Shown here: piece by piece, positions 1 through 36,859 of the stretch
How the letters are laid out: the number at the start of each line of letters is the position of its first letter
How positions within the stretch are numbered: the stretch's first letter is position 1
Assembly: GCA_016841675.1 (NCBI GenBank)
Contig: JAENYQ010000030.1
Location: 1 to 36,859, forward strand
Direction: 5' to 3'
Origin: Desulfotomaculum sp.
GTDB taxonomy: Bacteria; Bacillota; Desulfotomaculia; Desulfotomaculales; Desulfallaceae
Length of the DNA: 36,859 bases
Position numbers and translations under genes: made by a program
The notes under the pieces: model-generated
What the model saw: only the letters and a program-made list of their open reading frames with translations
Database searches by the model: none
Told to the model about the DNA's origin: nothing

Positions 1-82
1 GGGCTTTAAGATTCTTCGCTGCGCTCAGAATGACAGGCTTAATGACAAGGTTTTTTACTTCGTTGTATTCATAGCAATGACA
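1..82. repeat. Composite intergenic repeat, copy A (partial)
   Basis: Contains the core ATTCTTCGCTGCGCTCAGAA followed by TGACAGGCTTAATGACAAGG and ends in TATTCATAGCAATGACA. It is almost exactly the reverse complement of 13526-13607, with one difference seen in 82 positions. The core is itself palindrome-prone because TTCGCTGCG pairs with CGCAGCGAA in the opposite-orientation copies. It lies downstream of the minus-strand gene at 134-475. The copy may continue to the left of the window. Confidence 0.85.
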
Positions 83-133
83 ATCCAAAATACCCTGAAT
101 TACCCCCACCAAGAATTTTTCAGGGGATATTGG

Positions 134-475
134 TTAATCCTGAATTATTTGGGCCGCTCCCGACTGTTCCATAATAGTTCTCACCCGGTCGGTCTCGTGC
201 TTGGGAGTTTTTACGGCCACCACAAAGCCACTCTTACCCTGGGGATTAAAACCTTTAATTCCATCAACATAAGCGCCGGCTTCCCATAATCCATCCCGCT
301 CGGTTTTAATGAACGCCACTTCATTAGCTATTTCATCAGGGTCGTCATGGCGCTGTCTTTCCGCGTCCGCCAAGTCGGATATAATCAGGTCCTGGCGGTC
401 AAAACCGGCATTGCGCAGCGAATCCACCAAGAATCCTACTTGGTCCTGGTCAGGCATCCACGCCACTATTCGCAT
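134..475 (-). CDS. Small hypothetical protein downstream of Dps
   Basis: This encodes 113 residues beginning MRIVAWMPDQDQVGFLVDSL. No signal peptide, membrane segment or catalytic motif is visible. The alternating pattern (short beta strand, helix, then a central charged stretch, then FVVAVKTPKHETDRV) would fit a small ferredoxin-like alpha/beta fold, as in general-stress proteins of the YflT/17M type, but I cannot assign it to a family. A GGGGGTGAG ribosome binding site lies just upstream of the ATG. The gene starts 23 bp after the Dps-like gene stops on the same strand, so the two are probably co-transcribed and this may be a stress-related partner. Function is unknown. Confidence 0.7.
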   Translation of the reverse strand: MRIVAWMPDQDQVGFLVDSLRNAGFDRQDLIISDLADAERQRHDDPDEIANEVAFIKTERDGLWEAGAYVDGIKGFNPQGKSGFVVAVKTPKHETDRVRTIMEQSGAAQIIQD

Positions 476-498
476 TCACTCACCCCCGGGAGTTTTCG

Positions 499-1242
499 TT
501 ACTGTAGTTTGCTGTCCGGCCTAAGCTGACGATTGCCGGCCAGGTTATCTTGGGCATTCAAAAGGTGCTGCATGCCGCGCACCAGGGTATCGTCCTCCAG
601 CACACTGTACAGGTGATAACCCAGGTCTTCGCGATCTTTAAGTACCTCTTCCAAAACTTCCACGGTACCGAAATCTTGCAACTGATGGGCCCGGGCAATG
701 GTCTGGCGCAGCATCTCCTGAATCTTAAGCTCATGCTCCAGGTCGTTGCGGATAAAATCACGCATGGTGTAACGACCCTCAACTTCATGTTTAATGTAAG
801 ATAATTCATGCTGCGTTACCGGGTGCGCCGTGGGTACAACCCCCAACCGGGCCACCCGCTCACCCACCGAGTCGATATTCTTTTGGGTCTTATCAATATG
901 CTCATCCAACAGATGATGCAGGCTTAAAAACGATTCCGCACCTTCGGTCATCCAGTGGTGCTTGTTATACTGGTGCAGAGCCACGGTGAGGGCGCACTGG
1001 TGGTCGTCCAGCATCAGGCCCATTTCCAAACGCACTTCGGGGGAGAGGCCAATGCCCGCTCCGGCGCTTTTGGCGGTACGCGGCTGTTGCCGGGTAATCA
1101 TAGTGTGGTTGGTAGAGTGACCGGGCATGTTGGGATCAAAACCCGATTTGTCCAGGTTGAATTTGCCTTCGAAGTTACTAATATTGGCCATCACTTGGGC
1201 CACGTCACCCGGAACGGCTGTTTGCATTTGCATATTATCCAC
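499..1242 (-). CDS. Dps/ferritin-like DNA-protection protein
   Basis: This is a 247-residue ferritin-like protein. The Dps ferroxidase pattern can be read as H96-W97, H109, D124 and E128. The spacing matches Dps except for one extra residue between the first two histidines, and GERVARLG follows as in Dps. Dps proteins form 12-mers that oxidise and store iron and protect DNA from peroxide. The protein is longer than the usual 150-180 residues: it has about 70 extra N-terminal residues, rich in Gly, Asn and Met, that look disordered. The GTG start at 1242 is preceded by AGGAGG with 8-bp spacing. It is the first gene of a likely two-gene operon with 134-475. Confidence 0.8.
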   Translation of the reverse strand: MDNMQMQTAVPGDVAQVMANISNFEGKFNLDKSGFDPNMPGHSTNHTMITRQQPRTAKSAGAGIGLSPEVRLEMGLMLDDHQCALTVALHQYNKHHWMTEGAESFLSLHHLLDEHIDKTQKNIDSVGERVARLGVVPTAHPVTQHELSYIKHEVEGRYTMRDFIRNDLEHELKIQEMLRQTIARAHQLQDFGTVEVLEEVLKDREDLGYHLYSVLEDDTLVRGMQHLLNAQDNLAGNRQLRPDSKLQ

Positions 1243-1333
1243 TACAAAACCCTCCTTTACATTTTTTGTTATAGTAACCGCTCGGGCAGTTTGTTATTCC
1301 CAGCGTTAAATCTTTGGTCGGCTACTTAAATAA

Positions 1334-1505
1334 TTAGATTCTTCGCTACGCTCAGAATTACCACGCGTACCCGCACCACGATAAACTAATACAATCTACC
1401 TTCGTCAAGATTAAGCTTGTCATCCTGAGCGTAGCGAAGGATCTAGTCTTTAAGATTCTTCGCTGCGCTCAGAATGACAGATTCGTTGTATTCATAGCAA
1501 TGACA
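1334..1505. repeat. Composite intergenic repeat, copy B
   Basis: Order of blocks: AGATTCTTCGCTACGCTCAG, AATTACCACGCG, CCGCACCACGATAAACTAAT, then TTAAGCTTGTCATCCTGAGC, a second ATTCTTCGCTGCGCTCAG core, and TATTCATAGCAATGACA. The same block order occurs at 5749-5965, and in reverse orientation at 25959-26194. It separates the Dps operon (minus) from the spore operon (plus). Confidence 0.85.
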
Positions 1506-1543
1506 ACGAGTGGACAAGGTCGTCCGCCCCTACAATGGAAAAC

Positions 1544-1598
1544 AAAAAGGGGACAGGCATTTTTTTAAAAACCGAAAAAAGCAGCCTGTCCCCTTTTT
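1544..1598. repeat. Perfect 15-bp inverted repeat (GGGGACAGGC type)
   Basis: The left arm AAAAAGGGGACAGGC (1544-1558) and right arm GCCTGTCCCCTTTTT (1584-1598) are exact complements around a 25-base A/T-rich loop. Arms of this sequence are common dispersed elements in Firmicute genomes and are often linked to Y1/REP-associated transposases (established knowledge). No transposase gene is present here. A terminator role is also possible because of the T-tract. Confidence 0.75.
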
Positions 1599-1730
1599 GG
1601 CGCAGAATGACCAGTAACGACTTTGATGGTTTGGATCAATTAACACTTCCAAAATTAACCGGATTTAAAAACTTGTTTAAAGGTTATTGCTAGACAAAGT
1701 GTAAATAATTTATCTTACAGGGGGTAAACA

Positions 1731-1937
1731 ATGACGGTTGCAGCACAAGTAAAACAAACTTTAGCCGGACTCAAAAGCGCTCAGGCCAGTTTCGAAACTT
1801 TTGCCTTACAAACTCAGAATCAGCAAGCCAAACAGCTATACACCAGCGCCGCCGAACAAACCAAGACTATTGTGCAGAGCATTGAACCACGGATTGGCGA
1901 AATAGAAAAGGAAGAGCCACAGTACAAAGGGTTTTAG
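1731..1937 (+). CDS. DUF1657 spore-associated small protein (first copy)
   Basis: This 68-residue helical protein has the DUF1657 pattern: VKQTLAGLKSAQ, then ALQTQNQQAKQLY, then IEPRIGEIEKEEPQYKGF. It is homologous to the protein at 2020-2226 and to the C-terminal tail of the DUF421 protein at 2397-3272. DUF1657 genes typically sit in spoVA-type operons of spore formers, and their biochemical role is unknown. A CAGGGGGT ribosome binding site lies before the ATG. A strong hairpin terminator follows immediately (1938-1967), so this copy may be expressed separately from, or more strongly than, the rest of the operon. Confidence 0.9.
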   Translation: MTVAAQVKQTLAGLKSAQASFETFALQTQNQQAKQLYTSAAEQTKTIVQSIEPRIGEIEKEEPQYKGF

Positions 1938-1967
1938 AAAAACCGGGTCGGTTGACCCGGTTTTTTT
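1938..1967 (+). terminator. Intrinsic terminator between the two DUF1657 genes
   Basis: The arm AAAAACCGGGTC (1938-1949), a GGTT loop and the arm GACCCGG run into seven Ts. It begins directly after the stop codon of the first DUF1657 gene. Confidence 0.85.
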
Positions 1968-1968
1968 G

Positions 1969-1998
1969 TGTATATTAAAAACCGTTTGATACAAAATA
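1969..1998 (+). promoter_or_regulatory. Possible sigma-G-like forespore promoter
   Basis: TGTATA (1969-1974) is followed after 17 bp by CAAAATA (1992-1998). This matches the Bacillus sigma-G pattern (GHATR, then CATWMTA) with one mismatch in the -10. It lies between the terminator and the second DUF1657 gene, where a forespore promoter for the spoVA cluster would be expected. The weakness is that the predicted start near 2005 falls at the edge of the ribosome binding site (2005-2011), leaving almost no leader. Confidence 0.3.
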
Positions 1999-2019
1999 TT
2001 TGCGAAGGAGGCCACCATC

Positions 2020-2226
2020 ATGACTATCGGAAGTCAAGTTAAACAAACCATTGCCAGCTTAAAAGGAGCCAGATCTACATTGGAGTCATTTGCCATCATT
2101 GAAACAAATGACGAGGCCATCAAAATAATGAGGCGCAATGCCTCGGGCATTGGAAATATTATTAATGACATGGAAAAAAGGCTAAGTGAACTCGAATTTG
2201 AAGAACCACAATATAAGGGGTTTTAA
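2020..2226 (+). CDS. DUF1657 spore-associated small protein (second copy)
   Basis: This 68-residue paralogue of the 1731 gene is the same length and has the same ending (EEPQYKGF). Its middle has diverged (IETNDEAIKIMRRNASGIGN), losing the NQxAKxLY motif found in the first copy and in the 2Duf tail. A strong AAGGAGG site (2005-2011) precedes the ATG. It lies 170 bp upstream of the DUF421-DUF1657 gene and is probably the first gene of the spoVA-type transcript. Role unknown. Confidence 0.88.
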   Translation: MTIGSQVKQTIASLKGARSTLESFAIIETNDEAIKIMRRNASGIGNIINDMEKRLSELEFEEPQYKGF

Positions 2227-2396
2227 GGAAAGAGGAATAAGGAAGGGAACACACCTCTGCTTAAGGGTCAGTGCTTTGGGGTCGAGGAATGCCCCCAACT
2301 TAACGGGAAAGGGGACAAACCTCAGATTTCAGGTATTTCTTTGCGTTCAAGGATTTGCCCAGCTTACAAATATCCTTAATTAAAGGAGCAATTACG

Positions 2397-3272
2397 GTGC
2401 CTGAATGGTTAAATATACTCTTTCGTTCCGCCGGTCTCTTCGCTGCTACACTATTCCTGGTCCGCCTGATTGGCAAAAGACTAACTTCGCGGTTAACTTT
2501 TTTTGATTTGGTGACAGGGATAGCAATTGGCGTAATTGTCGCCGCCATTTCTTTAAATCTGGTGGGCAATATAATCCACGGGCTCATTGCCCTGGCGGTA
2601 TGGACGGTGCTGCCGGCCTTAATCTATGTCTTGTCCATTAAATACAAAACGGTCAGAGATATCGTCCAGGGGTCTGAAACTATTCTAATTAACCATGGCA
2701 AAGTTCTGGAAGACAAGCTGATGGAGGCCCGGTATACACCGGAAGACCTGCTGAGCCAACTAAGAAGAAAAAATGTATTTAATTTTGCCGACGTTGAATT
2801 TGCCGTCCTGGAGCCCGCCGGTGACCTGAGCGTGCTTTTAAAAAAAGACAAACAACCGCTGACACCAAAAACAGCCGGCCTAAACGTAGGCCTGGAAAGT
2901 GTACCGCAAACTGTGATGCTGGACGGGATCATCATGGACGAGCCTTTAACCGCCATGGGCCTGAACAGGAACTGGCTGCACACCGAGCTGGAAAAGGTGG
3001 GCGTGGCTCCCGAAAACGTTTTTATTGCCCAGGTTGACTCGATAGGACAACTTTACCTGGATCTATTTGATGATGTGGTCAGAGTCCCTAAACCAAAAGC
3101 CAAGGAACTTCTATATTCAACCTTAAAAAAATGCCAGGCCGATTGTGAGTTATACGCCCTGGGCACAAAAAACCAGCCGGCCAAAGAAATGTACGGTAAG
3201 TCTGCAGCAACACTGACAGCAACAATCAGCGAGCTTGAACCCTGGCTAGTTCCCTCTGGTAAACCATTTTAG
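2397..3272 (+). CDS. DUF421-DUF1657 fusion membrane protein (2Duf type)
   Basis: The GTG start at 2397 is chosen because AAAGGAG (2382-2388) sits 8 bp upstream; an ATG at 2355 lacks such a site. The product is 291 residues. Residues 1-80 hold about three membrane helices, including RSAGLFAATLFLVRLIGKR and a Val/Ile-rich hairpin. Residues 85-230 form the cytoplasmic YetF/DUF421 domain. Residues 243-291 are a DUF1657-like tail with ALGTKNQPAKEMY, matching ALQTQNQQAKQLY of the free protein at 1731. In Bacillus the equivalent '2Duf' protein of the spoVA2mob operon raises spore resistance by altering the inner membrane (established knowledge). Its position ahead of spoVAC-AD-AE supports the same role here. 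Confidence 0.88.
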   Translation: MPEWLNILFRSAGLFAATLFLVRLIGKRLTSRLTFFDLVTGIAIGVIVAAISLNLVGNIIHGLIALAVWTVLPALIYVLSIKYKTVRDIVQGSETILINHGKVLEDKLMEARYTPEDLLSQLRRKNVFNFADVEFAVLEPAGDLSVLLKKDKQPLTPKTAGLNVGLESVPQTVMLDGIIMDEPLTAMGLNRNWLHTELEKVGVAPENVFIAQVDSIGQLYLDLFDDVVRVPKPKAKELLYSTLKKCQADCELYALGTKNQPAKEMYGKSAATLTATISELEPWLVPSGKPF

Positions 3273-3363
3273 GAGGGGTTTGCTGTTATCGGAAGGATGC
3301 TTAGGAGCAATACCCCTTACCAAGACTATTTTAGGAGTGCTAATAAAATAGGGGCGTGATGCA

Positions 3364-3843
3364 TTGTCCAACAAAAAAAAGAAAAAACTAACTCCGGTAC
3401 AGCAGGAGTATCAAAGTTTTTCCCAGGCCAGAGAACCAAAACGCCCGGTGCTGTTCAATTGCCTAAAAGCATTTCTGGTTGGCGGCCTTATTTGTATGAT
3501 CGGGCAGGGCGTATCCGAAATATTTTTGTGGAATTTCGATTTCACAGAAAAGACCGTAGGCAACCCCACCGTGGCAATAATGATCCTGCTTTCCGTAATT
3601 CTGACCTCGGTAGGTATTTATGATCATATTGCTCAGTGGGCTGGCGCCGGCACCGCCGTGCCGGTAACAGGATTTGCCAATTCAATGGCCTCGGCCGCCA
3701 TCGAACACCGCAGTGAAGGGTTTGTGCTGGGTGTAGGGGGCAAGATGTTCAAACTGGCCGGTTCCGTGATTGTGTTCGGCGTATTTTCAGCATTTGTGGT
3801 GGCCCTGGTAAAAACAGTGCTAGCCAAACTGGGGGGGGCGTAG
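3364..3843 (+). CDS. spoVAC: Stage V sporulation protein AC
   Basis: This 159-residue membrane protein begins with a basic stretch (SNKKKKKLTPVQQEYQSF) and has helices such as AFLVGGLICMIGQGVSEIF and the conserved AGAGTAVPVTGFANSMASAA. It belongs to the SpoVAC/SpoVAEb family. SpoVA proteins form the channel that moves Ca-dipicolinic acid into the forespore and out during germination, and SpoVAC is a mechanosensitive component in Bacillus. The start is TTG at 3364; only a weak GGGGCGTGA site is visible, and the 91-bp spacer after 2Duf could hold its own control. spoVAD follows 5 bp downstream. Confidence 0.95.
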   Translation: MSNKKKKKLTPVQQEYQSFSQAREPKRPVLFNCLKAFLVGGLICMIGQGVSEIFLWNFDFTEKTVGNPTVAIMILLSVILTSVGIYDHIAQWAGAGTAVPVTGFANSMASAAIEHRSEGFVLGVGGKMFKLAGSVIVFGVFSAFVVALVKTVLAKLGGA

Positions 3844-3848
3844 TCAGT

Positions 3849-4859
3849 ATGCTGCACGGCCACCAAACATGGCTCTTCAAAAACAAGCCGGTGATTATCT
3901 CCACTGCCACAGTAGGCGGTCCCTATGAAGCAGAAGGACCGCTGGCCAATGACTTTGACATCCTGCACGGTGATTTGTGGCTGGGCCAGGACAGTTTTGA
4001 AAAAGCGGAAACCAAGATGCTGGAGGAAGCCTGCGAAATTGCCATCCGTAAGGCCGGGCTGCAAAAACAGGACATCCAGTTTTTCCTTAGCGGAGACTTA
4101 CTGAACCAGATTATTTCAAGCAGTTTTGCCGCCAGGACACTGGCCGTCCCATTTCTGGGTCTGTACGGGGCCTGCTCCAGTTCCATGGAAAGCCTGGCCC
4201 TGGGTTCGTTAATAGTGGACAGCGGGGGCGGCAATAATATTATCTGCGGTACCGCCAGCCACAATGCCGCGGTGGAAAAACAATACCGCTATCCCACTGA
4301 ATACGGGGCCCAAAAACCCCCCACGGCCCAATGGACCGTAACCGGCGCCGGCGTGGCCCTGCTCAGTTCTGAAGGAAAAGGTCCCCGGGTTACATCGGCC
4401 ACCATCGGCCGCATCCTGGACATGGGCATAACCGACCCATACAACATGGGCAGCGCTATGGCGCCGGCCGCCGTAGACACTATCACCGCCCACATCAGGG
4501 ATCTGCGCATTTCATTAGATGAATACGACCTCATCGCCACCGGGGACCTGGGTCGCGTAGGGCACCAAATTGCCTCCGACCTGCTGAAAAAACACGGCAT
4601 AGACTTTCCCCAAGACAGGTTTACCGACTGCGGGATTTTAATTTACAGTGCCGACCAGCCTATGGTGCTGGCCGGGGGAAGCGGATGCGGGTGCTCGGCC
4701 ACCGTTACTTTCGGTCATATTATGAAGCGGATGAAGCAGGGCGAACTGGGGAAAGTACTGATCATCGCTACCGGTGCGCTGTTATCACCGCTATCGTACC
4801 AGCAGAATGAAAGTATCCCTTGTATTGCACACGCCGTTTCAATCGAACACGTCCACTAA
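3849..4859 (+). CDS. spoVAD: Stage V sporulation protein AD
   Basis: This is a 336-residue thiolase-fold protein. Recognisable segments are [20 protein letters not shown] near the N-terminus, [17 protein letters not shown] in the nucleophile-elbow position, and [16 protein letters not shown] near the C-terminus. SpoVAD is the soluble, membrane-associated subunit that binds dipicolinic acid; it is a thiolase homologue thought to be catalytically inactive. The ATG is five bases after the spoVAC stop. Its ribosome binding site lies in the G-run at the end of spoVAC, so the two are translationally linked. The stop codon overlaps the AAAGGAG site of spoVAE. Confidence 0.96.
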
Positions 4860-4872
4860 AGGAGCGGTTCAC

Positions 4873-5226
4873 TTGGAAGTATATTTCTGGGCTTTTGTAG
4901 TTGGCGGACTAATCTGTGTGGTCGGGCAGTTACTTCTTGACGTGGGCAAATTTACTCCGGCCCATACCATAAGCATCCTTGTGGTTGTGGGTGCTGTCCT
5001 GGCCGGCTTCGGGCTTTATGAGCCGCTAATTGATTTTGCCGGGGCGGGTGCCACCGTACCGATAACCAGTTTTGGCAACTCCTTGGTGCATGGAGCACTG
5101 GGTGAGGCGGAAAAAACCGGCATGGTGGGCATACTGACCGGTATATTTGAAGTAACCAGTGCCGGTATATCCGCAGCGATCATTTTTGCTTTCATGGCGG
5201 CACTGTTTTTTAAACCTAAAGGATAA
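4873..5226 (+). CDS. spoVAE: Stage V sporulation protein AE (AEb type)
   Basis: Start assigned to TTG at 4873. The site AAAGGAG (4858-4864) overlaps the spoVAD stop, and the 117-residue product then begins [19 protein letters not shown], as expected for the family. Upstream in-frame codons lie inside spoVAD and lack a site. It has four predicted membrane helices and the motif [20 protein letters not shown], clearly homologous to AGAGTAVPVTGFANSMASAA of SpoVAC. It is a membrane subunit of the dipicolinic acid channel. It is followed after 13 bp by the YhcN/YlaJ-type lipoprotein. Confidence 0.93.
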
Positions 5227-5239
5227 AAGGTGATCGCAG

Positions 5240-5698
5240 ATGAAATTGATTACCGGGTTAACCGTTTGCTTGCTGCTATTTATGGCCGGGTGTACCATGC
5301 AAAATTCACCGGCCCAAAAACCTCAGACCCAAAAACTTGAGACCCAACAACAGCAAACATTAAATGAGGATGTGCTTCAAAATACCGAACTGGCCAGCCG
5401 GATTAAGGAAAGGGCCAAAACAGTGGACGCGGTAGAAGATAGTGTAGTAGTGGTTTTGGAAAGGGAAATTTCTGTGGCCGCCAAAGTAACCGGCTTCGAC
5501 AGATTAAGGTTAAAATCCATCCGCCAAGAAGTATACCAAGAAATAACCAAAATGGCCCCTGAGTACAAAATCTACGTGACCACGGACAAAAAACTGTTTG
5601 CCGAACTTCAGAAATTAAATGGCCAAATTCAGCAGGGCAAAGATCCGGCCCAGCTTAAAACTAAATTTAAAAAAATCAATAAAAATATGCGGGGCTGA
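5240..5698 (+). CDS. YhcN/YlaJ-type sporulation lipoprotein
   Basis: This is a 152-residue lipoprotein precursor: a basic N-terminus, then LTVCLLLFMAGC with the lipobox cysteine at about residue 18. A Gln/Thr-rich linker follows, then a mature domain with TELASRIKERAKTVDAVEDS and VTTDKKLFAELQKL. This matches the YhcN/YlaJ family of spore-membrane lipoproteins, which also occur in the spoVA2mob operon. It is the last gene of the spore operon, 13 bp after spoVAE. A composite repeat follows about 50 bp downstream. Confidence 0.85.
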   Translation: MKLITGLTVCLLLFMAGCTMQNSPAQKPQTQKLETQQQQTLNEDVLQNTELASRIKERAKTVDAVEDSVVVVLEREISVAAKVTGFDRLRLKSIRQEVYQEITKMAPEYKIYVTTDKKLFAELQKLNGQIQQGKDPAQLKTKFKKINKNMRG

Positions 5699-5748
5699 AT
5701 AAAACAGCCATCTGCATAGGTTAGGGGGCTGCAAAACCATAAAAAACT

Positions 5749-5965
5749 AGATTCTTCGCTGCGCTCAGAATTACCACGCGTATCCGCACCACGATAAACT
5801 AATACAACTTACCGGTCGTTATTTATAATTGACAAAATTATTCACTCTGTTCAAATTAAGCTTGTCATCCTGAGCGCAGCGAAGGATCTGGTTTTAAGAT
5901 TCTTCGCTGCGCTCAGAATGACAGGCTTAAAAGGTTTTTCAATTCTTGTATTCATAGCAATGACA
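5749..5965. repeat. Composite intergenic repeat, copy C (full length)
   Basis: Has the same block order as 1334-1505, with the extra block CGTTATTTATAATTGACAAA that also appears (reverse complement) in 25959-26194. It ends in TATTCATAGCAATGACA. It sits between the end of the spore operon and a truncated DctP fragment. Confidence 0.87.
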
Positions 5966-5978
5966 ATCAAACATAATC

Positions 5979-6245
5979 GTGCCAGCCTTTATAGAACCGG
6001 TCGTTTTAAAGTTTGCTCATTACTTTCCTGCCACACACCCGGTAGAAACGGATATTGTTCAGCCTTGGGCAAAAGCTATTGAGGAAGCAACAGACGGTCA
6101 AGTACAAGTTAAAAGTTATCCTGGTGAAACATTGCTTAAAGCAGCTGAAACTTGTGATGGGGTTGTAAATGGTATTGCTGATGTTGGGCTTTCCTTTTTT
6201 TCACTATCAGTGGGGCCAGCCTCTTCTCCTATTCCCTGGGCTTAA
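5979..6245 (+). pseudogene. Fragment of a TRAP transporter solute-binding protein (DctP)
   Basis: The reading frame contains VVLKFAHYFPATHPVETDIV, then PWAKAIEEATDGQVQVKSYP and CDGVVNGIADVGLSFF. These are the N-terminal strand, first helix and following segment of DctP-family periplasmic binding proteins. Only about 75 of the usual 330 residues remain. The signal peptide and the last three-quarters are missing, and no ribosome binding site is present. The frame runs straight into an antisense fragment of a different gene at about 6229. No TRAP permease genes are nearby. Confidence 0.7.
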
Positions 6246-6432
6246 ACGCCGGGGAAGGGACCATCCTTTTCTTAACGTAACCGTAAAACAAGCCGCCCAG
6301 CATCAGCAGGCCGGCATACCCCACGGCCGGATAAAGCACCCGCACCAGGGTGGAAAATCCCAGTTGTCCTGCCGCAAAGGCCACCGCCCCGGTGCCAATG
6401 ACCAAGTTGCAAAATCTTCCCCTGCTATCCAT
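6229..6432 (-). pseudogene. C-terminal fragment of a membrane protein, possibly YkvI-like
   Basis: The minus-strand frame reads GTGAVAFAAGQLGFSTLVRV, then LYPAVGYAGLLMLGGLFYGY, ending in a short basic tail and stop. This is two membrane helices with the look of the C-terminal end of YkvI-type or similar permeases; the family call is tentative. There is no start signal and no upstream half, so I treat it as a remnant joined back to back with the DctP fragment. Confidence 0.45.
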
Positions 6433-6487
6433 TCAGCGAGTTTAGCTCCCATTGATTCATACACCTTATTAATTGATGGAGGTGTCG

Positions 6488-6587
6488 AAGGGAACCCAAT
6501 ACTGGTTTTCAGCGTCTAGAAATAATAAAGAATAAATGGGAGGTTCTTCCGTTGAAGAAAAAAGGGTTGGCAATTCTGTTAGTTGGA
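6488..6587 (+). repeat. Segment duplicated at 24102-24198
   Basis: AAGGGAACCC, CGTCTAGAAATA, a purine-rich stretch, then AAGGGTTGGCAATTCTGTTA and GTTGGA recur in the same order at 24102-24198. The copied part covers the leader and first dozen codons of the gene starting at 6552. The distal copy has lost the rest of the gene. Confidence 0.75.
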
Positions 6588-7397
6588 TTATTTTTAATAG
6601 TTAATTTACCAAACAGTGTTATGGCGGCTCAGCCAGTTAAAGTATTCATTAACGATGTGCAGCTCCAGTTTGATGTCCAGCCGGTTACTGAAAACGACCG
6701 GGTACTGGTGCCACTACGAGCTACATTTGAAGCCCTGGGCGCTGTAGTCGATTATGATACGACGACTGAAACTATCATCGTTACCAAAGGGCAAACCCAA
6801 ATACGTCTGCAAACATTTGCAACACAAGGTTTTCGGAACGGAGAAGCTATTCCTATTGATGTTCCGGCCAAAGTCATGCAGGGTAGAACTATGGTTCCGC
6901 TTCGGTTTGTTGCTGAAACGTTTGGTGCTGAAGTGGATTGGAATGCCACGCATCGCACCGTGCAGATAAATCCAGCAGGCGAACCTGCCTTGGAAGCGAC
7001 AGAAGCATCAAATATTGCTAATAGTATCGCATGGGAATTTATTAGAAACGATATTGCTAATTATGAATTAAACCAAGAAGTGAAGATTATCGATAACAAA
7101 GTAACCCGACTAGATTTGGTTAAGCGCTTTGATGGGCTGGCCGATACACCCCTTTATGTTTACGCACTGGAATACCGTCTGTTACCAGATGATTTAAGTA
7201 AGGTGGTTCTGGCCGGTGGTATGCAGTATGATGAAGACGGATGGCTTATGGAAACCAACAGCATGGGCAGCCCGCTGCTGGTTATAGCTCTGCAGGACGG
7301 CGAGACATCGCACATCGGCACCCTTTGGACGGGAGGAATAATGGAGGAAGGTGGGGTCTTAGAGGCATCCTTAAAAGCCCTACTGGAACGCAATTAA
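6552..7397 (+). CDS. Secreted copper-amine-oxidase-N-domain protein
   Basis: This 281-residue protein starts at TTG with GGGAGG at 6538-6543. It has a clear signal peptide (KKKGLAILLVGLFLIVNLP, then cleavage near VMAAQP). Residues 30-145 hold two repeats of the copper amine oxidase N-terminal / stalk domain pattern: VPLRATFEALGAVVDYD with ETIIVTKG, and VPLRFVAETFGAEVDWN with RTVQINPA. The remaining 130 residues form a separate extracellular domain I do not recognise. Such proteins are common exported, envelope-associated proteins in Desulfotomaculum-like and Paenibacillus-like bacteria; they are not oxidases. A strong terminator follows, so it is probably monocistronic. Confidence 0.85.
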   Translation: MKKKGLAILLVGLFLIVNLPNSVMAAQPVKVFINDVQLQFDVQPVTENDRVLVPLRATFEALGAVVDYDTTTETIIVTKGQTQIRLQTFATQGFRNGEAIPIDVPAKVMQGRTMVPLRFVAETFGAEVDWNATHRTVQINPAGEPALEATEASNIANSIAWEFIRNDIANYELNQEVKIIDNKVTRLDLVKRFDGLADTPLYVYALEYRLLPDDLSKVVLAGGMQYDEDGWLMETNSMGSPLLVIALQDGETSHIGTLWTGGIMEEGGVLEASLKALLERN

Positions 7398-7408
7398 ATA
7401 GTAGTTTA

Positions 7409-7438
7409 AATACACCGGACAATTCCGGTGTATTTTTT
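7409..7438 (+). terminator. Intrinsic terminator after the stalk-domain protein
   Basis: An 11-bp perfect stem, AATACACCGGA (7409-7419) with TCCGGTGTATT (7424-7434), has a CAAT loop and a T-tract. It lies 12 bp after the stop codon. Confidence 0.9.
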
Positions 7439-7947
7439 AAGTGGCATAGAGGTCCAATGGGCTGCTATAGTGCTAACTACTAGAGAAGAAATTGTTATAA
7501 GAATAAATAATTTTAAACGTAGCTAATTAGTTATTATTGCGCACAGGTTTAGAGCCCTAAAAAGTGTGTCCCTCTTTGATTTTAGGATGTCGTACAATTG
7601 CAAAATGCAATTTTTGCGTTATAGTATAAGAGTAACGATTTAGCATAGGACGAGAGTCGGTAGATCTCTAAAAACCTAACCTGGTAATCAAAAAATGGTT
7701 TGAACAAAGCTGCATGTAAACCATACAAAGTTCTTAGGCTGCGATAAGGACAAGGAAACCTGATTATCAATGGGCAACAAAATTGGAGGTGAATAATAAA
7801 TCAGTTAGTGAAGATATCTAATGAAGATATTAATAATTCTTACCTGACAGCAAATAAGGAACTGAAAGCATAATGATTCTTGGTTTGGGTGCTTAGAGTG
7901 TTACAGAAGTTTGAGTAATACATAATAAAAAGTAGGAGATGACCAGA
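7439..7947. other. Gene-poor intergenic stretch
   Basis: I see no supportable gene here. The palindrome ATTGCAAAATGCAAT (7597-7611) lies just upstream of TTGCGTTATAGTATAA, which contains a TATAGT element and could be a regulated promoter. A TTGGAGGTG site at about 7783-7790 is followed by a frame that stops after ten codons, and a neighbouring frame continues as NEDINNSYLTANKELKA before stopping. This looks like a decayed short gene. The gap ends at the ribosome binding site of the lipoprotein gene. Confidence 0.5.
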
Positions 7948-10023
7948 GTGTTAAGAAAGAAATATTATTGGCATATTATGGCATTGGCTATGGTACTGCT
8001 CTTACTGGCAGCCGGCTGCGGGAAAAGCACTGCAGGCGATACTACCTGGGACTACGAAAAAAGTATCCAGAATCCCCTGAAAGCTACCACAGGAAGCAGT
8101 GAAATTAAACTGGGAAATATTGAAACGGATGGCGTTGAAGTCACGATTCCGGGTAATGCCTTTGCTGCACCGACCGAAGTTAGCCTGGTCAATCCTGATC
8201 AAGTCCCCCAATACATAGGCGCGCAAATGACTGGCTTCGGTGCTCCTATCGATCTTTCTGCCGGTGAACAACCTGTGCGACTGTTGCAGCCGGTAACAGT
8301 CAAAATGAAATATGATCCGGCCACATTGGGAACTGACCTGGAGTCCGGGGCTCTTTACATGGGCTACTTTAATGGGACGGAATGGCAATATGTTAAGCCT
8401 CAGGTGAACAAAGAGCAACATATTATGACATTTACAACGAGTCATTTTTCTCTGTTTGGCCAGGCCAAGCTCACTGTTGATCAAAGAATCGAACAATTTA
8501 CCAGTAATGCTGCTCTGGCCGATTGGGCACAGGATCAGACAAACAGTATTACTGATGAGGCTATGGAAAGAGTAATCGATCATATCTTAAAAGATAAGCT
8601 CAAGATCAACGACGAAGCGGTGAAAGGTCAGATCATTAACAGCATCATTAAAGACGATGAATGGGGTGGCATGCTGGAGAGCATTGCCGGTGGTGACCCC
8701 GCCCAATTCAACCAGAATTTGCAGGTTCTCGTCGGCAAGAAGATCGTCGAAAATGTGTCCGTTTCCAAGCTTTCCAGTGCTTTAGGGGCGCTCACAGATG
8801 ATTTCGGCATTGCCACAGTTCAAAAAGCCAGCGAAGCTGCCGGCTATCTTGCCGAGGGTCGGGCAACAGACGCCGCAAGAATCATCGGTGAACATATCGC
8901 AGACCAATTTATGATTACCTCCGTCGGAAAAATTGCGGTAGCAGCAGTGGACAACCAGATCCAGAGCTGGAAAAACGAAGAGATCGAGGCTGCCTACCAA
9001 GCGTACAAGAATGGAGCTAGCAGTAAGGTTCCCTGGTGGGGCTATCAGGTTGAAAAAAATAATTTCGATGATGTCTGGAGTCAGATGGGCGGAGCCGCAC
9101 GGCAGTTAGAAATAGAAGCTGTTGCTGCTCAGGAAAAAGTGCGTAAAGAAGCCGGAATGCCTGCTTTAACAGATCAGGAAAAAGAAAAAATTAGAACTAT
9201 GGTTCAAAGAGATCTCAAAAAGCAATTCGAGCAGCGTGTAAAGACAGATGCGGAAATCGATAAGAAAAAAGCCGAATTTGAAATGATCATGGAAATGTAT
9301 AAATCCTCGGGATTTATGGAAAAAGGACGATGGGGATGGGAAAAAGAATATGAACTGGAGCAACGCCTGGGTATACTGCTCCACTTCAAGGATAAGCTGC
9401 TCAAAGATACCGGCAGGATATTCATTAAAAGTGGCAATAGCCATAATGAAGAAGCAATTTCTGTGGAAGAGTTAAAGTCAATTGCTATGAAATGGTTCAG
9501 TACCACCGACCCAATTAAGCGACAACAGGAATATGAAGACTACCTGCAGAAAGAATTTGGCATTACGTTTGCTCCAACGGTAGCTTTATTAAATGGTCAA
9601 TGGACATCAGCTGCTCTAACCATCGAGGAATATGATCTCGGACCTGCGCCGGCAGCAGAAGAAAAAGCATCGGAAGAAAAATCGGAACTCGGATGTGATT
9701 TGACAGATTTAGATGTTTACAACATGATCAAAGCAGGGTTGGAAGAAAACAAGGGTAAACCCAAACCCCTAAAAATAGGATTACAACTGGATGACAATGG
9801 TTCAGGAACCATGAGTTTTACGGATGAGGACGGAGAGAAGAACAACCTGTCGGCCACCTATAAGGATGGTACACTCACTGCTTCCACGAGCCAGGAGGGT
9901 GCTTCTATTACCATGCAGGCAAGAGCAAGCGAAGCAGGTGGGACGATCTCTTTAAATGGCAGCTTTGCAATCAATTTGCCACAAAAAGCCTGGATCAAAG
10001 GAACCTGGTCAGCAACTAAATAA
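7948..10023 (+). CDS. Large lipoprotein with ZU5-like and lipocalin-like domains
   Basis: GTG at 7948 is preferred, as TAGGAG (7933-7938) is 9 bp upstream; the ATG at 7939 overlaps that site. The product is 691 residues. It has a lipoprotein signal (MALAMVLLLLAAGC, lipobox cysteine about residue 24). A beta-sandwich region (about residues 45-175) with VEVTIPGNAFAAPTEVSLV and a closing ITFTTSHFSLFG-like strand resembles ZU5-type domains. A long helical middle (180-540) includes a Lys/Glu-rich predicted coiled coil. A C-terminal beta domain has repeated Gly-turns (DDNGSGTMSFTDEDGEKN). The function is unknown; it is probably a membrane-anchored surface protein. It is followed after 22 bp by an Lgt-family gene, suggesting a dedicated maturation pair. 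Confidence 0.75.
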   Translation: MLRKKYYWHIMALAMVLLLLAAGCGKSTAGDTTWDYEKSIQNPLKATTGSSEIKLGNIETDGVEVTIPGNAFAAPTEVSLVNPDQVPQYIGAQMTGFGAPIDLSAGEQPVRLLQPVTVKMKYDPATLGTDLESGALYMGYFNGTEWQYVKPQVNKEQHIMTFTTSHFSLFGQAKLTVDQRIEQFTSNAALADWAQDQTNSITDEAMERVIDHILKDKLKINDEAVKGQIINSIIKDDEWGGMLESIAGGDPAQFNQNLQVLVGKKIVENVSVSKLSSALGALTDDFGIATVQKASEAAGYLAEGRATDAARIIGEHIADQFMITSVGKIAVAAVDNQIQSWKNEEIEAAYQAYKNGASSKVPWWGYQVEKNNFDDVWSQMGGAARQLEIEAVAAQEKVRKEAGMPALTDQEKEKIRTMVQRDLKKQFEQRVKTDAEIDKKKAEFEMIMEMYKSSGFMEKGRWGWEKEYELEQRLGILLHFKDKLLKDTGRIFIKSGNSHNEEAISVEELKSIAMKWFSTTDPIKRQQEYEDYLQKEFGITFAPTVALLNGQWTSAALTIEEYDLGPAPAAEEKASEEKSELGCDLTDLDVYNMIKAGLEENKGKPKPLKIGLQLDDNGSGTMSFTDEDGEKNNLSATYKDGTLTASTSQEGASITMQARASEAGGTISLNGSFAINLPQKAWIKGTWSATK

Positions 10024-10045
10024 ACGATTTGTTGAGGAGCAACAA

Positions 10046-10882
10046 GTGCTGAAAGAGCTAATCACATTCAATTTATGGGGACAGCAGTGGGTGGTCAATT
10101 CTTATGGATTTTTCATGGGATTAGCAGCCATTGCTGTCCTTTCCCTTGGCTTATATAGTGCCCATAAAATGGGACTTCCCTTGCTGCGTAGCTTGATGTG
10201 CTTAATTGTGATGACCATTTCTGTTCCCGTGGGAGCAAGGGTATTGAATGTTGCTATCAATCCAACCGTTTACGCTCAAAACACTGGTCGTATCATGGCA
10301 TTTGAACCAACCGGTTTTTCTTTGCTAGGCGGTTTGCTTCTGGCTGCGTTGACAGGTCTGTTCACCACCCGATTATTGAAAATTTCTATGTGGCGTCTAG
10401 GAGATGCCGTTGCACCAGGGTTGGGGATCGCGCTAGCCTTGATGCGATTAGGCTGTTTTTTCAATGGATGCTGTTATGGATTGCCCAGCTCATTGCCCTG
10501 GGCTGTGCGCTTCCCCTATGGGAGTCCGGCACACAAGTATTATCTGGCGCACAATCATTCCATCGGCGGAGAATTTCAGCTGGGGCAACTTCTTGGTTCT
10601 CCCGCCCTTCATCCGACCCAACTATATGAAATGCTGGCGGCACTGATTGCCGCTGGTCTGACAGTATTTCTAATTAGAAAAAAGACTCCCGTTGGTGTAC
10701 CTTGCCTTGCAGCTGTAATACTCTTCACCCTGACTCGTCTGGGTAATCATTTCCTGCGGGTGCAACCACCAACCAATGAGGTTTCTTTATTTTTTTACCC
10801 GATTATTTACGTTTGTATTCTTTTGCTGGCAGCTATCCTTCTCAAATTAAGGGTTGAGACAGCAAAGCATAATCGGCAGTAA
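10046..10882 (+). CDS. lgt: Prolipoprotein diacylglyceryl transferase family protein
   Basis: The GTG start at 10046 has GAGGAG (10034-10039) 6 bp upstream, giving 278 residues with about seven membrane helices. Lgt-family features: NSYGFFMGLA near the N-terminus, LMRLGCFFNGCCYG (about residues 132-145) in place of the RxGNFxNGE motif, and HPTQLYE (189-195). Lgt transfers a diacylglyceryl group from phosphatidylglycerol to the lipobox cysteine of prelipoproteins. The Cys-rich variant of the signature is typical of secondary Lgt-like paralogues rather than housekeeping Lgt. It lies 22 bp after the large lipoprotein gene, so that lipoprotein is its obvious candidate client (inference). Confidence 0.85.
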   Translation: MLKELITFNLWGQQWVVNSYGFFMGLAAIAVLSLGLYSAHKMGLPLLRSLMCLIVMTISVPVGARVLNVAINPTVYAQNTGRIMAFEPTGFSLLGGLLLAALTGLFTTRLLKISMWRLGDAVAPGLGIALALMRLGCFFNGCCYGLPSSLPWAVRFPYGSPAHKYYLAHNHSIGGEFQLGQLLGSPALHPTQLYEMLAALIAAGLTVFLIRKKTPVGVPCLAAVILFTLTRLGNHFLRVQPPTNEVSLFFYPIIYVCILLLAAILLKLRVETAKHNRQ

Positions 10883-10965
10883 ACCAATGTTCAATTACTA
10901 CCGGGTGCAGTGCAACAATATTTGTTTGATGCTTTAATCGAGCAAGACCTGAACTTACCCGTCCT

Positions 10966-11523
10966 TTATGATGGATCCCAACGTCGAAACAATTGGTGTT
11001 CAATATCAAACTGATCTAGTATTTTACCGACGGTTTGATTGACTATATCACTAATACTAGCGGGTTGATGGTAAAAAGCGGGCATAGGCGGCAGAATAAT
11101 TCCCCCGACCTCGGACAATGCAACCAGCATCCTAAGGTGACCAAGGTGCAGAGGGGTTTCCCTAACCATTAAAACTAACTTTCTTTTTTCTTTAAGAGTC
11201 ACGTCGGCAGCTCGAACCAGTAGATTATCGTTATATGAATGCGCTACCCCGGACAAACTTTTTATTGAGCAAGGCGCTATTATCATACCATGATGCTTAA
11301 ATGAACCGCTGGCTATCGACGCCCCAACGTCTGCGTTATCATAAACGAAGTCTGCCAGTGACTCCACCTCGGATAACTTGTAGTTTGTTTCAAGATTAAT
11401 TGTTCTGTGGGCGCTTTTACTAATGACCAGGTGCGTTTCCACTTTGCATTGCCGCAGTGTTTCTAGGAGCCTAATGCCATATACCGCACCGCTAGCACCT
11501 GATATTCCTATAACCAGTTTCAT
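10966..11523 (-). CDS. ubiX: UbiX-family flavin prenyltransferase
   Basis: This 185-residue flavoprotein has the UbiX fingerprint GISGASGAVYGIRLLETL at residues 6-23. IIAPCSIKSLSGVAHSYNDN follows in the middle, then the prenyl-phosphate side LVLMVRETPLHLGHLRMLV and ILPPMPAFYHQP. UbiX attaches dimethylallyl phosphate to FMN to make prenylated FMN, the cofactor of UbiD decarboxylases. The UbiD gene lies 7.6 kb upstream on the same strand (19122-20573), so this gene most likely supplies its cofactor. It is the last gene of the aromatic cluster, about 80 bp after the MFS gene. Confidence 0.95.
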   Translation of the reverse strand: MKLVIGISGASGAVYGIRLLETLRQCKVETHLVISKSAHRTINLETNYKLSEVESLADFVYDNADVGASIASGSFKHHGMIIAPCSIKSLSGVAHSYNDNLLVRAADVTLKEKRKLVLMVRETPLHLGHLRMLVALSEVGGIILPPMPAFYHQPASISDIVNQTVGKILDQFDIEHQLFRRWDPS

Positions 11524-11601
11524 GATTAAACCCCCTTAATTTAACTGTCATGGACATAATGGATATTTGGAGTTCCAGTGCCGGGCAATTATAATCAATC
11601 C

Positions 11602-12807
11602 TTACTCGGAAGGAGATTCAACTTTCTTCCTTTCCCAAAAAGCAATTATGATAAAGTAAAATAATAAAAATGCTATAGGAAAGATTTGAAAGATCGTCGC
11701 CAAGCCTAAAACATGGCTCATGAGCCCGCCTAAAACAGGCCCTATAACGCTTCCCAAGTCGAGGCCGACATTATATACAGCTGAAGCAATACCCTTGGAA
11801 CGCAAATCTTTGAAACTATGATCGGCCATAAAAATTGCGCTTGTGGTACGCACAATTCCACGCCCCATACCGGTAGCAATGAATAGAATCGTTAATATAA
11901 GAACCGAAGTACTGACCGGAAGTAAAAATACTCCTACGGATAAAATTATAAGTGCCGTATTATTTAACGTGCGATAGTTCACCCACTTCACAAGCAGGCC
12001 CAGCGACATCCTTATTAATGTGGCTGCTGTTCCCATAATTCCCTTAAGAAAACCGATTAAACTCAAGCTAATGCCCTTTTGTAAAGCTAACAGGGGGAAA
12101 AAAGTATTCATCATGTTATTAAGGGCATTAATAATAAAACCAAGTAAAGCGGCCAGGATAACTCCTTTGGGAAGCTTAGTCATTTCGCTAAATGACGGGA
12201 TTTTTCCTTTAAAAAAATCACCCTTATTATTTTTTCCTGGTTGTCGAGCCTGTTCGGCCTCCAATTCAGGCCAGGAAAGTTTAGTTTGCAGCAGTATGGT
12301 CATCCCGGTAACCAGACCCATAATCAAAAAGCATTGTTTAAAGCCCAAGTAATCCGCCAGTACCCCGCCTAAAAAATTACCCACGGCATGACCGGCGGAA
12401 TTAAAAGCCATGTACCAGCCCATAATCTCGCCTATTCGCCGCTTCTCAACCTTTATTTCCAGGCAAAGGGCAAGTAAGATAGTAGTAAGTAATCCAAAAC
12501 TAAAACCATGAGCAAAGATAGCAAGCCCCAAAACAATGGTATTGGTAGAAAGGCCTAAAACAATTGTCGATAGCCCAAATAATAGGGTGAAAATGAAAAA
12601 AAACAGCTGTTTTTGAGAAAACCCGTAAAGCATACCGGCCGGTAGGCGGGAAAGTAACCGGGAAAAAGACATCATTGACATGAAATAACCGATAAACATT
12701 AAGGAAAAATGAAGTGATTGCAAAAAGGGCGAGAGAATTGCGTTTACCCCTCCTTCAGCAATCGTTAAAGCAAACACGAAGATGTAAATAAGATATTCTT
12801 GTTTCAA
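11602..12807 (-). CDS. MFS transporter
   Basis: This 401-residue protein has about 12 membrane helices in two halves of six, split by a charged loop (ELEAEQARQPGKNNKGDFFK). The first cytoplasmic loop LSRLPAGMLYGFSQKQLFF follows the MFS loop 2-3 pattern. MYMAF-type helix 5 (WYMAFNSAGHAVGNFLGG) and RTTSAIFMADHSFKDLRSKG are further MFS-like features. The substrate cannot be read from the sequence. Its place between UspA and UbiX suggests uptake of an aromatic acid, or export of its decarboxylated product. The RBS is GAGGTG-like. Confidence 0.85.
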   Translation of the reverse strand: MKQEYLIYIFVFALTIAEGGVNAILSPFLQSLHFSLMFIGYFMSMMSFSRLLSRLPAGMLYGFSQKQLFFFIFTLLFGLSTIVLGLSTNTIVLGLAIFAHGFSFGLLTTILLALCLEIKVEKRRIGEIMGWYMAFNSAGHAVGNFLGGVLADYLGFKQCFLIMGLVTGMTILLQTKLSWPELEAEQARQPGKNNKGDFFKGKIPSFSEMTKLPKGVILAALLGFIINALNNMMNTFFPLLALQKGISLSLIGFLKGIMGTAATLIRMSLGLLVKWVNYRTLNNTALIILSVGVFLLPVSTSVLILTILFIATGMGRGIVRTTSAIFMADHSFKDLRSKGIASAVYNVGLDLGSVIGPVLGGLMSHVLGLATIFQIFPIAFLLFYFIIIAFWERKKVESPSE

Positions 12808-12891
12808 AAATTACACCTCTTAACTGTTAGAGGTAAACGGATTTGTTGTTTTTTGGTATAGCTGAGCTAACGGTTGATCATGAAGATTAGA

Positions 12892-13344
12892 TTATTTGAT
12901 AATAGTAACTGGAATATTTGTTTTCGCAAGCACTTTATAAGCTACGCTACCTAAAATAGCGCTTTTGAGAACACCCATACCCCTGCTTCCCATAATTATA
13001 TTTTCAAATCCTTTGTCTGTTATATACTGTATAATTCTATTGGCCGGATCTCCTATTAACATAACAGTCTCAACCTGAATACCAGATTCTTCAAATAGTG
13101 CTTTGACATTCTCAAGAACGGATTTGGGAGCCTCTTCAAGTTGTTTTTGCAATTCAGTAAAATTAACTAATTCTGAGTCATGTTTTTGCAATTTAGAAAT
13201 ATTCGCTAATAACTCTTCCATTCTCATAGTCGCTACTGCAAGCAGGGTAAATTTAGTGTCAGGATTTTTTTTTGCCATTCCAAGCGCGTAGTTAACCGCC
13301 CGCATTGAATTATCGGATCCGTCAATCGGTACTAATACTTTCAT
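12892..13344 (-). CDS. Universal stress protein UspA family
   Basis: This 150-residue single Usp domain starts KVLVPIDGSDNSMRAVNYAL. It ends with the ATP-binding motif GSRGMGVLKSAILGSVAYKV and the usual NIPVTIIK strand, so it is probably an ATP-binding type. A Lys/Gln-rich insertion (KLQKHDSELVNFTELQKQLE) in the middle makes a longer helix than usual. AGGAGGTATG precedes the ATG. It lies 84 bp upstream of the MFS gene. UspA proteins often accompany transporters, possibly sensing the energy state. A composite repeat separates it from the upstream aldolase-fold gene. Confidence 0.92.
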   Translation of the reverse strand: MKVLVPIDGSDNSMRAVNYALGMAKKNPDTKFTLLAVATMRMEELLANISKLQKHDSELVNFTELQKQLEEAPKSVLENVKALFEESGIQVETVMLIGDPANRIIQYITDKGFENIIMGSRGMGVLKSAILGSVAYKVLAKTNIPVTIIK

Positions 13345-13445
13345 TTAACATACCTCCTAATTTGCAGATCATAATGATAGTTAAATTTATTATAAGTAAA
13401 TCATGTTTATTTAAAATCTTCAATGTAAATTGAGGTATAGAAACC

Positions 13446-13471
13446 GTTTCCCGGGTATGAACCCGGGAAAC
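13446..13471. terminator. Strong GC-rich stem-loop upstream of uspA
   Basis: GTTTCCCGGGT (13446-13456) pairs perfectly with ACCCGGGAAAC (13461-13471) around a 4-base loop. In the direction of the surrounding minus-strand genes there is no T-run after it, so it may be an mRNA processing or stability element or a terminator that needs help. It lies between the aldolase-fold gene and uspA. Confidence 0.45.
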
Positions 13472-13525
13472 CTATTTATTTAAAAAAATGGTTATACCGT
13501 TAACTCAGTAAATGGTACAGCGTTG

Positions 13526-13637
13526 TGTCATTGCTATGAATACAACGAAGTGAAAAACCTTGTCATTAAGCCTGTCATTCTGAGCGCAGCGAAGAATCTT
13601 AAAGCCCAGATCCTTCGCTAACGCTCAGGATGACAGC
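13526..13637. repeat. Composite intergenic repeat, copy D
   Basis: Starts TGTCATTGCTATGAATACAA, contains GAGCGCAGCGAAGAATCTTA and ends CTCAGGATGACAGCT. Bases 13526-13607 are the reverse complement of 1-82 with one mismatch. It interrupts the minus-strand aromatic cluster between the aldolase-fold gene and uspA, and so may separate uspA-MFS-ubiX into its own transcript. Confidence 0.87.
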
Positions 13638-13678
13638 TCTCCCCAATGGGGATTACTGAGTAAAGGGAATAATCATGT

Positions 13679-14368
13679 TTAAAAATTCAACCCGGTTTTT
13701 AAAAGAAAGTAGTTCCATACCTTTTGAAACTGATTTTCCTTCCAAATCCCCGCATAGCCTGCTTCAATTTCTTCCGGCGGTAATCCCTTTGGTGAACCCA
13801 TTTGATAGGCACGGGTTAGTTTTTCAGCGTTATCTTCGAGGTAAATGGAGGCAAAGAAACAACTTTCTACACTCTCGGTGGCTACGGCACAACCGTGCCC
13901 ACGTATAATTACCACCCGCGCATCACCCAATGCTTTAGCGAGCCGGGTAGCCTTTTCAGCAGTGTTTATATGCCGGCTATCATCATGTACCGGCACACCC
14001 CGGGCAAAAATTGAGCCGTGGTATATAACGGGTATAAACTCTTTCTGCGCAATGAAAAGAGCAGTAGTAACCGGAGGATGCAGGTGCGCCACGGATAAAA
14101 CATCCGGTCGCTCTCGATAAATGGCCAGGTGAATAGGTGTCTCAGTAGGCGCGGGCCCGTTGCCCTCTAAAAAATTTCCGTCCAGATCTACCTTTACTAT
14201 ATCGTCCGGAGTGAGAGTGCACCGTGGCGCTCCCCAACTATTGATCAAAACCTGATTCGTGCCCGGGATACGTGCGCTGACATGACCGCTGAAATCAATC
14301 AACCCGACATATTCAAGCATGCGGCAGCACTGGGCTACCTTTACGCGTAGTTGTTTTATTTCGTCCAT
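13679..14368 (-). CDS. Class II aldolase/adducin-fold protein, possible decarboxylase
   Basis: This 229-residue protein has the class II aldolase metal site: HLHPP (H95, H97) and RGHG (H158), with the acidic E76 in TETPIHLAIY. IDFSGHVSARIP near the N-terminus is the phosphate/carboxylate-binding region. The family includes fuculose-phosphate aldolase but also non-phosphorylated-substrate enzymes such as 3,4-dihydroxyphthalate and hydroxy-carboxymuconate decarboxylases (established knowledge). Given the 4,5-dihydroxyphthalate decarboxylase-like protein and UbiD in the same cluster, a decarboxylase or aldol-cleavage role on an aromatic-derived acid is more likely than sugar metabolism. TTAGGAGG precedes the ATG. 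Confidence 0.85.
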   Translation of the reverse strand: MDEIKQLRVKVAQCCRMLEYVGLIDFSGHVSARIPGTNQVLINSWGAPRCTLTPDDIVKVDLDGNFLEGNGPAPTETPIHLAIYRERPDVLSVAHLHPPVTTALFIAQKEFIPVIYHGSIFARGVPVHDDSRHINTAEKATRLAKALGDARVVIIRGHGCAVATESVESCFFASIYLEDNAEKLTRAYQMGSPKGLPPEEIEAGYAGIWKENQFQKVWNYFLLKTGLNF

Positions 14369-14386
14369 GAAACATTCCTCCTAAAG

Positions 14387-14419
14387 CACCGGACCCCCGG
14401 TATTAACCAGGGACCGGTG
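14387..14419. other. Stem-loop between tctC and the aldolase-fold gene
   Basis: CACCGG (14387-14392) pairs with CCGGTG (14414-14419), extended imperfectly by ACCCCCGGT against ACCAGGG. It lies between two co-directional minus-strand genes with no T-run on that strand. It may tune how much of the tct transcript continues into the aldolase-fold gene. Confidence 0.45.
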
Positions 14420-14474
14420 TTTTAAAGTATTTCTCTTAAGCTTTAAACATACAATGCCTACAGTTATACAAATT

Positions 14475-15536
14475 TTATTGCTTGTACTTATCAAGGGCGC
14501 TGGTCATATTCTGCTTTTCCTCTTCAGACATATTTAGTCCGGAATTTATAATTTCCCTTAATTCAGCTCCGGTCAACGGGTTAATGTCTAACTCCTGTTT
14601 CTTGGCGATTTCAAGCAACTCAGGATCCGCTAAAGCTTTACCAAACGCATCTTGTAAAAACTTTAACCTTTCTTCCGGTACCCCCTCGGGGGCAGCCACT
14701 GCCCGGCCTACTTCGTTAATTGATATAAGAATGTCTATAAGTTGCATACTCTTGTCGTTAAGTCCGGGGAGTTCTTTTACTGTTGGTAGATCGGGCAGTG
14801 CAGCATCCCTTTCATCAGCAATTAACGCCAGAGGCCTCAAATCGCCGTTTTTTATTTGGTCGTATAAACTAGAATAACTTCCGCTGGTAGCTTCTATGTC
14901 TTTACGAATGACAGCCATTTGTGAGTCCGCCTGGGTTTCATATCCCGTTATTATTTCCATTTCATGACCCAGCGCTTCCGCTAGCAAAGCCGCCTCCAAA
15001 AAGGTTTGGGCGCCTGCCCCCGGGGCCCCGTAGCTTAACTTTTTACTACTCTTTAATACATCTTCCAAGGATTGGTATGGCGTATGAGATCCTACAACAA
15101 CCAACCGGGGCTCAGCAGTAATGCGCCCCAACCAGTCAAACTTTAACGTATCATATTGCACCCCGGGATCTTTACTTAGTTGGGCCTGGACGATGCCAGG
15201 GCCATTAGAGATACCAATTGTAAGACCGTCCGGTTTAGACTTATATAATTTATTAGTACCGATAAGATTGCCGGCTCCCGGCTCGTTTTTGCAAACCACT
15301 GTGGCTCCGGTATATTTTTCAAAATAAGGTGCTATTACGCGTACATAAAGATCATACCCTCCGCCGGGTTTATAAGGGATTATCCAAGTAATATTTTTGC
15401 CCTTATAAAAACTAGCTACGTCTTCCTTTGTTGTATCCGACGCATTTTCGCTGCTTTGCTGGTCCCCGCCCCCGCAGGCAGTCAAAGATACTGCTAATAA
15501 TAAAATTAATCCCACTAATATTAACTTGCGAACCAT
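14475..15536 (-). CDS. tctC: Tripartite tricarboxylate transporter binding protein (TctC/Bug)
   Basis: This 353-residue lipoprotein has the signal LILVGLILLLAVSLTACGGG (lipobox cysteine at about 21) and a short Ser/Glu-rich linker. It then has the Bug-family opening ITWIIPYKPGGGYDLYVRVI, followed by VVCKNEPGAGNLIGTNKLYK and the second-domain LSYGAPGAGAQTFLEAALLA. These are the carboxylate-binding loops of Bug proteins. TctC delivers carboxylated ligands (citrate, terephthalate, phthalate, others) to TctAB. Here it is placed last of the tct genes, 142 bp after tctB. The genomic context favours an aromatic dicarboxylate ligand. Confidence 0.93.
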   Translation of the reverse strand: MVRKLILVGLILLLAVSLTACGGGDQQSSENASDTTKEDVASFYKGKNITWIIPYKPGGGYDLYVRVIAPYFEKYTGATVVCKNEPGAGNLIGTNKLYKSKPDGLTIGISNGPGIVQAQLSKDPGVQYDTLKFDWLGRITAEPRLVVVGSHTPYQSLEDVLKSSKKLSYGAPGAGAQTFLEAALLAEALGHEMEIITGYETQADSQMAVIRKDIEATSGSYSSLYDQIKNGDLRPLALIADERDAALPDLPTVKELPGLNDKSMQLIDILISINEVGRAVAAPEGVPEERLKFLQDAFGKALADPELLEIAKKQELDINPLTGAELREIINSGLNMSEEEKQNMTSALDKYKQ

Positions 15537-15678
15537 ATTTTCACCCCACTAATATATTTTTTGTACTAAGGACGCTTCTTCCAACCAATTTCTATAACCA
15601 ATAGCTCTTATGAAAAATTCCAGCACCACCTCTATTCAGCTATCATTGGTTAATAATTGCACCCCTAAATACCTACCG

Positions 15679-16155
15679 CTATGACTGTTGAACCAGTTCT
15701 AGAATTAACCCGCCATAGAAATCAATATTCAGGCCAAACACAAATGCCAGGTAAATAACAATCAACGTACACCCGGGCATAATAATGGAAATCGACCAAC
15801 TTTCTTTACCCTGCAGTTTTAGGTACAGGAACATAAACAAAGCAATCGCTGGGAAAAACCCGATCAAAAAAAGCATTACGATAAGCAGCCCAATCCAAAA
15901 TAGTATCGTCCAATAGCCTTTCAGATTAGTTTCTGATTCTTTCAGCACATCTTTGGAGTCATTGGAACCCTTCTTTTTTTGTCCGATCACACCAAACTCT
16001 CTTAAAATTTGGCCAATCGTTAGAGCCAGGGTCGGGAAAGCTATTATCAGTGGCACAAGCCTAGCTTTTGGTGAGTAACCCAGAGAAATTACTATTACAA
16101 CCACTAACACTAAAGCGAATAATAAGGCTATAAATTTGCCCGCAGTCATCCTCAT
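15679..16155 (-). CDS. tctB: Tripartite tricarboxylate transporter small membrane subunit TctB
   Basis: This 158-residue protein has four predicted membrane helices. The first pair is FIALLFALVLVVVIVISLGY and VPLIIAFPTLALTIGQIL, followed by a charged loop (KKKGSNDSKDVLKESETN) and a second hydrophobic pair with GFFPAIALFMFLYLKLQG. Both the length and topology fit TctB, the small subunit that pairs with TctA. Its ATG overlaps the tctA stop by one base (TAATG), so it is translationally coupled. Confidence 0.9.
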   Translation of the reverse strand: MRMTAGKFIALLFALVLVVVIVISLGYSPKARLVPLIIAFPTLALTIGQILREFGVIGQKKKGSNDSKDVLKESETNLKGYWTILFWIGLLIVMLFLIGFFPAIALFMFLYLKLQGKESWSISIIMPGCTLIVIYLAFVFGLNIDFYGGLILELVQQS

Positions 16156-17636
16156 TACCTGTCCCTCCTTGCTCTGACAAAGTTAGCAATTTGATTAGAA
16201 AATAAGGTAATAATTATGGTAACTAAAAGAATCAGGGCAATAGGCCGCAGGAAAAATGTGGGGCCGAAAATCTGCATGGAAAGGTGAAGATTTAGTTCAG
16301 CAATCTGGCCTAAAACAAAGCCAATTAATAATACCGCCCGCGGGTAATGCTTGATCTTCATAATGTAACCAACAATGCCTAATACAAAAGTAGCTAACAC
16401 ATCGCCCATAGAGCATTCCACCGCATAAGCCCCAATGGCAGTCAGCACTAAAACCGCAGGCACCAACAATGAACTCCTGACATTAGTAACCCGAGCCAAT
16501 GTGCCTGCCGAAAGTAGACCGATTACAGCACCAATAATGTTTGCAAACACCAGTGTAGCAACCATTGTAAATACCAGATCCAGGTTTTCATTAAGCATTT
16601 CCGGGCCTGGTTTAACTCCGACAATCAGGAAAGCGCCCAGGAGAATTGCCATGGAAGAACTGCCTGGGATCCCGAACCCCAGTGTGGGTAATAAGCCTCC
16701 TCCTTCTTTGGCATTGTTGGCACTTTCAGGTGCAATCACCCCTTCAGGATGCCCTTTACCAAATTTTTCAGGGTGTTTGGATGTTTGTCTGGCGTGCCCG
16801 TAGGCCAGGAAACAGGCTACATCACCACCCAGTCCCGGTATAGCGCCAATTATAGTTCCTAAACTGCCACAGCGTACTACCAACCACCAGTGTTTGAAAA
16901 CATCTTTGATGCCTTCCATAACACCACTCGTCGAGCCTTTTACAGAACCCTGGGCAATAGTACCTCCTTTTAAAGCCAAATGAATCATTTCTGCCACGGC
17001 AAACAATCCCAGGGTTAGCGGTACAAGTTTAATTCCGTCATAAAGATACAAAGAATTAAAATTATATCGAACAATTCCGGTCATGGGGTCATAACCCACC
17101 AGAGCTAAAATTATCCCCAACCCCCCGGCAATTAAGCCTTTAGTTAGGGAACCCTCTCCCATCAGGGCAATAAACGAAATACCCAGTATGGCCATCATAA
17201 AGAACTCCGGGGGACCGAATGCCAGCACCACCGGCCTAATCACGGGAATTAAAAGGGCTAGGGCTATGGCGCCGAAAACACCACCCAAAGCTGAGGCTGT
17301 CAACGCATTTCCCAAAGCCCGGCCCGCCTGGCCCTGCTGTGCCATGGGAAAGCCGTCAAAAAGAGTGGCCGCATTAGGCCCGGAACCTGGAGTGTTCAAC
17401 AAAATTGCGGTAATGGAACCTCCAGTATAAATAACTGCGTGCGCTCCCAGCAAGAAAGCAAATGCCTGGGCTGGTTCCATACTGTAAACAAAAGGTATTA
17501 ATACCGCCAGGGCAAATGCCCCGCCCAATCCCGGTATAGCTCCCATTACCAAGCCTAGAATAACCCCAAGCAGCATTAAAGGTAACACCGAAAATTGCAT
17601 AACACTCGAAAAACCCTGAATGATAGCTTCTACCAT
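16155..17636 (-). CDS. tctA: Tripartite tricarboxylate transporter large membrane subunit TctA
   Basis: The ATG at 17636 has GGAAGGTGG just upstream; an upstream in-frame ATG at 17687 has none and would add 17 charged residues. The product is 493 residues with about 12 membrane helices. The TctA signature GAIPGLGG occurs twice, as GAIPGLGGAFALAVLIPF near residue 33 and GAIPGLGGDVACFLAYGHA in the second half. LNTPGSGPNAATLFDGFPMA and GFGIPGSSSMAILLGAF are further family motifs. TctA is the permease that uses ion gradients to import carboxylates. It is the first gene of tctABC. Confidence 0.95.
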   Translation of the reverse strand: MVEAIIQGFSSVMQFSVLPLMLLGVILGLVMGAIPGLGGAFALAVLIPFVYSMEPAQAFAFLLGAHAVIYTGGSITAILLNTPGSGPNAATLFDGFPMAQQGQAGRALGNALTASALGGVFGAIALALLIPVIRPVVLAFGPPEFFMMAILGISFIALMGEGSLTKGLIAGGLGIILALVGYDPMTGIVRYNFNSLYLYDGIKLVPLTLGLFAVAEMIHLALKGGTIAQGSVKGSTSGVMEGIKDVFKHWWLVVRCGSLGTIIGAIPGLGGDVACFLAYGHARQTSKHPEKFGKGHPEGVIAPESANNAKEGGGLLPTLGFGIPGSSSMAILLGAFLIVGVKPGPEMLNENLDLVFTMVATLVFANIIGAVIGLLSAGTLARVTNVRSSLLVPAVLVLTAIGAYAVECSMGDVLATFVLGIVGYIMKIKHYPRAVLLIGFVLGQIAELNLHLSMQIFGPTFFLRPIALILLVTIIITLFSNQIANFVRARRDR

Positions 17637-17747
17637 ATTACCACCTTCCCGTTTAAGCCTTTTTCTATAAGTGAATGTAATTAGCAAATTAGCAAATAAT
17701 ATAACTTAGCAATGCAGATAGACAAAACTTTAACATTTTTCAGTAAA

Positions 17748-17887
17748 TTAATCTTCTAATACCCTAGCAGTACATCCCATTTCCCTGGGGGATATTTCCG
17801 TAATCCAGGCAAGGAAGGCTCCAGAGTTTACCCATCCCTCATCTGGATCACGGATAATAACCATAAAGGCAGTATTTTGAATAACTT
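17748..17887 (-). pseudogene. Possible UbiD gene fragment
   Basis: Directly after the stop of the cupin at 17888-18445, a different minus-strand frame reads VIQNTAFMVIIRDPDEGWVN, then SGAFLAWITEISPREMGCTA and stops at 17748-17750. RDPDEGW is identical to residues 153-159 of the UbiD protein encoded at 19122-20573 (ITRDPDEGWFNLGTYR), with the next N in register. It has no own start site. I read it as a remnant of a second ubiD copy; chance similarity cannot be excluded. Confidence 0.4.
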
Positions 17888-18445
17888 TTATTTCTTTTCC
17901 ATGTAATCAGGGGCATCTTCCAACTGGTCCAGCCAGTCAAATCCCATAGCCTTAACAATACGACTGGTTACCGATACAAATCTGGCCTGTTTATTTGCAT
18001 CAGCATTAAAATGTTGATGGATAGTATAAGGCGGAATATAAATGAAATCTCCTTCCTGCCATTCAAACTTTTTCGGCTCTTTTTCCCAGTCCCACTCATA
18101 GGCATCTTTACAATCAAATAACACGTCCCAGTGCAAATCGTAGCCTTTCCCTTCAAGAATATAAAGGATCTCTTCTGTTAAGTGTCGGTGTTTTCCAGAG
18201 CGTCCTCCCTGAGGCAAATATTGCTGATACATATCAAGGCAATACTCACGTGTGTTCATAGTTTCATTAACCAAGTGTTTAAGGATACCTTGCTGACTTT
18301 TTTCCCACAGCATTTCTTCAGCTTTTACAACAACTTTCTGCGACTTATATAATTTTTTGAAATCATTCGACTTTTTAATAGATTCTTGATAAAAGTTACC
18401 CTCAAAAATACCTACTGCTGATTTCTTGGCCTCTTCAAACGGCAT
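17888..18445 (-). CDS. Cupin-domain protein 1
   Basis: This is a 185-residue protein. A helical N-terminal half (to about residue 65) precedes one cupin barrel. Cupin motif 1 is GKHRHLTEEILYILEGKG, with two His and a Glu. Motif 2 is GDFIYIPPYTIHQHFNADAN, with the third His. All metal ligands of a classical cupin are present. Relatives include gentisate-dioxygenase-like and decarboxylase-like cupins. In an anaerobe an isomerase, decarboxylase or lyase role on an aromatic acid is at least as likely as oxygenation (inference). It lies 34 bp after its paralogue and uses a GGGGGTTG-type site. Confidence 0.87.
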   Translation of the reverse strand: MPFEEAKKSAVGIFEGNFYQESIKKSNDFKKLYKSQKVVVKAEEMLWEKSQQGILKHLVNETMNTREYCLDMYQQYLPQGGRSGKHRHLTEEILYILEGKGYDLHWDVLFDCKDAYEWDWEKEPKKFEWQEGDFIYIPPYTIHQHFNADANKQARFVSVTSRIVKAMGFDWLDQLEDAPDYMEKK

Positions 18446-18479
18446 TTAAACAACCCCCTACATTATTTAATAAACAAAA

Positions 18480-19037
18480 CTATTCTTCAGGTTTAAAATC
18501 CTCATAACCTGGTACCGGTTCCGTGGAAGGCCATTCCACAATTTTTTGATAAAGCAGATGGGCAAAAAGGAACAAAGGCTTTGCTTTCACTACCATTACC
18601 CTGGCGGATTTATTGGGGTCGGCATTAAAATGCTGGTGCACACAACCGTTTCCAACTACACAAACATCCCCGGCTTCCCAGTCATAGCGGATACCGTCAT
18701 GCACGTCATATCCTTTTCCATCCAGGATATAGAACACCGCGCTGTTCATATGACCATGTTTTTGCCCAGCAGCTCCCGGGGCAAAAACATCAATATGCGA
18801 CTCTATCATTTGCGTTATTTGAGAACTTTGAGGATTGATAGTTTTCTTTCCAAAAAGCCGAGGGCCGCCTTTCCACTTAATATCCTCGTTCTTATATACC
18901 CGGGGCTGTTCCAGAAGATCTTTGTATATTTCACCATAAACACCCACTAGTTCCCGCACAAAGGTCCGTTTTTTTAGCCACCGATCTTTAATCAATTCAT
19001 TATCCATATATCCATGATCGTGTGTATGATCAGCCAA
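18480..19037 (-). CDS. Cupin-domain protein 2 (paralogue, altered metal site)
   Basis: This protein has the same length (185 residues) and domain plan as the downstream cupin. Shared blocks are YILDGKGYDVHDG against YILEGKGYDLHWD, and HQHFNADPNKSARVMVV against HQHFNADANKQARFVSV. Cupin motif 1 reads GQKHGHMNSAVFYILDGKG: both His are kept, but the usual Glu position is non-acidic (N/S). Motif 2 has VGNGCVHQHF rather than IPPYTIHQHF. The N-terminus is His/Asp-rich (ADHTHDHGYMDNE). The pair may form a heteromer with one active and one modified subunit. GGAGGTAC precedes the ATG. Confidence 0.85.
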   Translation of the reverse strand: MADHTHDHGYMDNELIKDRWLKKRTFVRELVGVYGEIYKDLLEQPRVYKNEDIKWKGGPRLFGKKTINPQSSQITQMIESHIDVFAPGAAGQKHGHMNSAVFYILDGKGYDVHDGIRYDWEAGDVCVVGNGCVHQHFNADPNKSARVMVVKAKPLFLFAHLLYQKIVEWPSTEPVPGYEDFKPEE

Positions 19038-19121
19038 CTGGAAGTACCTCCTTTTAACAACTATTTTTTTTACATATGATTTAAATTCGATTTAAATTTG
19101 AGTTGTTATCACACCGATTAA

Positions 19122-20573
19122 TTATTTCTTGAGCAGGTAACCCCATTTTTCCATACCCTGGCGGCGCAATTCCGGCGCAGGCATATTTACCGCCGGAAAC
19201 TGGTCACGCCAATCATAAGGCCGGGTGGCGTCTATAATGGCACGGGAATTCCATAACCGTCCCTTTTCCTTATCCTCCGGGCTTATCCGGGGGTCAAGGT
19301 GAGTACTCCAGGCGCGGTTAATAATATCGATGGAGGTTGCCGGGTCCGAACGAGTGCACATAGCCCAGATCACTTCTTCCAGGTTGGTTACGTCAATGTC
19401 TTCGTCCACGACCACCACATAGCGTCCACAGTAGGCCCCCACGTGACACGATGCGGCTATGTGCCCGGCTTGGGCAGCGTGTCCCGGGTACCTTTGCTTG
19501 ATCGCCACAGCCACGAACATGCGAGCACCCCCGGCTTCATGGCACCATACCGCCTGCACGTCCGGCACCCCGGCTTTTTCCAATTCTTCCTTAAGTAGCG
19601 GCGAACGCATAAAAGAACGGTAAAAGCTCTGTTCATCAGGTGGTCGGTTAGGTGGCGAACCAACTAAAATGGGATTATTACGGTGGTAAACGGCTTTTAT
19701 TTCAATACGCGGTTCAAGCCGGGAACTACTTGCGTAGTACCCTGTCCATTCACCAAAGGGGCCTTCTTCCTTAAGGTCATCGTAATGAGCAAACCCTTCC
19801 AGGACAATTTCCGCGTCCGCTGGAATGGGCAAACCAGTAAATTGCCCCTTAATCACCTGGAATGGTTCACCACGCATGCCGCCGGCCCACTCGTACTCGC
19901 ACAGACCATAAGGGTGCTCGGTACAACCGGCCAAAAATAGCAGCGGGTCGGCACCTGCCACTACTACCACAGGACAGGGTTCCCGGCGGGCAAAGTACTT
20001 GTCCCGGTGAATGCGCCCGTGTTTTCCCGGGGAAACATAGAAAAAAGCATGTCGCCCATCGCTGTCACCCATGACGCGGTAAGTACCCAGGTTAAACCAC
20101 CCCTCATCAGGGTCGCGCGTGATGTTGAATCCGCCGGTGCCGATATAACGTCCCTTGTCCTGGTCATGCCACCGGGGCACCGGGAATTCCCATATATTTA
20201 TATCGTCACCGGTATGCACGTTTTCAAGTACCGGACCGTCCTGCACGTATTCAAAGGGGAGATATTTAGAATTTCGGGCCTTGGCTGCTATACGAGAACT
20301 TAATTCAAAAGACGAAAGATCTGAAGGCAGTCCAAAAGTAATCGCCAACCTTTCCTTGCTATTCAGTCCGTTAGCCAGTACCCGGTTGCCGGTTGGATAG
20401 CCTGGAATGTGGTCAAACAACGCGGCCGGCGAACCGGGAGCGTGATGCAAAATTTCCGTGGCCATACCGATATCTTCTTCCCAGGAAGCACCATCCACCT
20501 TTTGTAATTGACCCGCCTGATCAACTAGCGCCAGCCATTCTCTTAAACCCCGATATGCAATCCCTTCAGACAT
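19122..20573 (-). CDS. UbiD-family prFMN-dependent decarboxylase
   Basis: At 483 residues this is normal for the family. Metal/cofactor region ITRDPDEGWFNLGTYR (151-166) supplies the Asn ligand N161 and the prFMN-contacting R166. SPGKHGRIHRDKYF follows, then CEYEWAGG with the acidic metal ligand at 226-228. The catalytic acid pair is E270-GPFG-E275. UbiD enzymes reversibly decarboxylate aromatic or alpha,beta-unsaturated acids using prenylated FMN, which the UbiX homologue at 10966-11523 would supply. The gene is 31 bp downstream of the 4,5-dihydroxyphthalate decarboxylase-like gene and 84 bp upstream of the cupin pair. The substrate is not readable from sequence; phthalate-derived or hydroxybenzoate acids fit the context. 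Confidence 0.93.
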   Translation of the reverse strand: MSEGIAYRGLREWLALVDQAGQLQKVDGASWEEDIGMATEILHHAPGSPAALFDHIPGYPTGNRVLANGLNSKERLAITFGLPSDLSSFELSSRIAAKARNSKYLPFEYVQDGPVLENVHTGDDINIWEFPVPRWHDQDKGRYIGTGGFNITRDPDEGWFNLGTYRVMGDSDGRHAFFYVSPGKHGRIHRDKYFARREPCPVVVVAGADPLLFLAGCTEHPYGLCEYEWAGGMRGEPFQVIKGQFTGLPIPADAEIVLEGFAHYDDLKEEGPFGEWTGYYASSSRLEPRIEIKAVYHRNNPILVGSPPNRPPDEQSFYRSFMRSPLLKEELEKAGVPDVQAVWCHEAGGARMFVAVAIKQRYPGHAAQAGHIAASCHVGAYCGRYVVVVDEDIDVTNLEEVIWAMCTRSDPATSIDIINRAWSTHLDPRISPEDKEKGRLWNSRAIIDATRPYDWRDQFPAVNMPAPELRRQGMEKWGYLLKK

Positions 20574-20604
20574 TTAATTCACCTTCCTTATTTAGCATAA
20601 ATTT

Positions 20605-21597
20605 TTATATTTTAAATTCTTCGAAAGTTTCCGGCGCAAATAGTTCCTTAATGGTTAACTTGCGCTGTGACAAGCCCTGTTCATAGGAATAACGGAGTAA
20701 TGCCTCAATGGTTTTCTCATTGTCCTTAACCCCGTACGGCCAAAAATCTGTACCAAAAACTTTGTGCATTTCCTCAGCTGTACTGATTAGAAACGGCAAG
20801 GAATAGTGCGGGGCAGTAGAGTCAAAATAACCACGGCAGGCTATTTCTTTAGCCTGGTTAAATGCTTTAAATAGACTTTGAGCAACCCAGGGGTAAAGCT
20901 CATACAGCTCCCGCTTGAGGACAATAGTATGCATAATCGGAAAGATCCCTGTCCTCTGATAATAGTCCTTTTCCACATCCTTATAATTAGGGAACAAACG
21001 CCGAACCCGGGAAGAATCCGGGGCAAAACAAGAAGGTGTTCTGGCTGTAAAAAGGGCGTCTATTTCCCCAGTTACCAGCATCTGTGATAGGGTTTTATCT
21101 TCCGGGATTGGCACAATGCGTGTATCATCAGGTAATTGCAGCGACAGCTTTTCCACCCGACCGGGATGTTCCAACCCCCCGGTAAACCAATAACAATCGC
21201 GTGGCGCTACACCGTATTCATCCTGTAAAATACCGCGGATCCATACTGCTGCAGTCATTTGATATTCGGGTACGCCGATCCGCTTACCCCGCAAGTCCCC
21301 CGGCTCATTAATACCGGCATCTGAATGTATAAAGATGCACGAATGCCTAAAAATGCGCGATGGAAAAACCGGAATCGCAATCAGACTTTCGTCACCCCGG
21401 GAGTGAGCCATTATATAAGACGACAGGGATATTTCAGAAGCGTCAAACTCCCCGTTACGCAGCATGCGCCAAAAAACTTCCTCGGCACCAAGACAGAGGT
21501 AATTCAAGTCAATCCCTTCCGGCACTACTGCCCCGTCACGGAGCGGCCATGTACGGTCGTAATCACCGCACGCCAAAGTGATGCGTACTTTAGCCAT
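20605..21597 (-). CDS. 4,5-dihydroxyphthalate decarboxylase-like protein
   Basis: This 330-residue protein has the fold of a periplasmic binding protein but no signal peptide. The opening ITLACGDYDRTWPLRDGAVV, followed by PEGIDLNYL, is the fingerprint of the 4,5-dihydroxyphthalate decarboxylase (Pht5) family. FPSRIFRHSCIFIHSDAGIN, LRGKRIGVPEYQMTAAVWIR and GEIDALFTARTPSCF follow in the order seen in that family. Pht5 converts 4,5-dihydroxyphthalate to protocatechuate in aerobes. Many relatives in UbiD clusters are uncharacterised, so the true substrate is open. It is the first gene of the cluster, divergent from the LysR gene, with an AGGAGAATT ribosome binding site. Confidence 0.85.
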   Translation of the reverse strand: MAKVRITLACGDYDRTWPLRDGAVVPEGIDLNYLCLGAEEVFWRMLRNGEFDASEISLSSYIMAHSRGDESLIAIPVFPSRIFRHSCIFIHSDAGINEPGDLRGKRIGVPEYQMTAAVWIRGILQDEYGVAPRDCYWFTGGLEHPGRVEKLSLQLPDDTRIVPIPEDKTLSQMLVTGEIDALFTARTPSCFAPDSSRVRRLFPNYKDVEKDYYQRTGIFPIMHTIVLKRELYELYPWVAQSLFKAFNQAKEIACRGYFDSTAPHYSLPFLISTAEEMHKVFGTDFWPYGVKDNEKTIEALLRYSYEQGLSQRKLTIKELFAPETFEEFKI

Positions 21598-21631
21598 CCT
21601 AATTCTCCTTTTTACAATGAGATTAAATGCA

Positions 21632-21646
21632 AGGCCAATTTGGCCT
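21632..21646. promoter_or_regulatory. Palindromic operator candidate for the LysR regulator
   Basis: AGGCCAATTTGGCCT is a perfect 7-bp inverted repeat around a central T, located 35-49 bp upstream of the decarboxylase start in the divergent region with the LysR gene. LysR proteins bind interrupted palindromes near divergent promoters. It does not have the usual T-N11-A spacing exactly, so another regulator is possible. Confidence 0.4.
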
Positions 21647-21903
21647 AATTTTTAACAAAACCTCGAAAACTAATTGGTTAAGTTAAAGCCCATAACACGT
21701 TTTGCTGATTAACTGCAGTAAATTAGCAAGGTAAATTTAGTTGAGAGCTTTGTCGATAAAAAAACAATTATGCTGAATATTTAAAAACTTTTGAAATATT
21801 TATATAATTCTAGCACCTCATATATTATAATACAAGTAACTAAATGTAATGGCACGATTACAAATATGCATTATACTTTTAACCTTATCAAGGGAGGCAA
21901 AAA

Positions 21904-22806
21904 ATGGATATAGAGCAAATTAAAAGTTTTTGTGTAATCACTAGATTTAAAAGTTTTCGGAAAACAGCGGAATTTTTAAATATTTCTCAACCTGGAGTTA
22001 GTAGGAGAATTAAAAGTTTAGAAGATGAACTTGGTGTTACATTATTATTAAGAACACCTCAGTCCGTTATTGTAACCAAACAGGGAAAAGAGTTTCTTCC
22101 ATATGCCGAAAGAACCCTTAAGATATTAGAGGAAGGAATGAAGCAAGTATTAGATGGTGAACGACAAGAAAGTCTGTCAATTGCAGGAACTCCAACAGTT
22201 AATTTAAGTTTTTTGCCTAAAGTAATTAAAATGTTCAAAGAACAGGTTAAGCTAAATATTAATTTATATACAGCCCATTCACAGCAAGTATATGATATGT
22301 TGTTAGATCAAACCATCGACTTTGGATTTATAACAACTACCTTTCCTAACCCATTAATAAAATACGAAAAAGTTCATACTGGGAAGTTCTGTTGTATAGG
22401 GCACCCGGACTTTGTAAAACAGTACATAGATAACAATAATAATATAGTTAAATACCCAATTCCTATAATATTTAATGGCGGTCTTTATACTGAGCCATGG
22501 AAGAGCATAAATAACTACTTAACAAACAACCGTTACTATGAATTTGCAGTTGAAGTTCAGCAATCAACACTAGTTGCAGTAGGGCTTGCTAAAGCAGGAA
22601 TTGGTTTAGCCATTATTCCTTATTCTGATGCCGAAACAGATTTAAAAGACAATAGGTTAATAAAGGTTATATTGCCTGATTTTGAACTGCCCAAAAGATC
22701 AATTTTTATTATGTATTATAAAGATAAAATACTAACAGAAAAGGAAAAACTATTTATTCAGACGGCTAAGTTAACGGTCAACGAGAACGAAGAGAGTTTT
22801 GTGTAG
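21904..22806 (+). CDS. LysR-family transcriptional regulator
   Basis: This 300-residue protein has the LysR winged-helix at residues 1-60: IKSFCVITRFKSFRKTAEFL, then NISQPGVSRRIKSLEDELGV and TLLLRTPQSVIVTKQGKEFL. A substrate-binding domain (about 90-290) follows. LysR regulators are usually activators of the divergent operon and respond to its pathway metabolite. AGGGAGG precedes the ATG. The gene is noticeably richer in A/T than the decarboxylase operon it faces, which hints at a different origin. TATAAT at 21826-21831 is a likely -10. Confidence 0.93.
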   Translation: MDIEQIKSFCVITRFKSFRKTAEFLNISQPGVSRRIKSLEDELGVTLLLRTPQSVIVTKQGKEFLPYAERTLKILEEGMKQVLDGERQESLSIAGTPTVNLSFLPKVIKMFKEQVKLNINLYTAHSQQVYDMLLDQTIDFGFITTTFPNPLIKYEKVHTGKFCCIGHPDFVKQYIDNNNNIVKYPIPIIFNGGLYTEPWKSINNYLTNNRYYEFAVEVQQSTLVAVGLAKAGIGLAIIPYSDAETDLKDNRLIKVILPDFELPKRSIFIMYYKDKILTEKEKLFIQTAKLTVNENEESFV

Positions 22807-23072
22807 TCCCCAACTGGAATTCCCCGGGTTTTAACCTACTAATTAGCGATAAGCGATATGACCCTGTTACGGGTTCGATTCCTAACAAAGCTAACCGCTG
22901 CCAGCTAGTTAAGCTTTAGCGTATTAGTGAGAATTATTGCATATTTGTGTTATCTCTTTGGTTAAACGTTATGTTATACTAGGATTGATTTAATGGTACC
23001 GTTTTCAACCAAATTTTTAAATTAATATCATATTATCATCGTATTATTTAACCTGGATACAGGAGGATAAAA

Positions 23073-23900
23073 ATGGAATTGCGACAGCTGGCTAAAAATG
23101 TTTATGCCATCCTTACGGAGCTGGGTGACCCGAGAGGCGACAGTAATTTTGGCTTGATTATTGGGAATAACGGTGTGGCTCTTATCGATGCTGATATCAG
23201 GCGTTGGGTTGAGACCAGACGATTTATTGAGAGTGTAACAGAACAGCCGGTACGCTATTTAATCAATACTCATGATAACTTTGATCATACCTCGGCCAAC
23301 ACATTGCTGGCCCGGCAAGGGGCTGTAATTATAAGCAGCAAAGCCTGCCGTTCCATTATGTCCATGACAGGTCGTGAAGAGTTCAAAGAAAAAATGTCAC
23401 AGGATGTAAAGCTTTGGGGGAAATATGAAGTTGCTGAACTGTCCGTGCCCGACCTAACTACCGATGGGCAACTGTGCCTGAACCTGGGGGAATCTAATTT
23501 GGAAATCAGTTTCCTGGGTCATGCCCATACCCCTGGAGATATGGTTGTTTATCTCCCGGGCGAAGAAATTTTGTTTGCCGGAGATGTACTTTTTAACGGG
23601 TGCCATCCGGTAACCCGTAGCGCTAATACGTCCAACTGGGTTAATGTGTTAGCTAAATTAAAGCAAAAATCTATTAAGTTAACCGTACCCGGGCACGGGG
23701 ATCCGTCCATCGGGAAAAGCAACCTAGATAACTTGCAAAATTATTTTGAGGTCTTCCGCGCGCGCGTAGGAGAACTTAAAGCCAGCGGTCTATCTGTTGA
23801 GGAAGTGGAAGAGAGTTTTGCACTACCGGAATTTGAAAGCTGGGGTAAGAAGAACTGGCTGCCGGTAAGTATAAAAAAAATATATAGTGAACTAGTTTAA
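23073..23900 (+). CDS. Metallo-beta-lactamase-fold hydrolase with altered HxHxDH motif
   Basis: This is a 275-residue MBL-fold protein. The metal motif reads H67-D-N69-F-D71-H72, so the second His of HxHxDH is replaced by Asn. The other ligands are present: H150/H152 in FLGHAHTPGD, D171 in FAGDVLFN and H208 in VPGHGD. Loss of one zinc-1 ligand suggests a mono-metal or iron-type centre, or altered chemistry. The substrate is unknown. It lies 266 bp after the LysR gene on the same strand, with AGGAGG 5 bp before the ATG, and probably belongs functionally to the aromatic cluster (inference). Confidence 0.88.
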   Translation: MELRQLAKNVYAILTELGDPRGDSNFGLIIGNNGVALIDADIRRWVETRRFIESVTEQPVRYLINTHDNFDHTSANTLLARQGAVIISSKACRSIMSMTGREEFKEKMSQDVKLWGKYEVAELSVPDLTTDGQLCLNLGESNLEISFLGHAHTPGDMVVYLPGEEILFAGDVLFNGCHPVTRSANTSNWVNVLAKLKQKSIKLTVPGHGDPSIGKSNLDNLQNYFEVFRARVGELKASGLSVEEVEESFALPEFESWGKKNWLPVSIKKIYSELV

Positions 23901-24056
23901 CAAATAATACAAGGTAAAAAAGGGTATCCTGGCAGGTGAATCCACTAGACTACAACGGCCACGTGTATTGGGGGCAAGTTGGTGGGCCGGTAATTACGGG
24001 GGCAAAATATGAACGATGAGGTGCTTAATAATCAGCATTCCTAAATGGTTATAAGT

Positions 24057-24082
24057 CTCGCTTTACAGCGAGCTTTTATTTT
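24057..24082 (+). terminator. Probable terminator downstream of the MBL-fold gene
   Basis: CTCGCT (24057-24062) pairs with AGCGAG (24067-24072) around TTAC, followed by a T-rich tract. It lies about 155 bp after the stop codon. The 343-bp gap from 23901 to 24243 otherwise holds a short open stretch (VNPLDYNGHVYWGQVGGP from 23936) without support as a gene, plus the duplicated segment described next. Confidence 0.6.
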
Positions 24083-24096
24083 TTATAAACCTTGTT

Positions 24097-24198
24097 AGAC
24101 AAAGGGAACCCCGTATCGGTTCCCTTCGTCTAGAAATAGACCCTTCAAAGGAATGTTCTCCGTTGCAGAAAAAGGGGTTGGCAATACTGTTAGTTGGA
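24097..24198 (+). repeat. Degenerate duplicate of 6488-6587, with a 14-bp stem-loop
   Basis: Bases 24102-24198 repeat, with changes, the leader and first codons of the stalk-domain gene at 6552: AAGGGAACCC, CGTCTAGAAATA, CCGTTG, AAAAAGGGGTTGGCAATACT and GTTAGTTGGA in the same order. The similarity then stops. The upstream part forms a stem-loop, AGACAAAGGGAACC (24097-24110) with GGTTCCCTTCGTCT (24118-24131), with one mismatch and no T-run after it. The rest of the duplicated gene is missing. Confidence 0.72.
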
Positions 24199-24243
24199 CG
24201 ATAAAATTTCAGTATTAAAACAAAGTTAGGGTGACTCATTAAA

Positions 24244-24927
24244 ATGAAAATTTTACTAGTGGAAGATGATAAAACAATCGCCTCCGGACTTGAATATTCG
24301 CTGCAGCAAGATCACTTTACCACGGTTCACTGCCTTGATGCTAAATCTGCTAAAAAGGTGTTGGCAGAAGAATTAAATCAATTCGCTTTATGCTTGTTCG
24401 ATTTATCACTGCCGGATGGCAGCGGCTATGAATTGTGCCAGATGGTGAAAGAGCGAAGCGATATACCCGTCATTTTTTTAACGGCCATTGATGATGAAGT
24501 TAATGTGGTGATGGGTCTTGACATGGGAGCAGATGATTATATTACCAAACCCTTTCGCATTCGTGAACTTCTTTCGCGGATCAAATCGGTTTTACGGAGA
24601 TACCATAAGCACACTCAGCCCAAAGAGATACTTGAAATAGAAAATGTCCGCATTAATACGCTGGAGGGAAAGGTTTATAAAAATGGGGTTGAAACTATCC
24701 TGACTGCTTTAGAATACCGCTTACTACTTATTTTCGCCAACCATATCGGACAAGTTCTCTCCCGCAATCAGCTTTTAGAGCGGATCTGGGATGTGGCCGG
24801 AGACTTCGTCAATGATAATACATTAACCGTTTACATAAAAAGGTTACGAGAAAAGTTAGAGGACCAGCCGCAAAATCCGACGCTAATCAAAACGGTGCGC
24901 GGTTTAGGCTATAAGGTTGGTGATTAG
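24244..24927 (+). CDS. OmpR-family response regulator
   Basis: This 227-residue protein has a receiver domain with the acidic pocket LLVEDDK, the phospho-acceptor D53 in CLFDLSLPDGSGYEL, and the conserved Lys in DYITKPF. The C-terminal winged helix (about 130-227) ends NDNTLTVYIKRLREKLEDQP, then IKTVRGLGYKV, as in OmpR/PhoB proteins. It pairs with the kinase 1 bp downstream and most likely controls the ABC exporter genes. Three 11-bp-spaced repeats upstream of the ATPase gene (26251-26280) are its probable binding site. Confidence 0.96.
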   Translation: MKILLVEDDKTIASGLEYSLQQDHFTTVHCLDAKSAKKVLAEELNQFALCLFDLSLPDGSGYELCQMVKERSDIPVIFLTAIDDEVNVVMGLDMGADDYITKPFRIRELLSRIKSVLRRYHKHTQPKEILEIENVRINTLEGKVYKNGVETILTALEYRLLLIFANHIGQVLSRNQLLERIWDVAGDFVNDNTLTVYIKRLREKLEDQPQNPTLIKTVRGLGYKVGD

Positions 24928-24928
24928 C

Positions 24929-25930
24929 ATGCTGCGTAATAGAGAGATTCAAATGCTATTATTAACGATGTGCGCGATTAGTTTAGTGGCTATAGCGATA
25001 GCGGCTTTTTTTTCGCTCGCGGCCGCGGTGCTCATTGGCATTACTTCTGTTTTGTTAATTGGCTGCAGCCTGTTATTGACGAGCTGGAGATATCGCGAAC
25101 TAGCCAAGCTTTCCGGCTATTTGCGGCAAATTAGTAGTGGTGATTATGCGCTTGATGTGCGTGATAATCGTGAAGGTGAGCTTAGTATTCTAAAAAACGA
25201 TATTTATAAAGTAACGCTAATGCTGTCGGAGCAGAGCTCACTTTTGCAGCAAGATAAAATCCGGCTCACCGATGCTATTTCTGACATCTCGCATCAGCTT
25301 AAAACCCCGCTAACCTCAATGATGGTGATGGCGGATTTGTTAAGTGATGCTAAATTGACGGTAACAAAAAGAACGGAATTCACCCGCAATATTCTGATTC
25401 AGCTGGAACGGATTGAATGGCTTGTTGCTTCATTATTAAAGCTTGCCAAAATTGATGCCGGCGCTATCCAATTCAAAAAAGATCAGGTAGTAGTGGCAAA
25501 GCTGATGCAAAAAGCGCTGGAGCCGGTTTTGATTCCGATGGACATTAAAGCCCAAACCGTGTCGATAAAAGGTGCCGATACCGTCTCTTTGATTGGTGAT
25601 TTTAATTGGACCGCCGAAGCCTTGATCAATATTTTAAAGAACTGTGTGGAGCACACTGCTGCAGGTGGCGAAATTGCCATATCTTTTGCCGAAAACGCGC
25701 TGTTTACAGAAATTATAGTTGCTGATAACGGGCCAGGCATCACCAAGGAAGATTTACCCTATATTTTTAAACGTTTTTATAAAGGCAAGAATGCCAACGA
25801 AGATAGCATTGGTATTGGCCTGGCTATGGCGCACAGCATTATAACCAGCCAAAATGGCGATATCGATGTGCAAAGTAAGCAAGCCAAGGGCACCCAGTTT
25901 CGGATTAAGTTTTACAAACAGATTATTTGA
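24929..25930 (+). CDS. Intramembrane-sensing histidine kinase (BceS-like)
   Basis: The ATG at 24929 is chosen because the AAGGTTGG site lies inside the end of the regulator gene. The product is 333 residues. Residues 9-52 are two membrane helices with almost no external loop, the layout of intramembrane-sensing kinases that rely on a partner ABC transporter to detect peptide antibiotics. The H-box is DISHQLKTPLTSM with H122. The ATPase domain has NCVEHT, VADNGPGI, IFKRFYKG and GIGLAMAHSI. It probably forms the sensor with the split FtsX-type transporter downstream. Confidence 0.93.
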   Translation: MLRNREIQMLLLTMCAISLVAIAIAAFFSLAAAVLIGITSVLLIGCSLLLTSWRYRELAKLSGYLRQISSGDYALDVRDNREGELSILKNDIYKVTLMLSEQSSLLQQDKIRLTDAISDISHQLKTPLTSMMVMADLLSDAKLTVTKRTEFTRNILIQLERIEWLVASLLKLAKIDAGAIQFKKDQVVVAKLMQKALEPVLIPMDIKAQTVSIKGADTVSLIGDFNWTAEALINILKNCVEHTAAGGEIAISFAENALFTEIIVADNGPGITKEDLPYIFKRFYKGKNANEDSIGIGLAMAHSIITSQNGDIDVQSKQAKGTQFRIKFYKQII

Positions 25931-25958
25931 TAGGCTGTAGATTTTGGTAAGTGGTAGC

Positions 25959-26194
25959 TGTCATTGCTATGAATACACGAACCCTGTCATTCTGAACGCA
26001 GTGAAGAATCTAAAGATCAGATCCTTCGCTACGCTCAGGATGACAAGCTTAATCCTGCAAGGTGAATAATTTTGTCAATTATAAATAACAACCAGTAAGT
26101 CGTATTCATTTATCGTGGTGCGAGTACGCGTGGTAATTCTGAGCGCAGCGAAGAATCTTAAAACCCAGATCCTTCGCTGCGCTCAGGATGACAA
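25959..26194. repeat. Composite intergenic repeat, copy E (full length, reversed)
   Basis: Runs TGTCATTGCTATGAATACAC, CAGATCCTTCGCTACGCTCA, TTTGTCAATTATAAATAACA, ATTTATCGTGGTGCGAGTAC and GAGCGCAGCGAAGAATCTTA, ending CTCAGGATGACAAG. This is the inverted order of copy C. Slightly outside lie AGCTGTCAT (25956-25964) and ATGACAGCT (26211-26219), a 9-bp inverted pair that may be the true ends. It separates the two-component genes from the ABC transporter they would normally adjoin. Confidence 0.87.
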
Positions 26195-26250
26195 GACGCA
26201 ACGCTTTTAGATGACAGCTTCCCTCTGTGGTACACAAAGTGACTAGATTG

Positions 26251-26292
26251 TCACTTAACAGTCACTTAGAAGTCATTTTAGACAGCTATACT
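26251..26292 (+). promoter_or_regulatory. Tandem response-regulator boxes and -10 for the ABC exporter
   Basis: TCACTTA (26251), TCACTTA (26262) and TCATTTTA (26273) are direct repeats at an exact 11-bp period, ending 6 bp before TATACT (26287-26292). Direct repeats of about one helical turn are the classic arrangement for OmpR-family dimers acting as activators at a promoter with no good -35. The regulator at 24244-24927 is the obvious candidate protein. Confidence 0.65.
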
Positions 26293-26326
26293 AAAACTCA
26301 TCACCAACATCATGGAGATTTTACAA

Positions 26327-26971
26327 TTGGAAATTCTACGCACCGAACATCTGTCTAAAATGTATGGCAAAGGCGAAACCGCGGTAAAGGCACTTGATGA
26401 TGTCTCTTTGGCCGTCAATAAAGGTGAATTTATTGCCATTATTGGTCCGTCCGGCTCGGGCAAATCAACGCTTCTGCACATGCTTGGCGGGGTGGACATA
26501 CCGACAGCGGGCCGAGTATTAGTCGATAACACAGACATTTATCAACTTGATGAAACCCAACTAGCCATCTTCAGACGCAGACAAATTGGCCTCATTTATC
26601 AATTTTACAACCTTATACCGGTCCTAACGGTTGAAGAGAATATTACGCTGCCCTTGTTGCTTGATCAACATCAGGTGAATAAGAAACAGTTTGCTGAAAT
26701 CATCAACATCTTGAATCTGCAAGACCGCTTAAACTATCTGCCCAATCAGCTTTCCGGCGGGCAACAGCAAAGGGTCTCCATCGGTAGAGCACTAATTAGT
26801 CACCCGGCCATTATGCTGGCAGACGAGCCAACCGGTAATTTGGATAGTAAGAATAGTAGTGAAATCATCGACTTATTAAAAATGTTTAATAAAACCTATC
26901 ATCAAACCCTAATCATTATTACCCATGATGAACGAATTGCCTTGCAAGCCGACTGTTACCGGTCACTTTAA
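26327..26971 (+). pseudogene. ABC exporter ATPase, 3' end cut off by a transposon
   Basis: TTG at 26327 is preferred over ATG at 26312, because TGGAG (26313-26317) then sits 9 bp upstream and the product starts MEILRTEHLSKMYGKGETAV like its family (BceA/LolD type). The frame is 214 residues. It contains Walker A GPSGSGKST (40-48), the Q-loop YQFYN, signature LSGGQQQR, Walker B MLADEP and the switch His H200. Genuine sequence ends at D209 (base 26953). The transposon then adds CYRSL and a stop. The missing 18 residues lie at 31973-32029. All catalytic motifs survive, so the truncated ATPase might still work. Confidence 0.9.
26949..26953 (+). repeat. Target-site duplication, left copy (CCGAC)
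   Basis: CCGAC immediately precedes the transposon's TG terminus and is repeated exactly after its CA terminus at 31968-31972. The bases one step further out differ, so the duplication is 5 bp. Confidence 0.92.
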
Positions 26972-27013
26972 TGTAGACTATCCGTTCAATTTTTCTCACA
27001 TTAAAATAGACTG
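26954..27013 (+). repeat. Left-end transposase-binding repeats L1 and L2
   Basis: L1 is TCACTTTAATGTAGACTA at 26963-26980 and L2 is TCACATTAAAATAGACTG at 26996-27013, 33 bp apart. They match each other at 14 of 18 positions and match the right-end motifs R1 and R2. Multiple short motifs per end are typical of TnsB/MuA/IstA-type transposase binding. Confidence 0.8.
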
Positions 27014-27031
27014 CAGCACCAATGTTAAGCA

Positions 27032-27070
27032 AAAATCCCTACCAAAATTTAAAATTTTGGTAGGGATTTT
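27032..27070. terminator. 39-bp perfect palindrome just inside the left end
   Basis: The 19-bp arm beginning AAAATCCCTACC (27032-27050) is the exact complement of the arm ending GGTAGGGATTTT (27052-27070), with a single central A. The GC-containing stem flanked by A and T tracts makes it a bidirectional terminator candidate that would block host transcription entering the element. Confidence 0.75.
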
Positions 27071-27114
27071 GTATCTGATGTAAAAATATAAGCAATTAAA
27101 AATAATCATGGGGT

Positions 27115-27169
27115 TGATTAGTCCTCTCTCCTTTTTAGACTTGGCGGTCAAAACAGAGAGGACTAATCA
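27115..27169. promoter_or_regulatory. Perfect 15-bp inverted repeat before the first transposon gene
   Basis: TGATTAGTCCTCTCT (27115-27129) and AGAGAGGACTAATCA (27155-27169) are exact complements around a 25-base loop. It lies 11 bp ahead of the ATG at 27180. It could be an operator, an attenuator hairpin, or a structure that limits translation, since the next gene lacks a normal ribosome binding site. Confidence 0.6.
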
Positions 27170-27179
27170 CTAAATAAAC

Positions 27180-27911
27180 ATGAAAATTATAACACTTTTT
27201 GCGCCGGCACGCAAAACCTGGACAGAAGCGAAATTTAAGAATACAAATATAGAAATCGGCCTTTGCCCTGCCTGTGCATCAATTAACACATTGCAATATT
27301 TATTTACCTGTAGTCAGTGGCGCTGGGACATTGAGATTCCCGAAAACTGGACATTCGGCGTATGGGACCAGGTAAAGTTACTACCTGTACGAGTACCACT
27401 ACCGGTATATTGCTGCACAGCATGTGCACTGCAAATAAAAATATTCCCCTCTTTTTGCCTGCGCGGTACCACATTAACCATACAAGCCCTGGCATTTATC
27501 GGCTTTGTGTACGAAACCACAGAACTTACCTGGCGTGATTTGCCCGAGATGCTATGTGACGCCAACAACAAAATAGCCCATAGCACCCTATACAAAGCCG
27601 TACATAGTGCAGGTAAACTCATGGCAACAGAGCAGGAAATACAAAAACTGCACTTAAAACACTTACCATCAAACAACCCAGATCAATCAAACCCGCCTTC
27701 ACTATGGCCCCCACCAAAATCCATATTCACATACACAGTTGCCCGGGAAAAAGGGATACGCATGTTTTTAACAAATCTACTGCCGGGTAAATTAATACGC
27801 TTAAACTTCCAGGCATACTTTTACCGCTATATCAACTTCCTAAACCGCATATTTGCTGCGTGGAATAAAGCCATAAACAATATCTATAGCAAGCTAAAAA
27901 CAAGCCCATAA
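27180..27911 (+). CDS. DUF6431-like zinc-ribbon protein of the transposon
   Basis: This 243-residue protein has a split zinc ribbon: C29-P-A-C32 near the N-terminus and C79-T-A-C82, followed by the aromatic/hydrophobic stretch LQIKIFPSFCLRG. This is the layout of the DUF6431 family often annotated beside such transposases. A helical segment (TELTWRDLPEMLCDANNKIA, then STLYKAVHSAG) is probably helix-turn-helix. The C-terminal 60 residues are basic and aromatic. A zinc-ribbon plus helix-turn-helix recalls TniQ/TnsD target-site proteins, so target selection is a reasonable guess, not a demonstration. No good ribosome binding site precedes the ATG; AGAGAGGA is 17 bp away inside the inverted repeat. 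Confidence 0.7.
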   Translation: MKIITLFAPARKTWTEAKFKNTNIEIGLCPACASINTLQYLFTCSQWRWDIEIPENWTFGVWDQVKLLPVRVPLPVYCCTACALQIKIFPSFCLRGTTLTIQALAFIGFVYETTELTWRDLPEMLCDANNKIAHSTLYKAVHSAGKLMATEQEIQKLHLKHLPSNNPDQSNPPSLWPPPKSIFTYTVAREKGIRMFLTNLLPGKLIRLNFQAYFYRYINFLNRIFAAWNKAINNIYSKLKTSP

Positions 27912-27966
27912 AACATATGTTCTTAAGGAATATCCCCATAATACAAAAGAAACACTTTACAGCCTA

Positions 27967-28046
27967 CCCTCCCTATTAAAATGGAACTAACCGGCAACAA
28001 AAACCACATGGCTAAAATCCGCCAAGATTTAGCCATCAAGGGAGGG
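27967..28046 (+). promoter_or_regulatory. Leader structure that could mask the parB-like ribosome binding site
   Basis: CCCTCCCT (27967-27974) is perfectly complementary to AGGGAGGG (28039-28046), which contains the ribosome binding site of the ParB-like gene. Inside, ATGGCTAAA pairs with TTTAGCCAT (28027-28035 side) as an inner stem. The nested arrangement would hide the start region unless opened. Confidence 0.45.
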
Positions 28047-28053
28047 AAAATGT

Positions 28054-28944
28054 ATGGAAAGTACACCCACTACCAACAAGGACAGCCCATCAGCCGGAGT
28101 CGTCTTAGCTTTGCCATGCCACAAACTAGTGGATAACCCCCTGCGCATGGAATATTACAACCAGACGCACCTGGCCGGGCTAACAGCTTCCATCAAAGAA
28201 AACGGTCTTTTAGAACCCATTTTAGTACACCCCCAAGAAGACGAGCAATACTACATCTTAAGCGGCCATTACCGTGTCCGAGCTGTGCGCAGGCTAAAGC
28301 AAAAACAAATATTATGCCGTGTCTGCCACTTTGACCAGCGCACCGCTATGGTCATCTACTGCACCCAAAGCCTTCTAACCAGGGCTCCCAGCGCCATAGA
28401 AGAAGCCTACATGATGGTAGCATTAATAAAAGCAGGCTTTAACATGAGCCAGGTAGGTGGGCTTTGGGGCCGCAGTAAATCCTGGGTTAGTCGCCGCATC
28501 AAACTATTAAATGCCCTGGATCCGCAAATAAAAGAAGAACTGGGTCAGGGAAATTTAAGGCCACGCCTGGCCCAGGAATTAGCCCGGTTGCCCCAGGGCA
28601 ACGAACAGGCCAGGGTGCTGGAGCTTATCCGCCAGTATCACTTAAACAAAGCAAATACCGCCCAATTAGTCGACTGGTGGCTTAGCGCCACGGAAACTGA
28701 GCGTTGCCGGTTGGAAGAGACAGGTGGATTCCCATTACCTGAATTCGGGGAAAAATTCGTGACCAGTCAATCACCCGGCGCATATATGGCTGCTTCCCTT
28801 AACCGCTGCACGCTAATTGTGGACGATCTGACAGTGTTTTTAGCCAAGCAAGCCAGACCCTTTAGCTGGTGGCCTAAAGATTCATACCGGTCCTTTCTGG
28901 CCGCAGTGGATACCCTTAGCGGGTTTTGCCCCCAAAAGAGGTAA
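28054..28944 (+). CDS. ParB/Spo0J-like protein of the transposon
   Basis: This 296-residue protein has a ParB N-terminal nuclease-like domain: LTASIKENGLLEPILVHPQE and the box ILSGHYRVRAVRRLKQ (residues 68-83), the counterpart of the GERRxRA motif. A ParB-type helix-turn-helix region follows (about 120-175), with GFNMSQVGGLWGRSKSWVSR and LRPRLAQELARLPQG. ParB N-domains bind CTP and DNA-clamp in chromosome segregation. No ParA is present, and the gene ends 4 bp before the transposase ATG, so it is more likely a DNA-binding partner of transposition. GGAGG at 28041-28045 is 8 bp from the ATG. Confidence 0.88.
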   Translation: MESTPTTNKDSPSAGVVLALPCHKLVDNPLRMEYYNQTHLAGLTASIKENGLLEPILVHPQEDEQYYILSGHYRVRAVRRLKQKQILCRVCHFDQRTAMVIYCTQSLLTRAPSAIEEAYMMVALIKAGFNMSQVGGLWGRSKSWVSRRIKLLNALDPQIKEELGQGNLRPRLAQELARLPQGNEQARVLELIRQYHLNKANTAQLVDWWLSATETERCRLEETGGFPLPEFGEKFVTSQSPGAYMAASLNRCTLIVDDLTVFLAKQARPFSWWPKDSYRSFLAAVDTLSGFCPQKR

Positions 28945-28948
28945 TATC

Positions 28949-30682
28949 ATGCGCCGACTTTATCACCAACGGCTGGAGAAAAAGGCATTTAAAATGGCGA
29001 TTGTATTAATGATCCGAGATTTACCGCCTCAAGAACGCTCTCGCCGGATAGATGAGCTAACTAAACAACAGTTCGATATTCCCTATTCCGGCAAAAAAAC
29101 ATTAAGCCGGGCGGTAATATACCGCTGGTTAAAACAATATGCCCAGTCTACTGACCCGGTAGGCATACTAATGCCTAAAGAGCGTTCGGACAGGAACAAA
29201 TTCAGAACCCTAACCGAGGGACAAAAGAACGCACTGCTGCGCTGGCGCTATGATAACGTCTATCGTACCGTCAGCCAATTGCGTGAAGAATTGCTGGCCC
29301 ATGCATCCACCGCCAAGTCGGTACCATCCGAATCTACCATTGCCAGGTTTTTAAGATCAGTTAACCTGGACAAGAAAACCCTTTTATCAAAAGATACTCC
29401 AGGGGCTAAAGTACGTCTGGCCTATGAGGCGCCCTACCCGCAATATCTCTGGCTTGCCGATACCAAAGGGCCAAACCTTTACGTATTGGATCCGGATGAC
29501 CCTGACAAGGTAAGGCTGGCCAAACTAATACTTTTCTTAGACGATCATTCCAGGTATGTGGTCGCAGCTAGCTACTTTTTTCAGGAAAATGAAATAACCG
29601 TGATGCTGCTATTTCGCCAGGCCATATCAATTTATGGCGTACCGAATAGTTTGTATGTAGATCGGGGTAGTCCCTACATGGGTAAATCCCTTAAAAGGGC
29701 GGCTACTATCCTGGGCTGTCACATAAAACACACTAAAAAAAGGGATGCCGCTGCGAAAGGAAAGGTTGAAAAAGGCCTACGCCTCTTTTATGAACACCTG
29801 GAAAGTGAACTGGCTTTGCATAAGCCACCCCTTACCATTGGCCAGGCCAATGAATATCTAGCAGCATTAATCGGCCAGGATTATCACCGCCGTATACACT
29901 CATCCACCGGCCAAACACCACAAGAAAGGTTTTTTGGCTTTCCCCAAGAGTACCGCCGGTTTGTATCTAAAAATGCGCTGGCTATGGTGTTCTTGCCTAG
30001 AGCCAGGTCCCGGGTTTCTAAAGTAGGGTTGATCCACATTAACAATCTGCAGTATCTGGTGCCCAGTGCAAGCCTGTATGACCGGTGGGTGGATGTACGC
30101 TACGACCCGCAGGAGCGCTCCCGGGTGCACTGCTGGCATGAAGATCAGTACTACGGTGAGGCGCATCTATTTTTGCCGGAAAACGATTATCTAAAGCGGC
30201 AGGAGTTAATGGAGAAATTGAAAGAGGTACCGGAAATCACTATACCGCCTGTGACCGAGGTACCGCTGTATAGCCATTTGGAACGCCAGCTCGCAGCCCA
30301 CCGTTTGGAGATTGAGGAAACAGATATAAATAATGCGCTGGCTTTAGTTAAGGCCAAGAAGGAACATGTCAAAGCTGCTTTGCTCAAGGTTTCCCAAACA
30401 GCTTTGGAAACTGCCGAAACTGCCGGTACTGCCGGACATATTGGCATTACTGATCATAGCAATGAGTTTGGTGTGGACAGTTTCACACATCTTTTAGCGG
30501 TGCTGTTAAAAAGAACCTTGGATGCCCATGACCGGTTGTCTATTCACACAGTCTGGCGGACTTATGGCCCTTTTAGTGAGGAGTTGGTAAGACAAACGGT
30601 AGGGCAGCTTTTAGGGGATGGGCATCCTGTCTCAAACCTGGCGGGCTATCTTGAGGCCATCAGGTTAGCTGTGTTGAAGTAA
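28949..30682 (+). CDS. DD35E transposase (Mu/TnsB/rve-type integrase core)
   Basis: This 577-residue protein has a helical/HTH N-terminus (residues 1-150; KKTLSRAVIYRWLKQYAQS, SESTIARFLRS), then an RNase-H-like core. The catalytic triad is D171 (LADTKG), D238 (LYVDRGSPYM) and E274 (KGKVEKGLR), with exactly 35 residues between the second Asp and the Glu. RRIHSSTGQTPQERFFGF is the usual post-core motif. A beta-barrel domain (about 345-400) and a Lys/Glu-rich tail follow, as in TnsB and MuA. It cuts and joins the transposon ends and should bind the 18-bp end motifs. It is translated from an ATG 4 bp after the parB-like stop. Confidence 0.94.
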   Translation: MRRLYHQRLEKKAFKMAIVLMIRDLPPQERSRRIDELTKQQFDIPYSGKKTLSRAVIYRWLKQYAQSTDPVGILMPKERSDRNKFRTLTEGQKNALLRWRYDNVYRTVSQLREELLAHASTAKSVPSESTIARFLRSVNLDKKTLLSKDTPGAKVRLAYEAPYPQYLWLADTKGPNLYVLDPDDPDKVRLAKLILFLDDHSRYVVAASYFFQENEITVMLLFRQAISIYGVPNSLYVDRGSPYMGKSLKRAATILGCHIKHTKKRDAAAKGKVEKGLRLFYEHLESELALHKPPLTIGQANEYLAALIGQDYHRRIHSSTGQTPQERFFGFPQEYRRFVSKNALAMVFLPRARSRVSKVGLIHINNLQYLVPSASLYDRWVDVRYDPQERSRVHCWHEDQYYGEAHLFLPENDYLKRQELMEKLKEVPEITIPPVTEVPLYSHLERQLAAHRLEIEETDINNALALVKAKKEHVKAALLKVSQTALETAETAGTAGHIGITDHSNEFGVDSFTHLLAVLLKRTLDAHDRLSIHTVWRTYGPFSEELVRQTVGQLLGDGHPVSNLAGYLEAIRLAVLK

Positions 30683-30716
30683 TTTATTCAAATAATGTGA
30701 AAGGATGGGGATAACA

Positions 30717-31565
30717 ATGTCTATGTCTAATGCTATTGATGAGTTAGTGACTAAAACTTTTCTGGAATACTGGGGGTTTAGGCAGCTTCCTTTCCCTAAA
30801 GTTGCCCAGCCGGATAACACTTTTACGGATAGCCGGATTGAAGATGCTTTAAAGCGGCTGATGCAGCTTCTTTCCAGCAGGGAAATCGGCGTGGTGGTAG
30901 GTGAGGCGGGTACGGGGAAAAGTACTTTACTTGATATTTTGTTAAACAGGGTATCCAATACCCGCTACCGGGTCATTCATCTGCCTATACCCCAGGCCAA
31001 GCCAAGGGAACTTTACCGGGCTATTGCCGCTGCTGTAGGGGTGAATACGTCCTGGTTTGGGGCTGATGCACTGAAGGTGGTGGACCTTTTGACTTATTCA
31101 TATTTAGAGTCGGGTCGCCCCAACCTGGTGTTGATTGATGAAGCGCATGTATTAACACCAGCTTGCTTAAATGAGTTACGTCTTTTAACCAACGCTACTG
31201 TAAAGCATGAGGCTGTTATCACCCTGGTACTTTTAGGCCAGCCGTCTTTGGCTTCAACTTTAAAGCTGCCAGCTATGATTCCGCTGGCCCAGAGGATTGG
31301 GGCCTGGGTTGCTCTGGGGGGGTTATCTGAGGATGAAGCGATGTTGTATCTGGACTGGCAGCTTAAAGCTGCCGGCAGACAAGCTGATATTTTCTCCCCA
31401 GGTGCCAAAATGGCTATTTTCCGCTGCTCTGGAGGTGTGCCGCGTATGATTAACCGGCTGGCTCTGGAGTGCTTAAATGAGGGTTGTTTGGAGGGTGCCA
31501 AGGTTATTACAGAGGAGCTCTTTGCTCATGTATGCAAAAATTTGGGCCCACATTTGACAAATTAA
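30717..31565 (+). CDS. ExeA/TnsC-like AAA ATPase of the transposon
   Basis: The ATG at 30717 has AAGGATGGGG at 30701-30710; an in-frame ATG at 30705 lies inside that site. The product is 282 residues. It opens with the ExeA-type EYWGFRQLPFPKVAQPDNTF. Walker A is GEAGTGKST (62-70), Walker B is LVLIDEAHVL (DEAH at 141-144), and the sensor region LVLLGQPSLASTLKLPAMIP and GGVPRMINRLALECL follow. ExeA-type ATPases in transposons act like TnsC, MuB or IstB: ATP-dependent filaments that choose the target and activate the transposase. It follows the transposase by 34 bp. Confidence 0.92.
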   Translation: MSMSNAIDELVTKTFLEYWGFRQLPFPKVAQPDNTFTDSRIEDALKRLMQLLSSREIGVVVGEAGTGKSTLLDILLNRVSNTRYRVIHLPIPQAKPRELYRAIAAAVGVNTSWFGADALKVVDLLTYSYLESGRPNLVLIDEAHVLTPACLNELRLLTNATVKHEAVITLVLLGQPSLASTLKLPAMIPLAQRIGAWVALGGLSEDEAMLYLDWQLKAAGRQADIFSPGAKMAIFRCSGGVPRMINRLALECLNEGCLEGAKVITEELFAHVCKNLGPHLTN

Positions 31566-31582
31566 TTTGTGGAGGAATAGGT

Positions 31583-31840
31583 ATGCGTTTTGAAAGAGGT
31601 TTGGAAGCTTATTTTAGCACGACCGGTTTCATTGATTTATTACCGCTGGCACTAAGTTTAGCCGATCAGGCAGGCTATGGGGAGGGTGAGATTATTGAGG
31701 CCATATGTAAAGTGGCTGATAAACACAGGGTATATCCACCCAGAATAAACAGAACAGCTTGGTTTGCCAGGGTTTTTCAAGAAAAGCTGGATGAGGCAAG
31801 GGCTGATATTCTAAGGAGAAATTATTTGCGGAATTCGTAG
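31583..31840 (+). CDS. Small transposon-encoded protein, function unknown
   Basis: The ATG at 31583 has GGAGG at 31571-31575 and gives 85 residues beginning MRFERGLEAYFSTTGFIDLL. It is basic and mostly helical, with GEIIEAICKVADKHRVYPP in the middle and a tail rich in Arg (RVFQEKLDEARADILRRNYL). No motif is recognised. It is the last gene of the transposon, 17 bp after the ATPase gene, so it is part of the same operon. A DNA-binding accessory or immunity factor is possible (inference). Confidence 0.75.
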   Translation: MRFERGLEAYFSTTGFIDLLPLALSLADQAGYGEGEIIEAICKVADKHRVYPPRINRTAWFARVFQEKLDEARADILRRNYLRNS

Positions 31841-31849
31841 TGTGTATTT

Positions 31850-31886
31850 AGCCAGTTACCTTTCTTCGGGGGAGCTGGCTTTTCTG
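31850..31886 (+). terminator. Terminator at the right side of the transposon
   Basis: AGCCAG (31850-31855) pairs with CTGGCT (31875-31880), with a partly paired interior, followed by TTTTCTGTTT. It lies 10 bp after the last transposon gene and would stop transcripts before they reach the ABC permease. Confidence 0.7.
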
Positions 31887-31916
31887 TTTATGGACTGACT
31901 GACGGACTGACTGAAT

Positions 31917-31967
31917 TAGTCTATTTTAATTTGATTGTTTTAGTCTATATTAAAGTGATTGCTAACA
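31917..31967 (-). repeat. Right-end transposase-binding repeats R2 and R1
   Basis: On the plus strand, TAGTCTATTTTAATTTGA (31917-31934) and TAGTCTATATTAAAGTGA (31941-31958) are R2 and R1, 24 bp apart. They are inverted relative to L1 and L2 of the left end. R1 with L1 differ at one of 18 positions. Confidence 0.82.
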
Positions 31968-31972
31968 CCGAC
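31968..31972 (+). repeat. Target-site duplication, right copy (CCGAC)
   Basis: Exact copy of 26949-26953, directly after the terminal CA of the transposon. Confidence 0.92.
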
Positions 31973-32029
31973 CGCGTGATTGCGATTGAAGATGGAAGAA
32001 TTGCCAAAGATGAGGTGATTCGCCCATGA
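31973..32029 (+). pseudogene. Displaced 3' end of the ABC exporter ATPase gene
   Basis: In the frame continuing from 26953 this reads RVIAIEDGRIAKDEVIRP and stops at TGA 32027-32029. Joined to D209 it gives LQADRVIAIEDGRIAKDEVI, the normal C-terminus of this ATPase family, for a 227-residue protein. The stop overlaps the permease ATG (ATGA), showing that the two genes were translationally coupled before the insertion. Confidence 0.93.
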
Positions 32030-34626
32030 ACATTGTCAATAAGCTAACGGTAAGACATCTGCAGCAAAACAAAAGACGCACGCTGGTTACCATCATGGGA
32101 GTGATTATTTCAGTCGCTATGGTGACGGCTGTGGCAACGCTGGGCGGCTCCTTTTTAGAATTAATGCAGCGGCAGACCATCGCCAGTGAAGGGGAATGGC
32201 ATGTCCTTTACCAGGATGTGAACAAAGCTCAGCTGGCAGCGGTTAAAAACGATGCCGCCACCAAAGCACTGGTGCTTTCCAGAGACCGTGGCTATGCTCC
32301 CTTAGAGGGGGGGCAAAATGAAAACAAGCCCTATTTGTTTATCAGAGAGTATAATGCCCAAGGGTTTGAACAGTTTCCAATTGTCTTGAGTAAAGGGCGG
32401 CTGCCGCAAGCAGGCAATGAAGTTGTGGTCTCGGAAGAAATTGCTGACAACGCCAAAGTAGCCTACCAAATTGGCGACCACATAACACTTGATATTGGCG
32501 AACGATACCTGACTGATGGCGAGGGTAGTGGTGCAGCATTGCAGCAATTTAATGCATTACAAATGGAAGATGGTGCCATTGCCGAAACCTTAACCAATAA
32601 AACCACCCGCAGCTACACCGTTGTAGGGTTCATCGAACGACCCACCTGGGAACCCACCTGGGCGCCGGGGTATACTATCATTAGCTATGTAGATGAAAAC
32701 ATGATTAGCACCGCTGATACAGTTAATGCCACGGTGGTATTAAATAAAGTTAACAGCGCATTGTACACCCATGCCGAAGAATTAGCCAAGCAAAACCAAA
32801 TAGAAGCGGTGCAATTTAATAATAATTTACTGCGTTATTATGGCGTCACCAATAATGATAACCTGCGCAGCACGCTATTTTCATTATCGGCCATCATTAT
32901 GGCAGTCATTGTGGTTGGCTCAGTTTCACTAATCTATAACGCTTTTGCGATTTCGGTCTCGGAACGCTCCCGTCATTTAGGGATGCTCTCTAGTGTGGGG
33001 GCTACGAAAAGGCAGAAGCGAAACTCGGTGTTTTTTGAGGGCGCTATCATTGGTTTAATCAGTATCCCCATTGGCATCATTGGTGGCCTGGCCGGCATCG
33101 GCATTACCTTTTGGTTCATTAACCCGATGATCCAAGGAGTATTGGGCGTGACTGAAAAGATAACGGTGTCCGTCACCCCGTTATCCATCTTAATTGCCTG
33201 TGCGGTTTCAATGGTCACAATCTTTATTTCCACGTATCTGCCGGCCCTAAAAGCATCCAAAATCTCGGCTATTGATGCGATTCGCCAAACCACCGATGTT
33301 AAGCTGACCGGTAAAGCAGTAAAAACGTCTAAGCTCATGCGCCGGCTATTTGGCATGGAAGCCGAAATTGGTTTAAAAAATTTAAAAAGGAACAAACGCA
33401 GGTACCAAGCAACGGTATTTTCACTGGTAATCAGCATCGTTTTGTTTTTAGCCGTATCATATTTTACCGCTAATTTAATAAAAGCCGTTGAACTGTCACA
33501 AGAAGGGGTGAATTATGATATTCAAGTATCAATCGGCAGTGCGTATACTAAAGCAGATCAGCGGCTGGTCGAATCAATTGCCGCCCTTGATGATGTAACG
33601 GCCTATAGTGTATTGCAAGAATTAACGGTGAACGCCTGGGTCAGCGAAGAAGCAATCGCTAAAGAATTGCGCGGGCAGGTCAAGCAGGATCAGAATATCC
33701 TTGAACACGGAAAGTTTCCTTACTATGTTAATATCCATGCTTTAGATGAGGCGAATCTGCAAGCTTACGCCAAGGAAATTGGTACAGATTACGAACAATT
33801 ACTAAATCCAGAGCATTTAACCGGCATTGTCATTGATACCATAACTTTTCAGGATCGCGAAGCAGAGAAATATGTCGAAACAAAGGCCATCAATGCAGCA
33901 ATTGGTCAAGACATTGATTTATTCTATACTGATGAGGAAACAGAAGAAGAGACCTATTTGCAAAAATTAGCCATCGGCGCCTTGACAGACCAATATCCGA
34001 TGGGTGTTTTACCAGCCGGGTTAGGCGGGTTAAATATCATTGTCTCCGCCCAGGTTCTGGAGCAATTGATTGGTGCGCAGGAGGTTGTCGATTTTCAAAC
34101 AACCAAACTATTACTGAAGAGTACTGACCCAATGGCCACCCAGCACCAAATTGAGGATATGCATGAGAGCAATGTTTTCAATTTGTACCAGGCTAGACAA
34201 CAAGAGGAGCAGATCATCCTGTTAATGTCGGTGTTTACGTATGGGTTTATCGTGTTAATTACCGCAATATCGATGGCCAACATTTTCAATACCATCTCGA
34301 CGAGCATTTCCTTGCGCAAACGGGAATTTGCGATGCTAAAATCAGTTGGGATGACCCCCAAAGGCTTTAACAAAATGATTAACTATGAAAGTATTTTTTA
34401 TGGCCTCAAGTCTTTGTGCTACGGACTTCCAATCAGCATACTGGTAATGTATTTAATTCACCGGTCATTGATGAACAGCTTTAGCTATGGATTCGCAATT
34501 CCTTGGATTAGTATTTTATATGCAGTTGCTGCGGTGTTTGTTATTGTTAGTTCAGCAATGCTCTACTCCAGCGCCAAAGTTAAAAAAGAAAACATTATTG
34601 ATGCCTTAAAGCAAGAGAGTATCTAG
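32026..34626 (+). CDS. FtsX-like ABC exporter permease
   Basis: This is an 866-residue permease with two FtsX domains. One membrane helix (residues 20-40, VTIMGVIISVAMVTAVATLG) is followed by a large external domain (about 50-275). Three helices follow (about 285-415), with the FtsX signature ISVSERSRHLGMLSSVGATK. A second half repeats the plan: a helix near 460, a large external domain, and three helices from about 735, with SISLRKREFAMLKSVGMTPK. Such transporters with BceRS-like regulators export or remove peptide antibiotics and serve as the sensor for the kinase. Its start overlaps the displaced ATPase stop, and the transposon now separates it from its promoter at 26251-26292. Confidence 0.93.
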   Translation: MNIVNKLTVRHLQQNKRRTLVTIMGVIISVAMVTAVATLGGSFLELMQRQTIASEGEWHVLYQDVNKAQLAAVKNDAATKALVLSRDRGYAPLEGGQNENKPYLFIREYNAQGFEQFPIVLSKGRLPQAGNEVVVSEEIADNAKVAYQIGDHITLDIGERYLTDGEGSGAALQQFNALQMEDGAIAETLTNKTTRSYTVVGFIERPTWEPTWAPGYTIISYVDENMISTADTVNATVVLNKVNSALYTHAEELAKQNQIEAVQFNNNLLRYYGVTNNDNLRSTLFSLSAIIMAVIVVGSVSLIYNAFAISVSERSRHLGMLSSVGATKRQKRNSVFFEGAIIGLISIPIGIIGGLAGIGITFWFINPMIQGVLGVTEKITVSVTPLSILIACAVSMVTIFISTYLPALKASKISAIDAIRQTTDVKLTGKAVKTSKLMRRLFGMEAEIGLKNLKRNKRRYQATVFSLVISIVLFLAVSYFTANLIKAVELSQEGVNYDIQVSIGSAYTKADQRLVESIAALDDVTAYSVLQELTVNAWVSEEAIAKELRGQVKQDQNILEHGKFPYYVNIHALDEANLQAYAKEIGTDYEQLLNPEHLTGIVIDTITFQDREAEKYVETKAINAAIGQDIDLFYTDEETEEETYLQKLAIGALTDQYPMGVLPAGLGGLNIIVSAQVLEQLIGAQEVVDFQTTKLLLKSTDPMATQHQIEDMHESNVFNLYQARQQEEQIILLMSVFTYGFIVLITAISMANIFNTISTSISLRKREFAMLKSVGMTPKGFNKMINYESIFYGLKSLCYGLPISILVMYLIHRSLMNSFSYGFAIPWISILYAVAAVFVIVSSAMLYSSAKVKKENIIDALKQESI

Positions 34627-34672
34627 GAGCAGTCCGTTAGCCTGAGCCCCTGTTTTGGTATTACTAGCCTCG

Positions 34673-34742
34673 GTTGTCATGGGGACGGTTTCGGTGACAG
34701 ACACGCATTTCCGTATGTCAACGGAACCGTCCCCGTGACAAC
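34673..34742. repeat. Inverted repeat (GGGGACGG type) after the permease gene
   Basis: GTTGTCATGGGGACGGTT (34673-34690) and AACCGTCCCCGTGACAAC (34725-34742) pair with one G-U mismatch. The loop holds TTTCGGTGACAGACACGC and a further GGAA. Elements of this sequence type are frequent dispersed repeats in Firmicutes. It may also end transcription of both converging genes, though no T-run is present. Confidence 0.75.
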
Positions 34743-34781
34743 CCCAAATTCTTCTTCCGCCTTTTTGGTGAGGACACGCTT

Positions 34782-35378
34782 TTAGGCCTGCATTTGATTC
34801 TTAATTCTCTCGCGTAGCACTAATCCTACCCCAAGGGCAACAAAAAAACCGATTACAACATCGATAACCATGTGCATAACAACCGTTACGCTCGAAGGCC
34901 CAAAATGCTCACGGAGCCAAATGGCTCCCGGTATGTCATTTTGGAAGACAGATACCATTATCTGGCATATTAGAAACCCAAGCGTAATCATAAACAGTAA
35001 ACTATCCCGCTTAGACCGCTCGTTAAGGAGCATTCTAAAAAACATACCAACCAGCAAACCAGGTAAGATTAATAGGGCAATGAAGAATTGGTTCATCAGC
35101 AGCGCCGGAAACAGGATACCCAGTGCGAAAGCACCTGTACCGGCCAACCACAATTTGCGGAAAGGATAGTGTCTACGTAGTAAGAAAGCCAAAACCGCCA
35201 TACCAATGGCAGCCTGCACTAGAAAGCCAAACCAGATGGCTATAAAGGTTAGTATGAAACTTTCCGAACTAAGCAAATACAATTCCAGCAAGGTCTTAAA
35301 AAGACCACCAATCACGAAAGCAAACCCGGTCAAAACCGCAATTACAAGAAGGTTAAATTTCTGGGTGTGCTCCTTCAT
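34782..35378 (-). CDS. Hypothetical membrane protein
   Basis: This 198-residue protein has about six membrane helices: LLVIAVLTGFAFVIGGLFKT, the FGFLVQAAIGMAVLAFLL pair, GAFALGILFPALLM, ALLILPGLLVGMFFRMLL, LLFMITLGFLICQIMVSV and a C-terminal VVIGFFVALGVGLVL. The C-terminus is basic (RERIKNQMQA). No family motif is recognised. GGAGGAGTTG precedes the ATG. It lies between the exporter gene and the prophage control genes, converges with the permease gene, and has no obvious partner. Confidence 0.7.
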   Translation of the reverse strand: MKEHTQKFNLLVIAVLTGFAFVIGGLFKTLLELYLLSSESFILTFIAIWFGFLVQAAIGMAVLAFLLRRHYPFRKLWLAGTGAFALGILFPALLMNQFFIALLILPGLLVGMFFRMLLNERSKRDSLLFMITLGFLICQIMVSVFQNDIPGAIWLREHFGPSSVTVVMHMVIDVVIGFFVALGVGLVLRERIKNQMQA

Positions 35379-35414
35379 AAAATCAACTCCTCCTCCATAT
35401 TAGGTTAGTAATTA

Positions 35415-35849
35415 TTATTTCACGCCATAAACTTCTTCGATTTCCCTTAGCACATCCACCGGCACTCCATACCGGGTGGCAAAATCATAGATGGTTTCCC
35501 CCGGCTGCGGCATACGCTCCGTTAGTACCAGGCAGGCCACAAACCGGTTGGCCTGGCGTTCAAATTTACCCGGGGGATAAAGGGAGTTTTCCAAAACCAT
35601 GAAATAGTTTAACCCCTGGTGCAGCCGGCGGTGGGCTATTTCATGGAGGATGACAAAACCCTGCTGCCGGCGGGAAATGGACGTGCTGTACCCGATGATG
35701 GTTACCCCTTGCACCACCAGCAGCATCCCCTTAATTCGCCGGAACGGATAAGGCAGCAGCTTGTAATTAAGACAATCGGCCAGCTCAAAGGGGTCTGTGG
35801 TTTGGTACTTTTCCATCAGGTACTTGACTTCCTTATCGATCCAGTGCAT
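35415..35849 (-). CDS. ImmA/IrrE-type metallopeptidase of the prophage
   Basis: The ATG at 35849 is chosen because GAGGTGG sits 6 bp upstream; the longer frame to 35894 has no site. The product is 144 residues. It has the zinc motif HEIAH (in GFVILHEIAHRRLHQGLN) and the third acidic ligand region FERQANRFVACLVL. ImmA proteins cleave phage or ICE repressors after DNA damage. It lies about 90 bp downstream of the repressor gene on the same strand, the standard arrangement, so that repressor is its likely target. Confidence 0.88.
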   Translation of the reverse strand: MHWIDKEVKYLMEKYQTTDPFELADCLNYKLLPYPFRRIKGMLLVVQGVTIIGYSTSISRRQQGFVILHEIAHRRLHQGLNYFMVLENSLYPPGKFERQANRFVACLVLTERMPQPGETIYDFATRYGVPVDVLREIEEVYGVK

Positions 35850-35941
35850 CTTGGGCCACCTCATAATCAGACAAATATTAAAAGATATCCACAAAAAAAT
35901 TATAAGCTACCGTTTAGTCAGTAGCTTGTCCATGCTGTCGA

Positions 35942-36310
35942 TTACGTTTTATTTCTTTTGATGTTTTTTAAAGCCAGCCGTACAAACCCAATAATATCTT
36001 CCTTATCCTCTGCTGAAAGTGGTGCCCCGTCAAACTGCAAGTCTGCCTTTCTAATGACGTCTTCTATTTCGGCGGGGGTGGGCTCATTAGCGTTCCCCGG
36101 TATGTCGCGCGTGTCGGTGTTACCCATTAGATAGTCCATACTGGTGTCAAATAACCGGGCCAGCTTTTCCAGCGCCATTCTTTCCGGCATGCGCCCGGTC
36201 TCCCAGGCGGCAACGGTGCCTCTTTTAGCGCCAATCTTCTCCGCTAACTCTTTCTGCAATAACCCGTGTTCTTCCCGCAGTTCCTTTAACCTGGTGGCAA
36301 AATTAGCCAT
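35942..36310 (-). CDS. CI-like phage repressor (XRE family)
   Basis: This 122-residue protein has an N-terminal HTH_XRE domain: LKELREEHGLLQKELAEKIG, AKRGTVAAWETGRMPERMAL and LARLFDTSMDYLMG. An acidic linker and a short C-terminal segment follow (EDVIRKADLQFDGAPLSAED). It has no LexA/CI-type peptidase domain, consistent with inactivation by the neighbouring ImmA. It is divergent from the Cro-like gene and should bind the 15-bp operators between them. Its own promoter has TTGCAT and TATTAT on the minus strand (36374-36346). Confidence 0.9.
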   Translation of the reverse strand: MANFATRLKELREEHGLLQKELAEKIGAKRGTVAAWETGRMPERMALEKLARLFDTSMDYLMGNTDTRDIPGNANEPTPAEIEDVIRKADLQFDGAPLSAEDKEDIIGFVRLALKNIKRNKT

Positions 36311-36345
36311 ATAACATACCCCAATCTGTTGTTACTCATGACTAT

Positions 36346-36374
36346 ATAATACCATCCATAGTTGCGTTATGCAA
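36346..36374 (-). promoter_or_regulatory. Promoter of the phage repressor gene
   Basis: On the minus strand TTGCAT (36374-36369) is followed after 17 bp by TATTAT (36351-36346). The -35 lies inside operator O1 (36361-36375), so the repressor can regulate its own synthesis. Confidence 0.6.
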
Positions 36375-36375
36375 C
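36361..36375. promoter_or_regulatory. Phage operator O1
   Basis: GTTGCGTTATGCAAC: perfect GTTGC-N5-GCAAC palindrome overlapping the repressor -35. Confidence 0.72.
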
Positions 36376-36412
36376 CATAGATAAGCCAATGTTGCATTTC
36401 AGTAAATAATGA

Positions 36413-36442
36413 TTGACAAGTTGCAAGAGACAACCTTATAAT
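36413..36442 (+). promoter_or_regulatory. Early lytic promoter with operator O2 in the spacer
   Basis: Consensus TTGACA (36413-36418) and TATAAT (36437-36442) are separated by 18 bp. The spacer holds operator O2, GTTGCAAGAGACAAC (36420-36434), so a bound repressor would exclude RNA polymerase. It drives the Cro-like gene and the genes beyond it. Confidence 0.85.
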
Positions 36443-36453
36443 GAACTTACGAT

Positions 36454-36468
36454 GCTGCAACACACAAC
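36454..36468. promoter_or_regulatory. Phage operator O3
   Basis: GCTGCAACACACAAC fits the RTTGC-N5-RCAAC pattern with one change. It lies just downstream of the lytic promoter and ahead of the ribosome binding site of the Cro-like gene. Confidence 0.6.
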
Positions 36469-36489
36469 ATGGGAGGTGAGCATGAGTAT

Positions 36490-36693
36490 ATGAAACGCCT
36501 GATTTTGGAAAGCAAAAGGGCTAATCTGGGCCTGTCTCAGGAGCAAGTTGCTTTAGCATTGGGCATCTCGCGCCCGTTTTATACCCAGATTGAAAACGGC
36601 ACCCGGGATCCGTCGGTTAAAGTTGCCCTAAAGATAGCTAATTATTACGGTTTATCGATGGATGAAATTTTTTTACCCGCTGGTGTTGCGTAG
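36490..36693 (+). CDS. Cro-like phage regulator (XRE family)
   Basis: Assigned start ATG 36490 gives 67 residues beginning MKRLILESKRANLGLSQEQV, the usual form for small XRE regulators; an in-frame ATG at 36469 has no ribosome binding site upstream. GGGAGGTG (36470-36477) serves 36490, although its spacing is long. The HTH_XRE domain fills the protein: LALGISRPFYTQIENGTRDP and IANYYGLSMDEIFLP. It is divergent from the repressor and expressed from the strong promoter at 36413-36442. It probably counteracts the repressor as Cro does. Confidence 0.88.
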   Translation: MKRLILESKRANLGLSQEQVALALGISRPFYTQIENGTRDPSVKVALKIANYYGLSMDEIFLPAGVA

Positions 36694-36699
36694 CACAAC
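36685..36699. promoter_or_regulatory. Phage operator-like site O4 at the end of the Cro-like gene
   Basis: GTTGCGTAGCACAAC matches the operator pattern and contains the stop codon of the Cro-like gene (36691-36693). It lies 38 bp ahead of the next phage gene. Confidence 0.6.
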
Positions 36700-36736
36700 A
36701 GTGGCACCATTTTAAAAAAAAGGAGGGTTTTCGCAC

Positions 36737-36859
36737 ATGGTGATTAATTTTCACCGGGCGCAGCGCCAAAAAGCCAAACTGCGCCTGGCTCTGGCCGGCC
36801 CGGCCGGCAGCGGTAAAACTTACAGCGCCCTGCAGGTGGCCTTCGGTTTGGGCGGCCGG
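36737..36859 (+). CDS. Phage P-loop ATPase, 5' part only
   Basis: This is open to the window edge (41 codons seen). It starts at ATG 36737 with AGGAGG at 36721-36726. The peptide contains LRLALAGPAGSGKTYSALQV, a Walker A motif (GPAGSGKT) of a RecA/AAA-type phage ATPase. Such genes are among the first early genes of Firmicute prophages and act in replication or recombination. The domain beyond the P-loop is not visible, so the precise class is open. Confidence 0.75.
   Translation, partial: MVINFHRAQRQKAKLRLALAGPAGSGKTYSALQVAFGLGGR

Follow-up and report, generated by a model that had tools for sequence, protein, structure and literature searches.

The window, a stretch of 36,859 nucleotides from Desulfotomaculum sp., is the whole of contig C75 of the source genome (G000; 3,844,584 bases or 3.84 Mb, 162 contigs) and contains five copies of a composite palindromic repeat (Table 1). 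A first-pass annotation had placed these copies in the window and described them as sharing blocks in a common order and in both orientations, all of which was confirmed. Twelve hairpin units are present at ≤6 mismatches, and the arms of separate copies can be nearly identical (99% over 82 nt between 1–82 and 13526–13607; 93% over 97 nt between 5749–5845 and 26062–26158). Copy 4 (about 13487/13488–13677) is an intact MITE with no listed ORF ≥100 aa inside; copies 1, 2, 3 and 5 lack intact ends. Copy 3 has no TIRs and its ends coincide with REP boundaries. Together with copy 2 and others, it starts or stops exactly at REP edges within unique flanks. Copy 5 does lie between a kinase and an exporter gene, as annotated, namely a histidine kinase (24917–25930) and an ABC-transporter ATPase (26312–26971). 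Its decayed MITE interior runs on to approximately position 26237 and the TIRs have been lost.

Several other features were observed in the window. A palindrome adjoining copy 2 (GGGGACAGGC ... GCCTGTCCCC, 1546–1600) recurs at other loci (L182, L183), and two linked direct repeats (6488–6587 and 24102–24198; 78% and 93%) lie 17.6 kb apart. Synteny with the congener G002 stops at the repeat, both at 5700–6200 of the window and at L077:8750–8900, as if the repeats were rearrangement points. A search of Rfam gave no match across the window.

Table 1. Composite repeat copies in the window and their component features.
Feature	Position	Strand	Description
Copy 1	9–82	(-)	REP hairpin 9–35 and satellite tag 64–82; cut by contig start
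Copy 2	1336–1505	(+)	GGTA-tagged hairpin 1336–1362 (-)
Copy 2, remainder			TGTC heterodimer 1418–1444 (+) / 1453–1479 (-); satellite tag 1487–1505 (-); without TIRs
Copy 3	5749–5965	(+)	GGTA-tagged hairpin 5749–5775 (-), then spacer
Copy 3, remainder			TGTC heterodimer 5863–5889 (+) / 5897–5923 (-); satellite tag 5947–5965 (-)
Copy 4, left 8-bp target duplication	13479–13486	(+)	TTTAAAAA
Copy 4, TIR end A	13487–13511	(+)	AATGGTTATACCGTTAACTCAGTAA; consensus CATGG...
Copy 4, two internal satellite TGTC tags	13526–13564	(+)	TGTCATTGCTATGAATACA at 13526; TGTCATTAAGCC from 13561
Copy 4, internal TGTC REP heterodimer	13573–13635	(+)	13573–13599 (+), GNA loop; 13608–13635 (-), GTTA loop
Copy 4, TIR end B	13653–13677	(-)	CATGATTATTCCCTTTACTCAGTAA on minus strand
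Copy 4, right 8-bp target duplication	13678–13685	(+)	TTTAAAAA
Copy 5	25959–26237	(-)	Satellite tag 25959–25977; REP units 25985–26011 (+) and 26019–26045 (-)
Copy 5, remainder			REP units 26132–26158 (+, GGTA tag) and 26167–26193 (-)

The hairpin core occurs at 456 sites in the source genome at ≤3 mismatches, with none in a reversed-pattern control, and the sequence TATTCATAGCAATGACA, annotated as a terminus, at 172 sites (control 2). Chance or an assembly artefact is ruled out by these controls, though many contig ends fall inside the repeat. When 5749–5965 was used as a genome-wide query, full-length matches were recovered down to 77% identity (40 of 302 candidates scored). Ends and block order were consistent across the genome, so that the outcome that would have spoken against a repeat family, copies consistent in neither respect, did not occur. 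Of 32 clusters that are flanked by genes to left and right, one overlaps an ORF ≥150 aa; the flanking genes are in tandem in 25 cases, convergent in three and divergent in four. A gene-carrying transposon between hairpin pairs was considered and rejected: of nine ORFs examined in or next to hairpin pairs, eight have family matches, with no transposase among these (AMP ligase, MetK, ABC ATPase, YitT, transketolase, hexapeptide/serine acetyltransferase, YIEGIA and bPH), and one is unmatched.

The composite is made up of three layers: TGTC-tagged REP hairpins, satellite tags that are stepped outward from them, and an enclosing MITE in a minority of loci. Two longer repeats were observed alongside. 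A composite of ~330 bp (L077:12397–12728 versus G000:C42:4658–4989, C56, C63, C120, C149 and C78) retains 92–96% identity between species, which is above most syntenic gene matches, and a separate family of ~150 bp (L075:12889–13044; G000:C146, C40, C154 and C56) is 81–86% identical between species.

The hairpin unit and its head-to-head dimers

The REP unit reads TGTC-ATYCT-GA-GC-GNA-GC-GA-AGRAT-CT and is predicted to fold into a stem of five pairs that is followed by a 2x2 internal loop, a further two pairs and a loop of three bases. At positions that were left open in the search, the third stem pair is T-A in 68 and C-G in 71 units of the source genome and broken in four of 143, while the inner stem pair is G-C in 115 or A-T in 15 (n = 134). 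In 129 of 134 units, G and A close the loop, the middle base of which is free (C, T, A or G). GA/GA occupies the 2x2 loop in 166/173 units of the source genome and 43/44 of G002; the corresponding 109/109 in foreign loci is not an independent figure since these letters were already in the selecting pattern. All of these substitution counts are per copy and not per independent event. A-T pairs occupy stem positions one and two, as the search patterns themselves demanded. As for the unpaired ends, the tag is TGTC in 165 and CGTC in five units, with GGTA the next commonest (19), and nearly all units have a CT tail, after which comes T, G or A. The hairpin is under structural constraint.

The stability of a single hairpin is ordinary by nearest-neighbour calculation (DNA, −1.9 to −2.7 kcal/mol; z = 0.38 to −0.82). 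As DNA motifs, GNA loops and tandem G-A pairs are unusually stable, and their presence suggests that the hairpin is read as folded single-stranded DNA. The two strands of the REP are not equivalent, since the opposite strand would carry a TNC loop.

The commonest arrangement is a pair of facing units with tags outward ("+-", 11/41 clusters), and it is contained in many of the other arrangements. Each dimer combines one T-type and one C-type hairpin, in 14/14 cases in the source genome and 14/14 in G002 (28 heterodimers). The dimer is predicted to fold into a single long stem (DNA, −29 kcal/mol, z = −10; RNA, −53 kcal/mol, z = −11.5), and its RNA hairpin is strong on both strands (−53 and −47 kcal/mol). 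The dimer of copy 3 is likewise predicted to fold into one long hairpin. At some loci of both species (L075:9941–10230 and its orthologous site in the source genome, L182; L083; L056), REP dimers are nested in an outer palindrome with 7-bp steps (AGTCAGTAGTCAGGAGTCAG ... CTGACTACTGACTCCTGACT).

At ≤1 mismatch, the core was found in seven of 41 genomes (the source genome and 40 relatives), with 309 copies in the source genome, 86 in G002 and 1–3 in five others; two further congeners hold none and one, respectively. In a scan for spread beyond the genus, a heterodimer pattern matched at least 59 stretches, and the records listed include Mucilaginibacter, Lachnospiraceae, Nevskia, Alphaproteobacteria, Burkholderiales, Brocadiales, Pirellulales, Phycisphaerae, Poribacteria and Clostridiales, among others. 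All 22 genomes that were picked for having the pattern, many of them metagenome-assembled and from several phyla, contain 6–554 units each at ≤2 mismatches (control 0). Three plasmid records gave weak or partial hairpin matches and phage records gave none. The G-A build of the hairpin is common to different phyla and suggests that the REP is recognised in folded, single-stranded form.

Satellite tags on the TGTC side

The sequence TATTCATAGCAATGACA had been taken for a transposon terminus. It proved instead to be a satellite tag (the 26-bp satellite), one of a series stepped outward from the TGTC side of the hairpin; the real end of the element, where present, is farther out, at 13487 and 13677 of the window. 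In the source genome, 66 satellite tags lie upstream and two downstream of 160 units, and the distances peak at 12, 26 and 42 bp on account of shared copies. The corresponding figures are 14 and 0 for 45 units in G002, and four and 0 for 60 units in other foreign loci. These counts, like those for Lachnospiraceae and for truncated iterations below, omit units less than 70–100 bases from a locus end, repeated contexts and units close to N runs.

Shortened tandem copies, composed of TGTC, part of the 5′ arm and a short local sequence, precede many of the units in Lachnospiraceae. A bare TGTCA lies 8–60 bp upstream of 69 of 203 Lachnospiraceae units and downstream of 15 (windows of 8–60 and 0–60 bp were used, and the flanks of a given locus are not independent observations). 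Forty of the 69 upstream tags fall at 18–24 bp, compared to 9.1 expected if uniform, and 27 at the peak of 19–21 bp. Across all sets, a truncated iteration is present on the tag side of 34/378 units, and its retained part most often ends at positions 12–14, the foot of the loop (19/34). Phased arrays of truncated TGTC tags, with a pitch of mostly 18–24 bp, were seen to run outward from REP units at L097, L105, L112, L114, L116, L134, L339, L345, L349, L351 and other Lachnospiraceae loci.

Ordinary replication slippage at the hairpin, without a tag-specific enzyme, is a fairly probable source of the satellite tags. Sequence next to hairpins is known to undergo tandem duplication, and the array at L345 has the original flank as its outermost copy. 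If symmetric, slippage predicts iterations on both sides of the hairpin. This asymmetry may be tested on single units only, since dimers have no free tail side. Truncated iterations were found on the tag side of eight and the tail side of one of 109 single units (p = 0.039), and then at four tag sides and no tail side among 63 single units in 60 further stretches, which come from two of the genomes already sampled; one locus of that batch, L346, repeats the already counted L103 but is a dimer and not among the four. The narrowness of the 19–21 bp peak also counts against slippage. Nevertheless, slippage confined to the one foldable strand could still yield a bias to the tag side.

A more tentative proposal is that the TGTC tag acts as an anchor, to which copies of the tag, part of the 5′ arm and the local flank are added repeatedly in the outward direction, with a pitch of ~20 bp (two helical turns) and on one foldable strand. 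Such a process would build the phased arrays of Lachnospiraceae and would leave the TATTCATAGCAATGACA "terminus" as a fossil. If true, an active TGTC anchor would be a new form of directional REP growth, achieved either by a tag-recognising enzyme or by hairpin cleavage and repair on one strand; a tag-specific enzyme may be involved but is not required. In the explanation favoured below, the satellite tags would arise from events that halt within the 5′ arm once the hairpin has folded, for example polymerase stalling, or cleavage of the hairpin loop by an SbcCD-like nuclease followed by repair. The satellite tags are a physical trace of events at the tag. Among the results presented here, the phased tags are the surprise and merit a study of their own.

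The enclosing MITE and the movement of the repeats

From common outer sequence in the flanks of composite copies, TIRs of ~25 bp were recognised, with 182 ends in the source genome at ≤3 mismatches and none in the control. End A (CATGGTTATACCGTTAACTCAGTAA) and end B (CATGATTATTCCCTTTACTCAGTAA) point inward and have CATGRTTATWCCSTTWACTCAGTAA in common. The MITE is ~110–370 bp in length, commonly 164–225 bp; measured between the TIR cores, with these included, the elements span 99–359 bp and are built of REP units and spacers. The first-pass annotation had recommended a search for target duplications, and these were found: 17 of 29 TIR-bounded elements at the examined loci of the source genome have an exact 8-bp flanking repeat (19/29 at ≥7/8 positions), whereas in 2000 trials with shuffled partners the mean was 0.64 and the number never exceeded four. 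Exact repeats are concentrated at a length of 8 (17), each of the other lengths between 4 and 12 giving no more than one. Bases of the duplications are 98% A or T, and 12 of the 29 elements have no exact duplication. A letter-by-letter reading of 26 of the 29 elements identified a REP dimer, or what remains of one, in all 26, and the other three match the 217-bp composite. Like MITEs, the TIR-bounded elements are short, without coding capacity, bounded by TIRs and flanked by a target-site duplication. The description of the repeats as MITE/REP composites was correct in kind given the true TIRs and 8-bp duplications; as applied to the window, an intact MITE is limited to copy 4, one of the five, the others being interior-only or decayed.

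Outside the source genome, G002 has two such MITEs, one with an 8-bp duplication that was read by eye. None of twelve sites compared in G002 was a clean empty site, each being diverged, rearranged, shared or differing in an already diverged context. Locus L014, a candidate for a MITE free of REPs, reads by eye as a decayed REP-bearing copy. MITE ends were absent from viral contigs and, in plasmid records, limited to 18-base matches in three Vibrio records.

The best explanation, which is held to be quite probable, is that the composites are mosaics of a TGTC-tagged REP and a heterodimer-carrying MITE with CATGRTTATWCCSTTWACTCAGTAA ends. The REP would be recognised as folded single-stranded DNA and would spread mainly as head-to-head heterodimers. 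A transposase acting in trans, presumably of the DDE type, would cut and paste the MITE and leave an 8-bp duplication of A/T-rich target DNA. The REPs would then amplify partly as passengers of the MITE and partly on their own. The transposase may belong to an IS4-like family, a guess made from the end sequences. A transposase sharing the termini, which the annotation had proposed to look for, was not encountered: there is no multi-copy transposase among 619 ORFs in the examined loci of the source genome (~0.51 Mb of overlapping stretches, a partial sample), and no autonomous element with the MITE TIRs was seen in those stretches, viral contigs or plasmids.

That all composites are decayed MITEs, with REPs having no mobility of their own, is rather unlikely. 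Copy 5 keeps MITE interior past its REP block and copies with one TIR exist (e.g., L002), both as expected from decay. However, in a sample picked by the hairpin alone together with the window, a TIR lies within 350 bp of nine of 41 clusters and none is near the other 32; the MITE alone therefore does not account for the spread of the REP. Decay is also at odds with copies in unique flanks that begin or finish exactly at REP edges, and REPs are plentiful in genomes with no such TIR at the examined loci. Because nine of 41 clusters are near a TIR while other copies are bounded exactly by REP edges, the REP and the MITE overlap and neither fully explains the other.

A RAYT-type Y1 (HUH) transposase that acts on tag and hairpin, the mechanism of GTAG REPs, is an unlikely cause of the spread of the present REPs. 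The overall build is the same (a tag and hairpin, in head-to-head dimers), 17 Y1_Tnp matches are present in the source genome, and some copies are bounded exactly by REP edges with no evident duplication. Against this, none of 52 Y1 loci (17 of the source genome, five of G001/G002 and 30 of the 79 matches in 22 other REP-bearing genomes) has a hairpin on both sides of the gene, and three have any hairpin in the examined flank. Several Y1 transposase-like genes of ~200–330 aa in the source genome (L036–L043) were noted to have no hairpin of the TGTC REP kind in the examined flanks. Five of the 22 genomes have no Y1 match despite 48–170 units each, but most of the assemblies concerned are drafts or derive from metagenomes. 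Within the genus, G002 has 86 units and two Y1 matches while G001 has no units and three matches; G003 has no matches. By these counts, Y1 enzymes may not be required for the spread of TGTC REPs.

A role in cis (in transcription termination or mRNA stability, or as a nucleoid or gyrase site) is very unlikely to be what maintains the repeats and multiplies them by selection. Although their position outside ORFs ≥150 aa in 31/32 clusters and a dimer RNA hairpin that is strong on both strands would suit such a role, only 3/32 clusters lie between convergent genes, copy numbers in the genus (309, 86, 1 and 0) are unlike those of a needed site, and true transposition duplications are present.

Relation to known REP and MITE families

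The GTAG REPs and REPINs that are associated with RAYTs resemble the REP described here in being short, intergenic, 5′-tagged hairpins with inverted pairs and a high copy number, as far as the available portion of that source describes them (PMC6006769). Unlike the GTAG REP/RAYT REPtron, the tag is TGTC and no Y1 locus of the 52 is flanked on both sides. A precedent for a REP inside a MITE is provided by QMITE2 of Coxiella burnetii, a MITE of 150–190 bp that contains a REP and has direct repeats of 7–11 nt (PMC5896051, available text). QMITE2 differs in that its REP is of the GTAG type, and satellite tags are not reported in that portion of the text.

The closest relatives are the CGTC-tagged REPs (PMC3733652; Di Nocera, De Gregorio and Rocco 2013). 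According to the available text of that account, their tag is CGTC, often TGTC and also CCTC, with AT at the stem foot, a stem of 8–9 bp, a loop of 4–5 nt and an unpaired tail that is mostly CCA. Head-to-head dimers predominate, often as heterodimers and sometimes within other palindromes, and the REPs "apparently lack a dedicated transposase" (PMC3733652). With these, the present REP shares a TGTC/CGTC tag, predominant head-to-head dimers and no linked transposase (here for Y1 loci only), and the finding that no Y1 gene is flanked on both sides agrees with the 2013 statement (PMC3733652). It differs in having a CT tail rather than CCA, tandem G-A mismatches in the stem and a GNA or GNNA loop. 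Its stem has nine positions with two mismatched and its loop 3–4 nt, so that the fit to 8–9 bp and 4–5 nt depends on how mismatches are counted. The five phyla given for CGTC REPs in the available text do not include Firmicutes (PMC3733652), in which the present REP occurs. Two further features, a MITE carrier that has target duplications and the satellite tags, are absent from the available text of that account, its figures aside (PMC3733652). Since the CCA tail was not found, the REP is described as allied to the CGTC superfamily and not as a member of it. A text search with the printed hairpin sequence found no paper on this repeat; figures are not text-searchable, and the result is not proof that the repeat is unpublished.

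What moves CGTC/TGTC REPs is a question that has been posed in print, in the available text of the 2013 account (PMC3733652). For a subset, the source genome provides one answer, a MITE that carries them and is flanked by 8-bp duplications. Its copies show where a small palindrome, found in many bacterial phyla, was moved and extended.

Follow-up and report, generated by a model that had tools for sequence, protein, structure and literature searches.

A ParB-type DNA-binding protein possibly recruited to help transposition by a DUF6431-type transposon of Desulfotomaculum sp.

The window analyzed here (the whole stretch of 36,859 nucleotides from Desulfotomaculum sp., contig JAENYQ010000030.1) contains a complete transposable element of 5,014 bp, about 5 kb, whose features are listed in Table 1. 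Its 27-nt terminal inverted repeats are 85% complementary, with the tips TGTTA...TAACA. When the element was excised in silico, the flanks joined in frame to give an uninterrupted 232-aa ABC ATPase ORF. With the TSD at its ends and this ORF restored by its removal, the transposed unit is 26954-31967. The first-pass annotation had located all five genes correctly, but had taken 27180-31840 as the limits of the unit, which is too narrow. Element ends, target site duplication (TSD) and a second, IS21-based family with the same kinds of accessory genes did not appear in it.

Table 1. Coordinates of the element, its genes and its insertion site in the window.
Feature	Position	Strand	Remarks
Interrupted ABC transporter ATPase gene, 5' part	26312..26953	+	resumes at 31973-32029; LolD/MacB-type ATPase
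TSD CCGAC, left copy	26949..26953	.	5 bp
Whole element, 5014 bp	26954..31967	+	delimited by inverted ends and TSD; ORF restored on removal
Left terminal inverted repeat, TGTTACCGGTCACTTTAATGTAGACTA	26954..26980	.	L040 has a left end like it
Left subterminal repeat, probable second transposase site	26996..27012	.	94% complementary to 31918-31934
Palindrome 19+19, terminator-like	27032..27070	.	just inside left end
Leader hairpin directly 5' of first gene	27115..27169	+	relatives conserve the loop AGACYTGRCRGTCA but have an altered stem
ORF1, 243 aa, CPxC...CxxC zinc ribbon and predicted helical part	27180..27911	+	distant DUF6431 relative
ParB-like protein, 296 aa, ParB_N fold and HTH_ParB	28054..28944	+	CTP motifs largely replaced
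DD35E transposase, 577 aa	28949..30682	+	rve and Mu-transpos_C (Pfam)
ExeA/TnsC-like AAA+ ATPase, 286 aa	30705..31565	+	
ORF5, 85 aa	31583..31840	+	strongly conserved
GACNGAC iterons 3' of ORF5	31893..31911	.	3 overlapping matches vs 0.145 expected (mononucleotide shuffle)
Right subterminal repeat	31918..31934	.	partner of 26996-27012 repeat
Right terminal inverted repeat, ends ...GATTGCTAACA	31941..31967	.	conserved in L039, L118, L038
TSD CCGAC, right copy	31968..31972	.	5 bp

The genes lie in an operon-like order, from the zinc-ribbon ORF1 through the ParB-like, transposase and ATPase genes to the small conserved ORF5, and the ParB-like gene adjoins the transposase gene on its 5' side, 4 nt apart. 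The transposase carries the DD35E residues D171, D238 and E274, and the ATPase matched AAA_22 (1.7e-21, Pfam) and a TniB-like model and has Walker A and B motifs; the predicted pairing of a DD35E transposase with an ExeA-type ATPase was thus borne out. Likewise, Pfam and NCBIfam searches of the five ORFs detected no TnsA, TniQ or resolvase, as had been stated.

ORF1 had been described as a split, DUF6431-like zinc-ribbon protein, but 27180-27911 is one intact ORF. Alone, it had no match to DUF6431 (PF20020) in Pfam. Its kinship to DUF6431 is drawn from a profile-profile comparison (HHalign), in which it aligned with the family profile, cysteines included, at a probability of 95% (P 3.5e-8). 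Homology to TniQ was considered for ORF1 and rejected, as it had no Pfam support and its low-confidence structure model gave no structural match.

Several non-coding features accompany the genes. The leader hairpin has a z of -5.1, and both element types treated here, the window type and the IS21 type, have leader hairpins ahead of their first gene. In Rfam only a sub-threshold match was obtained (rli38, E 0.12). The L040 element has a different terminator-like hairpin at the position equivalent to the 27032-27070 palindrome. The GACNGAC iterons occur together with ORF5 elsewhere too.

The ParB-like assignment held in Pfam (ParB_N, 1.6e-9; HTH_ParB, 3.5e-8), and the NCBIfam Noc model was matched at 1.2e-22, below that model's cut-off. 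In a structure prediction made from an alignment of two sequences, confidence was highest for the HTH (pLDDT about 80-93) and the N-terminal domain was poorly modelled. The top structural matches of the model were Noc/Spo0J/ParB proteins, among them the solved structures 1vz0 and Noc 7ol9/7nfu, and KorB structures were also found.

The first-pass annotation had called this protein CTPase-type and a ParB clamp. A true nucleotide-switched sliding clamp could spread target immunity, choose targets by sliding, or partition or resolve cointegrates, and the ParB/Noc-like fold and the lack of a resolvase would agree with this. The ParB_N and HTH_ParB architecture is common to the window protein and canonical ParB/Noc CTPases, but the window protein has GHYR for GERR and is encoded in a transposon operon. 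In Caulobacter ParB, mutations of R60, R103, R104, R139, N136, G79 and S74 abolish or weaken CTP binding (PMC8367383). Of these, the window protein has equivalents of S74, G79 and R104 only; those of R60, R103 and R139 are lost, and that of N136 is variable, being serine in the window and G007 proteins and asparagine in those of G004, G057 and G073. Box III and P-motif 1 are not kept either. GHYR does preserve the minimal P-motif GxxR, which is known from non-canonical ParB folds that bind NTPs, and sequence is not a reliable guide to which nucleotide is bound (PMC12704722). The ParB-like proteins of the IS21-type elements described below have lost even GxxR (GECE, GENE, GEKE, GDNK), and no ParA was found in the window element. 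Because most CTP-contacting residues are replaced, the case for a CTP clamp is weak, and such a function is considered improbable.

The core of DUF6431-like gene, transposase and ATPase is widespread without ParB, indicating that the ParB-like gene is an addition in one clade. ParB-less relatives occur in multiple copies with TSDs; they evidently transpose, which means that this transposition chemistry can proceed without ParB. The proposal that a ParB-like and a DUF6431-like protein stand in place of TnsA and TniQ is therefore not upheld: the DUF6431-like family is large and moves without ParB, and the low-confidence model of ORF1 has no TniQ-like structure. The ParB-like gene, which had been regarded as a conserved part of the set, is lacking from this widespread core, but within the clade it is kept in all six copies that retain the relevant region (the window, G000:C152, G007:C45, G004:C53, G057:C94 and G073:C9).

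In principle the gene could be a passenger or a remnant that serves no function for the element. Only the window copy of the clade is complete, most others being decayed, and this would fit such a view, as would the mobility of the ParB-less relatives. The retention in six of six copies speaks against it, and so does purifying selection on the window-type ParB (dN/dS 0.19 vs G007 and 0.17 vs C152), which is similar to that on ORF1 (0.24) and the transposase (0.25 vs G008). The passenger reading is further weakened by the existence of the IS21 family, in which a ParB-like gene is associated with a different transposase at the same operon position, and it is regarded as very improbable.

Beyond the clade, the G071 transposase was among the closest (31–34%), and its contig ends just before the transposase gene. 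A peptide-pattern scan of genome contigs, using patterns that were poorly chosen, recovered a single close relative, which was the G073 contig itself. Viral contigs scanned for the transposase and for the ParB gave no match to either; in tblastn searches, the window ParB had only weak matches, to partition-type proteins, among plasmids and phages, and the IS21-type ParB had no match among plasmids. Two ParB-type matches were rejected as unrelated to the nearby transposase: a ParB-methyltransferase fusion (L151) and a plasmid R751 protein far from TniA (L157).

Among the closest known elements are the PGAP-annotated DUF6431-DDE transposase-AAA ATPase elements (e.g. Geobacillus pGS18, Metabacillus pB218), for which no name or publication was found. 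They share the gene order and the transposase and ATPase families with the window element, and in one examined set have TGT...ACA ends and a 5–6 bp TSD. They differ in having no ParB gene, and their transposases, ~24–34% identical to that of the window over the aligned part, lack the C-terminal stretch (about 505-577 of the window protein, unaligned in ParB-less relatives). Tn7-like elements and Tn552/Tn5053-Tn402 elements (TniA-TniB, TniQ, resolvase) likewise pair a DDE transposase of the TnsB/MuA type with an AAA+ protein, and Tn552, Tn5053-Tn402 and Tn7 also resemble the window element in their short TSD and TG...CA tips. However, Tn7 (TnsABC-TnsD) has a TnsA endonuclease and a TniQ/TnsD selector, neither of which is among the five ORFs, and the Tn5053/Tn402/Tn552 references carry a recombinase gene, whereas 26954-31967 has no resolvase. 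In the transposase tree (row IstA_L199, in the wrong frame, was disregarded), Tn552, TniA, TnsB and MuA grouped separately from the lineages with DUF6431 and with ParB, at moderate support; the placement of the ParB clade among the DUF6431 lineages was not resolved.

IS21 (IstA/IstB) also combines a DDE transposase with an AAA+ helper, but the window ATPase is ExeA-like, unlike IstB, and the window transposase reached 28.1 bits with the IS21 model, below its cut-off of 160. The L166 element, by comparison, meets the curated IS21 cut-offs at 262 (IstA) and 255 bits. In at least eight genomes, IS21-family elements have a ParB-like gene directly 5' of istA-istB, in most cases with a DUF6431-like gene further 5'. 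The order DUF6431-like, ParB-like, IstA, IstB was found in G013, G047, G027 and G234, and in part in G196, G236, G040 and G034. One element, in G013, has recognizable ends (tips TGGA...TCCA, 6-bp TSD CCTGAT). Every genome in which the IS21-type ORF1 was detected also encodes the IS21-type ParB (6/6, E <= 1e-6). Compared directly, the IS21-type ORF1 and the window ORF1 gave an HHalign probability of 3.7%; they are linked only through the DUF6431 profile. Both transposon ParB groups separated from 20–22 chromosomal ParB/Noc proteins (98/97 and 100/99), and their grouping with each other rests on long branches.

Since a related ParB-like gene is found at the equivalent position in another, unrelated family, these results suggest that a ParB-type DNA-binding protein was recruited to help transposition. 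On the sequence evidence, the window element is best explained, at slightly less than even confidence, as a self-contained AAA+-dependent DDE transposon of the DUF6431-transposase-ExeA type with an acquired ParB-family protein as target or assembly adaptor. The transposase would recognize the pair of sites present at either end of the element and carry out strand transfer, and the ATPase would assemble on target DNA and activate it, like TnsC, MuB and IstB. Through its HTH, the ParB-like protein may recognize specific DNA, be it the target, the ends of the element or nucleoid sites of the host, and may act together with the zinc-ribbon protein to recruit or restrain the ATPase-transposase complex; it would thereby fill a TniQ/TnsD role without being a TniQ. 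CTP-driven sliding is doubtful and unnecessary to this adaptor model. No ParB binding site was identified, and the insertion sites, about five, are too few to reveal a target preference or shared motif.

The main alternative is that the ParB-like protein regulates transcription of the element, as KorB and VirB do for their replicons, with no direct part in transposition. ParB-family regulators exist, KorB was among the fold matches, the palindrome and leader hairpins point to control of expression, and a position between ORF1 and the transposase gene fits autoregulation. Yet the gene does not lead the operon and has no divergent promoter region of its own, no operator was identified, and in two transposon types its product is accompanied by another protein of DNA-binding type, ORF1. 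Regulation is a serious candidate, judged rather unlikely.

In the literature searched, neither this gene set nor a ParB-type protein in transposition has been described. A large 2025 survey of ParB folds mentions mobile elements, and its main text contains neither the word stem 'transpos' nor IS21 (PMC12704722). According to one survey, no target selector has been reported for IS21. With a ParB-family member in an identical operon position in two different AAA+/DDE transposon families, there is a concrete candidate for a novel type of adaptor, and transposons join the contexts in which the ParB fold is used. More tentatively, the DUF6431-like zinc-ribbon and ParB-family proteins may form an unrecognized accessory module, a target selector or assembly regulator, serving AAA+-dependent DDE transposons with two different cores (TnsB/Tn552-like and IS21). 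If so, IS21 would have its first proposed target selector, and the ParB fold its first role in transposition.

The five genes between positions 27180 and 31840 lie on the same strand in one array. They are enclosed by terminal inverted repeats with a second repeat pair inside them (table below), indicating two related sites at each element end. The tips of the element read TGTTA at the start and TAACA at the finish, and CCGAC abuts it on either side. Excision of the element together with one CCGAC restores an unbroken 232-aa ABC-transporter ATPase ORF. These flanks and the restored ORF therefore define an element of 5,014 bp, which came in by transposition. In the same genome, a second, partly deleted copy (94–98% identical) was found on contig C152, and right-part remnants on contigs C20 and C4. 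The right-end sequence is common to the window and genomes G008, G007 and G004, and the left-end sequence to the window and G057.

Coordinates of element features (L-numbers are retrieved related loci; L166 is the IS21-type element of genome G013)
Feature	Coordinates	Basis or remark
Element	window 26954-31967	CCGAC flanks and restored ORF
Terminal inverted repeats, 27 nt	window 26954-26980 and 31941-31967	repeat search
Inner repeat pair	window 26996-27012 with 31918-31934	repeat search; inside terminal repeats
Leader hairpin	window 27115-27169; L038, L040; L166 6423-6455; L167	directly before first gene, both element types
ORF1	window 27180-27911	
ORF5	window 31583-31840; L166 10388-10639; L051, L138, L201-L203	
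GACNGAC iterons	window 31893-31911	3' of ORF5
Relic resembling right end of window element type	L166 10640-10760	3' of ORF5

ORF1, described as split in the first-pass annotation, is one intact ORF with a CPxC...CxxC zinc ribbon. No family was assigned to it by Pfam search; profile-profile comparison aligned it with the DUF6431 proteins that related elements encode (HHalign probability 95%, P 3.5e-8). The ParB-like protein carries ParB_N and HTH_ParB domains (Pfam). Noc was its nearest curated model and the best structural match of its predicted model, in which the HTH region alone was well modelled; the sequence-nearest solved structures were Spo0J (1vz0) and Noc (7ol9). The transposase is of the DD35E type (D171, D238, E274) with a Mu-type C-terminal domain (Pfam). 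Its C-terminal stretch (about 505-577), present in members of the window-type, ParB-bearing clade and unaligned in ParB-less relatives, is a possible contact site. The ATPase belongs to the ExeA/AAA_22 type, and ORF5 matched no known family.

Within the window's order (113 genomes), clade transposases about 58–77% identical over the aligned part were present in G073, G004, G057 and G008, and fragments in G039 and G013. One more was found elsewhere in the phylum (G145); 398 genomes sampled from the phylum held no additional member above 200 bits. The ParB-like gene was kept by every copy retaining the relevant region (window, C152, G007, G004, G057 and G073). Its dN/dS was 0.19 against G007 and 0.17 against C152, with values of 0.24 for ORF1, 0.25 for the transposase, 0.03–0.13 for the ATPase and 0.13–0.15 for ORF5. 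This ratio and its presence in clade copies indicate that ParB is a maintained component, not debris. A deletion derivative in G007 (contig C45) retains ORF1, most of ParB and ORF5, the transposase and ATPase region being gone entirely.

Transposases about 24–34% identical with an adjoining ExeA ATPase are common, and are preceded by an ORF of 170–245 aa. Five of six such ORFs scanned were at, above or near the Pfam DUF6431 cut-off, and this gene trio occurs in the PGAP annotation of Geobacillus and Metabacillus plasmids. A ParB of the window kind adjoined none of these relatives. Three ParB-less copies in one genome have TSDs of 5–6 bp, read directly from the flanks, indicating that the DUF6431-transposase-ATPase core is mobile without ParB. 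The proposal that ParB belongs to the transposition module holds inside the clade, but outside it homologues consistently lack the gene. At locus L151 (minus strand), a fusion of a ParB-like domain with a DNA methyltransferase lies near a DUF6431-type element and is unrelated to it.

A search for relatives of the window ParB retrieved proteins encoded immediately 5' of IS21-family genes. The G013 locus has, in sequence, a 202-aa DUF6431-like ORF, a 319-aa ParB-like protein, IstA (IS21 model score 262 bits, cut-off 160), IstB (255 bits, cut-off 200) and an ORF5 74% identical to that of the window. The unit spans TGGAAACGC to GCGAATCCA and is flanked at both ends by CCTGAT (read directly from the flanks), indicating that it moved in one piece. 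The order DUF6431-like, ParB-like, IstA, IstB is complete in G234; G047, G027, G196, G236, G040 and G034 also have it, in part with interruptions or truncation at contig ends. Every genome in which this type of DUF6431-like ORF was detected also holds the IS21-type ParB (6/6). The ORF aligned with the DUF6431 family profile at an HHalign probability of 85% (P 5.9e-6), and direct profile comparison with window ORF1 gave no link. In the IS21-type ParB element of G196 (contig C18), istA is broken by a cluster of three ORFs (417, 629 and 349 aa) resembling tyrosine recombinases. The relic 3' of ORF5 in G013 suggests recombination between the two transposon kinds.

In trees, each transposon ParB type formed one group, and both together stood opposite 20–22 chromosomal ParB/Noc proteins (98/97; 100/99 after long-branch removal). 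Given long stems and an unrooted tree, a common origin of the two types is likely, not proven.

The first-pass annotation had proposed a ParB clamp of the CTPase type. CTP binding by Caulobacter ParB is lost or reduced when R60, R103, R104, R139, N136, G79 or S74 is mutated (PMC8367383), and these residues were transferred to the window-clade ParBs through alignments. The window ParB keeps the equivalents of S74, G79 and R104, lacks those of R60 and R139, and has GHYR in place of GERR. GHYR also occurs in a more distant ParB-like protein (36% identical) at a contig end in G096. The window and G007 carry Ser at the N136 position; G004, G057 and G073 carry Asn. Across ParB folds that bind CTP, ATP or GTP, GxxR serves as the minimal P motif, and nucleotide specificity is not predictable from sequence (PMC12704722). 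The window ParB retains GxxR; the IS21-type proteins (GECE, GENE, GEKE or GDNK) do not. These replacements, and the loss of GxxR in the IS21 type, make a CTP clamp doubtful for the window ParB and unlikely for the IS21 type. The feature common to both is the HTH.

ORF5 also occurs in several ParB-less elements at 60–68% identity, their transposases being about 26–30% identical. Across the tabulated loci with ORF5, which accompanies the ExeA-type core and one IS21-type core, its identity was 60–81% versus about 26–30% for the transposases. ORF5 looks like a shared module with a constrained role. GACNGAC iterons follow it in most regions examined, including the IS21-type element, and are absent after ORF5 in the near-identical loci L138 and L202; they are a possible binding site.

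The mobile unit, its ends, the operon order, the conservation and the occurrence with two different cores were established here; a mechanism may be proposed by analogy with TnsB/TnsC, MuA/MuB and IstA/IstB. The transposase would sit on the paired end sites and the ATPase on target DNA. More tentatively, ParB and the zinc-ribbon protein may bind DNA as adaptors and either recruit the ATPase or hold it back. The main alternative is that ParB acts in transcriptional control. Stable leader hairpins (z -3.6 to -5.6) directly 5' of the first gene have kept their loops (AGACYTGRCRGTCA; CTAGCAC) while the stems changed, and a repeat search found a terminator-like palindrome just inside the left end. 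The hairpins and the palindrome suggest strict expression control, whether ParB is an adaptor or a regulator.

Searches of open-access journal papers retrieved no account of a transposon combining ParB with TnsB/TnsC, ExeA, IstA/IstB or DUF6431. A survey of Tn7 target selectors noted that none has been reported for IS21, a structural paper on the IS21 AAA+ protein did not mention ParB or an accessory gene, and the survey of ParB folds (PMC12704722) did not mention transposons. The window element is classed among the AAA+-dependent DDE transposons, a known kind, and carries an unexplained accessory protein that recurs in association with them.
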